Positions 1-64,000 of a DNA stretch of 64,000 nt are shown here, one piece after another; position 1 is the first letter of the stretch; every line of letters begins with the position of its first letter. Made by a program: the position numbers and the translations under genes. The stretch spans positions 1,167,501 to 1,231,500 of the forward strand of contig NZ_OX241534.1 of the NCBI RefSeq assembly GCF_945836005.1, written 5' to 3'. The notes under the pieces were generated by a model. The model was not told the DNA's origin and did no database searches. It saw nothing but the letters and a program-made list of their open reading frames with translations. This DNA comes from Candidatus Nitrosacidococcus sp. I8 (GTDB taxonomy: Bacteria; Pseudomonadota; Gammaproteobacteria; Nitrosococcales; Nitrosococcaceae).

Positions 1-1059
1 ATTTTTGCAAATTCAGGCTTAGATCCACGTGAATCCTATGAAATTATTTCTCTAGGAAAAATAGCTTCTCCTCTAGCTTATTTAATGCCCGGTAATCTAT
101 TAAAAATAGCTTATACGGAAAGTGAAGGTGTTCGTAAATTATCTAAATTACGTACTAATATTAACACTACTGATTACTTAGAAATTTATCAAAAAGATAA
201 TAAACTCCAAGCTCGTAGAATAACACAAGAGCCAGACATTCATCATAAACTAGTTGTAGGAACTATTAAACATTCTCTAGTTAAAGATGGGCTTCATGCT
301 GGACTTAAAAATACTCAAATTATGAATTTAGCCCATATCTTTGGAGAAGATATTGATTTTACATCAGATTTACAACCTAAGGATAGATTTAGAGTCCTAT
401 TAGAAGAAAGTTACTTACAGGATAAAGTAATAGAAAAAGAAACCATTATAGCTGCTGAGTTTATTAATCAAGGTAAAATTTTCCGTGCTATTCGCTATAC
501 CGATCTTTATGGTAATAGTAACTACTATACTCCGGAAGGGGAGAGTTTACGCAGGGATTTCTCTAGAGCCCCCGTTCACTACACCCGCATTAGTTCCTAT
601 TTTAGCTCAAAGCGTAAACATCCTGTTTTACAAAAAGATCGTGCACATAATGGTGTAGATTATGCTGCTCCTTCAGGTACGCCAATTCAAGCTGCTAGTA
701 ATGGTAAAGTTATTTTTTCCGGAAAAAAAGGCGGATATGGTAATGTTGTTATCTTAAAGCATAACGAAAAATATCGTACACTCTATGCCCATTTATCTCG
801 CTTTAAAAAAGGATTAAAGCAGGATACAAAAGTTAAAAAAGGAGAGATTATCGGTTATGTGGGACAAACAGGGCTAGCTACAGGTCCTCACTTACACTAT
901 GAAATCCGAGTAAATGGTACTCCACGCAACCCTCTTACTGTGGAACTACCTAAAGCAGAGAATATTCCTGCTACTCTTATGAAGGATTTTCGGAATACTG
1001 CCCATGAACTTATCACACAGTTGGAAATGGCGGATACGGACCTTGCAGTACTAGATTAA
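1..1059 (+). CDS. M23 family murein metallopeptidase (5' end outside window)
   Basis: The frame is open from base 1, so the gene begins upstream of the window; the first visible Met (base 85) is internal. The C-terminal third is a LytM/M23 zinc peptidase domain: HxxxD zinc ligands in HNGVDYA, a YAHL segment, and the closing HLHYE motif. The upstream part resembles the OapA/LysM-like regions of MepM-type DD-endopeptidases, which cut peptide cross-links in the periplasm. It is followed 13 bases later by anmK on the same strand, so both may be co-transcribed and both concern murein turnover. The family is clear; the exact substrate is inferred. Confidence 0.88.
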
Positions 1060-1072
1060 AAGTAAATTTATT

Positions 1073-2209
1073 ATGCCTCTTTATATAGGTCTTATGTCTG
1101 GGACAAGCATGGATTCTATAGACGGTGTATTAATTGAACTTGAATCTTTTAAAATTCAGGCAACCCACACTACTCTCTTTTCTCAATCCCTGAGAAGTCA
1201 GCTTTTTGAATTAGTAACAAATCATGAAATCTCCCTAAAAGATTTGGGTACTCTAGATATTAAGCTTGGATATTTATTTGCAGAAACAGCAACAGAAATA
1301 CTAAGAAAAACAAATATTTCTCCTACTAAAGTTCATGGCATAGGAAGCCATGGTCAAACTATTTATCATTACCCTAACCAAACTTCTTATCCCTTTTCTT
1401 TACAATTGGCAGATCCTAATATAATTGCAGAAATAACAGAAATTACTACAGTAGCTGATTTTCGTCGTCGTGACATGGCTGCTGGAGGGCAAGGAGCACC
1501 ACTTACTCCTGCTTTTCATGCTGCTCTTCTACAGAAAAAACCATTGAACCAAGATATTGCTGTATTAAATATTGGTGGTATAGCTAATATTAGCTTATTA
1601 CCTGCTAATCAAGATCTTCCAATATGGGGGTTTGATACGGGCCCTGGTAATATCCTTATGGATCAATGGATAGCCAAGAATCAAGATCAGGTGATGGACC
1701 AAGATGGAATCTGGGCAGCCTCTGGACAGGTTAATGATGAATTACTGTATATGCTATTGGACGATCCTTATTTTTCTTTAAAGCCACCAAAAAGTACAGG
1801 TAGGGAATATTTCAATTTATCTTGGTTACAAAATATTTTAAATCAAATAAATAGGGAAATTTCTCCTGAAGATATTCAAGCTACCTTATGTGCTTTAACC
1901 GCAAAGAGTGTTCAGTTAGCAGTCATTAGTTCTTATTTTCAGCCTAATGAGTTAGTGGTTTGTGGGGGTGGAGCATATAATAAAACCCTCATAAATAATC
2001 TACAAAGGGCATTACCTCACTGCAAAATTACTACCACTATAGATTATGGAATTCCGCCTAAGTGGGTAGAATCTTGTGCTTTTGCTTGGTTAGCCAAACA
2101 AACCCTAGAAGGCCTACCCGGAAACATACCTACTGTAACTGGTGCAAAAAGATCAGTAATTTTAGGGGCTATTTATCCTGCTAAAAAATTACCGAGCTCT
2201 TTTGCATAA
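1073..2209 (+). CDS. anmK: Anhydro-N-acetylmuramic acid kinase
   Basis: AnmK phosphorylates and opens 1,6-anhydro-MurNAc to MurNAc-6-phosphate during cytosolic recycling of peptidoglycan. At 378 residues it has normal family length. The N-terminal [13 protein letters not shown] phosphate-binding motif is intact, with [25 protein letters not shown] and a second nucleotide-binding region ([18 protein letters not shown]) following in the usual order. A murein peptidase precedes it. Its 3' end overlaps the 3' end of the convergent gcvPA by 37 bases. nagZ, another recycling enzyme, lies elsewhere in this window at 53765. Confidence 0.95.
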
Positions 2210-3528
2210 AGATCCATCTCTTCATGCGTACGCATCTCAGTAGCACAGACCAACAACACATTATCACCTAATTCAGGATAATCTCCTCCTAATTCTATTC
2301 CAGCCAAAATCTCCCTCTGACCCAAATAAGATAAAATCTCTCTAGCGGGGGCTGGAAATTTTAATACCGCTTCATGAAAAAATGGCTTTTTAAATACCAA
2401 TTGAATACCTGAAATAGCTACTAATTTTTTCAATAAATAAGATATATTGCTATGACAAGATGTGGCTATTTGTGCTAATCCTTTATAGCCTAAAAGAGAC
2501 ATATGTATGGTTGCAGCAGTCACCATTAATCCCTGATTTGTACAAATATTTGAAGTTGCTTTTGAGCGACGAATATGTTGCTCTCTGGCTTGTAAAGTAA
2601 GAGCATACCCCGGCTTATTTTCTATATCTACAGTGCGCCCCACAATTCTACCTGGCATTTGACGAATATGTGCTTGCTTACAGGCCATAAATCCAAAATA
2701 AGGCCCCCCATTTGCTAGGGGTATACCCAAAGGTTGTCCTTCTCCACAAACAATATCTGCTCCCTTATTTCCCCATTGCCCCGGCGGTCTAAACAATGCC
2801 AGAGATATAGGATTGACTACGCCAATTACTAAGCTACCCCGATCATGTGCCCAATTAGCTAGAGTGTCTATTTCTTCTAAACAACCAAAATAGTTTGGCT
2901 GGGGAATTACTAGAGCTGCAAAGTCATTTCCATAAGATTTTAATGTATCAAAATCAATCGTTCCTGATGAACTATAGGGTATTTTTTGCAAGGTAATCTT
3001 TTGATCTTCTACTAAAGTAGCGGTTACCTTACGATAGTTTGGATGGATAGTATCAGGTAGTAAAATAGTAGCTGGTTTATTTCGCATAAGACGAACAGCC
3101 ATTAGCACTGATTCTCCTAATGCAGAGGCTCCGTCATAAACTGAAGCATTGCTCACATCCATCCCAGCTAGGGAGGTAATCATACTCTGATATTCATAAA
3201 TAATTTGCAGAGTACCTTGGCTTGCTTCAGCTTGGTAAGGCGTATATGCGCTATAAAACTCTCCACGAGAGACAATTTCCCATACAGCAGCAGGAATGTG
3301 ATGTTGATAAGCACCCCCTCCAGCAAAACATATTTGCGGTATATTTTCTGCCGCTTTTTTTCTCAGCAATTGAGTGGTTTCTATTTCATTTAATCCTTGG
3401 GGTACTAAATGGCTAATGGTAGTTCTTAAATTAGCAGGAATTTCATCAAAGAGGGTATCTATATTAGCTGCACCAATCTTAGTGAGCATTGCTTGAATAT
3501 CATCATGAGTATGCGGAATAAATGGCAT
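2173..3528 (-). CDS. gcvPA: Glycine dehydrogenase (decarboxylating) subunit 1
   Basis: This is the N-terminal half of the split P-protein of the glycine cleavage system, which decarboxylates glycine and passes the aminomethyl group to lipoylated GcvH. It begins with [15 protein letters not shown], typical of GcvPA, and has family length (451 residues). The PLP lysine is carried by subunit 2 (gcvPB) in split systems, so this chain alone is not active. gcvH lies 18 bases upstream, but gcvPB is not downstream as is usual: the gene instead runs into the 3' end of anmK with a 37-base overlap. gcvPB and gcvT must be elsewhere. Confidence 0.94.
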
Positions 3529-3546
3529 AATTAATATCTCTCTTGA

Positions 3547-3942
3547 TTAATGACTTTCATCAGCAACCAGTTGCATATAAGCACCAGAATCTAGTAATTG
3601 ATTGAAACTCTCCATACTATTTACTTTCAATCGGAACAACCATCCCTCTCTATAAGGATCTTGATTGATAAGCTCAGGACGATCTGCAAGTAGCGTATTA
3701 ACTTCAATAACTTCACCATCTATAGGAGCATAAATATCAGAAGCTGCTTTTACTGACTCTACTACCATACACTCTAATCCACTCTGAACATTAGTGCCTA
3801 CAGTAGGTAATTCAACATATACTATATCTCCTAGTAGTTGTTGTGCATGATCACTAATACCTATTGTAATCCGATCTTCTCCTTCTTTTTTAACCCATTC
3901 GTGGGTTTTGCTATATTTTAATTCTGAAGGAACATTACTCAT
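3547..3942 (-). CDS. gcvH: Glycine cleavage system H protein
   Basis: GcvH is the lipoyl carrier that shuttles the aminomethyl group between the P, T and L proteins. It has 131 residues, normal for the family. The lipoylation lysine sits in VESVKAASDIYAP, and the N-terminal KYSKTHEWV motif is typical. It is the first gene of the pair gcvH-gcvPA. No glycine-riboswitch-like structure is visible upstream, where malQ ends 22 bases away, so transcription may come from the malQ side or from a promoter inside malQ. Confidence 0.96.
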   Translation of the reverse strand: MSNVPSELKYSKTHEWVKKEGEDRITIGISDHAQQLLGDIVYVELPTVGTNVQSGLECMVVESVKAASDIYAPIDGEVIEVNTLLADRPELINQDPYREGWLFRLKVNSMESFNQLLDSGAYMQLVADESH

Positions 3943-3964
3943 TAAAATTCTCCCTAATTTATTT

Positions 3965-5425
3965 TTAACGCTTATCTGTTGTTTGTAACCGATTACTATA
4001 CGCTAGTAAGCCATAAAGCTTCTCTTGTAATCCTGACTTGATCTGTTGCCAATTAAAATACCACCGCCAATTACCCCTAATGGTACCCGGTGTATTCATA
4101 CGCCCTTCAGTGTCAAGCTCTAGAATATCTTGCATGGGAATAATAATATATTGGGCTATTGAATTTAATCCACTTTGAATCAAATCCCATGGCATAGATT
4201 TTTTAGAAATCCCTAGATACTTATAAACAATTTGCTGCTTTTTTTTAGGTAACCTATTAAACCATCCTAAAGTAGTATCATTATCATGGGTGCCTGTGTA
4301 CACAGCACAGTTCTCAATATGATTGGCTGGGAGATACGAATTGTTCGGATTACCATCAAATGCAAATTGCAAAATTCGCATTCCAGGTAAATAAAACTGA
4401 TCCCGCAATGCCTCTACTTCAGGGGTAATATATCCTAGATCTTCTGCAATAATAGGTAAAGTACCATAGTAAGACTTTAATGCTTTAAATAGTGATTTTC
4501 CAGGGGCAGTTACCCAATGACCTTTAATTGCTGTTTTATAAGTCACTGGAATTTCCCAATAAGACTCAAAACCGCGAAAGTGATCAATTCTTACTATATC
4601 ATGGAGCTTAAATTGAATGCCTATTCTTTGGATCCACCATTGAAATCCATCAGCTTTCATCCGATTCCAGCGATATAATGGATTTCCCCATCGTTGCCCC
4701 ACTTTAGAAAAAGAATCTGGAGGTACACCTGCTACTGAAGTTAGCTGACCGTCTTTATCTAGAGTAAAATACTCTGGATGTGCCCACACATCAGAACAGT
4801 TATGGGCAATAAAAATAGGCATATCCCCGATAATAGAAACTCCATTTTGATGTGCATAAGCTTTAAGTTTTAGCCATTGTTGGAAAAATATAAATTGCTC
4901 AAAACGAACTTGATCTATACGGGTAGCAAATTCTAGCTCAATTTCTTTTAAATATTTTGAATCTCTATTCCTCAGTCTTTTGGGCCATTTAAACCAAGGC
5001 TTATTACCGTGAATCCCTAGTAATATACTAAATATTGCATAATCTTCTAACCAAAAAGCATGCTCATTACAAAAAGACAAAAAATTTTTCTGAAGCTTTT
5101 TATCTTGGCTAGATGCTTGATAAGCTAACTTTAGAATTTTCTTCCGATTACGAGACGAGGTGGATTGTTTAAAATTGAACCAAGGCTCGTTCGCTAAATC
5201 CTGTAGTGAAATAAGTTTTGGATTACCTGCATGGGCTGACAAACATTGATATGGGGACAAATTACCTTGGGTAGGCCCAAGTGGAAGGATCTGCCAGAGA
5301 CTCATGCCCGATTGAGCTAGAAAATCTATAAATTTATAGGCATCTGCTCCCAAATCTCTATTAGGAAGGGAGGTAATATGAAGTAAGACTCCAGCACATC
5401 TTTTCTGGAGTGTACCATCATTCAT
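3965..5425 (-). CDS. malQ: 4-alpha-glucanotransferase (amylomaltase)
   Basis: MalQ is a GH77 enzyme that transfers alpha-1,4-glucan segments between maltodextrins. The 486-residue chain has the expected GH77 blocks: RCAGVLLHITSLP at the N-terminus, SLWQILPLGPTQ, GDMPIFIAHNCSDVWAHP, the catalytic region VRIDHFRGFESYWEIP with its Asp, IIAEDLGYITPEV with the acid/base Glu, and YTGTHDNDTTLGWF. It lies next to glgC and in the same orientation, which suggests a role in storage glucan metabolism rather than maltose uptake; no maltose transporter is near. Confidence 0.94.
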   Translation of the reverse strand: MNDGTLQKRCAGVLLHITSLPNRDLGADAYKFIDFLAQSGMSLWQILPLGPTQGNLSPYQCLSAHAGNPKLISLQDLANEPWFNFKQSTSSRNRKKILKLAYQASSQDKKLQKNFLSFCNEHAFWLEDYAIFSILLGIHGNKPWFKWPKRLRNRDSKYLKEIELEFATRIDQVRFEQFIFFQQWLKLKAYAHQNGVSIIGDMPIFIAHNCSDVWAHPEYFTLDKDGQLTSVAGVPPDSFSKVGQRWGNPLYRWNRMKADGFQWWIQRIGIQFKLHDIVRIDHFRGFESYWEIPVTYKTAIKGHWVTAPGKSLFKALKSYYGTLPIIAEDLGYITPEVEALRDQFYLPGMRILQFAFDGNPNNSYLPANHIENCAVYTGTHDNDTTLGWFNRLPKKKQQIVYKYLGISKKSMPWDLIQSGLNSIAQYIIIPMQDILELDTEGRMNTPGTIRGNWRWYFNWQQIKSGLQEKLYGLLAYSNRLQTTDKR

Positions 5426-5535
5426 ATAGTAAATACTCCTTTATAAAGGTTACTTTTTAGTAAAAGGAGCATTAATCTACCAAATAGATTAAACGTAAAT
5501 CTATAGTTTTTAGTAATAAAGAAAAAAAATAGTAT

Positions 5536-6804
5536 CTAATAAATACGACTTTGCCCTAGCATCTCTGGGGTTATTAAAATCACATTTTCTTCACTCACAT
5601 AAAAGCGATCCTTATCTTTTTCTATATCCTCTCCAATAATTGTATTATCTGGAATGTAGCAACCTCTATCTATAATTGCTTTACTGATACGGCAATGCCG
5701 ACCTATCATTACATCAGGCAATATCACACTATCTCTAATCTCGCTATAAGAATGAATGGATACGTTAGAAAATAAGAGGGAATGATATATTTTAGATCCA
5801 GAAATTACACAGCCTCCAGAAACCATAGAATCTATAGCTACGCCACACCGATCTGCCGTATTAAAAATAAATTTAGCAGGAGGTAGCTGCGCTTGGTGAG
5901 TCCATATAGGCCAACCTTTATCATAAAGATTAAGCTCTGGTCTAACACTTACTAGTTCTATATTGGTTTTCCAGAAAGCATCTATAGTACCCACATCTCG
6001 CCAATAACCAGGATCACCTCCTTGTACGTCCCGAAAAGGAAAAGCCATTACTCGATAATTATTATGAATAATGCTAGGTACAATATCTTTCCCAAAATCA
6101 TGGGAGGTATTTGTAAAATCGGAATCTCGCACTAATTGTTCATATAAAAAATCTGCATTAAAAATATAAATACCCATAGAAGCAAGAGTTTCATTAGTTT
6201 TTCCTGGTGATGGTTGAGGATTTTCTGGTTTTTCTATAAACGAGGTCACTCGTAGATTTTCATCTATTTCTATTACCCCAAAAGCTGAAGCTTCCTTAAG
6301 CGGCACATGGATACAGCCCACAGTAACATCAGCTTCCCGCTCCACATGATAAGCGAGCATATCCCCATAATCCATCTTATAGACATGATCTCCTGCTAGA
6401 ATCAGGATATACTTAGGCTGGTAGGTACGAATAATATCTAAGTTTTGGTAAACTGCATCTGCAGTACCTACATACCAACTATCTTCTCCAATACGTTGCG
6501 AGGCAGGTAATAGTTCAATAAAATCACCGAAATAACCTCGCATAAATCCCCAACCTTGCTGAATATGACGGATCAGAGAATGAGCTTTATATTGAGTAAG
6601 TACGCCAATTTTTCTAATACCGGAATTTATGCAATTAGAAAGAGGAAAATCAATAATACGAAATTTTCCTGCAATAGGTACAGCTGGTTTGGCGCGCCAA
6701 TCAGTTAATTGTTTAAGCCGTGATCCTCTTCCTCCTGCTAATACAAGGGCTACCGTGTCTCGAGTTAAGCGGCTAATAAACCGTGCATTATAATTTTCAA
6801 CCAT
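5536..6804 (-). CDS. glgC: Glucose-1-phosphate adenylyltransferase
   Basis: GlgC makes ADP-glucose from ATP and glucose-1-phosphate, the committed step of bacterial glycogen synthesis. The nucleotidyltransferase motif VLAGGRGSRLKQLTDWRAKPAVP is near the N-terminus, followed by FRIIDFPLSNCINSG, GTADAVYQNLD, and a C-terminal left-handed beta-helix (GGCVISGSKI, HSYSEIRDSVILPDVMIG). I chose the ATG at 6804 because GAGAGG lies 8 bases upstream; a TTG 33 bases further up extends the frame but has no such site. Downstream malQ suggests a glycogen group. Length from this start is 422 residues, normal for the family. Confidence 0.95.
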   Translation of the reverse strand: MVENYNARFISRLTRDTVALVLAGGRGSRLKQLTDWRAKPAVPIAGKFRIIDFPLSNCINSGIRKIGVLTQYKAHSLIRHIQQGWGFMRGYFGDFIELLPASQRIGEDSWYVGTADAVYQNLDIIRTYQPKYILILAGDHVYKMDYGDMLAYHVEREADVTVGCIHVPLKEASAFGVIEIDENLRVTSFIEKPENPQPSPGKTNETLASMGIYIFNADFLYEQLVRDSDFTNTSHDFGKDIVPSIIHNNYRVMAFPFRDVQGGDPGYWRDVGTIDAFWKTNIELVSVRPELNLYDKGWPIWTHQAQLPPAKFIFNTADRCGVAIDSMVSGGCVISGSKIYHSLLFSNVSIHSYSEIRDSVILPDVMIGRHCRISKAIIDRGCYIPDNTIIGEDIEKDKDRFYVSEENVILITPEMLGQSRIY

Positions 6805-6845
6805 AACTCTAGCCTCTCTTATAATTAACAGTTGCAAAGAAAATC

Positions 6846-6875
6846 AGTAGGTATCAGAAAATTCCAATACCTACT
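6846..6875 (-). terminator. Hairpin between pgi and glgC
   Basis: A perfect 9-bp inverted repeat, AGTAGGTAT and ATACCTACT, encloses 12 bases just downstream of the pgi stop codon. On the minus strand it is followed by GATTTTCTTTG, a weak T-rich tail. It may end or reduce transcription from pgi into glgC; the T tract is poor, so an attenuator or processing site is equally possible. Confidence 0.5.
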
Positions 6876-6903
6876 TAAGTAGTATATCTTATTAGGAAGT
6901 TAT

Positions 6904-8556
6904 TTAACTTTGGGCCATATATTTATAATAATTAATCAGCCCATTGGTAGAGGAATCATGACTAGTTACTGTATCCTTTGCTTGAAGCTCTGGTAAAATA
7001 ACTTTAGCCAATTGTTTTCCTAGTTCTACACCCCATTGATCAAATGAGTTTATATTCCAAATAATACCCTGTACAAATACTCTATGTTCATAGAAAGCAA
7101 CGATAGAACCTAGCATATGGGGAGTTAATTTAGAGAAAAGAATAGAGTTACTAGGATGATTACCCTTAAATACTTTATGAGGAATGAGTTGATCTATCTT
7201 GTTTTTATCATAATGTGCTGCCTCTAATTCAGCCCTTACTTCATTTGCTGTCTTTCCTTTCATGAGGGATTCGGTTTGGGCAAAAAAGTTTGCAAGCAAA
7301 ATTTCATGATGAATACCTATTGGATTATGCGTCTCAATGGGGGTTAAAAAATCTCCTATAATTAGGGGAGTTCCTTGGTGTAAAAGCTGATAAAAAGCAT
7401 GTTGCCCATTAGTGCCTGGTTCCCCCCAGATAACATCCCCTGTAGCATAGTCTACAAACTCTCCATTTCGAGTCACGCTTTTACCATTACTCTCCATTTG
7501 TAATTGTTGTAGATAAGCAGGGAGTCGATGTAGATATTGATCATAGGGTAAAACAGCATGGCTTCTAGCGCCTAAAAAATTTATATTCCAAACATCTAGC
7601 ATACCTGCGATCACTGGCATATTTTCCTCAAGAGGTGCCTCTTGGAAATGCTTATCCATCGCATGCCCCCCCTCTAGGATAGATTCAAAATTATCCATTC
7701 CGATATAAAGAGCAATGGATAAACCTATAGCACTCCAAAAAGAATAGCGACCGCCTACCCAATCCCAAAATTCAAACATATTCCGAGAATCAATACCAAA
7801 TTTTTCTACTTCATTTTTATTGGTAGATATGGCAACAAAATGTTTTGCAACCGCACTCTTATCTGGTGCTACCCGAAGTAGCCACTCTCTTGCGCTGTGG
7901 GCGTTAGTCAGTGTTTCGTGAGTTGTAAATGTTTTTGATGCAATAATAAATAGAGTAGTTTCCGGCTGAATACTCTTTAATATTTCAACTAATTGGGTAC
8001 CATCAATATTTGAAACAAAATGAGCACGAATTCCTTGTTTAGCATAGGGACGTAGTGCTTCAGTTACCATAACTGGTCCTAGATCAGATCCACCAATTCC
8101 AATATTTACAATATCTTTTATAGGAGCTCCACTGAACCCTAACCATTTATGACTATGAATCTCGCCACAAAACTCCCGAATACGCTTTAGTACCCCATTT
8201 ACTTTCGGCATCACATCTTCACCATCATTAGCAATGATAGGTGTATTAGATCGATTACGAAGCGCAATATGAAGCACAGAACGGTTTTCTGTAATGTTAA
8301 TTGCCTCTCCTGAAAACATCCGTGCAATCCATCGTTTTATATCTCGCTCACGGGCAAGGTTAATCAGTAAATCAATGGTTTCTTGAGTAATTCTATTTTT
8401 AGAATAGTCGAAAAGAATATCCTTAAGCGTTAAAGAAAATCGCTCGAATCTTTTAGGATCAGAAGCAAATAAATCTCGCATATGAAGATTTTTTACTTCT
8501 TCATAATGTTTAGAAAGTTTTTCCCAAGTTGAAGCGTGTGTTACAGGAGTATTCAT
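6904..8556 (-). CDS. pgi: Glucose-6-phosphate isomerase
   Basis: Pgi interconverts glucose-6-phosphate and fructose-6-phosphate. All family signatures are present over 550 residues: [11 protein letters not shown] in the sugar-phosphate-binding SIS domain, [16 protein letters not shown], the active-site EFWDWVGG region, and the C-terminal signature [14 protein letters not shown]. It begins six bases after the hisS stop and is probably co-transcribed with the hisS operon. Together with glgC and malQ downstream it links gluconeogenic hexose phosphate to glycogen, plausible in an autotroph. Confidence 0.97.
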
Positions 8557-8561
8557 AAAAT

Positions 8562-9836
8562 TTAACCCTTCAATTGCTGGTTAATATAATCAGGCAATCT
8601 ATTCTGCGGAATAAATTGCTGGGGTTGCGTATCACGTAAATATTTTATACCCACAATATTTTGAGTAATCTCATTCTCGCCAAGAATTAATGCCCAGCGA
8701 GCACCACTGCGGTCTGCCTTTTTTAATTGATTTTTAAAATTACCACCATTATAGTTAACCTGTAACCGAATGGTAGGAATCTTTGTTCGTAGCTCTTCAG
8801 CCAAATAAAGTGCTTGCTCTTCTGCCTGTATACCTACAGCCACTAAGTAAGCATCAATAGATATTTGTAACTCAATTAAACTTTTATCTTTGAGTAAAGC
8901 AATTAATCGATCTAAACCAAGCGCAAATCCTGCAGCTGGAGTAGCGCTACCGCCTAATTGTTCAATTAGCCCATCATAACGTCCCCCTGCACAAACAGTT
9001 CCTTGAGCTCCTAATTGATCTGTTGTCCACTCGAATACAGTTCGAGTGTAATAATCTAAGCCTCGCACTAATCGTGGGTTAATTTTATAAGCTATCCCAA
9101 CCTTATTAAGTAAGTTTTGCAATAAATCAAAATGCCTACAAGATTCATCATCTAAGTAATCTAGAATTTGTGGAGCTTCATTAATGAGATCCTGTATTTG
9201 CGGATTTTTACTATCTAATATCCTTAGCGGGTTAGTATGCATGCGACGCTGACTGTCTTCATCTAAGGCTGATTGATGCTTAGTAAAAAATGCAACCAGT
9301 GCTTCTCGATAATTTGCCCTTGATTCTGGCGATCCTAAAGAATTAAGCTCAAGTTGTAATCCTTTTAATCCAAGCTCCTGCCAAAATCGAGCAGTCATAA
9401 ATATCAATTCTGCATCTACATCAGGTCCTGGTACACCTAGAGTTTCTACGCCAAACTGATAAAATTGGCGGTATCGACCTTTTTGCGGTCGTTCATGGCG
9501 AAACATAGGACCGTAATACCAAAGTCTTTGTATTCCTTGCGTAAGTAAATTATGCTGTAATACTGCACGAACACAACTTGCTGTACCCTCAGGTCTTAGT
9601 GTTAAGCTGTCTCCATTAAGATCCTGAAAAGTATACATTTCCTTTTCAACAATATCAGTCGCTTCACCAATCGAGCGTTGAAATAGAGCAGTCATTTCTA
9701 GTAGAGGCAATCGAATTTCCTTATAACCATAGTTAGCTAACACTCTATGCAGAGTACGCTCTACTTTTTGCCAATCTCTAGTTTGATCAGGTAGAATATC
9801 ATTCATACCTCGAATAGCTTGTATTTTTTTAGTCAC
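8562..9836 (-). CDS. hisS: Histidyl-tRNA synthetase
   Basis: Class II aminoacyl-tRNA synthetase charging tRNA-His. The N-terminus [12 protein letters not shown], class II motif 2 ([19 protein letters not shown]), the histidine-specific motifs [15 protein letters not shown] and [14 protein letters not shown], and motif 3 ([13 protein letters not shown]) are all present. 424 residues is the usual length. The start codon is GTG. The gene follows pilF in the conserved gammaproteobacterial ndk-rlmN-pilF-hisS order; rodZ and ispG, which often lie between pilF and hisS, are missing here. Confidence 0.97.
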
Positions 9837-9882
9837 AATTTATTAACTAGCTAAGTTTTTAATACACCCTGATATATAAAAA

Positions 9883-10632
9883 TCATGGCAGCTCTATACT
9901 TTTCTGAGCCATTTGATTTTCTACTGAATCTGGAAAGTTCTGCTTTAGAAATGAGGCATATTGAGCAGCCATGCCCTCATTATGAAGGCTTTTTTCAATA
10001 TTTATTCCTAACCACAAAGACTGTGCTGTATTGTTTGATATTTTCTGGTAGCGTTGTAGGTATTCTTGAGCTTCGTTATATTGTTTTAATTGAAATTTAA
10101 TTTCAGCCATATGGTATAAGGAGACTGGAAGGTTTTTCTGAATTTGAAGTGCATTTAAATAATGGCTCTCTGCCTTTTTGTAATCTCCTAATCTCTGAGT
10201 AGCTACTCCAGCGTTCTCATAGGCTAAGGCAGGTGTACTATAGAATGGGTTTTTTACCGCATTTAAAAAATGCCTTTCGGCTTCCTGATAACGTCCTTGC
10301 TGATAAAGAAAAACCCCGTAATTATTTTGAGTTTCTGGGTTATCTGAATCTAGCTTAATTGCCTTTAGGAAATTTTTCTCTGTTTCTTTACTTTTTTCTA
10401 ATCGCTGATCAAGCAAAGCCAAGCTGCTATAAGCACTTGCAAGGGTGGGATCTTCCTCAATCGCTCGGTTTAATTTTTGAAGTGCCTGCTTAAGATCTCC
10501 TTGTTTAAAATACTCAATTCCCATTTGAGTATTAATTTCAGCAGCCTCTTTCATTTTAGTAGAGGGAGCAAAGCAGCCCGTTATAGAAAGAGTAGCCACT
10601 ACAACAGCAATAAAAATAGGTATAAATTTCAT
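9883..10632 (-). CDS. pilF: Type IV pilus biogenesis/stability protein (TPR lipoprotein)
   Basis: PilF/PilW is an outer-membrane lipoprotein pilotin that helps assemble the type IV pilus secretin. The protein has a short signal peptide ending in the lipobox region ITGCF (Cys about residue 20), then at least four tetratricopeptide repeats (for example around AEINTQMGIEYFKQGDLKQA, PTLASAYSSLALLDQRL, PETQNNYGVFLYQQGRYQEAE). Length of 249 residues and position between rlmN and hisS match pilF loci. No other pilus gene is in this window. Confidence 0.88.
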   Translation of the reverse strand: MKFIPIFIAVVVATLSITGCFAPSTKMKEAAEINTQMGIEYFKQGDLKQALQKLNRAIEEDPTLASAYSSLALLDQRLEKSKETEKNFLKAIKLDSDNPETQNNYGVFLYQQGRYQEAERHFLNAVKNPFYSTPALAYENAGVATQRLGDYKKAESHYLNALQIQKNLPVSLYHMAEIKFQLKQYNEAQEYLQRYQKISNNTAQSLWLGINIEKSLHNEGMAAQYASFLKQNFPDSVENQMAQKSIELP

Positions 10633-10666
10633 GGTAAGACATCATTTATTATTTGATTTTTATTAT

Positions 10667-11737
10667 TTAACTGAACCGGTGAATTCTATCCTGTACTTGA
10701 CCGGCTAACTGCCCGCAGGCAGCTGCAATATCATCACCACGGGTTTTCCTTGTTACAGTAATAATCCCCTTTTTTAATAACACTTCTCTAAATGCATTAA
10801 TAACATCCATACTAGAGCGCTGATACAAACTATTTGTAAAAGGGTTGAAGGGAATTAGATTTACCTTAGCTGGAAGATCTTTTAACAGCTTTACAAGCTG
10901 CTGGGCATGGCGAGGAGAATCATTTACTCCTGCTAACATAACATATTCAAAGGTAATAACTCGTTTGTTATTCCCAATAACATAGCGATGACATGCAGCA
11001 AGTAATTCTTGTAAGGGATACTGTTTATTTATAGGAACAAGTATATCTCGTAATTTATCATCAGATGCATGAAGGGAAACGGCTAAACTAACAGGGCAAG
11101 CTACCCGTAATCGATCGATTCCAGGTACCATACCTGCCGTACTTAAAGTGACACGCCGCCAAGATAGCCCATAAGAAAAATCATCCAGCATAAGATTCAT
11201 AGCAGTCACTACATTATTAAAATTAGCAAGTGGCTCTCCCATACCCATCATTACTACATTAGTAATTGCTTGAAAACCAGTTTTAGACTGTTTTAATGAT
11301 TCATTTGCTAGCCATAATTGACCAATAATTTCAGAAGTTCGTAAATTACGATTAAATCCTTGTTTCCCTGTAGCACAGAAAGAACAATTTAAAATACACC
11401 CTACTTGAGAAGAAACGCAAAGTGTTCCTCGGCTTTCCTCAGGAATAAAAACAGTCTCGATACAATTTCCGCAAGATAAACGCAGTAACCATTTACGAGT
11501 TCCATCCGCTGAATCATACTGATGTTCTATTTTAGGAAGAGCTGTAACGGTATATTCTGCTAACTTTTCCCGTAAAGACTTGCTTAGATCTGTCATCTGA
11601 CTATAGTCAGTGACAAAGCGTTGATGTATCCAATTGAGTACTTGGCGAGCACGAAAAGGTTTCTCACCAAAATTTATAAAAAAAGACTCCAGCTTTACCC
11701 GATCTAAATCGAAAATATTAACTGGATTAGTAGCCAC
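10667..11737 (-). CDS. rlmN: Dual-specificity 23S rRNA/tRNA adenine-C2 methyltransferase
   Basis: RlmN is a radical SAM enzyme that methylates A2503 of 23S rRNA and A37 of some tRNAs. The radical-SAM cluster motif CxxxCxxC is seen in [18 protein letters not shown]-terminal CG motif (AACGQLAGQ) supplies the methyl-carrying cysteine. The expected [13 protein letters not shown] and [11 protein letters not shown] motifs are present. 356 residues; GTG start. It sits between ndk and pilF as in many gammaproteobacteria. Confidence 0.96.
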
Positions 11738-11750
11738 AATCGTTTAAAAA

Positions 11751-12179
11751 CTAAGTTCTACAGCAAATTTCTTCTGGCTTAAAAAAGAATTCAATTTCTA
11801 CTCTGGCTGTATCTGACCCATCAGAGCCATGAACTGCATTTGCATCGATACTTTCTGCAAAATCTGCTCGAATAGTGCCAAGTGCTGCCTCTTTAGGATT
11901 AGTTGCCCCCATGATCTCTCTATTTTTAGCAATAGCACTTTCCCCTTCAATCACTTGTACTATAATAGGGCCGGAAATCATAAATTCTACAAGATCACTA
12001 TAAAATGGACGGTGAGCATGTACAATGTAAAATTGTTGTGCTTGATCCCTACTGAGCTGAAGCATTCGCATTGCTACAATTCTAAGACCAGCTTTTTCAA
12101 AGCGAGCATCAATTTCTCCGATCACATTTTTTGCAACAGCATCTGGTTTTATAATAGAAAGCGTGCGTTCAATTGCCAT
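11751..12179 (-). CDS. ndk: Nucleoside diphosphate kinase
   Basis: Ndk balances nucleoside triphosphate pools through a phosphohistidine intermediate. The chain from the ATG at 12179 is 142 residues, the normal length, and starts with [15 protein letters not shown], the family N-terminus. The active-site histidine is in NAVHGSDG. The open frame extends 31 codons upstream, but that part has no family similarity and I exclude it. Ndk heads the ndk-rlmN-pilF-hisS-pgi series and is divergent from proS. Confidence 0.96.
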
Positions 12180-12325
12180 TATGTAAAACACTCCATTAAA
12201 CTTAAATACTTCATTATGCTTTTTAAAAAAACATAAAAATGATACCACTATCACTAAACGTAATGATAGCACGGCAGTAAATACATAATGAAATCAACAA
12301 AAGGATTTAATTTTATTTAAAAATT

Positions 12326-14050
12326 ATGAGAGCTTCCCAATACTTACTTTCAACTACTCGTGAAATTCCTGCTGATGCAGAAATTATTAGCCATCAACTG
12401 ATGCTTAGGGGAGGTTTTATTCGCCGCCTTGCAGGAGGAGTCTATACTTGGCTACCTCTAGGATTAAGAGTATTACGTAAAGTTGAAAATATTATCCGTG
12501 AAGAGATGAATCGGATAGGTGCTCAAGAAGTGCTTATGCCTGCCGTGCAGCCAGCTGAGCTTTGGCAGGAAACAGGCAGATGGGAGCAATATGGACCTGA
12601 ACTACTAAGGTTAATCGATCGACATCAACGGCACTTTTGCTTTGGTCCTACCCACGAAGAGATTATTACTGATCTGGCACGTCAAGAGTTAAAAAGCTAT
12701 AAACAATTACCTGTGCTTTTTTATCAAATTCAAACTAAATTTCGAGATGAGATTAGACCCAGATTTGGTATTATGCGTGCTCGGGAATTTTTAATGAAAG
12801 ATGCTTATTCCTTTCATTTAAATCAAGAATCATTAGATCATATCTACCAACAAATGTATGAGACCTATACTCGCATTTTTACTAAAATTGGTTTAAATTT
12901 CCGAGCAGTCCAAGCAGATACTGGATCTATTGGTGGCAATACTTCTCATGAATTTCATGTCCTTGCTGACTCTGGTGAAGATGCTATTGCTATCTCAAAT
13001 GAAAGTGATTATGCAGCTAATGTTGAATTAGCAGAGGCATTACCTTCTTCAAATTTAGAAAATACCTTGCTTAAGGAGAATTTAATTTTAGTTGATACAC
13101 CAAATCAATGCACAATCGAAGAGTTAAGCCAATTCCTAAATGTTTCCCCAAAGCAGTGTCTCAAAACATTATTAGTACATGGAATCGATAGCCCATTAGT
13201 TGCTTTAGTGCTTCGAGGTGATCATGATCTGAATGAAATCAAGGCACAAAAACTCCCTCAAATTGCTAACCCCTTAAAATTTGCTACTTCAGAAGAAATA
13301 TGGGACGTATGCCAAACTAAAATAGGATCTATAGGTCCTATAAACTTAAATATTCCTATTATTGCAGACCATAGTGCAGCAGCATTAATCAATTTTATAT
13401 GTGGTGCCAATATAAAAGATAAGCACTTTACTGGAGCAAATTGGGATCGGGATTTACCTAAGCCTGTTACTGCTGATATTCGTAATGTGGTTGATATGGA
13501 TTCGAGCCCTGATGGAAAAGGATATTTATCTATTACTCGAGGGATAGAAGTAGGCCATATTTTTCAGTTAGGCAATAAATATACCCAAGCTATGGATGTG
13601 TCAGTACTCGATGAAACTGGGCATGCTATAGGTCTTACTATGGGCTGCTATGGCATCGGAGTATCTCGAATAGTCGCTGCTACTATTGAACAAAATTATG
13701 ATGATTATGGAATTATTTGGCCTTCTGCAATTGCTCCTTTTCAGCTAGCTTTAATTCCTATCAATAGGCATAAATCAGATCAAGTAAAAGAAACAGCAGA
13801 TAGATTATATATAGAACTTCAAGATGCTGGTTTTGATGTCTTGCTAGATGATCGTGAATTACGGCCAGGGGTTATGTTTGCTGATATGGATTTAATTGGT
13901 ATCCCCTATCGTTTAATTATCAGCGAACGAGGACTAGAATCTGGTACTGTAGAGTATAAGGGAAGGCAAGATAAAGAAAGTACTCAAATAAAGCTAACTG
14001 ATTTAACTTCAGTACTTAAAACACACTTAAATCTAAACTACTCGTCTTAA
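12326..14050 (+). CDS. proS: Prolyl-tRNA synthetase (bacterial type)
   Basis: Class II synthetase of the long bacterial type with an editing (INS) domain. The first 200 residues carry the class II core ([51 protein letters not shown]). The editing domain spans roughly 225-390, and motif 3 ([17 protein letters not shown]) and the anticodon-binding domain follow. 574 residues, full length. The gene is monocistronic: its own hairpin terminator lies 26 bases after the stop codon. Confidence 0.97.
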
Positions 14051-14075
14051 TAAATAATCAACGCTTATAAAAAAC

Positions 14076-14104
14076 AAAAACCCCAGGATGCCCCGGGGTT
14101 TTTT
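14076..14104. terminator. Rho-independent terminator between proS and cycB
   Basis: AAAAACCCC (14076-14084) pairs with GGGGTTTTT (from 14095), followed by a run of T on the plus strand; the complementary A run on the left gives a T run on the minus strand. It therefore fits a bidirectional terminator serving proS and the convergent cycB end. Confidence 0.88.
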
Positions 14105-14147
14105 ATTCCTAACTTGCTAGGAAACAAACTAGCATATAGCTTATTTC

Positions 14148-14795
14148 CTAATAGCGATCATCCTGAGGATATTTATCTGTCCAATCAATAGGCTTATCCA
14201 TAATCACCATTTTACCTTGCTTCTTACTTTCATTCAGATCGGTAAACTTCACGTGTTTATGCACAAGATTTTGATGGCAATCAATACAGGTCCATCCTTG
14301 CTTTAATTTTTTGTGAGCTTTTTGCCCAGATTTCGGCACAGGTTGTGGATTCACATGGCAGCTTTTACAGGTAAGACTATCCCAGTTTTTGATATTCATA
14401 CGTGCATGTTGTGCCATTTCTTGGCGACGCTCATCGAATTTATCAATCGTAGAATAATCTTCAAAAATTTCCAGATAGAGCTCTCTAGCACCATCAACCA
14501 CATGAGTAGCCACTGCCTTATGGAAATTAGATAACCCACGAGGAATATGGCAATCTTTACAACCTGGATCTAATCCATAGGATCCATAATGCGGAGATTC
14601 CTTTAACTCCTTATAAGGATAGGACATGGAATGACAACTGGTACAAAAAGTAGTTGTTGATAGTGCTGCCTCTCCACCAAAAACCACAATAAGTAAAGCA
14701 AGTAGGCTTCCTGCACCAATTAATACAGGCCGCCAATTTACTTCAAGATATTCACGAATGGCTTGCCACCATTGCGTTAACTTAGACAACAACAT
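14148..14795 (-). CDS. cycB: Tetrahaem membrane cytochrome cM552 (NapC/NirT family)
   Basis: This 215-residue protein has one N-terminal membrane anchor (about residues 22-42) and four CxxCH haem sites: CTSCH at 51, CKDCH at 79, CKSCH at 143 and CIDCH at 170. That architecture is the NapC/NirT quinone-interacting family. Next to hao it corresponds to cM552, thought to pass electrons from hydroxylamine oxidation into the quinone pool. An AAGGAG site lies 9 bases before the ATG. In described ammonia oxidisers cycA (c554) normally precedes cycB; here only about 246 non-coding bases separate it from haoB. Confidence 0.92.
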   Translation of the reverse strand: MLLSKLTQWWQAIREYLEVNWRPVLIGAGSLLALLIVVFGGEAALSTTTFCTSCHSMSYPYKELKESPHYGSYGLDPGCKDCHIPRGLSNFHKAVATHVVDGARELYLEIFEDYSTIDKFDERRQEMAQHARMNIKNWDSLTCKSCHVNPQPVPKSGQKAHKKLKQGWTCIDCHQNLVHKHVKFTDLNESKKQGKMVIMDKPIDWTDKYPQDDRY

Positions 14796-15041
14796 AGCTA
14801 TTTACTCCTTGGGCGATATAGTGTGTTCTTACACCTCTTATAGATTAGATAGGGATAAACCATACAAAAATATATTTATTACCTCTTACTTAAAACGTTT
14901 TATATTGTTTTATCACTAACACACTACAAAAATTGTTTATAAATTTTAACCTAGATTAATTGCTTAGACTTAAAGCGTATACTCATCAGCTTAAAGTAAT
15001 CACTCAACAATAAGAATATAGAATATCCAACATAGGACTTC
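14796..15041 (-). other. Non-coding gap where cycA is expected
   Basis: The gap between the haoB stop codon and the cycB start is 246 bases, very AT-rich, with stops in all frames. It holds no CxxCH-coding sequence. A c554 gene would need about 700 bases. It may contain a promoter for cycB (a TTGTAT box on the minus strand some 80 bases before the start), but no clear terminator was seen. Confidence 0.75.
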
Positions 15042-16097
15042 TTACTTGTTGCTATCCATAGGCAAGGAATACACCCAATAACCTCCATACTGAGCAAGAA
15101 GGCGAAGCTCTTTGAGTTTCGCTGGATTTGAAGAGTTAAAAGGTAGCATTTTTGCTATCAAAGTATCTTTGGAAGAATTATCAGTGAGAAAATAGGCGCG
15201 AATAACATCTTTATCCAACCGTTCCACTAAATAAGATGTATAACCATTTTTCTCTACCCACTCTTTTACGTGGGGAATTAATGCATGGGTTTGTCCTTGA
15301 TTAGGAAAATCCTTAAACCCTATACCTAGTCGATTTGGTTCCATGATTCCCATTTTGTATATATCAGAATAGTGGACCACAATATATACATCTTTATTCT
15401 TAGTAAAGCTTCTTAGCATAGAAACTCCTGTAGTTTCATCAGCTAAAAAAGCGTCTACTAGATCACCTAGCTGCTTTCTTTCCTTATTTGAGTCGCTTAC
15501 TTGCCAAAACTCATTTTCAAACTTCCTAATTCCTTCCGATTGATTAGCCCACGGACTAGGTATAATAATCGGTTCATCCATATTTTCATGGAATAAAGTA
15601 TTTGCACCTGTTAATAGGTTAAGGCGATGAGAAGTATCCCACCAACTTAATACCATTCCTGTCTTAGGAACATGTTGAATTACAGCTTGAGCTAAATCAT
15701 TTAGATCCTTAGCTCCACTTGTAATAGTGATGATTGGTTCTCTAAGATTATTTTTCCATAAAAGCAGTACGGGTGAATCTTTTTTATCTCTAGTGCCAGT
15801 GTAAAACTCTGCTAGGGGTGTTTTTTGAACCTTCTCTGCAATTAATTCATATTTAAGAATACTAATCCCTAGATTCTTATAGTTTTTAAGATCTTCTAAA
15901 TCTGAAAAATCTTCAATTTTTCCTTCTGCTACTTTTTGATATTGATAGGGAGCACCTTCACCACTAGTAGAGTGAAGTAATGACCACCCAAGCCAAATAA
16001 GGAGGAAAAGCCCCCCTGCTATTAGGATACTCCCAATAAGCAGAGGTGCTTTATATACTCCTGAAAGTGATGGTATAGCTTTATTCGCTACAGACAC
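15042..16097 (-). CDS. haoB: HaoB (conserved partner of hydroxylamine oxidoreductase)
   Basis: HaoB (orf2 of hao clusters) follows haoA in ammonia oxidisers; its biochemical role is not established. The 351-residue chain has one strong membrane helix near the N-terminus (about residues 18-42, LLIGSILIAGGLFLLIWLGW) and a large soluble part, presumably periplasmic, with no haem motif. It starts with GTG 6 bases after the haoA stop; the AGG in the haoA stop region can serve as ribosome site, so translation is probably coupled. Assignment rests on position, topology and length. Confidence 0.85.
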   Translation of the reverse strand: MSVANKAIPSLSGVYKAPLLIGSILIAGGLFLLIWLGWSLLHSTSGEGAPYQYQKVAEGKIEDFSDLEDLKNYKNLGISILKYELIAEKVQKTPLAEFYTGTRDKKDSPVLLLWKNNLREPIITITSGAKDLNDLAQAVIQHVPKTGMVLSWWDTSHRLNLLTGANTLFHENMDEPIIIPSPWANQSEGIRKFENEFWQVSDSNKERKQLGDLVDAFLADETTGVSMLRSFTKNKDVYIVVHYSDIYKMGIMEPNRLGIGFKDFPNQGQTHALIPHVKEWVEKNGYTSYLVERLDKDVIRAYFLTDNSSKDTLIAKMLPFNSSNPAKLKELRLLAQYGGYWVYSLPMDSNK

Positions 16098-16103
16098 AAA
16101 ATA

Positions 16104-17852
16104 TTAACCTTCTGCTTTCTGTTTACGACGCCAAGCCACTAACCCTAAACCTACAAGCACCATACCACTTCCCAAGCCGCCTACTGTTGCTTGTTTTACT
16201 TTACTATCTAACTCTAACAAGCTTGCAGTTTTTAATTTACCAACGGTAGCTTCTAAAGAAGCAACTTGAGATTTTAATTTAGCAAAATCTCTCAGCTTGG
16301 TATTTTCAGTTTGAATTTCAGTGTAGTGTTGTATCAAAGGTGCCCAACCCCAAGTATAGGTAAATCCACCTGGGAAAGCATGGAAAAGCCCTTTATAGTT
16401 TTGGAGTAAATCTTGTTCCCACAGCTTAGAATAAGCTAACTCAACAGTTGTTGGATTATTATCCTTAGCCATAAAGAGTTGGAAGAATTCACCAGGACCA
16501 TCTTTTTCCGGTTTTGGTGGTGCTGGACGATTGGTAGTTTGACCAGGTAATAATTTATCCTTGTATAAGGCTTCCATTATTCCTTTTACTTCCATCTGCT
16601 TCTTAAGCCCAGAAATCGTGCCATTATCTGAGAATGTTAAATAGCTTTCAGCAAACTTCTTAGAATGGCAATTTCTACAGGTATCTACCCAATCATCCCT
16701 ACGTTCTTTGTACCATGGATGCTCAAGATTATTAGCAATGCCTTCTTGAGGGTTAAATGCCCAACGGACTTTCCGTACTAAATTATGAGCAAATTTACCT
16801 TTATATTCCATGTGGCAGAAAGCACAGGTGGCTGCAGTTTGTTTATTGTCGCTAATAGCACGCTCAAGGGGCACTTCCCAATCCCATTCACTGCCATGAG
16901 TTTCATATACTGCACCATGTTTAGACATCATGTAGTTTTCAAACTCATTATGATCTGCACCATTGTGACAATAGGCGCATGCTTCTGGTTTACGTGCTTC
17001 TGCAGATGAGAATTGATGACGAGTATGGCAGGTATCGCAGCGATTTTGGTTAATATGGCACATGGTACAACCATCTGCAATTTCCCGATCCTCCATTGCT
17101 GCCCAAGTGGCTAACTCCACATTTGCTTGATAATCTAAAGCATGAGAAGGGCGACCTGGCGGCCAAATAGGATCAATTTTTTTCCCATGCACATCAGTGT
17201 CAGGCCAAGTAAGCGTATCACGCTCTGCCTCTCTTTCAGCAAACTCTGTTAAGTGACAAGCACCACAAGCTGCTGCATCAGGAAGTCTTAAATCTTCTTT
17301 GTGGCTACCCTTTTGAACACCAACACCCATATGGCAATCAATACAAGAAACTTCTTTAAGTTCTTCTGCTTCTCCAAGCTTCCCTAAAGAGCGAAGATTA
17401 GTTTCTACTTTTTTAATGAGTTCTTTTTTGTAATAGCGGGAATCATCCTTAGTGAGTTTACGAATCTCATCTAAATTAGCATGCACGCTTTGTTTCCAAG
17501 AATGAACCCAACCACGAGTCTCATCCTTATGGCATTTTATACACTCTTCTCTGGTAGCAACTTTTGCTGGAGCCCGTGGTGGTTTATAGTAGCTATCAGG
17601 ATCCAAATATTGCATGAATGGAAGTGGAGACCAATACTCAGCGTATTTACCTTCCCCATGACCTTGTTTTGGATCATAATACCGCTTGGTAATTGCTTCA
17701 TATAATGTTTTAGGTGAAGCTCCTTGATCTACTCCTAAAGCTTTGTAAAGCTCTACAGGAATTTCGGCATTTGCACTTCCCGCAAATAATAGACCCATGC
17801 CTATCATTGCAGCCACAGCTTGCAAAAGCCTTTTAATTATATTCTTACTCAT
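16104..17852 (-). CDS. haoA: Hydroxylamine oxidoreductase (octahaem)
   Basis: HAO oxidises hydroxylamine in the periplasm, the second step of ammonia oxidation. From the ATG at 17852 the chain is 582 residues with a Sec signal peptide ending ANA (about residue 29) and eight CxxCH motifs at 104, 170, 196, 262, 272, 292, 343 and 392. The Tyr in GGFTYTWGW (Tyr499) is the likely cross-link to the neighbouring subunit's P460 haem, judged by position against known HAO. A C-terminal helix (about 558-574) followed by RRKQK is a membrane anchor. AGAGGT sits 6 bases before this ATG; the upstream GTG in the same frame lacks such a site. Confidence 0.97.
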   Translation of the reverse strand: MSKNIIKRLLQAVAAMIGMGLLFAGSANAEIPVELYKALGVDQGASPKTLYEAITKRYYDPKQGHGEGKYAEYWSPLPFMQYLDPDSYYKPPRAPAKVATREECIKCHKDETRGWVHSWKQSVHANLDEIRKLTKDDSRYYKKELIKKVETNLRSLGKLGEAEELKEVSCIDCHMGVGVQKGSHKEDLRLPDAAACGACHLTEFAEREAERDTLTWPDTDVHGKKIDPIWPPGRPSHALDYQANVELATWAAMEDREIADGCTMCHINQNRCDTCHTRHQFSSAEARKPEACAYCHNGADHNEFENYMMSKHGAVYETHGSEWDWEVPLERAISDNKQTAATCAFCHMEYKGKFAHNLVRKVRWAFNPQEGIANNLEHPWYKERRDDWVDTCRNCHSKKFAESYLTFSDNGTISGLKKQMEVKGIMEALYKDKLLPGQTTNRPAPPKPEKDGPGEFFQLFMAKDNNPTTVELAYSKLWEQDLLQNYKGLFHAFPGGFTYTWGWAPLIQHYTEIQTENTKLRDFAKLKSQVASLEATVGKLKTASLLELDSKVKQATVGGLGSGMVLVGLGLVAWRRKQKAEG

Positions 17853-17862
17853 ATATTGACCT

Positions 17863-17883
17863 CTAAATTGCACTGTCACTCAT
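17863..17883 (-). CDS. Six-codon leader mini-ORF before haoA
   Basis: Upstream of haoA, ATG AGT GAC AGT GCA ATT TAG is preceded by a strong GGGAGGTC ribosome site at good spacing. Its TAG stop is embedded in the Shine-Dalgarno region (TAGAGGTC) of haoA. The two starts look duplicated: GAGGTCAAT, then ATGAGT, occurs in both. Translation is plausible but unproven; it could couple to or buffer initiation of haoA. Confidence 0.45.
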   Translation of the reverse strand: MSDSAI

Positions 17884-18166
17884 AATTGACCTCCCTCGCA
17901 CATGAATTCTCGAGGTATAAAACACTTATTTTAGATTTTAATGGTAAAGCACTGCTTGAAAAGCGAGGAGACCACAAAATCAGAATATTATTACAAGATA
18001 GTATCTACAATAGCGGCGATCAAATGGCTATTGTAACAGCCGTAAAAAATGATTAAGAACCCCATCTACGGCCTATATTTGTAACTGGCATCAGTATAGC
18101 AATAAAAGCAGGATTTCCACAAAACTATATCGCATATTAAAGATAAATTTATGTTACTAATACATA
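17884..18166. promoter_or_regulatory. Divergent haoA / MocR-regulator control region
   Basis: These 283 bases separate haoA (minus) from the MocR-type regulator (plus). They must hold both promoters, but I cannot name convincing -35/-10 pairs. A perfect inverted repeat TACAATAGC (18006-18014) / GCTATTGTA (18027-18035), 12 bases apart, is the only strong symmetry and could be an operator or the stem of a hairpin. Confidence 0.5.
18006..18035. repeat. 9-bp perfect inverted repeat, possible operator
   Basis: TACAATAGC and GCTATTGTA flank GGCGATCAAATG. It lies midway between two divergent genes, as expected for an operator of the adjacent GntR/MocR regulator, though MocR sites are often direct repeats. 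No T run follows on either strand, which speaks against a terminator. Confidence 0.45.
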
Positions 18167-19702
18167 ATGATATATAAAAGTAGTAAAGAATTAAGTATAA
18201 ACACTAGTAGCCATAGTATGCAGATTCCTTTAAAGCTAAAGCGCAGAGGCCACCAAACACTACAAAATCAGCTTTTTGATCAAATTCGTAATCTGATCCT
18301 AAGTGGAAAATTAAGACCGGGAATGGTGATGCCTGCTAGTCGTATTTTAAGTGAACAACTAGGTATTTCTCGCAACACTGTTATGCTTGCTTATGAACGA
18401 TTGATTACTGAGGATTATTTACAAACTCAAAAAGCAGCAGGTACTTACGTGAATTTAAATCTTCCTATAGATTCTGTAGTCCTAAAAACACCAAGTCAAT
18501 CCTCAAAAATATCTACTAAAATATATGAAAAAAGACACCCAGTATTATTTAAAGGACGAGCTCCGAGACTAACTAACATAGAGCGAAATAAAATTGATAT
18601 TGATTTTAAAGTAGGCCGATTAGATCCTCACTCCTTTCCTATCAAGATTTGGCGACGCTTAATTTTGAAGCATTTAGATAAAGGTAGTGGAAATATTACT
18701 GAATATCGTGATCCTACTGGGTTGATGACTTTAAGAAGGGCTATTGTCAATCATCTAGGTCCTGCCCGAGGGATTTCTGTTAGCCCAGATCAAATTATTG
18801 TAGTGAGCGGTAGCCAGCAAGCTTTAAACATTATTGCCCGGTTATTAATCAACCAAGACAGTATTGTGGTTACTGAATGCCCTTGTTATCAGGGAGCGAT
18901 ATATGTATTTGAAAGTTATGGTGCAAAATTTTGCCCTATTCCAGTTGATCACCATGGATTACAGACAGAAAAACTCCCTAATACAACGGTAAGCTTAGCT
19001 TATGTCACCCCTTCTCATCAGTATCCTTTAGGTGCTACCTTATCCTTAAAACGTAGAGTCCAATTATTAGATTGGGCGGGAGAAACGGGGGCTTATTTAA
19101 TAGAGGATGACTATGATAGCGATTTTCGCCATAATGGCTCCCCATTGACTGCCTTAGCTGGTTTAGATCCCTATGGCTGCGTTATTTACATGGGAACAGT
19201 TTCTAAATCTATTGGTGCAGGACTTCGGTTAGGTTATTTAGTGCTTCCAGAGATATTAGTAACACCCGCAAAGATAGTAAAAGCTCTTTTAGATAATGGT
19301 AATCCATGGCTCGATCAAGCAGTATTGGCTGATTTTATTGAAAATGGAAGCTATGCAAGGCATTTGCGTCAAATACGACGTATTTATCTTCGTCGTAGAG
19401 ATTGCCTTATTGCAGCTTTAAAATCCCATTTTGGTAAAGTATCTCTATCAGGACTAGGTGGAGGGATGCATATCGTATGGCATTTACCCTCTCACTTTCC
19501 TACAGCTGCTGAAATGCAAGAGGTTGCTCAACAAATAGGAGTAGGTATCTATACCTTAGAAAAAGGAGGAGCCCATGATTTTGGGTATCAGGAATATAGT
19601 AAGCATACTCTAGTACTTGGATATTCCTCTCTCGATGAGGCTCAAATTCAAGAAGGTATAAATCGGGTTGCTAAATCCATTTCAGTAAAACTAAATCCTT
19701 AA
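18167..19702 (+). CDS. MocR/PdxR-type GntR regulator with aminotransferase domain
   Basis: The 511-residue protein has a GntR winged helix at about 30-97 (LFDQIRNLILSGKLRPGMVMPASRILSEQLGISRNTV) joined to a fold-type I aminotransferase domain. The domain keeps the PLP-site features YLIEDDYDSDFRH and the lysine of YMGTVSKSIGAGLRLGY. MocR proteins sense PLP or amino-compounds and often regulate a neighbour. The divergent neighbour is haoA and the next gene codes for cytochrome P460, so a link to nitrogen metabolism is possible but only inferred from position. Confidence 0.9.
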   Translation: MIYKSSKELSINTSSHSMQIPLKLKRRGHQTLQNQLFDQIRNLILSGKLRPGMVMPASRILSEQLGISRNTVMLAYERLITEDYLQTQKAAGTYVNLNLPIDSVVLKTPSQSSKISTKIYEKRHPVLFKGRAPRLTNIERNKIDIDFKVGRLDPHSFPIKIWRRLILKHLDKGSGNITEYRDPTGLMTLRRAIVNHLGPARGISVSPDQIIVVSGSQQALNIIARLLINQDSIVVTECPCYQGAIYVFESYGAKFCPIPVDHHGLQTEKLPNTTVSLAYVTPSHQYPLGATLSLKRRVQLLDWAGETGAYLIEDDYDSDFRHNGSPLTALAGLDPYGCVIYMGTVSKSIGAGLRLGYLVLPEILVTPAKIVKALLDNGNPWLDQAVLADFIENGSYARHLRQIRRIYLRRRDCLIAALKSHFGKVSLSGLGGGMHIVWHLPSHFPTAAEMQEVAQQIGVGIYTLEKGGAHDFGYQEYSKHTLVLGYSSLDEAQIQEGINRVAKSISVKLNP

Positions 19703-19979
19703 AACCTAATAGGATAATTTAAATTTCTTTTTTAGGCATATTTTGGAGCTCCTTAATAGGAGCACTAGCTAATGGATTCGCCAGCAATAGCAAGAGTATT
19801 ATCGTACCCTATATTACCTATATTTGTTTCTGTAAGATTTTTAATTACTTTTTTATACACTCAAACATGTAGGAAACTTATAATAAATTGCTTAGATAGG
19901 TTATATTTTTATAGCTCTATATAGTTAATAGTTATTCGTGGAAAACAGAATAGTAAGATCTTTTAAAAGGTAGTCTTAA
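19703..19979. other. Intergenic region before cytochrome P460 gene
   Basis: 277 AT-rich bases without a credible gene. A small hairpin, GCTCCT-TAAT-AGGAGC, lies shortly after the regulator's stop codon (around 19748-19763) but lacks a T run. The promoter of the cytochrome P460 gene should be here; no consensus boxes stand out. AAAAGG about 10 bases before the ATG is the ribosome site. Confidence 0.5.
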
Positions 19980-20567
19980 ATGAAACAATCTAATTTCAAT
20001 CTAAAAGCAGCTTTTATTTCAACAGCAATCCTAGTAAGTGTAAGTATTAGTACTGCCCATAGTGCCCCTGCAGCTTCTGTGCACTTCACCAGTAAAGGTG
20101 AACTTATCCAGCCTAAGGATTATCGAGAATGGGTCCATGTGGGAACTCAAGTCACCCCAAATGATATGAATGATGGTAAAGCAGCTATTCATGGATTTCA
20201 TAATGTCTATGTAGATCCAGAAAGTTTTGCTTATTGGAAAAAAACTGGCAAATTCCGTGATGGTACGGTGGTAATTAAAGAATTATTAGATATAGGCACT
20301 AAAAATGCCTTAACTGGTAATGGTTACTTTATGGGTAAACATACAGGGCTAGAGGCAGCTATTAAGGATTCAAAACGCTTTCCAAATGAGCCAGGTAATT
20401 GGGCTTATTTTATGTTTGGTACCAAATATCCTTTGCCTCAAACTACTGCTGCCCAGCCTACAGCTGAATGTAACATCTGCCATCAGAAAAACGCTCAAGA
20501 TGATTGGGTATTTACCCAATATTACCCAACCCTTACTGCAGCAAAGCCTAAAAATAAAACTAACTAA
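19980..20567 (+). CDS. cytL: Cytochrome P460 (hydroxylamine / NO metabolism)
   Basis: A 195-residue secreted mono-haem protein with a signal peptide (about residues 1-29, HSA-P) and one CNICH haem site at 165-169. Cytochrome P460 oxidises hydroxylamine, in some cases to N2O, using a haem cross-linked to lysine. The lysine in DGTVVIKEL (Lys100) aligns with the cross-linking Lys70 of mature Nitrosomonas P460, and Glu126 (GLEAAIKDS) with its distal Glu96. That separates it from cytochrome c'-beta, which lacks the lysine. It lies beside the hao cluster in its own transcription unit. Confidence 0.93.
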   Translation: MKQSNFNLKAAFISTAILVSVSISTAHSAPAASVHFTSKGELIQPKDYREWVHVGTQVTPNDMNDGKAAIHGFHNVYVDPESFAYWKKTGKFRDGTVVIKELLDIGTKNALTGNGYFMGKHTGLEAAIKDSKRFPNEPGNWAYFMFGTKYPLPQTTAAQPTAECNICHQKNAQDDWVFTQYYPTLTAAKPKNKTN

Positions 20568-20584
20568 ATTGTAAGCTAAAAATT

Positions 20585-20609
20585 TAAGGGGTAGATGTTT
20601 TACCCCTTA
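20585..20609. terminator. Bidirectional terminator between cytL and panD
   Basis: TAAGGGGTA (20585-20593) pairs perfectly with TACCCCTTA (20601-20609) around a 7-base loop. It lies between two convergent genes and overlaps the panD stop codon. T-rich stretches flank it only weakly. Confidence 0.7.
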
Positions 20610-20992
20610 TCTATCGGTATTTCTGTAGTAGATATATGGTGGGTACCAACAATTTTATTGTTGTGGTTTAGGTAAACTAGAGCAGGTTTAAAAAACTCTG
20701 CTTCTGTACTGTTAAGCATCCCGTAAGTACATATAATTAGCCGATCGTTAAGACAAGCTTTCCGTGCAGCGGCGCCATTAAGAGAGATTGTTTGAGATCC
20801 AGCATCAGCACGCATTGCATAAGTAATAAATCGCTCTCCATTATTAATATTATAAATATGCACCTGCTCATACTCTTTAATTCCAGCGGTATCTAACAAA
20901 ATGCTATCAATGGCACAGGATCCCTCATATTCTAGCTCAACTTGCGTTACACAAGCTCGATGCAATTTTGATTTTAATAAAGTTACATACAT
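20600..20992 (-). CDS. panD: Aspartate 1-decarboxylase
   Basis: PanD makes beta-alanine from aspartate for pantothenate synthesis. It is a pyruvoyl enzyme made as a proenzyme that cleaves itself between Gly and Ser; the site is in YEGSCAIDS near residue 25. MYVTLLKSKLHRACVT is the typical N-terminus and NGAAARKACLNDRLIICTYG is conserved. 130 residues is the normal length. It is the last gene of pcnB-folK-panB-panC-panD, 24 bases after panC. Confidence 0.95.
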   Translation of the reverse strand: MYVTLLKSKLHRACVTQVELEYEGSCAIDSILLDTAGIKEYEQVHIYNINNGERFITYAMRADAGSQTISLNGAAARKACLNDRLIICTYGMLNSTEAEFFKPALVYLNHNNKIVGTHHISTTEIPIDKG

Positions 20993-21015
20993 AGAGGGTT
21001 TATCTTTATTTCGTT

Positions 21016-21864
21016 TTATCCTAGCTGAATGGGTATATTATCAATAAGGCGCGTCTTACCTAAATAAGCTGCTCCTAAAACAACAAAGTTGTGATCTTCT
21101 TGACTCGGATCGAGTAGATTTATAGTTTTAATACTAACATAGTCAGGTTGAAATCCGTGATTTACCAATAAATTATAAGATTCTTGCTCTAAATGGGTAA
21201 AGCTTTGTTTTCCTTGCTTAATCTTTGTAGCAATGTGACTTAAAGTGTTAAATAAAAAAGGAGCTTGTACTCGCTCTTGATCAGATAAATAACTATTTCG
21301 TGAGCTAAGAGCCAAGCCATTTGAGTCTCGTACTGTGGGGATATTCTTAATAATTATTGGCATAGCTAGATCAAGCACCATACGACGAATAATTAATAAT
21401 TGCTGATAATCTTTTTCTCCAAATAGGGCTATTTTAGGCTGAGTAATATTAAAGAGTTTTGCCACAATGGTAGTCACTCCTTGAAAATGCCCTGGGCGAT
21501 AAGCACCTTCAAGAATATCCGAAAGGATAGGTACATTAACTTGAGTAGTTTGCTCTAAGGGCTGAGAATATATTTCTGTAATCGAAGGAGTAAATACGGC
21601 AGCTATATTATAGGGTGCTAAAACTCTTAAATCATTTTCTAGCGTTCTTGGATAACGCTCGTAATCTTTTGTATCATTAAATTGTAAGGGATTCACAAAA
21701 ATACTAACGACTACTCTATCAGCTAGAATAGTAGCATTTTCTACTAAAGCTAAATGACCGGCATGAAGATTACCCATAGTAGGGACTAGAGCGATTTTTT
21801 TATGGGTAGACTGCCACTGATTTACTTGTTCGGTCATCAATGCCGTAGTTTGAATAATTTTCAT
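21016..21864 (-). CDS. panC: Pantothenate synthetase
   Basis: PanC joins pantoate and beta-alanine with ATP. VPTMGNLHAGHL (the HIGH-like nucleotide-binding motif), SIFVNPLQF, GEKDYQQLLIIRRMV and ALSSRNSYL are all present. I place the start at the ATG at 21864, which shares one base with the panB stop (TGATG), a coupling arrangement; a TTG one codon earlier is unnecessary. 282 residues, normal. Confidence 0.96.
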   Translation of the reverse strand: MKIIQTTALMTEQVNQWQSTHKKIALVPTMGNLHAGHLALVENATILADRVVVSIFVNPLQFNDTKDYERYPRTLENDLRVLAPYNIAAVFTPSITEIYSQPLEQTTQVNVPILSDILEGAYRPGHFQGVTTIVAKLFNITQPKIALFGEKDYQQLLIIRRMVLDLAMPIIIKNIPTVRDSNGLALSSRNSYLSDQERVQAPFLFNTLSHIATKIKQGKQSFTHLEQESYNLLVNHGFQPDYVSIKTINLLDPSQEDHNFVVLGAAYLGKTRLIDNIPIQLG

Positions 21865-22658
21865 CAATAGCTTTGTGCTAAACTTGGAAATTGCTTATTT
21901 TTGACTGCATGCACATAGGATTTAACCCCATCAAGTACACTGTCTTTATCAGTTAAAAAATTATGATTAAATCTAGGAGCTTTTCCTTGGGTAATCCCTA
22001 ACATATCGTAGAGAACAAGCACTTGCCCATCACACTCTGGACCTGCACCACAGCTTATCACTGGTATTTTTAAGGCCTGAGTAATTTTTTTTCCTAAGGC
22101 TGCAGGCACGCACTCTAGAATAAGCATATCCGCTCCTGCTTGCTCTAAAGTGACGGCATCTTCATAAATACGATCTGCTGAAATCTGATCCTTACCTTGT
22201 ACTTGATAACTACCTAATTGATAAATAGATTGAGGTAATAGTCCTAAATGAGCACATACTGGAACACCATAGAGGCTTAGCTGATAAGTAGTTTCTTTTA
22301 AGAAAGCTCCTCCCTCTAACTTAACCATGTTTGCTCCCCCTTCCCTCATTAATCGTCCAGCATTATGAAGTGCTTGAGGAGGTGACGCATAGGTCATAAA
22401 AGGCATATCAGCAATAATAAAAGAGCGTTGGCTACCTCTTACTACATTTTTGCAGTGATAGATCATGTCCTCTATATTCGTCGTAACCGTACTTTCCTGC
22501 CCTTGAATCACCATCCCTAAGGAATCTCCAACTAGGAGTACATCTACTCCAGCAAGTTCTAATAAAATAGCAAAACTTGCATCATAAGCAGTAAGCATGG
22601 CAATTTTTTCACCTTGCTGCTTTAATTGTTTAAGCTGAGATAGGGTAAGGCGTTTCAT
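21864..22658 (-). CDS. panB: 3-methyl-2-oxobutanoate hydroxymethyltransferase
   Basis: PanB adds a hydroxymethyl group from methylene-tetrahydrofolate to ketoisovalerate, the first step to pantoate. Features are MLTAYDASFA, DVLLVGDSLGMVIQG with metal-binding Asp, ADMPFMTY and VKLEGG, over 264 residues. Its 5' end overlaps folK by 29 bases and its stop overlaps the panC start, so the operon is tightly packed. Confidence 0.97.
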   Translation of the reverse strand: MKRLTLSQLKQLKQQGEKIAMLTAYDASFAILLELAGVDVLLVGDSLGMVIQGQESTVTTNIEDMIYHCKNVVRGSQRSFIIADMPFMTYASPPQALHNAGRLMREGGANMVKLEGGAFLKETTYQLSLYGVPVCAHLGLLPQSIYQLGSYQVQGKDQISADRIYEDAVTLEQAGADMLILECVPAALGKKITQALKIPVISCGAGPECDGQVLVLYDMLGITQGKAPRFNHNFLTDKDSVLDGVKSYVHAVKNKQFPSLAQSY

Positions 22659-23133
22659 CCAATTTTGTGATATCAGTATAGATACAATGGGGTATTAGTT
22701 CTCTTATGTGCCCCATACTAGGTATTATAAGATGAGGGGCTATTTCTTCAAGTGGGTACATTACAAATCCTCGCTCATGCATCCTAGGGTGAGGAATTGT
22801 AAGTCGTACTGTCTTTAGCTGTATATCTTCATATAAAAGTATATCTAGGTCTAAAGTACGCTCTCCCCAATGGCGAGTCTTTATTCGTTGGTGATTTTTC
22901 TCTATCTGTTGTAAACAAAGTAATAAATTCTCTGGAGTCAGCATAGTGATTATTTTAGCAACTGCATTAATATAATCAGGCTGATCTTGAGGACCCATAG
23001 GCTTACTTTGATAAAAACTGGAGCAAATTATATACTTAGTATTAGGTAAGTGATTTAATTCAATTAATCCCTGAGATATATGGGATTTTGGGCAATCAAG
23101 ATTGCCTCCTAGCCCAATATATACGCTAGCCAT
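22630..23133 (-). CDS. folK: HPPK, folate pyrophosphokinase
   Basis: FolK (2-amino-4-hydroxy-6-hydroxymethyldihydropteridine pyrophosphokinase) works in folate synthesis. MASVYIGLGGNLDCP, SSFYQSKPMGPQDQPDYINAV, and the metal-binding signature RWGERTLDLDILLY-like stretch (here RHWGERTLDLDILLYED) are clear. 167 residues, normal. It overlaps pcnB by 8 bases and panB by 29, which places it in the middle of a translationally coupled operon. Confidence 0.95.
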   Translation of the reverse strand: MASVYIGLGGNLDCPKSHISQGLIELNHLPNTKYIICSSFYQSKPMGPQDQPDYINAVAKIITMLTPENLLLCLQQIEKNHQRIKTRHWGERTLDLDILLYEDIQLKTVRLTIPHPRMHERGFVMYPLEEIAPHLIIPSMGHIRELIPHCIYTDITKLDETPYPISA

Positions 23134-24427
23134 CTACACTTACTAGCTGATTTAATTTAGGTTTAATTTTTTTAGTTTTACTACGATTGGATCTGCTTCT
23201 TTTAGGATTTAAATAATTTAACCGCTCTTTTTCTTCCAGACTCTGGACTTTGTCCCACCACCGGCATAAGTTTGTGTCTTGCTCATTAGGAATTTCATCG
23301 GCTTGATTGCGAAGCAGTAAAAAATCATAAGCAGCTCGAAACCGAGGGTGTTGTAATAAACGTACTGCTCGTATACCTTGTTGGTATTTAAACCGAGGTT
23401 GTAAATACCATATTTCTTTCATAGGCAAGGAAACACGTCGTGGTAATGTAATATGACGAGATTGATTAATAGAAACAGTTTCTACTGATTTTCTAATGAG
23501 TTCCCCAATTTTTTTAGAATCTGGGTATTGATCAATTAATTTTTTAATTGGCACCCATAAAAAAACAGCAAATAAAAAGGCAGCAGTTACTGGTTTTTCT
23601 TCTAAGACTCGGTTATCTGTGTTAATAAGAGCTTGTTCTAAGAAAGATTGAGAGAACCTATCTCCTTGTATCAAATATGTTTCCGTTTCTGGAAATAGCC
23701 ATTGAAATAACCCAAAGTGACGAAGCAAGCTAAAGGCTTGTATCGCATAGCCACTTAAAAATAGCTTAATCACCTCTTCAAATAGTCGTGCTGGAGGAAT
23801 ATTCTGCAAAGTAGATGCAAATTGATATATAGCCTCTTTACTCTCAGGATGAAGATCAAACCCCAGTTTACACATAAATCGTACTGCCCGTAGCATCCGT
23901 ACCGGATCCTCCTGATAGCGGGTTGTCGGATTGCCGATTAAGCGAATCTGGTGCTTTTCTAAATCTGTTATGCCACCTGTATAGTCAATTACTGAATCAG
24001 TTCTAATATCATAATAAAGTGCATTAATAGAAAAATCCCGTCGCCAAGCATCCTGTTCTAGAGTACCGTAAATATTATCGTCTACAATTCGCCCATTATG
24101 ATCTAACAATTTTTCTGAGGGTGGAGCTCGGAAGGTAGATACCTCAATAATATTTCGCTTAAATCGTACATGGGCAAGACGAAATCTACGCCCAATCAAT
24201 CGACTATTAGGGAATAGTTCACGAACCTGCTCAGGAGTAGCATCAGTAGCTACATCAAAATCTTTAGGTTTATAACCTAATAATAAATCCCGTACGCATC
24301 CTCCAACTAGGTAGGCATTAAAGCCTGATCTATTTAGATGCTCTAAAACCTTATGAGCAGGATCACTGATACACTCACGGGGAATGCCATGCTTAGATTG
24401 AGAAATGATTGTTGGAGAATTTATAAT
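23126..24427 (-). CDS. pcnB: Poly(A) polymerase I, probable ATT start
   Basis: PcnB adds 3' poly(A) tails that promote RNA decay. The first ATG-type start (24199) would remove the catalytic head. The same frame continues upstream through VLEHLNRSGFNAYLVGGCVRDLLLG, KPKDFDVATDATPEQV with the catalytic DxD, and RLIGRRFRLAHV, then reaches an in-frame TAA with no ATG, GTG, TTG or CTG in between. The best start is ATT at 24425-24427, with AAAGAG about 5 bases upstream. That gives 433 residues, the normal length. E. coli pcnB is known to start at AUU. The C-terminus is rich in Lys/Arg, as usual. Confidence 0.88.
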   Translation of the reverse strand: MINSPTIISQSKHGIPRECISDPAHKVLEHLNRSGFNAYLVGGCVRDLLLGYKPKDFDVATDATPEQVRELFPNSRLIGRRFRLAHVRFKRNIIEVSTFRAPPSEKLLDHNGRIVDDNIYGTLEQDAWRRDFSINALYYDIRTDSVIDYTGGITDLEKHQIRLIGNPTTRYQEDPVRMLRAVRFMCKLGFDLHPESKEAIYQFASTLQNIPPARLFEEVIKLFLSGYAIQAFSLLRHFGLFQWLFPETETYLIQGDRFSQSFLEQALINTDNRVLEEKPVTAAFLFAVFLWVPIKKLIDQYPDSKKIGELIRKSVETVSINQSRHITLPRRVSLPMKEIWYLQPRFKYQQGIRAVRLLQHPRFRAAYDFLLLRNQADEIPNEQDTNLCRWWDKVQSLEEKERLNYLNPKRSRSNRSKTKKIKPKLNQLVSVDG

Positions 24428-24534
24428 GGTAGCTCTTTATTTTTATAAACTAAGGAAAAGTAACCCCGCCCTGTTTTGCACAAAGTAATCGATAGCTAGG
24501 TAACTTAACTCTTTAAGCAATTTACTTAGATATG

Positions 24535-24540
24535 TATAAT
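24535..24540 (+). promoter_or_regulatory. -10 box of the tRNA-Glu promoter
   Basis: A perfect TATAAT lies 12 bases before the tRNA. The matching -35 would be TTTAAG at 24512-24517 (17-base spacing), a weak match, acceptable for a stable RNA gene with a perfect -10. Confidence 0.6.
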
Positions 24541-24552
24541 AGCAGATACTTA

Positions 24553-24627
24553 GCTCCCATCGTCTAGCGGTTAGGACATCGCCCTCTCAAGGCGGTAACA
24601 GGGGTTCAATTCCCCTTGGGAGCGCCA
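24553..24627 (+). tRNA. tRNA-Glu (anticodon CTC)
   Basis: 75 bases including an encoded CCA. The acceptor arm GCTCCCA pairs with TGGGAGC, the anticodon stem CCGCC/GGCGG-type arm carries loop CTCTCAA with anticodon CTC, and the T arm is AGGGG-TTCAATT-CCCCT. The D arm CGTCTAGCGGTTAGGACA is typical of tRNA-Glu. CTC reads only GAG, so a TTC isoacceptor must exist elsewhere. Confidence 0.95.
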
Positions 24628-24644
24628 TAGTAACTAGAACCAAC

Positions 24645-25112
24645 CTAAAGTACCCCCCCAGCAGCTCCTGCAATAATAATTAACCCAAGAATTAATAATA
24701 CACCATGGATGATGTGGAGTCGTTGCCATGCTTTATCCGCATTGCCACCACTGCCTTTCATGATTCTTTTTAATAAACCGGCAGGGCGAAGTACAAATAG
24801 CATGAGTACAAACCATAGCCAATAAAATATCATTAAGGATAACCACCATTTATGGGGGTCATGAAGAGAATTCCATAAATTCAAACGATAAAGTAAATAA
24901 AAACCAGCAATTCCAATAATAATAATGGCAGTTTTTACTTGAGGTGCAAATCTAGATTCAATATGTTGAAATACTTCTGATATATCCCCTAATTTTCCGG
25001 CTCGAGCGAGGGGAAGAAATACAAAAGTGATAAAAGCAAGTCCACCAATCCACCAAACTACCCCTAAAAGATGTAACCCAATAGCAATTCCTAAATCCCA
25101 ACTCATTTTCAA
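24645..25112 (-). CDS. CopD-like four-helix membrane protein
   Basis: A 155-residue integral membrane protein with four predicted helices (about 8-30, 57-75, 85-107, 130-153). The first helix bears HLLGVVWWIGGLAFITFVFLP and the last contains LHIIHGVLLILG; conserved histidines in the first and fourth helices are typical of CopD/DUF-type haem- or copper-linked membrane proteins. Function unknown. It stands alone 17 bases after the tRNA on the opposite strand. Confidence 0.65.
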   Translation of the reverse strand: MKMSWDLGIAIGLHLLGVVWWIGGLAFITFVFLPLARAGKLGDISEVFQHIESRFAPQVKTAIIIIGIAGFYLLYRLNLWNSLHDPHKWWLSLMIFYWLWFVLMLFVLRPAGLLKRIMKGSGGNADKAWQRLHIIHGVLLILGLIIIAGAAGGVL

Positions 25113-25141
25113 TTTCTCTTAAAAAATTAGTATAAAAAATA

Positions 25142-25618
25142 TTAAGGTTTATTTAACTCATTCCAACGTCTGTAAATTTCAATTGCTTCTTTAGATTGTT
25201 CTTGAATCATGGGTAATCTTTTCTGTCCTATAGGCTTAGTATACTCATCATAAAAGGTTTCTAGTTCAAAGTATTTACGATTATCTCGATAAAATGGAGC
25301 ATAATCTTCCCGAGTTGTCATATAAATTACCTGTTTAGGGCTGCAGTAGTAAAGTGCACCAAGGCACATAGGGCATGGGCTAGTGAGTATATAAATAGTA
25401 CAATCAATTAAATGCTCTGTTTTCAGCTTGATACAAGCCTCTCGAATTGCCAATATCTCTGCATGAGCCGTAGGATCATGAGTTTGGGCTACCTTATTTG
25501 GGCTTTCAGCAATAATTTCTCCATTGCAAACAATGACTGTAGAAAACGGTCGCCCACCCTCCTCCACATTTTTTCTAGCAAGATCAATTGTTCTAGTTAA
25601 AAAATATTGATGATTCAC
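25142..25618 (-). CDS. Nucleoside/guanine deaminase (CDA fold)
   Basis: A 158-residue zinc deaminase. The zinc and catalytic motifs are HAE in PTAHAEILAIREA and PCPMC in LTSPCPMCLGALYYC. The long C-terminal part with YFELETFYDEYTKPI is closer to guanine deaminase GuaD-type and related nucleoside deaminases than to tRNA-specific TadA. It probably acts on a purine or nucleoside in the cytosol. No operon partner is evident. Confidence 0.82.
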   Translation of the reverse strand: MNHQYFLTRTIDLARKNVEEGGRPFSTVIVCNGEIIAESPNKVAQTHDPTAHAEILAIREACIKLKTEHLIDCTIYILTSPCPMCLGALYYCSPKQVIYMTTREDYAPFYRDNRKYFELETFYDEYTKPIGQKRLPMIQEQSKEAIEIYRRWNELNKP

Positions 25619-25728
25619 AGGAATCCCTCCTAATTTTTAGGTATAAGCAACCGCTAAATCTCTATATGGTATAAACTAGAATAAATAGTTATTAGATTAA
25701 ATACTATAATTTTAGGTGAAATCTCACT

Positions 25729-26424
25729 ATGTCCACATTATTAATTACCGGTGCTAACCGGGGAATTGGTCTAGAGTTTGTTACGCAATATATTCAAGTA
25801 GGTTGGAGAGTACTTGCCTGCTGTCGCAATCCAGATAAAGCAGAGACACTTAATCAACTTGAATCAAAACATCATAATTTATTGAGTATCTATCAACTAG
25901 ATATTTCCTATTTTACGGAAATTGAAGAGCTAGCTGTGGATCTTTTTGATGAAGAAATTGATGTATTTATTAATAATGCCGGCATTTATCCTGAAGGCAA
26001 ATTATCCTCCTATGATCTTTCCGATGATAACTGGATAGCAGGATTTAAAATTAACGCAATGGCTCCCCTTAAAATGGCACAGCTATTTGCTCCCCAAATT
26101 GCCCAAGGTCAGCAAAAGAAGATTATTAATATTACAAGTAAAATGGGTAGTATTGCAGATAATACTAGTGGCGGATCCTATCTTTATCGCTCTAGCAAAG
26201 CTGCTCTTAACATGATCACTAAAAGTCTTGCTATTGACTTAGCTCCTCAAGAAATAGCAACTGCGGTGCTTCATCCCGGCTGGGTACAAACTGAAATGGG
26301 AGGAGCTGGTGCTTTAATTACTACCCAAAAAAGTGTAGCAGGAATGCGTCAAGTCATTGAGCAGCTTACGCTAGAAAATAGCGGAAAATTTTATGACTAC
26401 ACGGGGAAAGAAATTCCTTGGTAG
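25729..26424 (+). CDS. Short-chain dehydrogenase/reductase
   Basis: A 231-residue classical SDR. The Rossmann motif is TGANRGIGLEF (about residues 8-18), NNAG sits at about 86-89, and the catalytic Ser and YxxxK are in NITSKMGSIADNTSGGSYLYRSSKAALN. The organisation resembles the C-factor/sniffer-like SDR subgroup. The substrate cannot be read from the sequence. It is monocistronic and ends in a hairpin overlapping the stop codon. Confidence 0.88.
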   Translation: MSTLLITGANRGIGLEFVTQYIQVGWRVLACCRNPDKAETLNQLESKHHNLLSIYQLDISYFTEIEELAVDLFDEEIDVFINNAGIYPEGKLSSYDLSDDNWIAGFKINAMAPLKMAQLFAPQIAQGQQKKIINITSKMGSIADNTSGGSYLYRSSKAALNMITKSLAIDLAPQEIATAVLHPGWVQTEMGGAGALITTQKSVAGMRQVIEQLTLENSGKFYDYTGKEIPW

Positions 26425-26445
26425 CTCCCTTAAAAGAGGGAGCTA
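26422..26445 (+). terminator. Hairpin at the end of the SDR gene
   Basis: TAGCTCCCT (starting at the TAG stop) pairs perfectly with AGGGAGCTA across a 6-base loop; GCCCCTTTCTT follows. The stem is strong, the T tract is interrupted. Confidence 0.65.
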
Positions 26446-26462
26446 GCCCCTTTCTTCCTAGC

Positions 26463-27000
26463 TTATTTATTGCTTATATTTTCATATACAACAGCTGCTT
26501 CTGCTTTTGACAGCACTGTATCATATAACCCAATTTTATCTTCTTCATGCTTATCTATGCCTGTATAAGTCAGGCTTGCATCTTCATAACATTACTCTTT
26601 TAAATAATTCCGGATCAAGCTGAGTAATTACATCTTTTAGGGTTCGCTCTCGGTAATCAGTTAAGTACATAAAGATAGGGATACGAGTTGCAAATTTAAT
26701 CAGTTTTTCTTGAATTTCCTTACCTAGGCGAAAGTCCTTCACGAATTAAATTTAGCCATTTTGTACCTCAGATTTGTATTTAAATCAAAAGGATTATTTT
26801 TTTCTTGCCAATTCTTTTTTATTTATCGGCATAAGTCCAATTGAAAATTTAATCCCCAGCTAAGAAATTACCATTGCCACAGATGGGCTCTAAGAATCGA
26901 GAATCAATTCTTTGGGTTTCTTGATCTACTAAGTCCAGCATAGTTTAGATTTCCTTTGCTTCAGTATATATCTCATCATGATCTATTACATGTTTTTTAG
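26463..27000 (-). pseudogene. Decayed restriction-modification locus (methylase and helicase remnants)
   Basis: Three recognisable fragments remain on the minus strand, with stops and shifts between them. Near 26940-26870: MLDLVDQETQRIDSRFLEPIC, continuing GNGNFL, i.e. DNA methyltransferase motif I with its lead-in; an in-frame TAA sits just upstream of the MLD and another shortly after GNGNFL. Near 26745-26600: KEIQEKLIKFATRIPIFMYL and TDYRERTLKDVITQLDPELF, resembling the C-terminal part of R-M helicase/nuclease proteins. At 26580-26463: a tail ending YENISNK and TAA. Only motif I is firm; the helicase label is from recalled family resemblance. Confidence 0.65.
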
Positions 27001-27137
27001 ATCTGAGATCACACCTTCTTAAATATTTTTCATTTAAAAAATGATGGTTCAGCTAATTTTAAGCTTTAATTCATTTTTTCTTCAGCTTGAATCATTAAGC
27101 TTATAGCTAAGGGTAAACTATAGATGGTGTCTATTTT

Positions 27138-27896
27138 ATGGGACGAAATGCTACACACAAATGTATTGGGCTAGCCATCTTACTCTTTCGCCTACCTCTT
27201 GCTACTGGTAGTGAACCCGGACCATGCCCCCACGTACCAGAACCTATGATTTATGATTTAGTGCGTAATCTTTGTGCTTCCCGAGGAGAGATTGAAATTA
27301 ATGCCTTAACTGAATATAGTCCAAATGAAGGTACAGTAACTCCTAGCCCTGAAATTGAATACTCTTTTTTAGATGGTTATGCGGTAGAACTTGAAGTAGA
27401 TACGAATATCCCCGTAGATCCGGGTCATTTGGAAGGAAATATGAGGATTGCTGACTATAAGCCTTCATTGCAAGGTACCTTTGGCTATCATAATAGCCAC
27501 TTTGCCCATGGATGGCAATTTACTGGAGAGTATTTTACAGATGGTAAGGGTTTTTCAAATACAGCAATATATCTATTAGAGTACCAATTTAATAAACATT
27601 GGAGTATTTTCAGTATGGCTGGCGCACGCCGTAGTGATTTTTTCTCTAATGTATTTTATAAGGGGATAGTTAACCAGAATCTTTTTTATACATTTTCATC
27701 AGGATTAATATTGGGGTTAGAGGTAAATTGGGTGTACAAACCCAACTTTCCTAGTAATTCTGATAATCTTATTGTTATGCCTGAAGTACATAAAGAACTA
27801 ACAGAGCATATTAACTTACAGTTTGGGGTTGGATTAGAGCGAACTAAGCATAAGGATTCTCTTAATACAGGAATGCGGCTTGTCTATACTTTTTAA
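27138..27896 (+). CDS. Predicted outer-membrane beta-barrel protein
   Basis: A 252-residue protein with a short hydrophobic N-terminus (about residues 9-24) fit for export. The rest alternates polar and apolar residues in short strands and ends in RLVYTF, the terminal aromatic expected of outer-membrane barrels. Its function is not recognisable. It precedes two PepSY proteins and a two-component system on the same strand, so it may be part of that envelope-sensing group. No strong ribosome site is visible before the chosen ATG. Confidence 0.6.
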   Translation: MGRNATHKCIGLAILLFRLPLATGSEPGPCPHVPEPMIYDLVRNLCASRGEIEINALTEYSPNEGTVTPSPEIEYSFLDGYAVELEVDTNIPVDPGHLEGNMRIADYKPSLQGTFGYHNSHFAHGWQFTGEYFTDGKGFSNTAIYLLEYQFNKHWSIFSMAGARRSDFFSNVFYKGIVNQNLFYTFSSGLILGLEVNWVYKPNFPSNSDNLIVMPEVHKELTEHINLQFGVGLERTKHKDSLNTGMRLVYTF

Positions 27897-27958
27897 TCTA
27901 AAAGTGCTTTAACCTAACAGGTTAAGGCAATCATTAACCCTTAAAAAAGGATAATATT

Positions 27959-28327
27959 ATGAAAATAAATAAATTATTTATAATTTCTTCTTTAGGATTA
28001 GCTATGAATTTCGCCCAAGCCGATGTAACTAATTCTATTGAAAAAGTAATGCCAAATAAAGGGCAAGCAACACAAATTCAACAAAATCATCAGAATAATA
28101 CTCAAGAGATTGAAGCTCTTTTTAAGAAGTTAGATGCAGCAGCTTTAGCAAATCATCCTAATGCAACTATAAGTGATTCTAGCTTAAAGAAGAAAGGGAG
28201 TGCTTATAGTTATAAAACTAAATTAGTGGATACTCAGGGAGTGCAGTGGAAAATTGAGATTAACGCCGCTGATGGTACTGTCGTTAATGAAAAATCTAAA
28301 GCCCCAAAAAAGAAATCAAAAGAATGA
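27959..28327 (+). CDS. Secreted PepSY-domain protein 1
   Basis: 122 residues, signal peptide about 1-21 (NFAQA-D), a Gln/Asn-rich linker, and a single PepSY-like domain ending KIEINAADGTVVNEKSK. PepSY domains are periplasmic inhibitory or sensory modules. The ATGA overlap with the next gene (28324) implies coupled translation. The Lys-rich tail KAPKKKSKE is unusual. Probably senses or modulates the histidine kinase encoded two genes on. Confidence 0.72.
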   Translation: MKINKLFIISSLGLAMNFAQADVTNSIEKVMPNKGQATQIQQNHQNNTQEIEALFKKLDAAALANHPNATISDSSLKKKGSAYSYKTKLVDTQGVQWKIEINAADGTVVNEKSKAPKKKSKE

Positions 28328-28647
28328 TGATTCGAAATCATTCTATAAAATGGGGGGTAGTGTTAGCTGCTCTCCTTTTTTCTGTCTCATGGAGTTTAAG
28401 AGCAGACCTAGGCCATAATGAGGCTCTTCGCTTGCGCCAAGAAGGAAAAATATTATCTTTTGAAAAAATTTTAGGAGCTGCTTTAAAACGCTACCCAGGG
28501 GCACTATTGCTAGAATCAGATCTAGAGCAGAGAAAAAAAGATATTTTCATTTATGAGCTAGAGATTCTTACTACCTCAGGTGTAGTACGGGAGCTTAAAA
28601 TTAATGCAAATGATGGGCAAATTATTAAAGATCAAGTAGATGACTAA
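28324..28647 (+). CDS. Secreted PepSY-domain protein 2
   Basis: 107 residues with a signal peptide (about 1-27, WSLRA-D) and one PepSY domain ([20 protein letters not shown] then [15 protein letters not shown]). This layout is typical of the small PepSY proteins encoded directly upstream of PhoP/PhoQ-like pairs. Its stop codon shares bases with the regulator's start (TAATG), so all four genes are translationally coupled. Confidence 0.8.
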
Positions 28648-29306
28648 TGCGACTATTATTAGTAGAAGATAATGTAGCACTGGCAGATCAACTACTACCA
28701 CTATTTAAAGGTCATGGTTACGCCATTGATTGGCTAGTCGATGGTCGAGATGCAGTAATTGCACCCCATGATAGCTCTTTTGATTTAGCTATTCTTGATT
28801 TAGGACTACCCGGCTTAGGTGGGCTAAAAGTATTAGAGCATTGGCGATCAGTGGGGTTTACTTTACCGGTACTCATTTTAACTGCTCGAGATTCTTGGGC
28901 GGAACGCTTGGAAGGGTTACGAGCAGGTGCTGATGATTATTTAAGTAAACCTTTTCATCCTGATGAATTATTACTTCGGGTACAAGCAGTGCTACGCCGT
29001 AGCCATGGTACCGTGAATAACCCACGACTTGAAGCAGGAGAACTAGCCTTAGACGAGTCACGTCGGAGCGTTTGGCAGGCAGGAAAAGAATATGAACTCA
29101 CTCGCGGCGAATTTCGTCTATTGCGTTGTTTTATGCTAAATCCAGGTAGGGTATTAAGCCGTATGCAGCTCAATGACCATCTATACAATGGAGAAAATGA
29201 GCGGGATAGCAATGTGTTAGAAGTTCATGTAAGCCGTTTACGTCGCAAGTTAGGAGAGCAAATTATAGAAACACGCCGGGGCCAAGGTTACTGCTTTTTA
29301 GGATAA
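28647..29306 (+). CDS. OmpR/PhoP-family response regulator
   Basis: 219 residues: receiver domain with acidic pocket EDN (7-9), phospho-acceptor Asp51 ([10 protein letters not shown]) and Lys101 (LSKPFHP), then an OmpR-type winged helix ending [21 protein letters not shown]. It resembles QseB/PhoP-like regulators. It sits between PepSY protein 2 and its kinase. It likely controls envelope genes, possibly its own operon. Confidence 0.93.
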
Positions 29307-29310
29307 ATCC

Positions 29311-30657
29311 ATGATTTCCATGAAACGCCAGCTAGGAATTGGCTTATTTATTAGCCTATTTATTCCTGGGGCACTCATGGGGGAAATAGCAATTTGGTGG
29401 CTAGATCAAAGACAACGTACCTCATTAATAACTAGTTTACATAGTGAAACTATCAATATTTTAGCTGCTTTAAACCACCTACCTGAAAGTAAAAAAATTT
29501 ATTTAAACCAGCAAGCAATTAACCCTATCTATCATCGCCCCTTTTCTGGCCATTACTTCATTATATCTTTAAAAGATACTTATTGGCGTTCTCGCTCTTT
29601 ATGGGATTTTCAACTAAAGGAACTTGAAAAAGATGGACTGAGTATTGATTTAATACTTGGTCCTCAAAGGCAGAAATTACTTCGCTACCAAGCCCATTAT
29701 CAAATTGCCAATCAGCCTATTACTATTGTTGTTGCTTTGGATTATGCCCCTCAACTGGAGGATTTTACCTATATTAAAGCCCGTGGTATTTTACTTTGGA
29801 TTTTTATTCTTGTATTTTTAGCATTGCTTCAGCAGTGGCTTATTCGCCGTGGCTTAACCCCTCTTCATCTTGTCCATCAACAGTTGGCACAATTTCGAGA
29901 TGGGCAACGTACTATGTTAGATACTGATGTAGTAGAAGAATTAAAACCTTTGGTAAACGAGGTTAACCGATTACAAGATTATACGGAAAGACAGCTACGC
30001 CGATCCCGGCATGCTGTAGGCGACTTAAGTCATGGGTTAAAAACCCCCTTATCAGTAGTAAAAAATCAATGCCAAACTCAGTTACAAAATATTGATCCAG
30101 ATCTTGCAAAAAATATGAGCGAACAAATCCAGCAAATGGAGTCTAGTATTAAACGTGCATTAGGTCGAGCGAGGATTGCCGCAGAATTTGCTCCAAAAAA
30201 TCGATTTATCCCTACTGAAGATGTTCCTTTGCTGCTTCGCACTTTACGACAAGCCTATGATCATGGACTAGAGTTAAAAATAGAGAGAGGATTGCCCAAT
30301 AAATCCCTTCCTTTCGATCGGGATGATATGTTGGAGTTACTAGGCAACTTACTAGATAATGCCTGTAAATGGGCGGATCGATTAGTATGCCTTACTTTAG
30401 AGAGTCAATCTAAGGGACTAATGATTACAGTAACCGATGATGGTCCTGGAATTGATCCGATATATCAAAAAACCATGCTTGAAAGAGGCACTCGCTTAGA
30501 TCAGCAAGTACCTGGACAAGGGTTTGGCTTGGGAATTGTGAATGATTTAGTAGAAGCCTATGAGGGAGAGCTATTTTTAAATAATAAATCTGAAGGTGGC
30601 TTACAAGTTCGTGTTTTTTTACCGCTACCTAGTTTAAGAAAAACAACATCAAGCTAA
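29311..30657 (+). CDS. PhoQ-like sensor histidine kinase
   Basis: 448 residues with two membrane helices (about 8-30 and 158-178) flanking a periplasmic sensor of some 125 residues, a HAMP-like linker, the H-box VGDLSHGLKTPLSVV with phospho-accepting His241, and N and G boxes (LLGNLLDNACKWA, VTDDGPGID, GQGFGLGIV). The topology and DLSHGLKTPL motif are close to PhoQ-type kinases. Two start codons (ATG at 29311 and 29320) are possible. The 3' end overlaps the convergent MHS gene by 9 bases. Confidence 0.92.
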   Translation: MISMKRQLGIGLFISLFIPGALMGEIAIWWLDQRQRTSLITSLHSETINILAALNHLPESKKIYLNQQAINPIYHRPFSGHYFIISLKDTYWRSRSLWDFQLKELEKDGLSIDLILGPQRQKLLRYQAHYQIANQPITIVVALDYAPQLEDFTYIKARGILLWIFILVFLALLQQWLIRRGLTPLHLVHQQLAQFRDGQRTMLDTDVVEELKPLVNEVNRLQDYTERQLRRSRHAVGDLSHGLKTPLSVVKNQCQTQLQNIDPDLAKNMSEQIQQMESSIKRALGRARIAAEFAPKNRFIPTEDVPLLLRTLRQAYDHGLELKIERGLPNKSLPFDRDDMLELLGNLLDNACKWADRLVCLTLESQSKGLMITVTDDGPGIDPIYQKTMLERGTRLDQQVPGQGFGLGIVNDLVEAYEGELFLNNKSEGGLQVRVFLPLPSLRKTTSS

Positions 30658-31923
30658 ATCCATATCTTTGGTCTCTCCAATCATTAAAACAGCAATAAAA
30701 CTTAGGAATGCTGCAATACTTAAATAATATCCTACAAACTGAAGACCATAGTGAGTAGCAAGCCAAGTAGCAATATAGGGAGCCAAAGAAGCACCAAAAA
30801 TTCCAGACAAATTAAAACTAAGGGAGGTACCCGTATAGCGTACATGAGTGGGATAAAGCTCAGAGAGTACAGTTCCTAGTGGACCATAAGTATAGCCCAT
30901 CAAAGAGAGACCAATTACTAACCCTAATAATACACCCCATACGCCTGCTGAGAATAAAGGAGCAAATAACATGCCGAAGATAGCAATAATTCCACTAATC
31001 CATAAAAGAGCATGGCGCCGACCATGTTTATCTGCATGGAGTGCTGAAAGAGGGATAGTGGCTCCAAAAAATATCACTGCAACAATCTGCATAAACAAAA
31101 ATTGTTCTCGAGAGTATCCTAGCTGAGTAGTACCCCAAGTTAAAGCAAATACAGTGACTAAATAAAATAAAACAAAAGTTGCCAGTGAAATGATCGTACC
31201 TAGAACTAAAGCACGGGTATGATGTTGAAACACAGAAACCATAGGCACTTGTACCCGTCCTTCTTCATCTAGAGTTTTTTGAAATACAGGGGTTTCAGTA
31301 ATTTTTAATCGAACCCATAAACCAATAATGACTAATCCAGCACTGGCAATAAAAGGAATGCGCCAACCCCAACTAAAAAATTGATTATCGGTTAATAAGG
31401 CAGATAAAATTAAAAAAATACCACTAGCCGCAATAAAACCAACAGGTGCTCCTAATTGGGGAAACATGCCGTACCAAGCTCTCTTACCTAAGGGAGCATG
31501 CTCAGTGGCTAATAATACAGCACCGCCCCATTCCCCACCTAGCCCTAGTCCTTGGCCAAAACGGCATAGAGCAAGCAATAGGGGTGAGAAAATTCCAATT
31601 TGTTCATAAGTAGGTAACATACCTATTAACACAGTACATATACCCATAGTAAGTAGAGCAGCTACCAAGGTAGCCTTACGACCTACCCGATCGCCAAAAT
31701 GACCAAATAATCCAGAACCTAAAGGTCGAGCAAAGAATGCTAAAGCAAAAGTGGCTAAAGATTGTAATACTCCTGATGTAGGATCTGAAGCAGGAAAAAA
31801 TAACTTAGGAAAAACCAGCACTGCAGCAGTAGCATAAATATAAAAATCAAAAAATTCGATGGTGGTGCCTACCATACTTGCAAAAAGCACCCGACCTAAT
31901 GGATTAATAGGCGTACTTGTCAT
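30649..31923 (-). CDS. MHS-family MFS transporter (metabolite:H+ symporter)
   Basis: 424 residues, 12 predicted helices. The N-terminus VGTTIEFFDFYIYATAAVLVFPKLFF is the signature of the MHS subfamily (ShiA/ProP-like), and GHFGDRVGRKATL is the MFS loop 2-3 motif; RFGQGLGLGGEWGGA is also typical. The substrate could be a carboxylate, shikimate or betaine-like solute and cannot be decided here. Monocistronic. Confidence 0.88.
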   Translation of the reverse strand: MTSTPINPLGRVLFASMVGTTIEFFDFYIYATAAVLVFPKLFFPASDPTSGVLQSLATFALAFFARPLGSGLFGHFGDRVGRKATLVAALLTMGICTVLIGMLPTYEQIGIFSPLLLALCRFGQGLGLGGEWGGAVLLATEHAPLGKRAWYGMFPQLGAPVGFIAASGIFLILSALLTDNQFFSWGWRIPFIASAGLVIIGLWVRLKITETPVFQKTLDEEGRVQVPMVSVFQHHTRALVLGTIISLATFVLFYLVTVFALTWGTTQLGYSREQFLFMQIVAVIFFGATIPLSALHADKHGRRHALLWISGIIAIFGMLFAPLFSAGVWGVLLGLVIGLSLMGYTYGPLGTVLSELYPTHVRYTGTSLSFNLSGIFGASLAPYIATWLATHYGLQFVGYYLSIAAFLSFIAVLMIGETKDMDLA

Positions 31924-31948
31924 GGGTTTAGTCTTAGTAGATAAAAAA

Positions 31949-31980
31949 AAGGTGCCTTAATTGTACAGCATAAGGCACCT
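31949..31980 (-). terminator. Terminator of the cupredoxin-amidohydrolase operon
   Basis: AGGTGCCTTA and TAAGGCACCT form a perfect 10-bp stem around an 11-base loop; on the minus strand the stem is followed by an 8-base T run. It lies just after the amidohydrolase stop codon in the right direction. Confidence 0.9.
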
Positions 31981-32014
31981 ATCTAAGCTAGTTCAGCTCA
32001 AAGGAGGGTGAAAA

Positions 32015-33496
32015 TTAGGTAGGATAACCGTCTCTACTTTTCCATAGAGATTCATACTGCTCTTTAGTTCTCGGACCAAAAGTAGCAAAACTTGGGTTAG
32101 GAGAAAGAGCATACTGCTCTCGGAAATTTTTGACTTTATCTTGCTGTAATTTTTTGATGCGGCTAGAGTTAATACCGTGGATTCCCAGTGCATTGTTTGC
32201 AAAGATTTTCTCTTTTGCTGCTTTTGTTAATGGGGGATAGCCATATTTTTGTTGAAATTCTTCTGAAATTTCAAAGCTAGCAAAAGTTTGAATTTGATCC
32301 TGTGGGCTACCATACCAAATACTATCCGTACCCCAACAAATCCGATCTTCTCCAAAATATTTTAGTAACTTCCCCATGAGATGAGCTGCTCGATTCGGAT
32401 GGGACATGCTATGACGCCATACGCTGCCTAGCTCTGCATATAAATTCCCTTGATTAGGTTTAAAGCCGCTCTCTTGATGGGCTTTGATGAGGCGATCTAC
32501 GCCTTTTGGATTGCTAGGATTATAAGGACCTTCAGCTACTTCGTTTTCAAATCCAGAATGAAAAGTGATAAAGGTTACTTGAGGAAACATTTTTGCGATT
32601 CTTCCCATATCTTCTGGTGAAGAATATTTATACTCAAGCCCCGGTAGAGATAACCCTTTATGAACACAGATAATCGGTTTTTTTAGTTTAATTGTTTTCT
32701 TAATGGCTGGAATCCCGTATTTTGGATCGTCTAAGAAGAATCCTACCCCATTAGGTCCCCATTGGGGATAGAATTTCCATGCATCTATTTGATATTTTCC
32801 AGCCTGCTCATCCATAAAATCAAGAGCACCGGCTTCATTGGGTAGCACACCACCATGGATTAATGCTCGATTACGATCCCCAAGGGTTTCAATAAGATTC
32901 CTTACTTCAGCGGCATAGTCCGTAGGAGTGGGATTATGACCTTTTGCCCCCCATAGCGCAGAGACTACTGCAATATCGGTTTGGCTATCTAAGAATACTT
33001 CCTTAACTAATTGTTGGGCAGAATAGCAATGAAATCGTTCTTGTTCTGCTGATTTTCCTAAGCATTTAGGAGCTTGATCAAAGACCTGAGTTAGAGTTTG
33101 AATCCAAATTTTCCCTTCTTTGCCTGTTGCCCAATTTCCAGAAGGCTCTACACAATGGGTTTGCATATCCATCACTAAATAAGGGCTATTCACTGTTTTT
33201 TCTGCTAGCTCTGATTCAGTAATTGTTTCTGCAGATACGTTGAAAAAGCCACCTGTTAAGCCTAGATAAGCATGGGCTTTATTCATTACAAATAAGGTAG
33301 CTGCCGCCCCACAGGCGGATTTTAAAAATGATCGCCTAGTTCTACCTAGGTGCTTTGCTAATTCAGAAGCTTTTTTGCTAGCTTCTTCTTTGATTTTTTT
33401 CTGATCATCGGTAATTTCATAGGGGGCAAACTCACCATTAGAGGTGCCATCTATTTTTATAGGTAGCCGCTTCCCTTCAGGGTCAAAATCATACAT
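32015..33496 (-). CDS. Tat-exported amidohydrolase (amidohydrolase_2 family)
   Basis: 493 residues. A twin-arginine signal lies unusually far in (about residues 52-77: GRTRRSFLKSACGAAATLFV), after a 50-residue charged lead. The mature part is a TIM-barrel metal hydrolase of the COG2159 type: VMDMQTHCVEPSG (HxH-like), a metal His in IICVHKGLS, FITFHSGFENE and WGTDSIWYG with the conserved Asp. Members are decarboxylases or hydrolases of small carboxylates or lactones. It follows a cupredoxin gene by 45 bases and has a strong GGAGG ribosome site. The substrate is unknown; periplasmic location is predicted. Confidence 0.85.
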   Translation of the reverse strand: MYDFDPEGKRLPIKIDGTSNGEFAPYEITDDQKKIKEEASKKASELAKHLGRTRRSFLKSACGAAATLFVMNKAHAYLGLTGGFFNVSAETITESELAEKTVNSPYLVMDMQTHCVEPSGNWATGKEGKIWIQTLTQVFDQAPKCLGKSAEQERFHCYSAQQLVKEVFLDSQTDIAVVSALWGAKGHNPTPTDYAAEVRNLIETLGDRNRALIHGGVLPNEAGALDFMDEQAGKYQIDAWKFYPQWGPNGVGFFLDDPKYGIPAIKKTIKLKKPIICVHKGLSLPGLEYKYSSPEDMGRIAKMFPQVTFITFHSGFENEVAEGPYNPSNPKGVDRLIKAHQESGFKPNQGNLYAELGSVWRHSMSHPNRAAHLMGKLLKYFGEDRICWGTDSIWYGSPQDQIQTFASFEISEEFQQKYGYPPLTKAAKEKIFANNALGIHGINSSRIKKLQQDKVKNFREQYALSPNPSFATFGPRTKEQYESLWKSRDGYPT

Positions 33497-33540
33497 ATAA
33501 ACCTCCTCATAATAGAGAGTGCCCCGCTCAAGAGCTTGTA

Positions 33541-34056
33541 TTATTCAGCTGCTATTTTGATCTGTCCTTTCATACCTGCTTCCATATGTCCTGGAATTAA
33601 ACAAGCAAAGTCTACAGTACCCGATTCATTAAATTGCCATATCAGTGCACCACTCTTTCCTGCTTCAACTGAAACTGCATTGGGATCTTCATGGTCCATA
33701 TTGGGCATTTGACGCATCATCTCTGCATGCTCTTTAAGTTCATCCATAGTGCCAATCACCATTTCATGAGTGATTTTTCCATCATTTTTCACGCTAAAGC
33801 GAATAATTTCATTAGGTTTTACTGTGATTTGATCAGGTACAAAACGCATACTATCATTCATAGTTACTTTAATGATTCGGTTAACCTTGTAAGGACTTCC
33901 AGGTTTTCCCGCTGCTGATTCATGGCTATGCTCTCCACCATGGCTACTGCTATGCTCCCCGTGGCTAGCATGTTTATCATCATCTCCATGCCCTTCTGCA
34001 TTTAATACAATGAAAGATAATGCACCTAGTATTAAGAATAGTATTTTTTTCGTCAT
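33541..34056 (-). CDS. His-rich periplasmic cupredoxin
   Basis: 171 residues: signal peptide (about 1-22), a flexible stretch with many His, Asp and Ser (23-50), then a plastocyanin-like domain. Type 1 copper ligands are visible: His97 (KITHEMV), Cys152, His157 and Met162 in CLIPGHMEAGM. The His-rich region may load or store copper. It could carry electrons or deliver copper to a partner; the next gene codes for a Tat-exported amidohydrolase. This class is common beside copper-using respiratory systems, but the exact role is unknown. Confidence 0.85.
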   Translation of the reverse strand: MTKKILFLILGALSFIVLNAEGHGDDDKHASHGEHSSSHGGEHSHESAAGKPGSPYKVNRIIKVTMNDSMRFVPDQITVKPNEIIRFSVKNDGKITHEMVIGTMDELKEHAEMMRQMPNMDHEDPNAVSVEAGKSGALIWQFNESGTVDFACLIPGHMEAGMKGQIKIAAE

Positions 34057-34211
34057 AATCTAGTCCTGTCTAGTTAAAATTATTTAATTTAATTAAGGTA
34101 AATATACCTGTATATAAATCTTAGGAGAGAAACAGGATGGTGTATAGATGCTAGTTACTAATTCATTGAAACTACTTATTTTTAAACATTAATCATTAGA
34201 CAAAATAAGCA

Positions 34212-34240
34212 AATATTTGTAACATACACTATTGTATGTT
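34212..34240. promoter_or_regulatory. AcrR-type operator before the broken acrR-like gene
   Basis: The palindrome AACATACA-CTAT-TGTATGTT (34221-34240) is preceded by AATATTTGT. The 17-base string AATATTTGTAACATACA is identical to one before the RND pump operon (43277-43293). It resembles the E. coli AcrR site (ACATACATT...ATGTATGT), so this gene was probably autorepressed. Confidence 0.75.
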
Positions 34241-34272
34241 GATCGTTATATTTTAAGAGTATAAAACTATTA

Positions 34273-34923
34273 GTGACTAGAAAAACTAAAGCCAGTTCTC
34301 AAGAAACCCGTGAAGATATCTTATAGGCAGCAAGTTTTATTTTTGTTGAAAAAGGGGTAGCTAAAGCAAGCCTTGAGGAAATTGCACAAAGAGCAGGTGT
34401 CACTCGGGGGGCAATCTACTGGCATTTTAAAAATAAAATAGATATTTTTCAGTCACTTAATAATAAGTTATACCAGCCACTTACCGATATGATTTTACAA
34501 GATCTAGAAAAAGATCACCCAAACCCACTAAAACAGCTTTCAGATTTATGTACTAATTTATTAATTGATTTAGAGCAAAATGCTCAGAAAAAGCGTATCC
34601 TCACTATTTTTTTTTTAAAGTGTGACTACTCTGGGGATATGGAAGAAGTACTAAAAAAACAAAATCAGCAAAAATTAGAGAGTTTTGGCTTATTAATCCG
34701 CTATTTTGAGAGAGCTCAGGAAAAAAACTATTTAACAACTAAGGCTGATCCAAAAATTCTAACTTTATCTTTATTCTGCTATTTAACAGGTATTGCTCAA
34801 GAATATATTAGAAACAGTGCTTGTTATAATTTAAAAGAGCAAATTCCTATTATGATGAATCATTTTTTTGCAGGATTTAGTAAAAATTGTGATATTAAAT
34901 TATTTAACTTAACTATAAATTAA
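34273..34923 (+). pseudogene. AcrR-like TetR repressor broken by an amber codon
   Basis: Reading from GTG 34273 gives VTRKTKASSQETREDIL, then TAG at 34324-34326, then AASFIFVEKGVAKASLEEIA and AGVTRGAIYWHFKNKIDIF in the same frame, the AcrR/TetR helix-turn-helix. The frame stays open to 34923 (216 codons with the stop read through), normal for AcrR. The only start after the stop is ATG 34489, which would make a 144-residue C-terminal piece without DNA-binding domain. Its likely target operon is the RND pump at 43408. The 3' end overlaps mgtC by 4 bases. Confidence 0.85.
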
Positions 34924-35621
34924 TTACTTATTGGTGTAGGTGAAATTATAAATTCTCTAATTAGTTTATTTTGACTAAGCGTAGTAGCAAGTGATCCAAT
35001 ATGATGTACATGGTTTGTACGAATTACCATACTATATTCAAAAAAATCCTCTTTATTGTTAATACGGTAGTTTAAGTTAGAAACAGTAAACCCTTGGTTT
35101 TCTGCTAAATAGCGAATTTCTGCCTCTGGTATTTTTTCATGGGGCATAAAACGAATCGAAAGATAAGCATAAGTTTGTACAGGAATTTTACTTTCTAACC
35201 ACTTGAAAAAAGAGAGTATACCAAGGATAAGAAAAGCGGCTAAAAATGCAGGAAAATAGAAACCAACCCCAATCAATATACCAATAGCAGCCGTAGCCAA
35301 AATGGAAGCAGCTGTAGTTAATCCATGGACAGCTACCCCTTGCTGCATAATTACCCCTGCTCCAAGAAAACCAATTCCTGTGATTATCCCTTGAGCCATT
35401 CGAGTAGGATCCATTCTGGTATATTCTAAAGCAGCACTGGGAAGCCAATACATTTCATAGGTAGTGACGAGCATTAAAAGACAAGTAGAAAGGCATACTA
35501 AAGCATAAGTGCGAAATCCTGCAGGGCGACTATGATAACTACGTTCAAGACCAATAAAAGCGCCTATCACAAGGGAAACCAGTAGCCGTAAAGTAACTTC
35601 CGTATAAATCTCTTCTAGCAT
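34920..35621 (-). CDS. MgtC/SapB-family membrane protein
   Basis: 233 residues. The N-terminal half is the MgtC/SapB membrane domain with LLVSLVIGAFIGLERSYHSRPAGFRTYALVCL and the conserved RMAQGIITGIGFLGAGVIM; four to five helices are visible. A cytosolic C-terminal ACT-like part follows. MgtC proteins modulate F1Fo-ATPase or Mg homeostasis; in an acid-tolerant organism they may matter for pH stress, which is inference. Its start is divergent from the PEP-CTERM protease gene. Confidence 0.88.
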   Translation of the reverse strand: MLEEIYTEVTLRLLVSLVIGAFIGLERSYHSRPAGFRTYALVCLSTCLLMLVTTYEMYWLPSAALEYTRMDPTRMAQGIITGIGFLGAGVIMQQGVAVHGLTTAASILATAAIGILIGVGFYFPAFLAAFLILGILSFFKWLESKIPVQTYAYLSIRFMPHEKIPEAEIRYLAENQGFTVSNLNYRINNKEDFFEYSMVIRTNHVHHIGSLATTLSQNKLIREFIISPTPISN

Positions 35622-35820
35622 GATATGCTATATTGTTTTTAGGTTTTTAATAAGCAATGATCTAACTTAAAATATAGTAAGGCTTGGTCCAAAATTAGAA
35701 TAGCAAATACTTTATCATTATCTTAAATTTTTGTTTGAAAACAGTATAGAGAGGTGAAAATAATGGGCACGAATGTGACAAAAAATTGAACAAAATCAAG
35801 TAGAAATTATAAACTAATAT

Positions 35821-35839
35821 TAATATCTAATTGATATTA
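35821..35839. repeat. Inverted repeat upstream of the PEP-CTERM protease
   Basis: TAATATC-TAATT-GATATTA, perfect 7-bp arms. It ends 17 bases before the sigma-54-like element and might bind an activator, though enhancer sites usually lie further away. AT-only repeats of this size arise by chance, so support is weak. Confidence 0.3.
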
Positions 35840-35855
35840 TTAGTGATATAACATA

Positions 35856-35871
35856 TGGCATATATTTTGCT
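35856..35871 (+). promoter_or_regulatory. Sigma-54-like (-24/-12) promoter
   Basis: TGGCATATATTTTGCT has GG at 35857-35858 and GC at 35869-35870 with exactly 10 bases between them, matching the TGGCA-N-TTGC consensus of RpoN promoters. The expected start of transcription lies about 30 bases before the ATG at 35913. Sigma-54 with the PrsK/PrsR system is known to drive PEP-CTERM genes in other bacteria. Confidence 0.6.
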
Positions 35872-35912
35872 TTGTTTATCTCCAAAGATAAGTAAAATAT
35901 ATACCAATCACT

Positions 35913-37070
35913 ATGTTATCCTTTCTTAAGAAATACTTATTCCCGCTATTATTTGGCTGTAGCTCTATTACAGCCCAAGCAACTATTATGTTCAATCCAA
36001 TTTATGATGATGTAAACAATAATACAGGTATTGGGTTTGATGATCCAACTATAGTTGGTCCCAATGGGCTGACATTAGGGCAACAACGCCAAGATACTCT
36101 CCAAGGTGTATTTAAATATATCAATACAGTGATTAACGAAAATGGAACTTTTAACTTGGAAGTTGGCAGCCTTAGTACTTCATCACCTAGTACTCCATCT
36201 AACAGCGATAATATAATCGCTGGTCAACCCCCCTTGGTCTATAGTAGTTTATCTATGGATAATACGCCTACCAATGATATATTGGCACAAGGAGGTGCTA
36301 ACTATCTTATTCAGAATGGATTTAATAACAGCTTCCCTTCCATCCATATTACTACAGGGGACAATCCCTGTGGAGAGGGCAATTCTCTCTGTCCGGGAGT
36401 TCCTTCTGACGTAACTATACCTGATGCTACGATACAGTTTAATTTTGATCAAAATTGGAACAGCAGCTTAGATGCTCCTGCATTTGATCAGTACGATCTT
36501 TTCACTGTAGCCCTCCATGAGATTGCTCATGACTTAGGTTTTGATTCCTTTATTAGTGAAACAGGAGCAAGTATTTATGCAGACCAATACGGTATTAATG
36601 CCTATACTACCTATGATAGCCATTTAGTGCTTGGAGATGGCACACCACTTATTCCACTTATTAATTCTGCAGGAATATTTGACGTTTCTCCAAGTGCCTT
36701 GACTAGCAATAATGTTTTCTTTAGTGGCGAGCATGCTAATGCAGCTAATGGAGGAAATCCTATTCAAGTCTATGCTCCTTCCACTTGGGAGCAAGGCTCC
36801 AGCCTAGTCCATCTAAATAATCCAAGTGATTTAATGTACTATTTAATTTATCCTGGTACTGAGAAAAGAACTTTTAGTGACGTAGATTTAGGGATTTTGC
36901 AAGATCTCGGTTACAATTTGCATAGTGCTAATAATGGAGGCAATGGAGGCGATAATGGCAGTGGAGGTCAAACTCCTCCTAGTAACGTTCCTGAACCAAG
37001 TAGTTTAGCGTTATTCTTATTGGGTAGTATTTTCATTTATTCTCGTAGGAATCTATATTCTGTAATTTAA
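35913..37070 (+). CDS. PEP-CTERM-anchored putative metalloprotease
   Basis: 385 residues with signal peptide (about 1-23, AQA-T), a large extracellular part, and a C-terminal PEP-CTERM signal: VPEPSSLALFLLGSIFIYSRR (proline-glutamate-proline, helix, basic end). HEIAHDLGFDS carries HExxH with further metal-binding context, pointing to a zinc protease of the NF-type secreted family. A Gly/Asn-rich linker (NNGGNGGDNGSGG) precedes the sorting tail. PEP-CTERM proteins are sorted by exosortase and linked to exopolysaccharide; no exosortase is in this window. The 3' end overlaps the convergent POT transporter gene by 38 bases. Confidence 0.85.
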   Translation: MLSFLKKYLFPLLFGCSSITAQATIMFNPIYDDVNNNTGIGFDDPTIVGPNGLTLGQQRQDTLQGVFKYINTVINENGTFNLEVGSLSTSSPSTPSNSDNIIAGQPPLVYSSLSMDNTPTNDILAQGGANYLIQNGFNNSFPSIHITTGDNPCGEGNSLCPGVPSDVTIPDATIQFNFDQNWNSSLDAPAFDQYDLFTVALHEIAHDLGFDSFISETGASIYADQYGINAYTTYDSHLVLGDGTPLIPLINSAGIFDVSPSALTSNNVFFSGEHANAANGGNPIQVYAPSTWEQGSSLVHLNNPSDLMYYLIYPGTEKRTFSDVDLGILQDLGYNLHSANNGGNGGDNGSGGQTPPSNVPEPSSLALFLLGSIFIYSRRNLYSVI

Positions 37071-38559
37071 ATTGAAATTTTTTAATTACCTGTAATAATA
37101 CTAAAGCAACTAAAGCACAAATGGTTGCTGCAATACATAGCCAGTTAAATAGATTAGTATAAATAAGCAAAGTAATTTGGGGATCAATAATATTCTTAGG
37201 AATTGCTGCTAAGGTAGCAACCCATCCGCCAAAGTATTGGGAAATACCCGTGACAATAAAATAAACTCCCATCATTAATCCACCTATCTGATCTGGGGTA
37301 TAGCGGGCAATAACAGCTAATCCTAAACCACTAATCAGCAGTTCGCTGAGTGCCCCAAAACCATAGCCCCAAACAATAAACCAAGAAGAAATTCTACCTT
37401 CGGTATTGGAAAAATGTACTGCTATGCTATAAACAAAGAAGCTGGCTGCCATCGCAATAAAACCAATGATAAATTTAGTAGCAATAGAATTATTTTTTTG
37501 ATTAGTATAAATATAACTCCAAGCAAGAAGAGGGCTTAAGATAAAAATCCAAATAGGGTTTAATGCTTGGAATTGAGCAGGTGCCCAATTAAATAGATGG
37601 ATTCCAAAAATATAAAACCCCCAATCCACATTACGCAAGATAAACAAGGCTAGCGAGGTAGCCATTTGTTGATAAAAAATAAAGAAAAAAACAATTTGTA
37701 AAGTTAAAAGAAAGGTAATAATTAATCCATATCGCTCTTTGCCTTGATTAGTAGCCATTAAAAAAATAAAAAATAGCAATACACTAATCCCAGTTATATA
37801 TATGAACCAGCGAGCAATATATTCGTTTTTAATAACAAAAGCAGAAAAAAATATAAATATGATGCTCCCGATAAACACTAAACTAAGCCTATCTAACTTT
37901 ATTGGTTGAAAATCTGGATAAGAGCCAATATGTGCAATACTCTGATGCATCATAAAAAAGTAGCTTAACCCTAAAATAAGCCCAATAGCACTGATTGAAA
38001 ATGCAATATACCACCCAAAATCACTATGGAAATAGTCATTGATATAGTCTTTTACCCATGGGATGAGTAGCATAGAAATCATAGAGCCTATATTCACTGA
38101 CATGTAATACAGGGTAAACGCACTTTCTATTTTAGAGTTATCTTGTTGGTAGATTTTACGGATCATATTGCTGGCATTTGGCTTAAATAAGCCATTGCCC
38201 ACAATAATGACCCCTAAGGCTAGAAACATAAAATCGGTATCTTGCTTAGGTATTGCTATTAATCCATAGCCTATGACAAGGATTACTACGCCAAGCAATA
38301 AGGTACGGCGTGTACCTAGCACTTTATCACCCACCCACCCACCAATAACTGGCGTAGTGTAAATGAGTGCAACACAAATACTCCAGCTTAAATTAGCCTG
38401 CTGATCGCTAAATCCAAGTTGTTGTACCATATAGTAAACAATCAGCACCTGCATGCCGTAATAGCCGAAACGCTCCCACATTTCAATAACTAAAATAGTG
38501 GTAAATGAATGAGTCTGGGAGGATAAAGAAAAGGCTAAATTTACAGGTTGCTTGTCCAT
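37033..38559 (-). CDS. POT/PTR-family peptide:H+ symporter
   Basis: 508 residues with 12-14 predicted helices. EMWERFGYYGMQVLIVYYM is the ExxERFxYYG signature of proton-dependent oligopeptide transporters, and GGWVGDKVLGTRRTLLLG and VSVNIGSM-like FTLYYMSVNIGSMIS are conserved. It imports di- or tripeptides with protons. In an autotroph this may recycle cell-wall or protein peptides. Monocistronic; its stop codon lies within the end of the PEP-CTERM gene. Confidence 0.9.
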   Translation of the reverse strand: MDKQPVNLAFSLSSQTHSFTTILVIEMWERFGYYGMQVLIVYYMVQQLGFSDQQANLSWSICVALIYTTPVIGGWVGDKVLGTRRTLLLGVVILVIGYGLIAIPKQDTDFMFLALGVIIVGNGLFKPNASNMIRKIYQQDNSKIESAFTLYYMSVNIGSMISMLLIPWVKDYINDYFHSDFGWYIAFSISAIGLILGLSYFFMMHQSIAHIGSYPDFQPIKLDRLSLVFIGSIIFIFFSAFVIKNEYIARWFIYITGISVLLFFIFLMATNQGKERYGLIITFLLTLQIVFFFIFYQQMATSLALFILRNVDWGFYIFGIHLFNWAPAQFQALNPIWIFILSPLLAWSYIYTNQKNNSIATKFIIGFIAMAASFFVYSIAVHFSNTEGRISSWFIVWGYGFGALSELLISGLGLAVIARYTPDQIGGLMMGVYFIVTGISQYFGGWVATLAAIPKNIIDPQITLLIYTNLFNWLCIAATICALVALVLLQVIKKFQFKLQNIDSYENK

Positions 38560-38661
38560 AGGTTACCTTGTTTTTTTTATATATTCAGCTATACATTAGA
38601 ATTATATTTAAATGATTATCATACGCATTAAATTTTAAATAGCTTTATTTAAAATGAAGTT

Positions 38662-39720
38662 ATGGAAGAACAACAGGCTATATCTTTTATCGCAAGGCTA
38701 CCGAGAATAATTCAATATAAGTTTATCTGGCTACTATTCGGAGTTTATTTTATAGCAGCCTTATGACCAAAATTAGGATTAGATATTTGGCATATCACAC
38801 TTGGTCAAGTAGTTATTTTTAAGGAATAAGGAAGAAATACCTATCAAAATTCCTTTACTTATGCGGCTTTTTTACTATTTAATACTGGGTTACTAGCTAA
38901 ACTCTCTAAAATTCAAGTTATATCAAAATATCTTGTTATTTTATTGGTATTTGGCATCTTTGCTAAATTAGTTATACCAGCAATTTCTGCTATTGGTGCC
39001 TCTGAAATAATGAGATTATGGCATCGCCCAGATAAAGCTCAAAACATTTTAGCAGGACTTGCTTTAGTTGCAGCTATGTCTATTGCTGGCTCATCCACAG
39101 TTTAGTCTTTAAATTCTCAAGGTAATGTTATACTTAGTTTAGATTTAGTGATCATAACAACCCTACTTAGCCCGTTTACAGTACCCTGCATCTTGCACTC
39201 AGTAAGTTTCATAACGGTTGGAAATGGTGCAAAAGTTTTAAACGAAATAGCGAGCAGAGGGGTAGGAATACTTTTAGTCTTAAGTATCGTAATACCATCA
39301 GTAATGGAAATTATACTAAATTGCTTAATTAAAGACAGAGACTTGTTGCGTGTTAAACTTTATTTAAAGCTCATTAATTTATTTGTATTGCTATTTATGG
39401 CCTATGTTAACACCGTTATTTCTTTACCACAGGTGATTGCCCATCCTGATTATGATCTTTTAGCTATTATTTTCCTCATTACCTTTGGTCTATGTGCCTT
39501 TATTTTTTTTATAGGCTGGGCTATTATAGGGAAGCTATTACATGCTACCCATTCCCAAAAAACATCACTTATGTTTAGCCTTGGCATGAGCACCAATGGT
39601 ATTGGGTTAGTACTTGGATCATTAATGCTTACTAATTACCCCTCTGCCATATTAGTTATCGTATTTTATAATTTTGCCCAGCAGATTATGACAGGAGGAA
39701 TGAATAGGGTTTTATTTTAA
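38662..39720 (+). pseudogene. BASS-family transporter with three in-frame stops
   Basis: One continuous frame starting MEEQQAISFIARLPRIIQYK carries three stops: TGA at 38764, TAA at 38827 and TAG at 39103. No frameshift is needed. The part after each stop still reads as membrane protein; the last stop falls in the AGSSTVxS motif, where Trp (TGG) is usual in bile acid:sodium symporter-like proteins. The remaining open piece (39148-39720, 190 residues) would be a truncated transporter. The family call rests on SIAGSST, LSLDLVIITTLLSPFT and STNGIGLVL. Confidence 0.75.
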
Positions 39721-39766
39721 TAAAACCCTATTGCTTGATTATTTTTACTGCTAAAAGCCTAATTAA

Positions 39767-41020
39767 CTATAGTTTCTTTAGAAACTCTACAAGATCACTC
39801 TTTTTAGATGCGGAAAGCCCAATATTCATCTTTGTATTGTACCTTTCCACCATATCTTGAAGTGTTGCTGCAGATCCATCATGAAGATAAGGGGGATGTT
39901 GCCATAAACCACGTAATGGGGTAGTCCGCCACATTCCAGTTGCAGTACGGGTAACATAGAGTTTATCATCGGCTACCGTATCTTCCGGTGAATGTGATCG
40001 TTCATTAGCATCAGTAAATTTGTCTCCGCTATGGAAATTTGCACAGCCTGCAGCACCATTAAATAATGCCTCACCCCGATTAGCAGCGTCAGGATTAAAG
40101 CTTCCTGCAGGTGGAAGTGGTGCAGCTATAGAGAGTTGATAAGATTGTAGTGCAGCCAACTTATCAGTTACTAAATCTTGGGTACCATTAACAATGAACA
40201 CACCAGGTTTCCAGCTGGGTTTTAGACCAGGTTGATCAGGATTCATATGGGTGCCGATTCTAGGATCTGAAAACAATCCTTACCCTCCCATCTGGGTAAC
40301 GCCTACATAACAATTCCAGTAAAACAATGATGGTCCATCTCCTGTATAAACCACGCTGTTGATACCCTCTAAACCGTAAGCAGGCGGTATGACCACGTGG
40401 TTACTAAGGCCATCAATGTTAAAACGAGGATCAAATAATCCGGGACCCCAAGAATTATAAACATCTTTTTGTGCTTGAGTCAGTGCAGGGGATAGAGCGA
40501 TAATCGCCCCAGGGTTTAAATCGTGGTTTGGCCAACCATCCAATCGATGACCTATCCCTGCTGAAAATGAATTATCCACAGTCGAGTGACATAAAGCACA
40601 GCTCACACCTAATTGAGTTAAGGTACCATTATTGCTTACTTGGCCTTGAAGACCAACAACGGCGTTAAGCTTTAACAAGGTCACAGTAGTAGCAGGGCTA
40701 GTGAGATCGACACTACCATCGGCAATGCTCTCTTGTACCGCTTGAGGTAGCGCATCTATGTCTACCTTTAAACCTACGGCAAGAGCAGTTTTTGGATCTA
40801 CAGCCTGACTAACTACTTCATTCATATGTAACTGGCCAGTCCAGAAAATTTCATCTCCAAAAGTTTCGAAACGAAAGACCTGCTGACCTTGTGTTACTAA
40901 GGTTGGATCAAGCGGACCAGAATTGCCTTCTCCAGTGCCAGTTAAACCATAGCTTATGGTTGCAGATATAGCTAATAGTGACCCGCTAGCGAGTGCAACA
41001 AAACCTTTTTTATTTATCAT
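39767..41020 (-). pseudogene. Di-haem cytochrome c peroxidase-like protein, broken
   Basis: A 417-codon frame interrupted only by TAA at 40280-40282 (codon 247), where CAA (Gln) would fit VTQMGG-x-GLFSDPRIG. The N-terminal part has a signal peptide and haem site CALCH (141-145). In the second half the haem site reads CANFH: the second Cys codon is TTC at 40034-40036. So one haem site is lost as well as the chain being cut. RTTPLRGLWQHPPYLHDGSA is typical of MauG/CCP-like proteins. The gene follows a PEP-CTERM gene by 14 bases, presumably one operon. Confidence 0.85.
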
Positions 41021-41034
41021 TAATCACCTCTTTA

Positions 41035-41688
41035 TTATCCGATAAGGGTTACCTGCGTATGGGGGCGTAACCTTATAAACGCACCGATAAACAATAAACC
41101 TAAACTAAATATTCCGAGGGTAGCAGGCTCTGGCACGCTAGATGGGTTATTTGAGGTGATTTTACCGGTAAAGTTTTGCAAGATAATATCACCGCTTGCG
41201 GTGCTGATAGTGCCAGTTTGTCCTTGAAAAATAGTTCCGCCACTAAAGCTAGTGAGTGATCCAAACTCAGTGCCAAAAAGAGTACCACTTGAATTGGGTG
41301 TGGTAAATGAAAGTGAGGCTGTGTCATTATCTGCATTTTTAAGATTTACACTATATGCAAGTGGCTCATCGATTTGTGCTACCAATGGATCTTGAGTAGC
41401 TATCGTATCAAAAACAGGAATAGATAAATCGGGAAAACTAAATGTTATTGAAGTAATTTGACCAATTTCTCCAAAATTCTGGCTCGATCCAGTTGGATCA
41501 ACAGTCATTGCACCTGAAAAATTAGTAGAAACAGAATTATTATCATTAGTGTTACTTGAGAAGTATTTCGCCTGCCCACTGATATTAAACGACATTGGGC
41601 CAGCAATAGCTAGAAAGGGGAAAAACCCAATTGTCATCCCCACTAGCGATATTAGCCATTTTTTTAGACCGGAGGGCTTTATACCCAT
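41035..41688 (-). CDS. PEP-CTERM sorted extracellular protein
   Basis: 217 residues: signal peptide (about 1-29, AIA-G), a Ser/Thr/Asn-rich beta-type region without known domain, and a PEP-CTERM tail: VPEPATLGIFSLGLLFIGAFIRLRP. A good GGAGG ribosome site lies before the ATG. The broken di-haem cytochrome gene follows, so the pair may once have formed a surface-linked redox unit. No sigma-54 element was found upstream of this gene. The function of the mature domain is unknown. Confidence 0.82.
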   Translation of the reverse strand: MGIKPSGLKKWLISLVGMTIGFFPFLAIAGPMSFNISGQAKYFSSNTNDNNSVSTNFSGAMTVDPTGSSQNFGEIGQITSITFSFPDLSIPVFDTIATQDPLVAQIDEPLAYSVNLKNADNDTASLSFTTPNSSGTLFGTEFGSLTSFSGGTIFQGQTGTISTASGDIILQNFTGKITSNNPSSVPEPATLGIFSLGLLFIGAFIRLRPHTQVTLIG

Positions 41689-42171
41689 ATTTACCTCCTA
41701 AAGATGAAAGATATAAAAAAACGAGATTTAAAAGGTATCGAGGTAAGATAGTGAGTTATAAATGTATATTTAAAATACACCTATTATATTAAGTGCACAA
41801 TAGTAAGAAATAGTAAGGGTAGGTTTTTCTTTGAAATCTAAAAAAATTAAGATTGTAAATACGCACACTTACTAAATGAGATAGAGGCTAAGTCATGGCT
41901 TGAGTAAATACTCAAGAATTCTGATTATTTTTCTAATGGCAAATATATTATTTTGCCGTAGGCTGGGCAAGGGTAGCTTTGAAGAAGGATTATCTTGCAC
42001 CAAGCATAAAGTGAATTCAGATACTTGAAGAGATAAATAGAAAGATAAAAAACCCGAATTTTTCAATCTACATGGATATCTAAGTGCTTAGAGAGATAAG
42101 GTAATGTTTAGTAACAGAGAGCTAAGCTAAAAACCTAGCTAAATGATCGTACCAACAGATAGTAGCAAATC
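41689..42171. other. Gene-free region before PEP-CTERM gene and after hemH
   Basis: 483 AT-rich bases with no credible ORF. Two small perfect inverted repeats occur: CTTGAGT-AAAT-ACTCAAG (41899-41916) and GGCAAA-(8)-TTTGCC (41938-41957). The first may be a weak hairpin terminator or operator. The promoter for the minus-strand PEP-CTERM gene must lie here, but no -24/-12 or -35/-10 pair convinces. Confidence 0.5.
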
Positions 42172-43185
42172 TCATCTGATTATATGCTGTCCAATTAAAT
42201 CTGCTAAACTAGAGATATGGGATTTTTTATCATTTAGTGCTGGAATATAATGGTATCCTTCCCCTCCTGCCTGTAAAAACAGTTTTTTATTTCGATCAGC
42301 CATTTCTTCTAAAGTTTCTAGACAATCTATAACAAACCCTGGGCATACCACATCAATATATTTCACTCCTGCTTTAGCCCATTCTACAAGCAGATGATCT
42401 GCATATGGTTTTAGCCATTCCTCTCGACCAAAACGGGATTGAAATGCAATTTGCCAATCTTCTTGCTTTAATTGAAGACGATCGGCTAACAATTGGGCTG
42501 TTTCACAACATTGATGGTAATAAGGATCGCCTGCAAGAAAATATCGGTTGGGCAGCCCATGAAATGAAATGAGGAGCCGCTCCCCTCTTCCTTTTTTTTC
42601 CCATGTAGCTTTAATATTTTCAGCAAGTGCATCTAAATAACCATGATTGTTATGGTAATGCATAATCATATGTAGTTCTGGTAGCCATCGCCATTTAGAA
42701 ATGGTTTTTGCAACTGCATCAAATGTAGATCCGGTAGTACTTCCCGAGTACTGAGGGTAGAGAGGAAGGATAATGAGTCGCTTAATATGCAATTGGTGTA
42801 ATTCTTCAAGAGCTTGTTCAATAGAGGGAAAACCATAACGCATTCCTAAAACTACTTTTACAGATTGCCCTCTGTGATTTAATTCTTTTTGTAAATTATT
42901 ACCGACCTTGCTTGCAAAGCTGCGTAAAGGAGAGCCCTCTTCTAGCCAAATACTTTGATACAGACGAGCTACAGAATAAGGGCGAATGGGTAGAATAAAT
43001 CCGTATAAAATAGGCAACCACAGTAAGCGTGGCATTTCTATCACTTTAGGATCGGATAAAAACTCCCTTAGAAATTGGCGTACTCCTGATGGCGTAGGTG
43101 TATTGGGTGTTCCTAAGCTAGTCAGTAAAATCCCTGTATGGGTAGTTTGGTTCTGGAAAGGATGGTCATATTCTTTAAAGCCCAT
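42172..43185 (-). CDS. hemH: Ferrochelatase
   Basis: HemH inserts Fe(II) into protoporphyrin IX. 337 residues with TGILLTSLGTPNTPTP at the start, LPLYPQYSGSTTGS, the catalytic His in LISFHGLPNRYFLAGDPY, FQSRFGREEWLKPY and the acidic metal-path segment CPGFVIDCLETLEE. It is monocistronic. Demand for haem is high in an ammonia oxidiser with octahaem and tetrahaem cytochromes. Confidence 0.96.
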   Translation of the reverse strand: MGFKEYDHPFQNQTTHTGILLTSLGTPNTPTPSGVRQFLREFLSDPKVIEMPRLLWLPILYGFILPIRPYSVARLYQSIWLEEGSPLRSFASKVGNNLQKELNHRGQSVKVVLGMRYGFPSIEQALEELHQLHIKRLIILPLYPQYSGSTTGSTFDAVAKTISKWRWLPELHMIMHYHNNHGYLDALAENIKATWEKKGRGERLLISFHGLPNRYFLAGDPYYHQCCETAQLLADRLQLKQEDWQIAFQSRFGREEWLKPYADHLLVEWAKAGVKYIDVVCPGFVIDCLETLEEMADRNKKLFLQAGGEGYHYIPALNDKKSHISSLADLIGQHIIR

Positions 43186-43276
43186 AATTTTAATTGTAGT
43201 GTATTTTTAATATTTAGAGTTGCAGCTAAGCTTAGCAGGTTATTATATATAACTTCTATCCTAGACAAGCGTTATG

Positions 43277-43309
43277 AATATTTGTAACATACATTCATGT
43301 ATGTATAAG
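43277..43309 (+). promoter_or_regulatory. Promoter and AcrR-type operator of the RND pump
   Basis: TTGTAA (43282-43287) and TATAAG (43304-43309), 16 bases apart, make a sigma-70 promoter. Between and over them lies the perfect palindrome ACATACAT-TC-ATGTATGT (43287-43304), so a bound repressor would block it. The 17 bases from 43277 are identical to those before the broken acrR-like gene at 34212. Confidence 0.78.
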
Positions 43310-43407
43310 TGGGGTTATATAGCTTATCTCCTCAAACATTCAAACAATAACAATCCCCTACTGCTAGGGCAAAAGATTAAACATATTTACTTATTGAGTC
43401 ACTGAAT

Positions 43408-44616
43408 ATGCACCCTATAGCTTCGTTATCTTATATTATTTTTCCTTCTCTTCTAAAATTAAAGAGAAAGCCTAACCCATTTTTATGGAGTATTATTTTT
43501 CTAATTCTTGTAGGGTGTAGCGATAAGGGTGCTCAGCAGTTTCAGATGCCTCCCCCTGAAGTAGATGTTATTAGTGCTACACCACAGGATTTTCCACTTA
43601 CTAAAGATTATGTAGGTCGCTTATCTCCCTATCGCAGTGCTGATGCACGAGCTAGAGTAGCTGGTGTTGTTTTACAGAAATCTTATAAAGAAGGGGATAT
43701 TGTCCAAAAGGGAGATTTATTATTCCAAATTGATTCAGAGCCATTCGAAGCTGCTTTAAATGCAAATACAGCGGCGCTTGCTCAGGCAGAAGCTACTTAT
43801 ACTAATAATAAAATTGCAGCAGAGCGCGCACGTAAATTAGTTACTAAAGGTTTTGTTACTGAAGCTGATTTAGATAATGCTGAAGCTAATGAACGTACCG
43901 CAGCAGCAGCGGTAGAGGAAGCTAAAGCTAATGTACATACTGCTCAAATTAGCCTTGGTTATACTAAGGTAGTTGCTCCCATCACAGGTCGAGCCGATAG
44001 GCAACAAGTCACTGAAGGAGCATTAGTAGGTCAACTTGATGCAACTCTGCTTACAACAGTAGATCAAATTGATCCTCTATATGCCAATTTTACGGTTAGT
44101 ATTACTGAAATGGAGCAAATGCGCCGTGCTAAAAGCGAGGAGGCTACTATATCAAAACTAGGAGATGTAACAGTACAAATTACTTTACCTAGTAAGAATA
44201 TTTATCCAGAGCTCGGTATTGTTGATTTTTCTGCAAGTAGGGTAAATCCATCTACTGGAGCAGTAGATTTACGTGCTACCGTACCTAATGTAGATTATCA
44301 TTTACTACCCGGAACTTATGTCACACTAAAAGCAGATTTAGGCACATTACACAATACTTTTCTCATTCCTCAAGAAGCAGTACTCCGGGATGGTAGTGGT
44401 GCTTACGTAATGGTTGTAGATCAAGAGAAGAAAGTGGTACGTCATAATGTAATTGCGGAAAGAATGCACCAAGGCAGTTGGTTAATTACTGGGGGGTTAA
44501 ATACTAATGATCAGGTAATTGTCTCTGGATTACAAAAAATACAGCCAGGTATATCTGTTAATCCAGTTCCTTGGAAAGTAAATAACAATCAATCCACTGA
44601 TAATTCTAGTAATTAG
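43408..44616 (+). CDS. acrA: RND efflux periplasmic adaptor (AcrA-like)
   Basis: 402 residues. A basic N-terminus and hydrophobic segment lead to the lipobox ILVGC (Cys about 36), giving an inner-membrane lipoprotein. The biotinyl-lipoyl domain (VGRLSPYRSADARARVAGVVLQK), an alpha-hairpin (AEATYTNNKIAAERARKLVTKGFVTEADL) and beta-barrel follow, as in AcrA/MexA. It connects AcrB to a TolC-type channel, which is not encoded beside it. The operon has only two genes. Confidence 0.92.
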   Translation: MHPIASLSYIIFPSLLKLKRKPNPFLWSIIFLILVGCSDKGAQQFQMPPPEVDVISATPQDFPLTKDYVGRLSPYRSADARARVAGVVLQKSYKEGDIVQKGDLLFQIDSEPFEAALNANTAALAQAEATYTNNKIAAERARKLVTKGFVTEADLDNAEANERTAAAAVEEAKANVHTAQISLGYTKVVAPITGRADRQQVTEGALVGQLDATLLTTVDQIDPLYANFTVSITEMEQMRRAKSEEATISKLGDVTVQITLPSKNIYPELGIVDFSASRVNPSTGAVDLRATVPNVDYHLLPGTYVTLKADLGTLHNTFLIPQEAVLRDGSGAYVMVVDQEKKVVRHNVIAERMHQGSWLITGGLNTNDQVIVSGLQKIQPGISVNPVPWKVNNNQSTDNSSN

Positions 44617-44638
44617 CTTTACCAAAATTTTTTAAACT

Positions 44639-47600
44639 ATGCCTAATTTTTTTATTGATCGTCCTATTTTTGCTTGGGTTATTTCAATTCTACTAAGTTT
44701 AGCTGGAGTACTTGCCATTCTTAGTTTAGGTATAGAATCTTACCCAAATATTGCTCCTCCCCAAATAGTAGTTACCGCAAGATACAATGGAGCAAGTGCA
44801 AGTACCACTGAAAAAAATGTCACTCAAGTGATTGAACAAGAGCTTGTAGGAATCGATCATCTTCTCTACTTCCAATCCCAATCTAGCTCTAATGGAGAAA
44901 CACAGATTACGCTTAGTTTTGAAGTAGGTATAGATCCAGATATTGCTCAAGTACAAGTGCAAAATAAGGTGACCATTGCTACCCCTCGTTTACCAGATCA
45001 GGTAGCAAGAGAAGGAATTACGGTTGTAAAGAGTAACCCTGATTTTCTTATGTTTACAGCATTAGTATCAGATAATCCAAATATTAATAGTGATCAGCTC
45101 AATGATATCGTTGCCTCTCGAATTAAAGAACAAATAGGTCGTATTTCTGGGGTAGGTAATACAAGACAACTAGGATCTGAATATGCGATGCGAGTCTGGA
45201 TAGATCCAGATAAACTTCGAGGTTATAGTTTATCTCCTATGGAAGTACGCAGAGCGATAGAAGCACAAAATGTACAGTTCTCTGCTGGTTCTTTAGGCGC
45301 AGATCCAACAAAGGATAGTAAACTCAATTTTATTGTTTCCGCTGAAAAACGCTTAGATTCCCCTGAGCAGTTTGAAAATATTATTTTACGGGCTGATCCT
45401 AACGGAACTACGGTTAAATTAAAAGATGTCGCAGATATTTCCTTTGGGCGACAAATTTATGGTATGGATACCTCTTGGAGCGATAAGCCTGCTGCTGGAT
45501 TAGGGATTCAACTCCTTCCTGGAGCAAATGCTTTAGAAGTAGGTAAAAAAGTGCGGGCAAAATTTGACGAACTTGCTGAAGATTTTCCTGATGGAGTTCG
45601 ATGGTTTGCTCCTTACGATACCGTTCCTTTTATTAAAAAATCCATTGAAGGGGTAACCCATACCCTGCTAGAAGCGGTGATCCTTGTTTTTTTTGTTATG
45701 CTAATTTTCTTGCAGAACTTTCGTGCTACTATTATTCCTACTTTAGTTATTCCTGTATCTTTATTTGGTACCTTTATTGGGCTGAAAATTTTAGGTTTTA
45801 GTATTAATCAGCTTAGTTTATTCGGTATGGTGCTAGCAATTGGTATTGTGGTGGACGACGCCATTGTAGTCATTGAAAATGTTGAGCGCCTTATGACTGA
45901 GGAGGGATTATCTCCAAGAGATGCCAGCCGTAAAGCTATGAAGCAAATTGGCGGTGCAGTCGTCGCTATCACTGTAGTTTTAATGGCAGTATTTGTGCCT
46001 TCTGCTTTCCAGTCAGGTGCTGCTGGAATCATTTATAAGCAGTTTGCGTTAACTATGGTGATTGCTATGGCGTTTTCTGCTTTTTTAGCACTTTCCTTTA
46101 CCCCAGCTCTTTGTGCCAGTTTTCTTAAACCCACTCACGGAGATAAAGATAAGAAGAATTTTATTTTTCGTGGATTTGATTTTGTTTTTGAAAAATTTAC
46201 AAACCTGTATATCCGTTATACGGATAGTTCAATTAACCATACCTCCCGAGGTATGGTAGTTTTTGCCATCATTGTATTTTTAGTAGGCTTTTTATATCCA
46301 AGACTGCCAGACAGTTTTGTACCAGAAGAAGATCAAGGATTTGCATTAGTTATTGTGCAGCTACCGCCAGGGTCTTCTATTAAGCGTACCCAAAAAGTTA
46401 TGTCTGAAATTTATAATATTGCTAAAAACCAGCAGGAGCTTAGAGGTGTTTTTCAGATTACTGGATTTAGTTTTGTAGGTAGCGGAGAGAATGTGGGCAT
46501 GGCTTTTATTAACCTTAAAGACTGGGATGATCGACCAACCACTTCCCGTCAGTTTATAGATAAAATGAACATGCTCCTTTTCGGATCTATTAAAGATGCC
46601 CAAGTATTTACCGTAAACCTCCCTACTATTCGTGGCTTAAGCCAGTTTGGCGGTATCGATCTCTACCTCCAAGCACGTACAGGACAACCCACTGAAGAGC
46701 TTATTCAAGCACAAAATATATTAGTAGGTAAAGCGAATCAAAGCCCTTCTTTCTTTGGGGTGCGTCCAAATACCTTGTCTCCCTCCCCTCAATTGCAGCT
46801 AAAAGTAGATCGGGTGCAGGCCGAATCCATGGGCTTATCAGTAGCAGATATTTATAACACTATTGGTTTAATCCTAGCTCCTGTATATATCAATGACTTT
46901 AACTATCAAGGTCGAGTAAAACGCGTGTACGTACAAGCCGCTGAACCTTTCCGAATGAATCCAGAAGAAGCACTTCAGCATGTATACATGCCTAGTACTC
47001 AAATGGATAGTGATGGGCTTTCAGAAATGATACCACTTGCTAATATAGTAGATGAGAAATGGGAGTTTTTACTCCCTAAACTATCCCGATATAATGGTTA
47101 TTCTGCGATTGAGATTGTAGGTGAACCTGCCACAGGCCATGCTTCTGGGGAAGCCATGGGTGAAATAGAAAAAATTATTAATAACGATCTACCTAAGGGA
47201 TTTGGGCTTGAATGGACAGGTCAATCTTATCAAGAAATTATTGCAGGTAAAACAGCTTTATTTCTGATTGGGTTATCTATTGTAATTGTATTTTTAGCCC
47301 TAGCTGCCTTATATGAAAGCTGGTCTATTCCAACCTCTGTATTGCTTGTAGTGCCTTTAGGGTTGCTGGGAACAGTCGTATTTACTATGTTGTGGCATAT
47401 GCCTAATGATCTCTACTTTAAAATTGGGATGATTACTGTTATTGGATTAGCAGCAAAAAATGCGATTTTGATTGTAGAATTTGCAGTAGAAGCACAGCAT
47501 ATGGGGCGTACGCTACGTGATGCAGTGGTAGAAGCTGCCCGTTTACGGCTACGTCCTATCGTCATGACCTCTATTGCATTTATTGGTGGGGTATTCCCTT

Positions 47601-47839
47601 TAGCAATTTCCACTGGTGCTGGATCAAATGCACGCAATGCAGTAGGCACAGGCGTAATGGGGGGAATGTTGTTTGCTACCTTCTTTGGCGTACTACTTAT
47701 TCCTGTATTCTATACTTTTGTTCGCCGTATGCTAGGAGATAAATTAGATGAAGTGTCTACGAAAATGTCCCATGTAACACCGGCTAGTATTGACCACAAG
47801 CATGTTGAGGTCGAGGAGATTAGCAAAAATAACGATTAG
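44639..47839 (+). CDS. acrB: RND multidrug transporter (AcrB-like, HAE1)
   Basis: 1066 residues, the length of HAE1 proton-driven drug pumps. MPNFFIDRPIFAWVISILL is the standard N-terminus; GIVVDDAIVVIENVERLM in helix 4 has the two proton-relay Asp, and AAKNAILIVEFAVE the matching second-half motif. Two large periplasmic loops lie after helices 1 and 7. It follows acrA by 22 bases. Expression is probably controlled through the operator at 43287; the cognate repressor seems to be the amber-interrupted gene at 34273. Confidence 0.95.
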   Translation: MPNFFIDRPIFAWVISILLSLAGVLAILSLGIESYPNIAPPQIVVTARYNGASASTTEKNVTQVIEQELVGIDHLLYFQSQSSSNGETQITLSFEVGIDPDIAQVQVQNKVTIATPRLPDQVAREGITVVKSNPDFLMFTALVSDNPNINSDQLNDIVASRIKEQIGRISGVGNTRQLGSEYAMRVWIDPDKLRGYSLSPMEVRRAIEAQNVQFSAGSLGADPTKDSKLNFIVSAEKRLDSPEQFENIILRADPNGTTVKLKDVADISFGRQIYGMDTSWSDKPAAGLGIQLLPGANALEVGKKVRAKFDELAEDFPDGVRWFAPYDTVPFIKKSIEGVTHTLLEAVILVFFVMLIFLQNFRATIIPTLVIPVSLFGTFIGLKILGFSINQLSLFGMVLAIGIVVDDAIVVIENVERLMTEEGLSPRDASRKAMKQIGGAVVAITVVLMAVFVPSAFQSGAAGIIYKQFALTMVIAMAFSAFLALSFTPALCASFLKPTHGDKDKKNFIFRGFDFVFEKFTNLYIRYTDSSINHTSRGMVVFAIIVFLVGFLYPRLPDSFVPEEDQGFALVIVQLPPGSSIKRTQKVMSEIYNIAKNQQELRGVFQITGFSFVGSGENVGMAFINLKDWDDRPTTSRQFIDKMNMLLFGSIKDAQVFTVNLPTIRGLSQFGGIDLYLQARTGQPTEELIQAQNILVGKANQSPSFFGVRPNTLSPSPQLQLKVDRVQAESMGLSVADIYNTIGLILAPVYINDFNYQGRVKRVYVQAAEPFRMNPEEALQHVYMPSTQMDSDGLSEMIPLANIVDEKWEFLLPKLSRYNGYSAIEIVGEPATGHASGEAMGEIEKIINNDLPKGFGLEWTGQSYQEIIAGKTALFLIGLSIVIVFLALAALYESWSIPTSVLLVVPLGLLGTVVFTMLWHMPNDLYFKIGMITVIGLAAKNAILIVEFAVEAQHMGRTLRDAVVEAARLRLRPIVMTSIAFIGGVFPLAISTGAGSNARNAVGTGVMGGMLFATFFGVLLIPVFYTFVRRMLGDKLDEVSTKMSHVTPASIDHKHVEVEEISKNND

Positions 47840-47869
47840 AAATTTTGCCCTTTGATATAAAAAACTAAA

Positions 47870-47902
47870 CTAAAGGCTACTTAATTTTTAAGTAGCCTTT
47901 AG
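47870..47902. terminator. Strong bidirectional hairpin between acrB and the dehydrogenase gene
   Basis: CTAAAGGCTACTTAA and TTAAGTAGCCTTTAG form a perfect 15-bp stem with a 3-base loop between convergent genes. T-rich sequence follows on the minus side (TTTAGTTTTTTAT), less so on the plus side. Confidence 0.85.
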
Positions 47903-47912
47903 ATAAAGAAAA

Positions 47913-49091
47913 TTATTTGATTATATTATGAGGATCAATTACAAATTTCTTTGCAACCCCTGAATCAAAAGCCTGGTAAGCTTCTGGGGCTGATATCAAT
48001 GGAATAATTTCAACATTGACTGCTTTTGCAATCTGAATGCGATCATGTAAGATCGCCATCATTAAGCCTCGATGATATTTCATGACTGGGGTTTGTCCAG
48101 TAAAAAGGGAGTGGGACTTTGCCCAACCAAGGCCAAATCTTAAACTAAGCGTACCTAACTTAGCACTTTCAATTTTAGCTCCTGGATCTTCAGTCACATA
48201 AAGTCCCGGAATACCAATTGCCCCTGCCGCTCTTGTCACTTCCATTAATTGATTTAACACGATTGCCGGTGCTTCTATATCACCATGGCTTTTTGCCTCA
48301 AATCCTACACAATCTACAGCACAATCAACTTCTGGTACACCAAGAATATGCTCAATTTGATCGGTAATATTGCTATGGATTCCTAAATTAATAGTCTCGC
48401 AACCAAATGACCTTGCATGGACAAGCCGTGCTTCATTAAAATCAGCCACAATCACAACAGCTGCACCTAATAAAAAAGCAGCAGCGGCAGCAGCTAATCC
48501 AACAGGACCTGCACCAGAAATTAATACAGTAGATCCAGTAGTGACCCCCGCAGAGATGCAGCCATGGTAACCGGTAGGTAAAATATCGGTTAAACAAGCA
48601 AGATCTCGAATTTTTTCAAGTGCTTGATCTTTGTCTGGGAATTTTAATACATTCCAATCTGCATAAGGGATCATGACATACTCTGCTTGCCCGCCAATCC
48701 AACCTCCCATATCAACATAGCCATAGGCCCCACCAGCTCGCTCTGTGTTAACGCTAAGGCATACTTCGGTATGACTTTCTTTACAGTTTCGGCAACGACC
48801 ACAAGCTACATTAAAAGGCACAGAGACAATATCTCCTTTTTTTATAAACTCAACGTCTTTGCCACACTCAATAACTTCACCAGTAATTTCGTGACCTAAT
48901 ACCATGCCTATAGGTGCTGTGGTACGGCCTCGCACCATATGCTGATCGCTTCCGCAAATATTAGTGGCAATCGGTTTTACAATCACACCATGATCGCATT
49001 TACGACTACCAATAGCCAATTTAGGAAATTCAATACTTTGGATCTCAACTTTACCATTTCCTATATAAACAACCCCATAATTACTAGCCAT
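47913..49091 (-). CDS. fdhA: Zinc alcohol dehydrogenase, glutathione-independent formaldehyde dehydrogenase type
   Basis: 392 residues, medium-chain dehydrogenase. The catalytic zinc region NICGSDQHMVRGRTTAP and GHEITGEVIECG, the structural zinc cysteines CGRCRNCKESHTEVC, and the NAD motif GAGPVGLAAAAAA are present. The long insert and VRGRTTAPIGMVLGHE block match the Pseudomonas-type FdhA that oxidises formaldehyde by dismutation. Here it may detoxify formaldehyde, for instance from methanol oxidised by ammonia monooxygenase; that role is inferred. Confidence 0.88.
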   Translation of the reverse strand: MASNYGVVYIGNGKVEIQSIEFPKLAIGSRKCDHGVIVKPIATNICGSDQHMVRGRTTAPIGMVLGHEITGEVIECGKDVEFIKKGDIVSVPFNVACGRCRNCKESHTEVCLSVNTERAGGAYGYVDMGGWIGGQAEYVMIPYADWNVLKFPDKDQALEKIRDLACLTDILPTGYHGCISAGVTTGSTVLISGAGPVGLAAAAAAFLLGAAVVIVADFNEARLVHARSFGCETINLGIHSNITDQIEHILGVPEVDCAVDCVGFEAKSHGDIEAPAIVLNQLMEVTRAAGAIGIPGLYVTEDPGAKIESAKLGTLSLRFGLGWAKSHSLFTGQTPVMKYHRGLMMAILHDRIQIAKAVNVEIIPLISAPEAYQAFDSGVAKKFVIDPHNIIK

Positions 49092-49154
49092 AACTAAGTT
49101 CCTAACTGTTACAATTAGTGGAATTATAATTTATACCATTTTTTACCTAAATCA

Positions 49155-50636
49155 ATGTTATCGAGAATAGTTAAATTAGCTTGCTACTTATCACCACAAA
49201 CTAGTTTGATTCCAGCTAGATTAGATCGATTACCTTGGGCGAGATTTCATTGGATTGTGGTTATTGGTCTAGGTGTTGCGTGGGTTTTAGATGGTTTAGG
49301 AGCACAAGTGGTTGCTTCTGCTGGATTTCAGCAATCTTTGCATATGTCTCCTAAAGAAGTAGGACTATCAGCAAGTATTTATCTTGCTGGACAAGTTATC
49401 GGTGCCTTATTTTTTGGTAGGCTATCGGATAAGCTCGGTCGAAGAAAACTCTTTATTATTACCTTAGGAATCTACTTAGCAGGCAGTACTTTAGCGGGGT
49501 TTTCTTTTTTCTTATGGCAATTATTTGTTGCACAGTTTATTTCTGGTTTAGGGATAGGCGGAGAGCATACTGCGATTAATTCTGCGATTGATGAGCTTAT
49601 ACCTTCTAAATACCGAGGGCGTGCCAGTATTGCGATTAATGGTACCTATTGGGGTGGAGCAGCACTAGGGGCTAGTACAAATTTATTTTTACTAAATCCT
49701 AATATTTTTTCAGAGAATATAGGTTGGCGAATCAGCTTTCTTTTAGGGCCTATTTTAGGGTTAATAATCGTTTATTTACGCCGCCATATTCCAGAAAGCC
49801 CACGATGGATGGTAGGTCATGGATATAAGGATGAGGCGGAAAAAATTGTTAATAAGATTGAATCTGAAATTCAATCTCAGGGATATACGCTTAGTAAAGT
49901 GCCTAAAAATAAAGCATTAAAAATTTTTAACCAGAAAGATATCTCAGTAATTGAGTTAATTAAATTACTTTTTAAGCGATATCCTAGACAAACTTTTGTT
50001 AGCTTTTCTATGATGGTTACCCAATCTATACTATATAATTCTATTTTCTTTTCTTATGCTTTAGTTCTGCAGAATTTTTACCACACAAATCCTAGCTCAA
50101 CTCAATATTACTTCTTTCCATTTGCTATAGGGAATTTAGTTGGTCCTCTTATTTTAGGGAAGTATTTTGATACCGTAGGTAGGCGAAAAATGATCTTTAT
50201 TACCTATAGTATTTCTGGGATTATTCTAATAATTTCTGCAATTCTTTTTTATAAGAGTATACTATCAGCAACGATGCAAGCAACTCTTTGGAGTGCTTCA
50301 TTCTTTTTTGCCTCCGCTGCAGCCTCTTCTGCTTATCTTACGGTAAGTGAAATTTTTCCTTTGAATATACGAAGTCAAGCAATTTCCTATTTCTTCTCTA
50401 TCGCTCAGCTGACTGGTGCTATTGCCCCATCTATTTTTGGCTTACTTATTAATAATGGGATTGAAAATTTGAAGGGTGGTCATATAGCAGTAGTACTACT
50501 TGCAAGTGGTGAAATTGATAGAGGCCCGCTAGTTATAGGATATCTTTTTGCAGCAGGTATTATGATTCTTGGCGGATTAATCGCATTTGCTTTTGGCTAT
50601 GATGCAGAGCAAAAATCCCTAGAAGAGATTACTTAG
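49155..50636 (+). CDS. MFS transporter, tandem copy 1
   Basis: 493 residues, 12 predicted helices. FFGRLSDKLGRRKLF is the MFS loop 2-3 motif, HIPESPRWMVGHG the sugar-porter-type PESPR motif after helix 6, and FDTVGRRKMIF the second-half equivalent. It resembles aromatic/sugar acid or niacin-type MHS-like porters; the substrate is unknown. The next gene is a close paralogue in the same orientation, 39 bases on, so this is a tandem duplication. Confidence 0.88.
   Translation: MLSRIVKLACYLSPQTSLIPARLDRLPWARFHWIVVIGLGVAWVLDGLGAQVVASAGFQQSLHMSPKEVGLSASIYLAGQVIGALFFGRLSDKLGRRKLFIITLGIYLAGSTLAGFSFFLWQLFVAQFISGLGIGGEHTAINSAIDELIPSKYRGRASIAINGTYWGGAALGASTNLFLLNPNIFSENIGWRISFLLGPILGLIIVYLRRHIPESPRWMVGHGYKDEAEKIVNKIESEIQSQGYTLSKVPKNKALKIFNQKDISVIELIKLLFKRYPRQTFVSFSMMVTQSILYNSIFFSYALVLQNFYHTNPSSTQYYFFPFAIGNLVGPLILGKYFDTVGRRKMIFITYSISGIILIISAILFYKSILSATMQATLWSASFFFASAAASSAYLTVSEIFPLNIRSQAISYFFSIAQLTGAIAPSIFGLLINNGIENLKGGHIAVVLLASGEIDRGPLVIGYLFAAGIMILGGLIAFAFGYDAEQKSLEEIT
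49309..49351 (+). repeat. 43-bp direct repeat, copy 1 (in MFS pair)
   Basis: This stretch is identical to 50836-50878 in the paralogue, at the same codon positions. The rest of the two genes differs at many third positions, so this block may reflect strong constraint or recent gene conversion. Confidence 0.85.
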
Positions 50637-50675
50637 ATTTAAATATACTACTTATCTATTTTTCTAGAACCATAT

Positions 50676-52163
50676 ATGGGTAAATTGACTTCTCATCTTA
50701 ATTATTATAAGAATTCTTCTCCTATCACTAGTTTAATTCCAGCAAGAATGGATCGGCTACCTTGGGTACGATTTCATTGGATTGTTTTAATTGGACTAGG
50801 TGCTGCATGGGCCTTAGACGGGTTAGGTGCGCAAATGGTTGCTTCTGCTGGATTTCAGCAATCTTTGCATATGTCTCCCAAAGAAGTGGGCTTATCAGCA
50901 AGTATTTTTCTCTTTGGTCAAGTAATGGGTGCCCTATTTTTTGGGAGATTAGCAGATAGGTTAGGGCGAAAAAAAATCTTCATAGTTACTTTGGGAATTT
51001 GTATTTTTGGTAGTATTCTAGCTAGCCTGTCTTTTTCTATTTGGATATTTTTAATTGCCCAATTTATTACTAGTTTTGGATTTGGCGGAGAACATGCTGC
51101 CATTAATTCTGCTATTGATGAAATTATCCCCTCCAAATATCGGGGGCGTGCTAGCCTCGCTATTAATGGGACTCATTGGGGTGGTGCCGTGTTGGGTGCA
51201 AGTGCTAATTTTTTTTTACTTAATTCGGATATATTTCCAGAGGGTATTGGTTGGAGAATTGGGTTTCTTATAGGACCAACCCTAGGATTAATTATTATTT
51301 ATCTACGATACTACATTCCAGAAAGCCCACGATGGATGCTCAGCCGTGGTTATGAAAAGGAAGCAGAACAAATTGTAAGCAGCATTGAAACTCAAATCCA
51401 ATCTCAGGGGTATGTACTTAATAGAGTGCCTAAACATAAAGCATTACCGGTATATAGGAAAAAAAATATTCCAAGCACTGTATTATTTAAACTATTTTTT
51501 TACCAATACCCTCGGCAAACCTTTGTAAGCTTTTCCTTAATGGTAGCCCAATCTATTTTATACAATGCTCTTTTTTTCTCTTATGCACTTGTTTTAAAAC
51601 ACTACTATGGTTTAGATTCCAACTCAATTCAATACTATTTTTTCCCTTTTGCAGTTGCTAATTTGATGGGCCCTCTTATTCTAGGAAAATATTTTGACAC
51701 GATAGGTAGGCGGAAAATGATTTTTACTACTTATAGTATTTCTGGATTAATCCTAGCAATTTCTGCAATCCTTTTTTACAAAAATATGCTTTCTGCAGTA
51801 GCACAAACGGCTTTATGGGGTTCTTTATTCTTTTTTGCCTCTGCTGCTGCTGCATCAGCTTATCTTACTGTAAGCGAAGTTTTCCCTTTAAATATTCGAG
51901 GCCAAGCAATTTCCTACTTCTTTTCTATCTCTCAATTAACAGGTGCTATTGCTCCTTTTATGTTTGGCGTGCTTATTAACGGTGGAATTGAAGAGTTAAA
52001 AGAAGGGCATATAGCATATGTATTACTCGCAGGAGGGAAAATCAATAGAATACCACTAGTGATTGGATATCTTTTCTCTGCAGGTATTATGATTCTTGGT
52101 GGGATTATTGCCTTGTTTTTTGGTTATGATGCTGAAGGAAAACCCTTAGAAGAAATCAGTTAG
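50676..52163 (+). CDS. MFS transporter, tandem copy 2
   Basis: 495 residues and colinear with the preceding gene: the same LIPARxDRLPWxRFHWIV opening, FFGRLADRLGRKKIF, YIPESPRWMLSRG and FDTIGRRKMIF, and the same C-terminal LEEIS/LEEIT end. Differences are concentrated in the cytosolic loop (about residues 225-270) and some helices, so the two may differ in substrate. A 43-bp stretch near codon 55 is identical in both genes. Confidence 0.88.
   Translation: MGKLTSHLNYYKNSSPITSLIPARMDRLPWVRFHWIVLIGLGAAWALDGLGAQMVASAGFQQSLHMSPKEVGLSASIFLFGQVMGALFFGRLADRLGRKKIFIVTLGICIFGSILASLSFSIWIFLIAQFITSFGFGGEHAAINSAIDEIIPSKYRGRASLAINGTHWGGAVLGASANFFLLNSDIFPEGIGWRIGFLIGPTLGLIIIYLRYYIPESPRWMLSRGYEKEAEQIVSSIETQIQSQGYVLNRVPKHKALPVYRKKNIPSTVLFKLFFYQYPRQTFVSFSLMVAQSILYNALFFSYALVLKHYYGLDSNSIQYYFFPFAVANLMGPLILGKYFDTIGRRKMIFTTYSISGLILAISAILFYKNMLSAVAQTALWGSLFFFASAAAASAYLTVSEVFPLNIRGQAISYFFSISQLTGAIAPFMFGVLINGGIEELKEGHIAYVLLAGGKINRIPLVIGYLFSAGIMILGGIIALFFGYDAEGKPLEEIS
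50836..50878 (+). repeat. 43-bp direct repeat, copy 2 (in MFS pair)
   Basis: Identical to 49309-49351. It codes for VASAGFQQSLHMSP, a periplasmic-side segment after helix 1. Confidence 0.85.
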
Positions 52164-52180
52164 CTTTGACTAAGGGTATC

Positions 52181-52708
52181 TTATTTAATATATTTATTAC
52201 CTGTTAACTCATCTTCAAATCCAAAATGGGTAAGATCTTCCATTCGTTGGGGATATAAAATCCCATCTAAATGATCGCATTCATGTTGTACAACCCGAGC
52301 ATGAAATCCTGCTGCTTCTCGAGTGATTTTATTTCCTTTTTGATCATAGCCATGATAACGAATATTAAGGTAGCGTGGTACTAGCCCACGTAGTCCTGGT
52401 ACACTTAAACAACCTTCCCAGCTATCTTCCATATTTTTTCCTAAATACTCAATAACAGGATTGATAAGCACCGTTCTAGTAATAAGATCTGCTTCTGGGT
52501 AGCGAGAACTCACTTCTCCTCCAAAGATAACAACCCGTAGACTAATACCAATTTGAGGAGCGGCAAGCCCAGCTCCATTATATGCGGTCATCGTCTCAAA
52601 CATATCCTCGATGAGTAGATCGAGATCTTTATGATTAAGCTGGGTAATAGGTTGAGCAATTTCTTTTAAAATAGGATTTCCCATCTTTAAGATGGTATGT
52701 ACAGCCAT
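52181..52708 (-). CDS. def: Peptide deformylase
   Basis: Removes the formyl group from nascent N-terminal Met. All three motifs are present: [18 protein letters not shown] with the metal-binding Cys, and HECDHLDG with two metal-binding His. 175 residues. The C-terminal tail after HLDG is normal. It is not next to fmt, its usual partner, so it may be a second or relocated copy. Confidence 0.95.
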
Positions 52709-52859
52709 TTTATTTTCCCATTTACATGTAAGCCAAAATAGTTATTTATACTCACTATAGCTTTTTAAAAAATAAAATTAAGGATAATTTTTTATCTTAA
52801 TGTTTCCATTATAGAATGGTAATTATAGTAATTAAATAGTTTAATCCTAGAGAAAAAGA

Positions 52860-53768
52860 TTGAAAATTATGTATGCTTTCGCCCAGTTTATTATAAAAAA
52901 TAGAGCCTATGCTATAGGTATTGCTGCACTCTTAGGTAGATTCTCTATTATGATTCCCCCACTATCTTTATTTAGCGGAGCTACGGTAGGGTTAGTTACC
53001 TTACAACAGGGAATTAAAGAAGGGCTGATTATAATTTTTGGTGCTACCTTCTTTTTAGGGCTAGCTTCTTTAATCGTAATTAAAAAAATAGATTTGGCTT
53101 TTTTATTACTTATTGGATTATGGTTACCTAGTTTATTAGGTTGTTGGATCTTGCGAGTCAGTCGCTCTCAAACATTTACCCTACTTGCTATTGGTGGGAT
53201 TTCCAGCTTATTTGCTATGGGAATGCACCTTGCCGTAGGAGATGTTGTCACTTGGTGGCAACAAATTATTGAACAAATTATCCAGCAGTCAAATATAAAA
53301 GGAGCAGCTGCAGAACAGTTCACTCAAAGAAAATCGCTCATACTTATGAACGGTTTAGTCGCTATGTTTTTTGGTCTGAATTTAATGATGACTGTTTTAT
53401 TAGCACGGTGGTGGCAGGGATTACTCTATAACCCAACTGGGTTTGTAAGGGAATTTCATGGATTACGCTTACCCTATCAGTTGAGTTGGGCAGCAATACT
53501 GTTAACTATTGTTGTATTAATGAGCGATCATAGTGTAGAAGCTCATATCACCACCGATTTATTGATAATAACAATTATGATGTACCTGTTTCAGGGGCTT
53601 TCAGCTATTCATGGATTAATTGCTACTCGAAATTTACCTCGACTATGGCTATTTCCCGTATATCTAGGGATTTTTTTCCTATCTCCTTATTTTGTAATAG
53701 GGATAGCTATTATAGGGATAGTTGATACGTTAGTTAACTTTCGCCGTCCTAATTTATCTAAAAATTAG
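52860..53768 (+). CDS. DUF2232-type membrane protein (YybS-like)
   Basis: 302 residues with eight or so predicted helices and a C-terminal SAIHGLIATRN, typical of DUF2232 membrane proteins. Function unknown; homologues often lie near ribosomal or cell-envelope genes. The frame opens at a TTG (52860), with an ATG three codons later (52869) that is equally plausible. The 3' end overlaps nagZ by 4 bases. Confidence 0.7.
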   Translation: MKIMYAFAQFIIKNRAYAIGIAALLGRFSIMIPPLSLFSGATVGLVTLQQGIKEGLIIIFGATFFLGLASLIVIKKIDLAFLLLIGLWLPSLLGCWILRVSRSQTFTLLAIGGISSLFAMGMHLAVGDVVTWWQQIIEQIIQQSNIKGAAAEQFTQRKSLILMNGLVAMFFGLNLMMTVLLARWWQGLLYNPTGFVREFHGLRLPYQLSWAAILLTIVVLMSDHSVEAHITTDLLIITIMMYLFQGLSAIHGLIATRNLPRLWLFPVYLGIFFLSPYFVIGIAIIGIVDTLVNFRRPNLSKN

Positions 53769-54784
53769 TGCAAATTAGTGATTATCTCTACTGCTTTATG
53801 CCAAGCGGGGCTCTGCTGTAATTGAGTACGATTCATAAATTCTTGAGAGTAAAAGTTAGCTAACCGATTTGATGATTCTAAATTAGGAGTAATTTTATCT
53901 AATTCTTTAAGCAGAGCATTATAATCTCTATCATAGTTACATATCAGTGCCATATCACACCCAGCAGCTAATGTCTTATAAACACGATTAGCTATACTAC
54001 CTACACTAGAAGCCCCTACCATAGTTAAATCATCGCTGATACTTGCTCCTTTAAATTCTAATTCATTTCGTAGGATACTTTTTAACCATACTTCTGAGAA
54101 ACCTACAGGTTGTGAATCTATAGATGGGTAAAGTACATGGGCGGGCATAATTCCATCTAATTTGGGCATTATCCTTTGGAATGGAATCATATCGCTGGCT
54201 CTAATTATATTTAAAGTACGAGTGTCGATTGGGCATTCAATATGAGAATCAGCAGCTACAGAGCCATGGCCTGGAAAATGCTTACCTACGCTGGCCATTC
54301 CTGCTTTTTTCATTCCTTGAATATAGGCATTTGCTAAAGTAGTTACGATATTAGGATTCTGATGAAATGCCCTATCTCCTATTACCGAGCTTATTCCTAG
54401 ATCTATATCTAAAATAGGGGCAAAGCTAAAATCTACCCCTACCGATTGTAGTTCAACAGCCATTAACCAGCCTGCTGTGATTGCTATCTTACAGGCATCT
54501 TTAGGATTACGATCGTAAATCTCACCAAATATTCTAGCTGGAGGTAGTAAGGTAAAATATTCTCTAAATCGTTGCACTCGCCCTCCTTCATGATCTACTG
54601 CAATTAAAAGTTTAGAATCTTTTTGAATACTATGAATATCTGAGGTAAGGTGCTCTAGTTGTGTTATAGATTCATAATTTCTGGTAAAAAGAATCACGCC
54701 ACCTACTAAGGGATGAGCAAGAATGATTCGCTCTTTTGAGGTAATAACTTTTCCCTTTAAATCAATCATCAATGGACCAATCAT
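53765..54784 (-). CDS. nagZ: Beta-N-acetylglucosaminidase (peptidoglycan recycling)
   Basis: GH3 enzyme that removes GlcNAc from 1,6-anhydro-muropeptides in the cytosol. 339 residues. DHEGGRVQRF, the acid/base loop KHFPGHGSVAADSH and the nucleophile region SDDLTM are intact. No signal peptide. Its product is the substrate for amidase and AnmK (anmK at 1073). The YkuD gene 9 bases upstream is likely co-transcribed. Confidence 0.95.
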   Translation of the reverse strand: MIGPLMIDLKGKVITSKERIILAHPLVGGVILFTRNYESITQLEHLTSDIHSIQKDSKLLIAVDHEGGRVQRFREYFTLLPPARIFGEIYDRNPKDACKIAITAGWLMAVELQSVGVDFSFAPILDIDLGISSVIGDRAFHQNPNIVTTLANAYIQGMKKAGMASVGKHFPGHGSVAADSHIECPIDTRTLNIIRASDMIPFQRIMPKLDGIMPAHVLYPSIDSQPVGFSEVWLKSILRNELEFKGASISDDLTMVGASSVGSIANRVYKTLAAGCDMALICNYDRDYNALLKELDKITPNLESSNRLANFYSQEFMNRTQLQQSPAWHKAVEIITNLH

Positions 54785-54793
54785 AGTAATTAT

Positions 54794-55288
54794 TTAATCC
54801 TTTTCTGCAATAAATATAGGGGTACCTACCCGAATATAATCGAATAGTTTAAGTAGCGGTTCATTATATATACGAATACAGCCATGGGAGTTTGGAATTC
54901 CTATAGGAATTTCTTCAGGAGTACCATGAATATAAATATAACGCTTCATTGTATCTACAGAACCAAAGCGATTTTTGCTTGGCTCTAATCCGCTGAGCCA
55001 TAAAATACGGGTAAGGATCCAGTCTCGATCTGGATTTGCTCGTCCTAATTCTGGTGTATAAATCTCGCCAGTAGGTCGTCTTCCTGTAAATACGGTATTT
55101 ATAGGGTATTTTTCTCCAATTTTAGCCCGTATCTGATGCCATCCTCTTGGGGTACATCCACTATTTATTTGTTCACCTACGCCATTTTTAGCTGTAGAAA
55201 TAGATGTTTCAAAAATAATATTTTTATTCTCTATTAATTTAAGCTTCTGTTTTTCAACAGATATATAAATACAAAGAGAGTGAATCAT
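54794..55288 (-). CDS. YkuD-family L,D-transpeptidase or L,D-carboxypeptidase, no signal peptide
   Basis: 164 residues covering one YkuD domain with the catalytic motif HGTPEEIPIGIPNSHGCIRI (His ... Ser-His-Gly-Cys-Ile-Arg). Periplasmic L,D-transpeptidases have a signal peptide or anchor; none is seen here: the chain starts MIHSLCIYISVEKQK. Its gene precedes nagZ directly. A cytosolic YkuD enzyme could be an L,D-carboxypeptidase trimming recycled tetrapeptides, as known for LdcV-like proteins. That role is inferred. Confidence 0.85.
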   Translation of the reverse strand: MIHSLCIYISVEKQKLKLIENKNIIFETSISTAKNGVGEQINSGCTPRGWHQIRAKIGEKYPINTVFTGRRPTGEIYTPELGRANPDRDWILTRILWLSGLEPSKNRFGSVDTMKRYIYIHGTPEEIPIGIPNSHGCIRIYNEPLLKLFDYIRVGTPIFIAEKD

Positions 55289-55609
55289 AGAAAAAAAATA
55301 AATAGATACTACACTTATTAATTCAGGATTTATTAAGAGAGTTATGAATTAAAATTCTCTAGCTTAATCACCACAGATTAACAAAATTTTAATGTTTAGC
55401 TCTACTCTATGAGTAGAGCTAATCTTACTAGAAGGGTTATCTATTTTTAAAAATTTTTAAATGATAAAATGGTTATTTTTTTCTAATTTTATATCTACCT
55501 ACTATAGAAATCGCACCAACACTATTTATTAAAAAACAGAAATCTCCAGTTTGGAGCACAAACTCATTGAGTTAAGAGTACTAAGTATACTTTTAACAAC
55601 ACATTGAAA
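55289..55609. other. AT-rich region between the YkuD gene and the efflux leader
   Basis: About 320 bases without a credible gene, with long A/T runs. It presumably holds the promoters for both the minus-strand ldt-nagZ pair and the plus-strand leader; TATACT (55585-55590) is a possible -10 for the latter. No strong repeat was seen here. Confidence 0.45.
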
Positions 55610-55789
55610 TACCGTGAGGAGCACGGTAGTTAGGATTTGTGGACTAGCATACACACCTGAATTTTACCTAACATAGGTAGGGCTTAGGGCTGGGTTGAAG
55701 CAAGAAATACGCAGCGAGCAGATGTGCATGGATGCTTGCAGTTATTGTGAAGCGTAAGTCGTCAACTCTGATTTATACAGAAGGGAAGT
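55610..55789 (+). ncRNA. Structured leader RNA candidate before the efflux island
   Basis: Within 180 bases the plus strand can form: TACCGTG-AGGAG-CACGGTA (55610-55628, perfect); GTTAGG (55629-55634) with CCTAAC (55667-55672); TACCT-AACAT-AGGTA (55665-55679), which competes for the same CCT; GCAAG (55700-55704) with CTTGC (55735-55739); and AGTT with AACT (55740-55767). G+C is clearly higher than in flanking DNA. The mutually exclusive helices suggest a switch; the overall look also recalls HEARO/omega-type or group II intron RNAs. I cannot assign a family. The AGAAGGGAAGT ribosome site follows at once. Confidence 0.5.
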
Positions 55790-57415
55790 ATGGCTAAGTC
55801 AAAAATAGTCTTCTCTAAGCACCTTCGTGGCTGGCGTTTTGTACTTTTTAATTTTGCTCTAAGCCTTGGAAATATATCTGTGGCTTTTATGGGACCAAGC
55901 TATCTTGCCATCGAGCCTCATGCTGCTGGTGATTTAGAAGGAACCTTTGTAAGTTTTATGGCTTGGTCTCAGACAAACTTTATGCTTGCAATGTCTCTTG
56001 GATTTCCAATTGGTCGTACCCTTGCTGAGCGCTATGGAGCCTACCGGGTTTATATCGTTTCTTTTTTAGTATTTGCAGTTGCCTCTTACTTCTGTGCAAT
56101 TAGCCCCGGATATCTAGAATTTTTATATAGTCGGATTTTACTTGGCTTTTCTGGTGGGATTACTTTCCTGATAGGCCAAGAGCTTATCTTAAATGAATGC
56201 TCTCCTAAAACAAAGATTTTAGGGGTCATTGGTTGGGGTATTTTAGGTCTTATCCCCTTTGGGATTGCCCCACCTGTAGGCGGCTGGCTTGCTGATGAGG
56301 TCAATTGGCGCTATATATTTTATATTAATGGGTTTTTAGCTCTTATTCCTGCAGGGCTTGTTGGTGCTTTATTATACGATCGTGGATTTCACCGCATTTA
56401 TCATCGATTCGATTTTGTAGGCTTTCTTCTATATGCAGCCGTAATGTATGGGGTCCAAAATATTTTAAACTTAGGTAATGATTTTGATTGGTTTGAATCT
56501 CCATTTGTCCGCCGCATACTCATTCTTACCCTAATTGCCTTCCCTTTCCTTATTATTTGGATTAAGGATAGGCGCCATCCTATTATTGATTTAAATTTAT
56601 TTAGATACCGATCTTTTACCATTGGAATGATCAGTATCCTATTAGGGTTTTTTACTGCTCAAGGATTAATTTCCTTAATGACAGTTCAGCTTCAGACCTT
56701 GATGGATTACTCATCTACCCTTGCTGGTCTTGAGTTTTTACCTATGGTGATTTTAGCCATCCCAACAGCTATTGGAATGGCACTATTTAGTAAATATGTA
56801 GATCCGAGATTACTTGCTTGTTTAAGCTTACTTGGTTTCTCTGCGGTATGTTATTGGATCGGTATGTACGATCGAGCAGATTGGTATGAGCAAATTTTTT
56901 GGCCCCTCTTTTTCATGGGGTTTTTCTTAGCTGCTCTTTTAGGACCGCTGACAGTCATTATTCTCCGAGGGCTTTCTAATTTAGAGCTATTAAGGGCTGC
57001 AGAAATGCTCAATATGTTTCGAATTGCACTCGGCGGGATGGGGATTACTTCCCAAGGTATTATTCTCTATCGCCGGGAATTTTATCATCAGCTCCATTTA
57101 GCTAATCACTTTGGAGGCAGACAATACGCCTCTTATGATGTACTTGAGCAGTTCTCCGATCAACTTGAAAAAATTGGAATGGCTCCAAGGGCAATCGCTG
57201 CAAGAGCAGGTAGGTTAATAGTGCAGGAAGCAAATATTTTAGCAATGGCAGATGCTTACTTAATTGGATCCTATGTGCTTATAGGGCTTGCTGCTTTTAT
57301 TTGGTTAGTACCTTCTAATAAACCATCTGTACCTCTAGTGAATCAAGAAGAGTTAGTAGAAGAAGAAATAGGAGTTGCCGATGAAGCAGAGGTTGTTAAT
57401 AAAATAACTAATTAA
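55790..57415 (+). CDS. EmrB/QacA-type MFS exporter, copy 1
   Basis: 541 residues, 14 predicted helices (DHA2 family). The loop 2-3 motif is GRTLAERYGAYRVY and GGWLADEVNWRYIFYINGFLA is the conserved segment near helix 6. DHA2 pumps of this size work with an EmrA-type adaptor and TolC-like channel; both are encoded downstream. The C-terminus is acidic (EELVEEEIGVADEAE). A paralogue follows after 234 bases. The gene begins right behind the structured leader. Confidence 0.88.
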   Translation: MAKSKIVFSKHLRGWRFVLFNFALSLGNISVAFMGPSYLAIEPHAAGDLEGTFVSFMAWSQTNFMLAMSLGFPIGRTLAERYGAYRVYIVSFLVFAVASYFCAISPGYLEFLYSRILLGFSGGITFLIGQELILNECSPKTKILGVIGWGILGLIPFGIAPPVGGWLADEVNWRYIFYINGFLALIPAGLVGALLYDRGFHRIYHRFDFVGFLLYAAVMYGVQNILNLGNDFDWFESPFVRRILILTLIAFPFLIIWIKDRRHPIIDLNLFRYRSFTIGMISILLGFFTAQGLISLMTVQLQTLMDYSSTLAGLEFLPMVILAIPTAIGMALFSKYVDPRLLACLSLLGFSAVCYWIGMYDRADWYEQIFWPLFFMGFFLAALLGPLTVIILRGLSNLELLRAAEMLNMFRIALGGMGITSQGIILYRREFYHQLHLANHFGGRQYASYDVLEQFSDQLEKIGMAPRAIAARAGRLIVQEANILAMADAYLIGSYVLIGLAAFIWLVPSNKPSVPLVNQEELVEEEIGVADEAEVVNKITN

Positions 57416-57449
57416 GATTTAACTTCTACTCCTTTCCTCTTAACATATA

Positions 57450-57505
57450 ATATAGGAGTGATATAGCCTGAATTGGCAATAGATACTCCTATATATTATT
57501 TTTTT
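57450..57505 (+). terminator. Possible terminator between the two MFS copies
   Basis: ATATAGGAGT (57450-57459) pairs perfectly with ACTCCTATAT (57485-57494) across 25 bases, followed within a few bases by a run of seven T. The long loop weakens the case, but it suggests that copy 2 has its own promoter in 57506-57649. Confidence 0.6.
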
Positions 57506-57649
57506 AATATAGCCCTATAAGATACTTGCTTTTATTCAAATGTTTAACTATATTCTTAAATTTTAAAAATATAGTAAATAGCAAATATAAAAAATAATGA
57601 GTAACTAATTGATTTAATTAGTTATCACTCTTACATAAAAATATAAAAT

Positions 57650-59260
57650 ATGGCTAAATTGACAGCAATTTTTTCTAGAAGACTCCGTGGTTGGCGCTTT
57701 GTTTTATTCAACTTTGCCCTCGGTGTTGGAAATATTTCAGCAGCTTTTATGGCACCTACCTATCTTGCAATTGAGCCTCATACTGCTGGAGATCTAGAAG
57801 GAACATTCGTTAGTTTTGTTATTTGGTCCCAAACTTATTTCTTCCTTGCGATGACACTTGGTTTTCCAGTGGGTCGTGTCTTAGCAGAGCGATATGGAAA
57901 TTATCGAGTCTATATCGTCTCTATGTTAATACTTGCGGTTACTTGTTATTTTTGTGCCATTAGCCCAGGCTATCTAGAGTTCATGTATAGCCGAATTTTA
58001 CTTGGACTTTGTGCAGGTATTAGTTTACTCTTAGGTCAAGAATTAATGCTCAATGAGTATCCTGCTCGATCCAAGATAACCGGTGTAATTATTTGGGGGA
58101 TACTTAGCGTTGTACTTTTTGGCATGGGTCCTCCTATAGGAGGTTGGCTAGCTGATGAAGTCAATTGGCGTTACTTATTTTATATCAATGGATTTATTGC
58201 TCTTATTCCTGCAGGAATAATAGGTGCTTTATTATATGATCGAGGATTTCATCGAGTTTACCGCCCATTTGATTTTGTAGGATTTCTACTCTTCGCCGCT
58301 TTAGCCTACGGAATTCAAGCATTAATCAATATGGGAAATGATTTTGACTGGTTTGAATCTCCATTTCTCCGCCGTGTTCTTATTTTAGTCTTAATTATAT
58401 TCCCTTATTTCATTATTTGGACTAGCGGCCAGCGCCACCCTATTATAGATTTAAGCTTGTTTAAGCGACGTACATTTGTTATAGGATTAATCGGTGTATC
58501 TATAGGTTTTTTTGCAGCCCAAGGATTATTTTCCTATCTTACCCTTCGGCTTCAAACGATCATGGGATATACATCTACCCTTGCAGGACAAGAGATTTTC
58601 CCCCTTTTACTCCTGACGGTACCAGCAGCAGTAGGCGTAGCATTGTTTAGTAAATATATAGATCCGCGGCTACTTGCATGTTTAAGTTTACTGGGGTTTG
58701 CAGCTACATGTTATTGGTTAGGTATGTATGACCAACCCGGGTGGTATGAGCAAACTTTTTGGCCTGTTTTCTTTATGGGAATTTTCTTTTTCTCCTATAT
58801 GGGTCCGCTAACAGCCATTGCACTTCGAGGATTATCCAATGTTCAACTGATACGAGCGGCAGAAACCATTAACATGTTTCGAATCGCCTTTGGAGGTTTA
58901 GGAATTGTTTCTGATGGGATTATAGAGTATCGTCGTACTCCTTATCATCAGCTCCATTTAGCAAATCATTTTGGGGGCAGACAATATGCTTCCTATGATG
59001 TATTAGAACAATTTTCTGAGAAACTTGAGAAATTAGGGCTAGATCAAGCATCGATTATTGCAAGAGCTGGCAGGTTAATCCATGAAGAGGCTGGAGTTTT
59101 AACGGTAGCAGATGCATTTTTACTTGGATCTTTTACTTTAATCGGATTAGCCACTTTAGTTTGGTTTGTTCCTGCTAATAAACCTCCTGTAATCCCACCC
59201 ACTCCTATTCAAGAAGAGTTGCTTGAGGAAAAAATAGAAACTGCAGAAGTCACTGATTAA
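57650..59260 (+). CDS. EmrB/QacA-type MFS exporter, copy 2
   Basis: 536 residues and colinear with copy 1: LRGWRFVLFNFAL, GRVLAERYGNYRVY, GGWLADEVNWRYLFYINGFIA, and an almost identical HQLHLANHFGGRQYASYDVLEQFS segment near residues 434-457. Helices 10-12 differ most, which hints at different substrates. The acidic tail QEELLEEKIETAEV is kept. Its stop is 3 bases before the next start, so it is coupled to the outer-membrane gene. Confidence 0.88.
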   Translation: MAKLTAIFSRRLRGWRFVLFNFALGVGNISAAFMAPTYLAIEPHTAGDLEGTFVSFVIWSQTYFFLAMTLGFPVGRVLAERYGNYRVYIVSMLILAVTCYFCAISPGYLEFMYSRILLGLCAGISLLLGQELMLNEYPARSKITGVIIWGILSVVLFGMGPPIGGWLADEVNWRYLFYINGFIALIPAGIIGALLYDRGFHRVYRPFDFVGFLLFAALAYGIQALINMGNDFDWFESPFLRRVLILVLIIFPYFIIWTSGQRHPIIDLSLFKRRTFVIGLIGVSIGFFAAQGLFSYLTLRLQTIMGYTSTLAGQEIFPLLLLTVPAAVGVALFSKYIDPRLLACLSLLGFAATCYWLGMYDQPGWYEQTFWPVFFMGIFFFSYMGPLTAIALRGLSNVQLIRAAETINMFRIAFGGLGIVSDGIIEYRRTPYHQLHLANHFGGRQYASYDVLEQFSEKLEKLGLDQASIIARAGRLIHEEAGVLTVADAFLLGSFTLIGLATLVWFVPANKPPVIPPTPIQEELLEEKIETAEVTD

Positions 59261-59263
59261 TTG

Positions 59264-60916
59264 ATGTTTACTCAAGCCACATTAGAAAATGTACGAAATT
59301 ATTTCTGCCTGATTATGGGTTGCATATTACTGACTGATGGATGCGGTTGGATTCCAGCAAAAAAATATCAAGTTCAATATATGGAACCATCTGAAATAAG
59401 AAATACGATTGCCCGAAATCACCGTAGAGAAGAAGTTTTTCCAAACTGGCCACGGGATCATTGGTGGGAAGAATTTAAAAACTCAGAATTAAATGATCTT
59501 ATTGATATTGCACTAGCAGATAATCCAGGACTTAGAGCAGTCGCTGAACGATTACAGGTGGCTAATGCGATAGTACGGGTTGAAAGTGCGAGACTACTTC
59601 CCTTCTTAGAGGCAGAGGCAGAATTCAAATCAGAACGCCTAGTTGAGGCTACTTCTGCAGTTGGAGTAAACCCCTTGCCGGGGGGAGACATTGAATTTGA
59701 TCCAGGTATAGGGGGAGATTTTGGATCTGATTTAGGCGGTGGGTTCGACACTGAATTTAATCCACCCGATGGTGAACGAGAAACAATTACTTTAGGTGAA
59801 ATAAATCCTATAGGATTGCGCTATCAACTAGATTTTTGGGGAGAAAATCGTGCCCGGGTAGAAGAAGCATTAGGCCAAACAATGGCTATGGAAGCAGAAC
59901 TTGCCCATATGCGATTAACCCTAACAACAGCCATTGCCCGTGCTTATTTTCGGGGGTTAGCTACTTATCGGCAGTTAAATTTGCTCTATGAGATGATAAA
60001 CCTTCGTCAAAACCTCTTAGATCTGGCTAAAATTAGAGTACAACTAGGAATTGATGATTTTAGATCGGTAGTAGAGGCAGCGGTTAATCTTGAAGAAATT
60101 AATAAACGAGAAGCTGAAATTAAAGATTTACTTCAATTTTATCAATATATAATCGCTAAATTAATCGGTCATGGTCCGGATGCAGGAGAGAATCTTTTTA
60201 TCGATTCAACAGTTACTACTCCTCAAGGTATCTCTGTACCTAATACTATACCTAGTAGTCTTTTAGCCCATCGTCCTGATTTAGCAGCGGCTATGTTCCG
60301 TGCTCAAGTAGCAGCAAAAACAGTTCAAATAGCTAAGATACAGTTTTTACCTACCATTGATTTACGTAGTTTCACTGGCATTAATGCAACAACACTTGTT
60401 GAAGATACAGGAGCATTGCCACGCACTTTATTTTCAAAACCTAGTTTATCCTACGGAGGGGGTATTGAGCTCAGATTACCTTGGTTTCAAGGAGGTCGAC
60501 TTCGAGCGGTACTAGAAACGCAGCGTGCTGAATATAACAGTGCAGTAGAAACTTATAATGATACATTGCTTAACGCATTAAAAGAAATTGCAACAAGTTT
60601 AAATACTTGGCATCAAACCCGGAAAGCTTTGGAATCTCAGCACCGTCTTCTCGTTTCAGTAAAAGGAGGATGGTATTTAAGTCAAGTTAATCTGCAAACA
60701 GGGTTAGATGATCGTCGAGATTCCTTAGAGCACCAATATAATGTATTAGATCAGAAGTTTAATTTAAGGGTTATTGAATCTGATGAACTTACTGCTATGG
60801 TTAGCCTCATTGAAGCATTAGGAGGAGGTTATCCCTATTATATTGATACTCAAGGAACCAGTACTGAAATAAAGCAAAAAAATAACATGCAAAGATCAGC
60901 ACAACTTATCAATTAA
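59264..60916 (+). CDS. Outer-membrane efflux lipoprotein (NodT/TolC family), copy 1
   Basis: 550 residues from the ATG at 59264. Signal peptide with lipobox-like LTDGC (Cys about 27), then two OEP repeats with long coiled coils, typical of NodT-type outer-membrane channels. Odd: an insert at about residues 132-168 rich in Gly and Asp (GGDIEFDPGIGGDF, LGGGFDTEF), absent from copy 2, in the first beta-strand region. It has no clear ribosome site and likely depends on translation of the MFS gene. Confidence 0.88.
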   Translation: MFTQATLENVRNYFCLIMGCILLTDGCGWIPAKKYQVQYMEPSEIRNTIARNHRREEVFPNWPRDHWWEEFKNSELNDLIDIALADNPGLRAVAERLQVANAIVRVESARLLPFLEAEAEFKSERLVEATSAVGVNPLPGGDIEFDPGIGGDFGSDLGGGFDTEFNPPDGERETITLGEINPIGLRYQLDFWGENRARVEEALGQTMAMEAELAHMRLTLTTAIARAYFRGLATYRQLNLLYEMINLRQNLLDLAKIRVQLGIDDFRSVVEAAVNLEEINKREAEIKDLLQFYQYIIAKLIGHGPDAGENLFIDSTVTTPQGISVPNTIPSSLLAHRPDLAAAMFRAQVAAKTVQIAKIQFLPTIDLRSFTGINATTLVEDTGALPRTLFSKPSLSYGGGIELRLPWFQGGRLRAVLETQRAEYNSAVETYNDTLLNALKEIATSLNTWHQTRKALESQHRLLVSVKGGWYLSQVNLQTGLDDRRDSLEHQYNVLDQKFNLRVIESDELTAMVSLIEALGGGYPYYIDTQGTSTEIKQKNNMQRSAQLIN

Positions 60917-60921
60917 AAGCT

Positions 60922-62775
60922 ATGTATACACGCCTTAACGTTAACGTTTACTTTCAATTTCAACAACGATTGAAGTTATCTGCTATTTTAATTATGGTGT
61001 GTATCGCTTTAATAAGCGGATGTGCTTGGTTACCTAAAGGTAACCCGCATACTAAATTCTTAGTACCCTCAGAGATAAAAGAAACTATTCTCCATGAGCG
61101 TCATGTGGATAAAACCTTTCCTGATTGGCCAAAAGATCATTGGTGGGAAGAATTTAAAAGTCAAGAGCTCAATGAGCTGATTGCAAAAGCACTTGCAGAT
61201 AACCCAGGACTTAAAGCAGCACACGAACGGCTTCAAGCAGCAGATTCTATCGTCAAAGTCCAAGGAGCGGCACTGTTACCATTTTTAGAAGCAGAAGCAG
61301 GATATACAGCAGAGCGACTTTCAGAGCATGGTGTTTTTGCTGCGTTAAATCCAGGCGTTGCGGGAATCACTTTTGATTTAGGTGTGATTAATCCTATTGG
61401 GTTTCGTTATGAATTGGATTTTTGGGGCAAAAATCGCTCCTTAATGGAATCGGCACTGGGTCGTTCTCTAGCTGAAATGGCAGAAAAAGCCCAAGTACGT
61501 TTGGAATTAACTACCGGTATTGCCCGATCTTGGTTCCATGGACTGGCTACCTATCAGCAGCTCCAACTGGTTTATAAAATGATAGGAATTAGAAAGGAGC
61601 TTTTACAGCTTGCTAAAATTAGAGTGCAGTTAGGGGTTGATGATTTTAGATCAGTGATGGAGGCAGCTACTGAGCTAGAAAATGAAAACAAGCGAGAAGC
61701 TGGAACCAAAGATTTACTAGAATTCTACCAGTACATGATTGCTAAATTGATAGGAAGTGGCCCTGATGCAGGGGAAAAACTATTTATTAATTCAACAGCT
61801 ACCATTCCACAAGGTATCCCCTTACCTGATACTATACCCAGTGGGCTTTTAACTCATCGCCCAGATCTATCAGCAGCTATGTTTCGTGCTCAAGCTGCCG
61901 CGAAGATGATAGAAGTGGCTAAAACTAGGTTCTTACCTACCATTGAATTACAAAGCTTTGCTGGGATTAATGCCTTGACTGTAATAAGTGCTGCAGGGGG
62001 GGCTGGTGCTTTTCCTGGTGCACTTTTTAATAAAGGCTCATTGGCTTATGGTGGTGGTCCTACCTTTAGTATCCCTTGGTTTGAAGGAGGTCGTCTCCGA
62101 GCAGAATTAGGTGCACAACGCTCAGAGTATGATAATGCGGTAGAAACCTATAATGACACTTTGCTTGAGGCACTAAGGCAAATTGCAGAAAGTTTAAGTG
62201 CATGGCATCAAACCCGGAAAATTCTTGAAGCTCACCATAGATTATTAGTTTCTGTCCGTGGGGATTGGCATTTAAGCCAAGTACGACTACAAACTGGGTT
62301 AAATGATAGACGGGACGCCTTAAGACAACAGTATGCAGTACTCAATCAACAATATGAGCTACGGGGTATTGAGTCTGATGAACTCTCTGCTATGGTAGAA
62401 GTAATTGAATCACTAGGTGGGGGTTATCCTTACTATATTGATGAAAAGACTAAAGATCTTGCCTACGGACATCCTGGAGGTAAAGATACGAGAGATAATT
62501 CCTCTAAAGAAGAGCCTGAGGAAATTAAGGCTGCTCAACATAAAATAAAAAACCCTGAGAAAACTAGCAATAAAGGGAAGAACGATTTACAGCAAGCACA
62601 AAATAATAAAAAATCGGCTAAACAAAAAAATAATAAGCGACAGACACAAAACGTTAAAGAAACAACTAAGCCAAAGCGTCGTATAAGAATGAAAGCGAAA
62701 AAAAGAAGAGAGGAAATGGCAGGGAATAATGCTAATGAGCATAGTAATCATATAGAAGTAACTGCAGAAAATTAG
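60922..62775 (+). CDS. Outer-membrane efflux lipoprotein, copy 2, with basic tail
   Basis: 617 residues. Signal peptide and lipobox LISGC (Cys about 34), then the same two-repeat OEP channel as copy 1, up to ESLGGGYPYYIDE near residue 510. Beyond that is a tail of about 105 residues made largely of Lys, Asn, Gln, Glu and Arg (e.g. KKSAKQKNNKRQTQNVKETT), low in complexity and not part of the family. It may be periplasmic and bind murein or polyanions; this is inference. It starts 5 bases after copy 1 ends. Confidence 0.87.
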   Translation: MYTRLNVNVYFQFQQRLKLSAILIMVCIALISGCAWLPKGNPHTKFLVPSEIKETILHERHVDKTFPDWPKDHWWEEFKSQELNELIAKALADNPGLKAAHERLQAADSIVKVQGAALLPFLEAEAGYTAERLSEHGVFAALNPGVAGITFDLGVINPIGFRYELDFWGKNRSLMESALGRSLAEMAEKAQVRLELTTGIARSWFHGLATYQQLQLVYKMIGIRKELLQLAKIRVQLGVDDFRSVMEAATELENENKREAGTKDLLEFYQYMIAKLIGSGPDAGEKLFINSTATIPQGIPLPDTIPSGLLTHRPDLSAAMFRAQAAAKMIEVAKTRFLPTIELQSFAGINALTVISAAGGAGAFPGALFNKGSLAYGGGPTFSIPWFEGGRLRAELGAQRSEYDNAVETYNDTLLEALRQIAESLSAWHQTRKILEAHHRLLVSVRGDWHLSQVRLQTGLNDRRDALRQQYAVLNQQYELRGIESDELSAMVEVIESLGGGYPYYIDEKTKDLAYGHPGGKDTRDNSSKEEPEEIKAAQHKIKNPEKTSNKGKNDLQQAQNNKKSAKQKNNKRQTQNVKETTKPKRRIRMKAKKRREEMAGNNANEHSNHIEVTAEN

Positions 62776-62805
62776 TAAAAATTTGGTTAATTATTGGTTT
62801 TAAAC

Positions 62806-64000
62806 ATGAGTACAACACCCTCTAGAATTCACCCCAAGGCAATTCGTGCTAGGCGTAATCGTAGATTAGGGCTATTTACCCTAACTATACTGGCTATTGC
62901 AATTATTTATGCAGGCTACTGGTGGTTTTATGCACGCTTTTGGGTATGGACAGACAATGCGTTCGTAACTGGTAATCTTATTCCCTTAGAGGCACAAGCC
63001 CATGGAATTATTACGCAAGTATTAACTGAAGAAACTCAAATTGTAAAAAAAGGTGATTTGCTAATTACTTTAGATGCCCACGTAGCACAAGCTGACTTAG
63101 GTCGTACCCAAGGTAGGCTTGGAGAAACAGTGCGTAAAGTTGCTGGCCTTTTTGCTCAAAGACGAGAGGTGGAGCAAAGACTACAGTCTCGATCAGCACA
63201 GCTTGCATTAGTACGCCATGACGTTATCCGTTACCGTAAAGCGCTACCTAGCGGAGCAATTTCTAAACAAATCCTCCAAAATGCAGTGGATAACATGAAT
63301 TCACTGCAGGCAGATGTCATGGAAATTCAATCCCAACTGGATGCAATCGTTTCTCAAGTAGGAAAAACTACCATACGTGAGCACCCTTCAGTTATTACAG
63401 CTAAAAATGAGATGATTAGTGCCTACCTTGAATATGTACGGCAAAATCTTTACGCACCCTCTACTGGATTAGTTGCAAAACGTAAAGGGCAAGTAGGAGA
63501 TCGAGTGATGCCGGGCAACCTACTCTTAACTATTGTACCCTTAGATCACGTCTGGGTAGATGTAAACATACGAGAAACTGAGTTACGCCAAATTCGCCCT
63601 GGTCAATCTGTGCTGGTATATATAGATACATACGGAGACCGTCATACCTATCATGGTACTGTTGAAGGTATCGTCCCTGGAACTGGAGCAGTATTTGCCT
63701 TATTGCCTCCAGATAATGCAGTAGGTAACTTTATTCATATTGTCCAACGTGTACCTGTACGTATTGGGTTCCCAAGAGAAGAGCTCTTAGAGCATCCTCT
63801 CCGTCTTGGGCTCTCTGCTATTATTCATATCCATGTAAGTGAAAAAGCACAGCCGCTTATTAGCTCTTCTGCTGATTATTCTACCCAAGAATATAAAACG
63901 AACATCTATGATAATGAGTTAATAGATGCAGAAGCTATGGCAAAAGGTATTATTGATAATAATATTGCTGTAGAAGGTTTAGATGAAGATACCGATACGA
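62806..64000 (+). CDS. EmrA/HlyD-family adaptor (3' end outside window)
   Basis: The frame opens at ATG 62806 and is still open at the right edge (398 codons). It starts MSTTPSRIHPKAIRARRNRR, a cytosolic basic end, then one membrane helix (about 22-40), the barrel-sandwich segment WTDNAFVTGNLIPLEAQAHG, two coiled-coil helices, and APSTGLVAKRKGQVGDRVMPG with the EmrA-type GIVPGTGAVFALLPPDNAVGNF segment. It should link the two MFS exporters to the two outer-membrane channels encoded just upstream. Confidence 0.9.
   Translation, partial: MSTTPSRIHPKAIRARRNRRLGLFTLTILAIAIIYAGYWWFYARFWVWTDNAFVTGNLIPLEAQAHGIITQVLTEETQIVKKGDLLITLDAHVAQADLGRTQGRLGETVRKVAGLFAQRREVEQRLQSRSAQLALVRHDVIRYRKALPSGAISKQILQNAVDNMNSLQADVMEIQSQLDAIVSQVGKTTIREHPSVITAKNEMISAYLEYVRQNLYAPSTGLVAKRKGQVGDRVMPGNLLLTIVPLDHVWVDVNIRETELRQIRPGQSVLVYIDTYGDRHTYHGTVEGIVPGTGAVFALLPPDNAVGNFIHIVQRVPVRIGFPREELLEHPLRLGLSAIIHIHVSEKAQPLISSSADYSTQEYKTNIYDNELIDAEAMAKGIIDNNIAVEGLDEDTDT

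Follow-up and report, generated by a model that had tools for sequence, protein, structure and literature searches.

The window analysed here is a stretch of 64,000 nucleotides from the genome of Candidatus Nitrosacidococcus sp. I8. An efflux-type island at positions 49155-62775 contains MFS genes in two pairs (49155-50636 with 50676-52163, and 55790-57415 with 57650-59260). Two tandem ORFs of the same island (59261-60916 and 60922-62775) look, as judged by eye only, like outer-membrane efflux proteins. In each pair the members resemble each other, which suggests local duplications. The MFS exporter gene starting at 55790 is divergent from an L,D-transpeptidase-like gene, and the intergenic DNA between the two includes a perfect hairpin, GCTCTACTC-TAT-GAGTAGAGC, at 55400-55425. 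A simple scan of 55289-55850 for a sigma-70-like promoter found none.

The first-pass annotation had described positions 55610-55789 as a G+C-rich leader with perfect helices, two of them mutually exclusive, which ends at the exporter and might be a ligand- or drug-sensing riboswitch, a stand-alone HEARO/omega-type RNA or an intron remnant. The composition of the segment is as described: its G+C content is 45.6%, compared with 37.4% in the window as a whole and 25.1% in the intergenic DNA upstream, and it ranks in the top 3.5% of 180-nt windows. Perfect helices, among them ACCGTG/CACGGT and TACCT/AGGTA, can be read directly from the sequence, and it was also correctly noted that no such leader precedes the second MFS gene (57650). 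The exclusive helices exist as well, formed by 55667-55671 with 55630-55634 or by 55665-55669 with 55675-55679, but both fall in a variable arm outside the conserved fold. Similarly, a structured segment does precede the exporter, but the conserved unit is 55608-55771 and thus stops 18 nt before the MFS start codon. Single-sequence folding is only mildly unusual against shuffled sequences, with a z of -2.38 over 201 nt and of -1.13 over the exact unit, and is therefore insufficient for a claim by itself; it is homology and covariation that raise the fold of 55608-55771 above chance. The features of the locus are listed below, where R1 and R2 are covariance models of the segment and its relatives.

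55608-55771, + strand: probable omega RNA (reRNA) scaffold with the right end (RE) of a TnpB transposon; found by R2, R1 and blastn
55611-55676, + strand: residual C-terminal tail of tnpB, 21 codons (TVRSTVVRICGLAYTPEFYLT, then stop), in frame with the TnpB tail TVRRTGIKACGLADKPEACLV (then stop) of a sister-genus genome (compared to the L023 TnpB ORF)
55612-55626, + strand: helix 1 (55612-55616 with 55622-55626), loop AGGAG; all 5 pairs intact in the window copy and all covarying among the relatives
55618-55769, + strand: pseudoknot of GGAG (55618-55621) with CUCU (55766-55769), with one G-U in the window; pairing seen in relatives
55636-55704, + strand: RAGATH-18-like core of helix 2 (55636-55640 with 55700-55704) and helix 3 (55644-55648 with 55689-55693), the variable arm lying between its halves; 10 of 10 pairs kept, with covariation
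55710-55739, + strand: helices 4 and 5, the 3' hairpins, with partial decay in the window copy; 6 of 9 pairs remain
55752-55762, + strand: helix 6, ahead of the conserved 3' end CGTCAACTCTGA; all 3 pairs intact
55772-55791, + strand: predicted guide position TTTATACAGAAGGGAAGTAT, 20 nt past the RE and uncertain by about 1 nt, which covers the MFS gene's ribosome site and start codon; flanks diverge after AACTCYRA
55790-57415, + strand: MFS exporter gene, 541 aa (PF07690, E 2.1e-22)

Relatives of the segment and their transposon family

A blastn search with the segment covered 39 related genomes and found four relatives at unrelated places in a genome of the sister genus, with 71-73% identity and a best E of 2.9e-9. 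Of these, two mark the 3' end of TnpB ORFs that contain PF01385 and PF07282. A third belongs to an element with an internal deletion, the start of which retains coding sequence for the PF12323 helix-turn-helix, and the fourth is a solo end. TnpB genes of the same subfamily elsewhere in the family bear the same RE. The covariance model R1 was built from eight sequences, and because the window copy was among them, a second model, R2, was trained without it. R2 recovers the window copy at full length (1-186) with 110.2 bits and E 6.6e-28, and R1 scores it at 142.6 bits. Across six genomes of the family R1 locates 52 places, a single one of them in the genome studied here, where neither blastn nor R1 found a second copy. 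About 50 relatives sit in five genomes of the same family, and 16 of the 50 copies examined lie directly at a tnpB 3' end. Outside the family, R1 gives weak matches in just two of 229 genomes sampled from the class, and no match to the segment was found in the plasmids and phages searched. Across copies the similarity stops after the conserved scaffold end AACTCYRA, and the flanks beyond it are unrelated.

TnpB is an RNA-guided nuclease and an ancestor of Cas12. The ten full-length elements of this family are 1372-1453 nt long and carry tnpB only, with no tnpA. Their left edge is GAAGGA followed by a conserved left end, the sequence before it being unrelated, and by analogy GAAGGA is the probable TAM of the family. 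The RNA in these elements covers the last tnpB codons and about 110-120 nt beyond them. The partner TnpB scores 338 bits with the IS200 TnpB model and 146 bits with that of IS607, neither of which reaches its own curated cut-off, and ISDra2 (202 bits) is a closer match to it than ISFba1, 8IAZ (116 bits). By analogy with other TnpB systems (PMC11061315), the right flank outside the transposon would be the guide.

There are also mini-elements of about 315-395 nt without tnpB (L115, L116, L117, L119, L120, L111 and L097), in which a left end at or near GAAGGA is followed by a conserved spacer and the omega RNA; they look like MITEs carrying the guide RNA scaffold only.

Conserved fold and its covariation

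The relatives share six helices. Covariation was assessed on an alignment of all copies (49 distinct sequences), more than 40 rows of which were unused in deriving the structure; in this alignment, which was fitted to the model and so favours the structure, 88.7% of cells are paired, compared with 65.9% after shuffling and 32-43% when the pairing is slid. Double changes occur in 273 cells against 92, both sides change in 26 of the 27 consensus pairs, and the covariation score is 0.547 against 0.195. A pseudoknot between the loop GGAG and the 3' end CUCC is paired in 89% of cells (25-47% when slid) and shows a compensatory change in three cells; its support from shuffling is modest since these columns hardly vary.

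Of the 27 consensus pairs the window copy retains 24: helices 1-3 and 6 are complete, the 3' hairpins hold 6 of their 9 pairs, and the second 3' hairpin of its relatives is missing. The decay is thus incomplete, and current selection is possible. Of the features that characterise TnpB omega RNAs in general, three were found: homology to RNAs at tnpB 3' ends, along with the tnpB tail left in the window, a conserved scaffold end followed by a variable flank, and a conserved fold with a pseudoknot.

State and interpretation of the window copy

We consider 55608-55771 to be an orphan, partly decayed TnpB omega RNA at the stranded right end of a tnpB-only transposon, with a probability of about 0.9. 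In a full-length element, the bases just outside the transposon would act as the predicted guide and TnpB would cut a target 3' of the GAAGGA TAM, as other TnpB systems suggest. The window copy has lost its left end and nearly all of tnpB: no left end was found near it, and a search of the genome for the rest of the lost tnpB found nothing beyond the C-terminal tail. The genome holds one other TnpB, intact and 372 aa long, at G000:C1:1108555-1109394 (L034 1252-2370). This protein has 38% identity and is of IS200 type, but it belongs to another subfamily and has a different right end, ending GAGGATGTCAA, which R1 does not match; the cognate partner is therefore absent. The remnant now forms the 5' leader of the MFS exporter gene, its would-be guide lying over the ribosome site and start codon. 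It probably had a guide function formerly and is presumably passive at present, apart from an incidental effect that it may have on translation of the exporter.

The proposal of a riboswitch for the MFS exporter drew on a structured element at the ribosome site with two mutually exclusive helices, and we now regard it as highly improbable. The exclusive helices belong to the non-conserved arm, the relatives stand at unrelated sites and often at tnpB 3' ends, and Rfam gives no riboswitch match. The exporter homologues of the sister genus have neither such a leader nor an R1 match, so the conservation upstream of orthologous pathway genes that a riboswitch would show is missing; the homologues in GTDB contigs are distant (43-44%), and none were found in viral contigs. 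The first-pass annotation itself had named a mobile RNA with copies at unrelated sites as evidence against its riboswitch, and such copies are present. Its alternative of a stand-alone HEARO/omega-type RNA came closer, in that the RNA is of the omega class, but it belongs to TnpB and not to IscB/HEARO. That the segment is an IscB/HEARO RNA, or the remnant of a group I/II intron, is hardly credible even though it is a mobile structured RNA, since neither HEARO nor intron matches were found in Rfam and the linked genes encode TnpB and not IscB or a reverse transcriptase. A search of the window with Rfam at the gathering threshold reported one tRNA only, and a search of the segment at E up to 10 gave chance matches only.

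The orphan omega RNA might also have been exapted by the host to control the MFS gene, acting either in cis within the exporter mRNA or in trans as a guide for some TnpB. In the core helices none of the 15 pairs is broken, although sequence identity to relatives is about 70%; the element has the orientation of the exporter and ends 18 nt before its start codon, and an intact TnpB is at hand. Across the family, an ORF on the same strand starts no more than 40 nt from the right end of the omega RNA in 10 of 50 copies, compared with 6.5% of random positions; this proximity may reflect insertion preference or selection. Exaptation nevertheless seems unlikely to us, as the 3' hairpins are decayed, the available TnpB differs both in subfamily and in its right end, and the element is absent from the exporter homologues of the sister genus. 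A trans target is not apparent either: elsewhere in the genome the guide has a single near match (16 of 20 contiguous), which falls within a DsbA-like gene and has no GAAGGA motif. One match was also given by a reversed-pattern control, and we judged the match to be chance. If exaptation were true, it would represent host use of a stranded guide RNA, which is not described in the TnpB reRNA papers cited here.

Right ends just upstream of a same-strand start codon were seen at L022, L025, L060, L062, L096, L109, L078 and L111 and at the window copy, where the stretch concerned is 55771-55790. We also considered GAAGGA as a mimic of the Shine-Dalgarno sequence that steers insertions to start codons and rejected the idea, for its sites show no enrichment near ATG (2.9%, compared with 4.4% for control hexamers).

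With the stranded omega RNA as the preferred reading, the riboswitch hypothesis gives way to a firm identity for 55608-55771. The segment belongs to a family of TnpB omega RNAs that is reported by no Rfam model at threshold, and the approximately 50 copies of this family, many of them without tnpB, could help to find out whether stranded guide RNAs are put to use by their hosts.

Comparison with known guide RNAs

The RNA family resembles RAGATH-18 but stays below the threshold of RF03064. RAGATH-18 is the core of the IS607 TnpB guide RNA, or reRNA (PMC11061315), and seven relatives of the segment match its Rfam model along the full length (RF03064, model positions 1-71) with 28-35 bits, below the gathering cut-off of 44.9; the window copy was not reported by this model even at E up to 10. 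Like the RAGATH-18 reRNAs of IS607, the family has a core about 72 nt long that is bounded by CCUGUGGA...UGAAGCAGGAA, a hairpin flanking it on the 5' side, two further 3' hairpins, a pseudoknot from loop to 3' end and a variable 3' guide. The ISFba1 reRNA is likewise built from a 5' hairpin, 3' hairpins and a loop-to-3'-end pseudoknot, with a 20-nt guide and the TAM AGGAG (PMC11061315). The pseudoknot here has the same topology as PK2 of ISFba1 (PMC11061315), and a pseudoknot has been reported as required in the ISXfa1 reRNA (PMC10711439). The TAM of ISFba1 and the probable TAM of this family, GAAGGA, are both AG-rich.

In other respects the family departs from IS607. The IS607 reRNA has been called independent of coding sequence (PMC11061315), whereas the RNA described here overlaps the 3' codons of tnpB, and the IS607-type TnpB expected as partner of an IS607 reRNA is not what accompanies it. 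On the basis of the scores below the cut-off, the IS200/IS605-like TnpB and the overlap with the tnpB coding end, we describe the family as RAGATH-18-like and do not file it under RF03064. The genome group studied here is also not obviously among the phyla named for RAGATH-18 RNAs (PMC11061315). Among 16,029 RAGATH-18 RNAs, 64% adjoin an IS607 TnpB (PMC11061315); by our computation the remaining 36% do not, and orphans are thus ordinary. Unlike other orphans of this kind, the window copy stands in the leader of an exporter.

The family also shares features with IS200/IS605 elements of the ISDra2 type. For its TnpB, the IS200 TnpB model and ISDra2 structures are the best matches, and its RNA, like the ISDra2-type omega RNA, overlaps the tnpB 3' end and has its guide outside the right end. 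In contrast to that type, the TAM is AG-rich and not AT-rich, the scaffold ends in AACTCYRA and tnpA is lacking. The right end is also visibly different from that of the IS200-type TnpB in the genome studied here.
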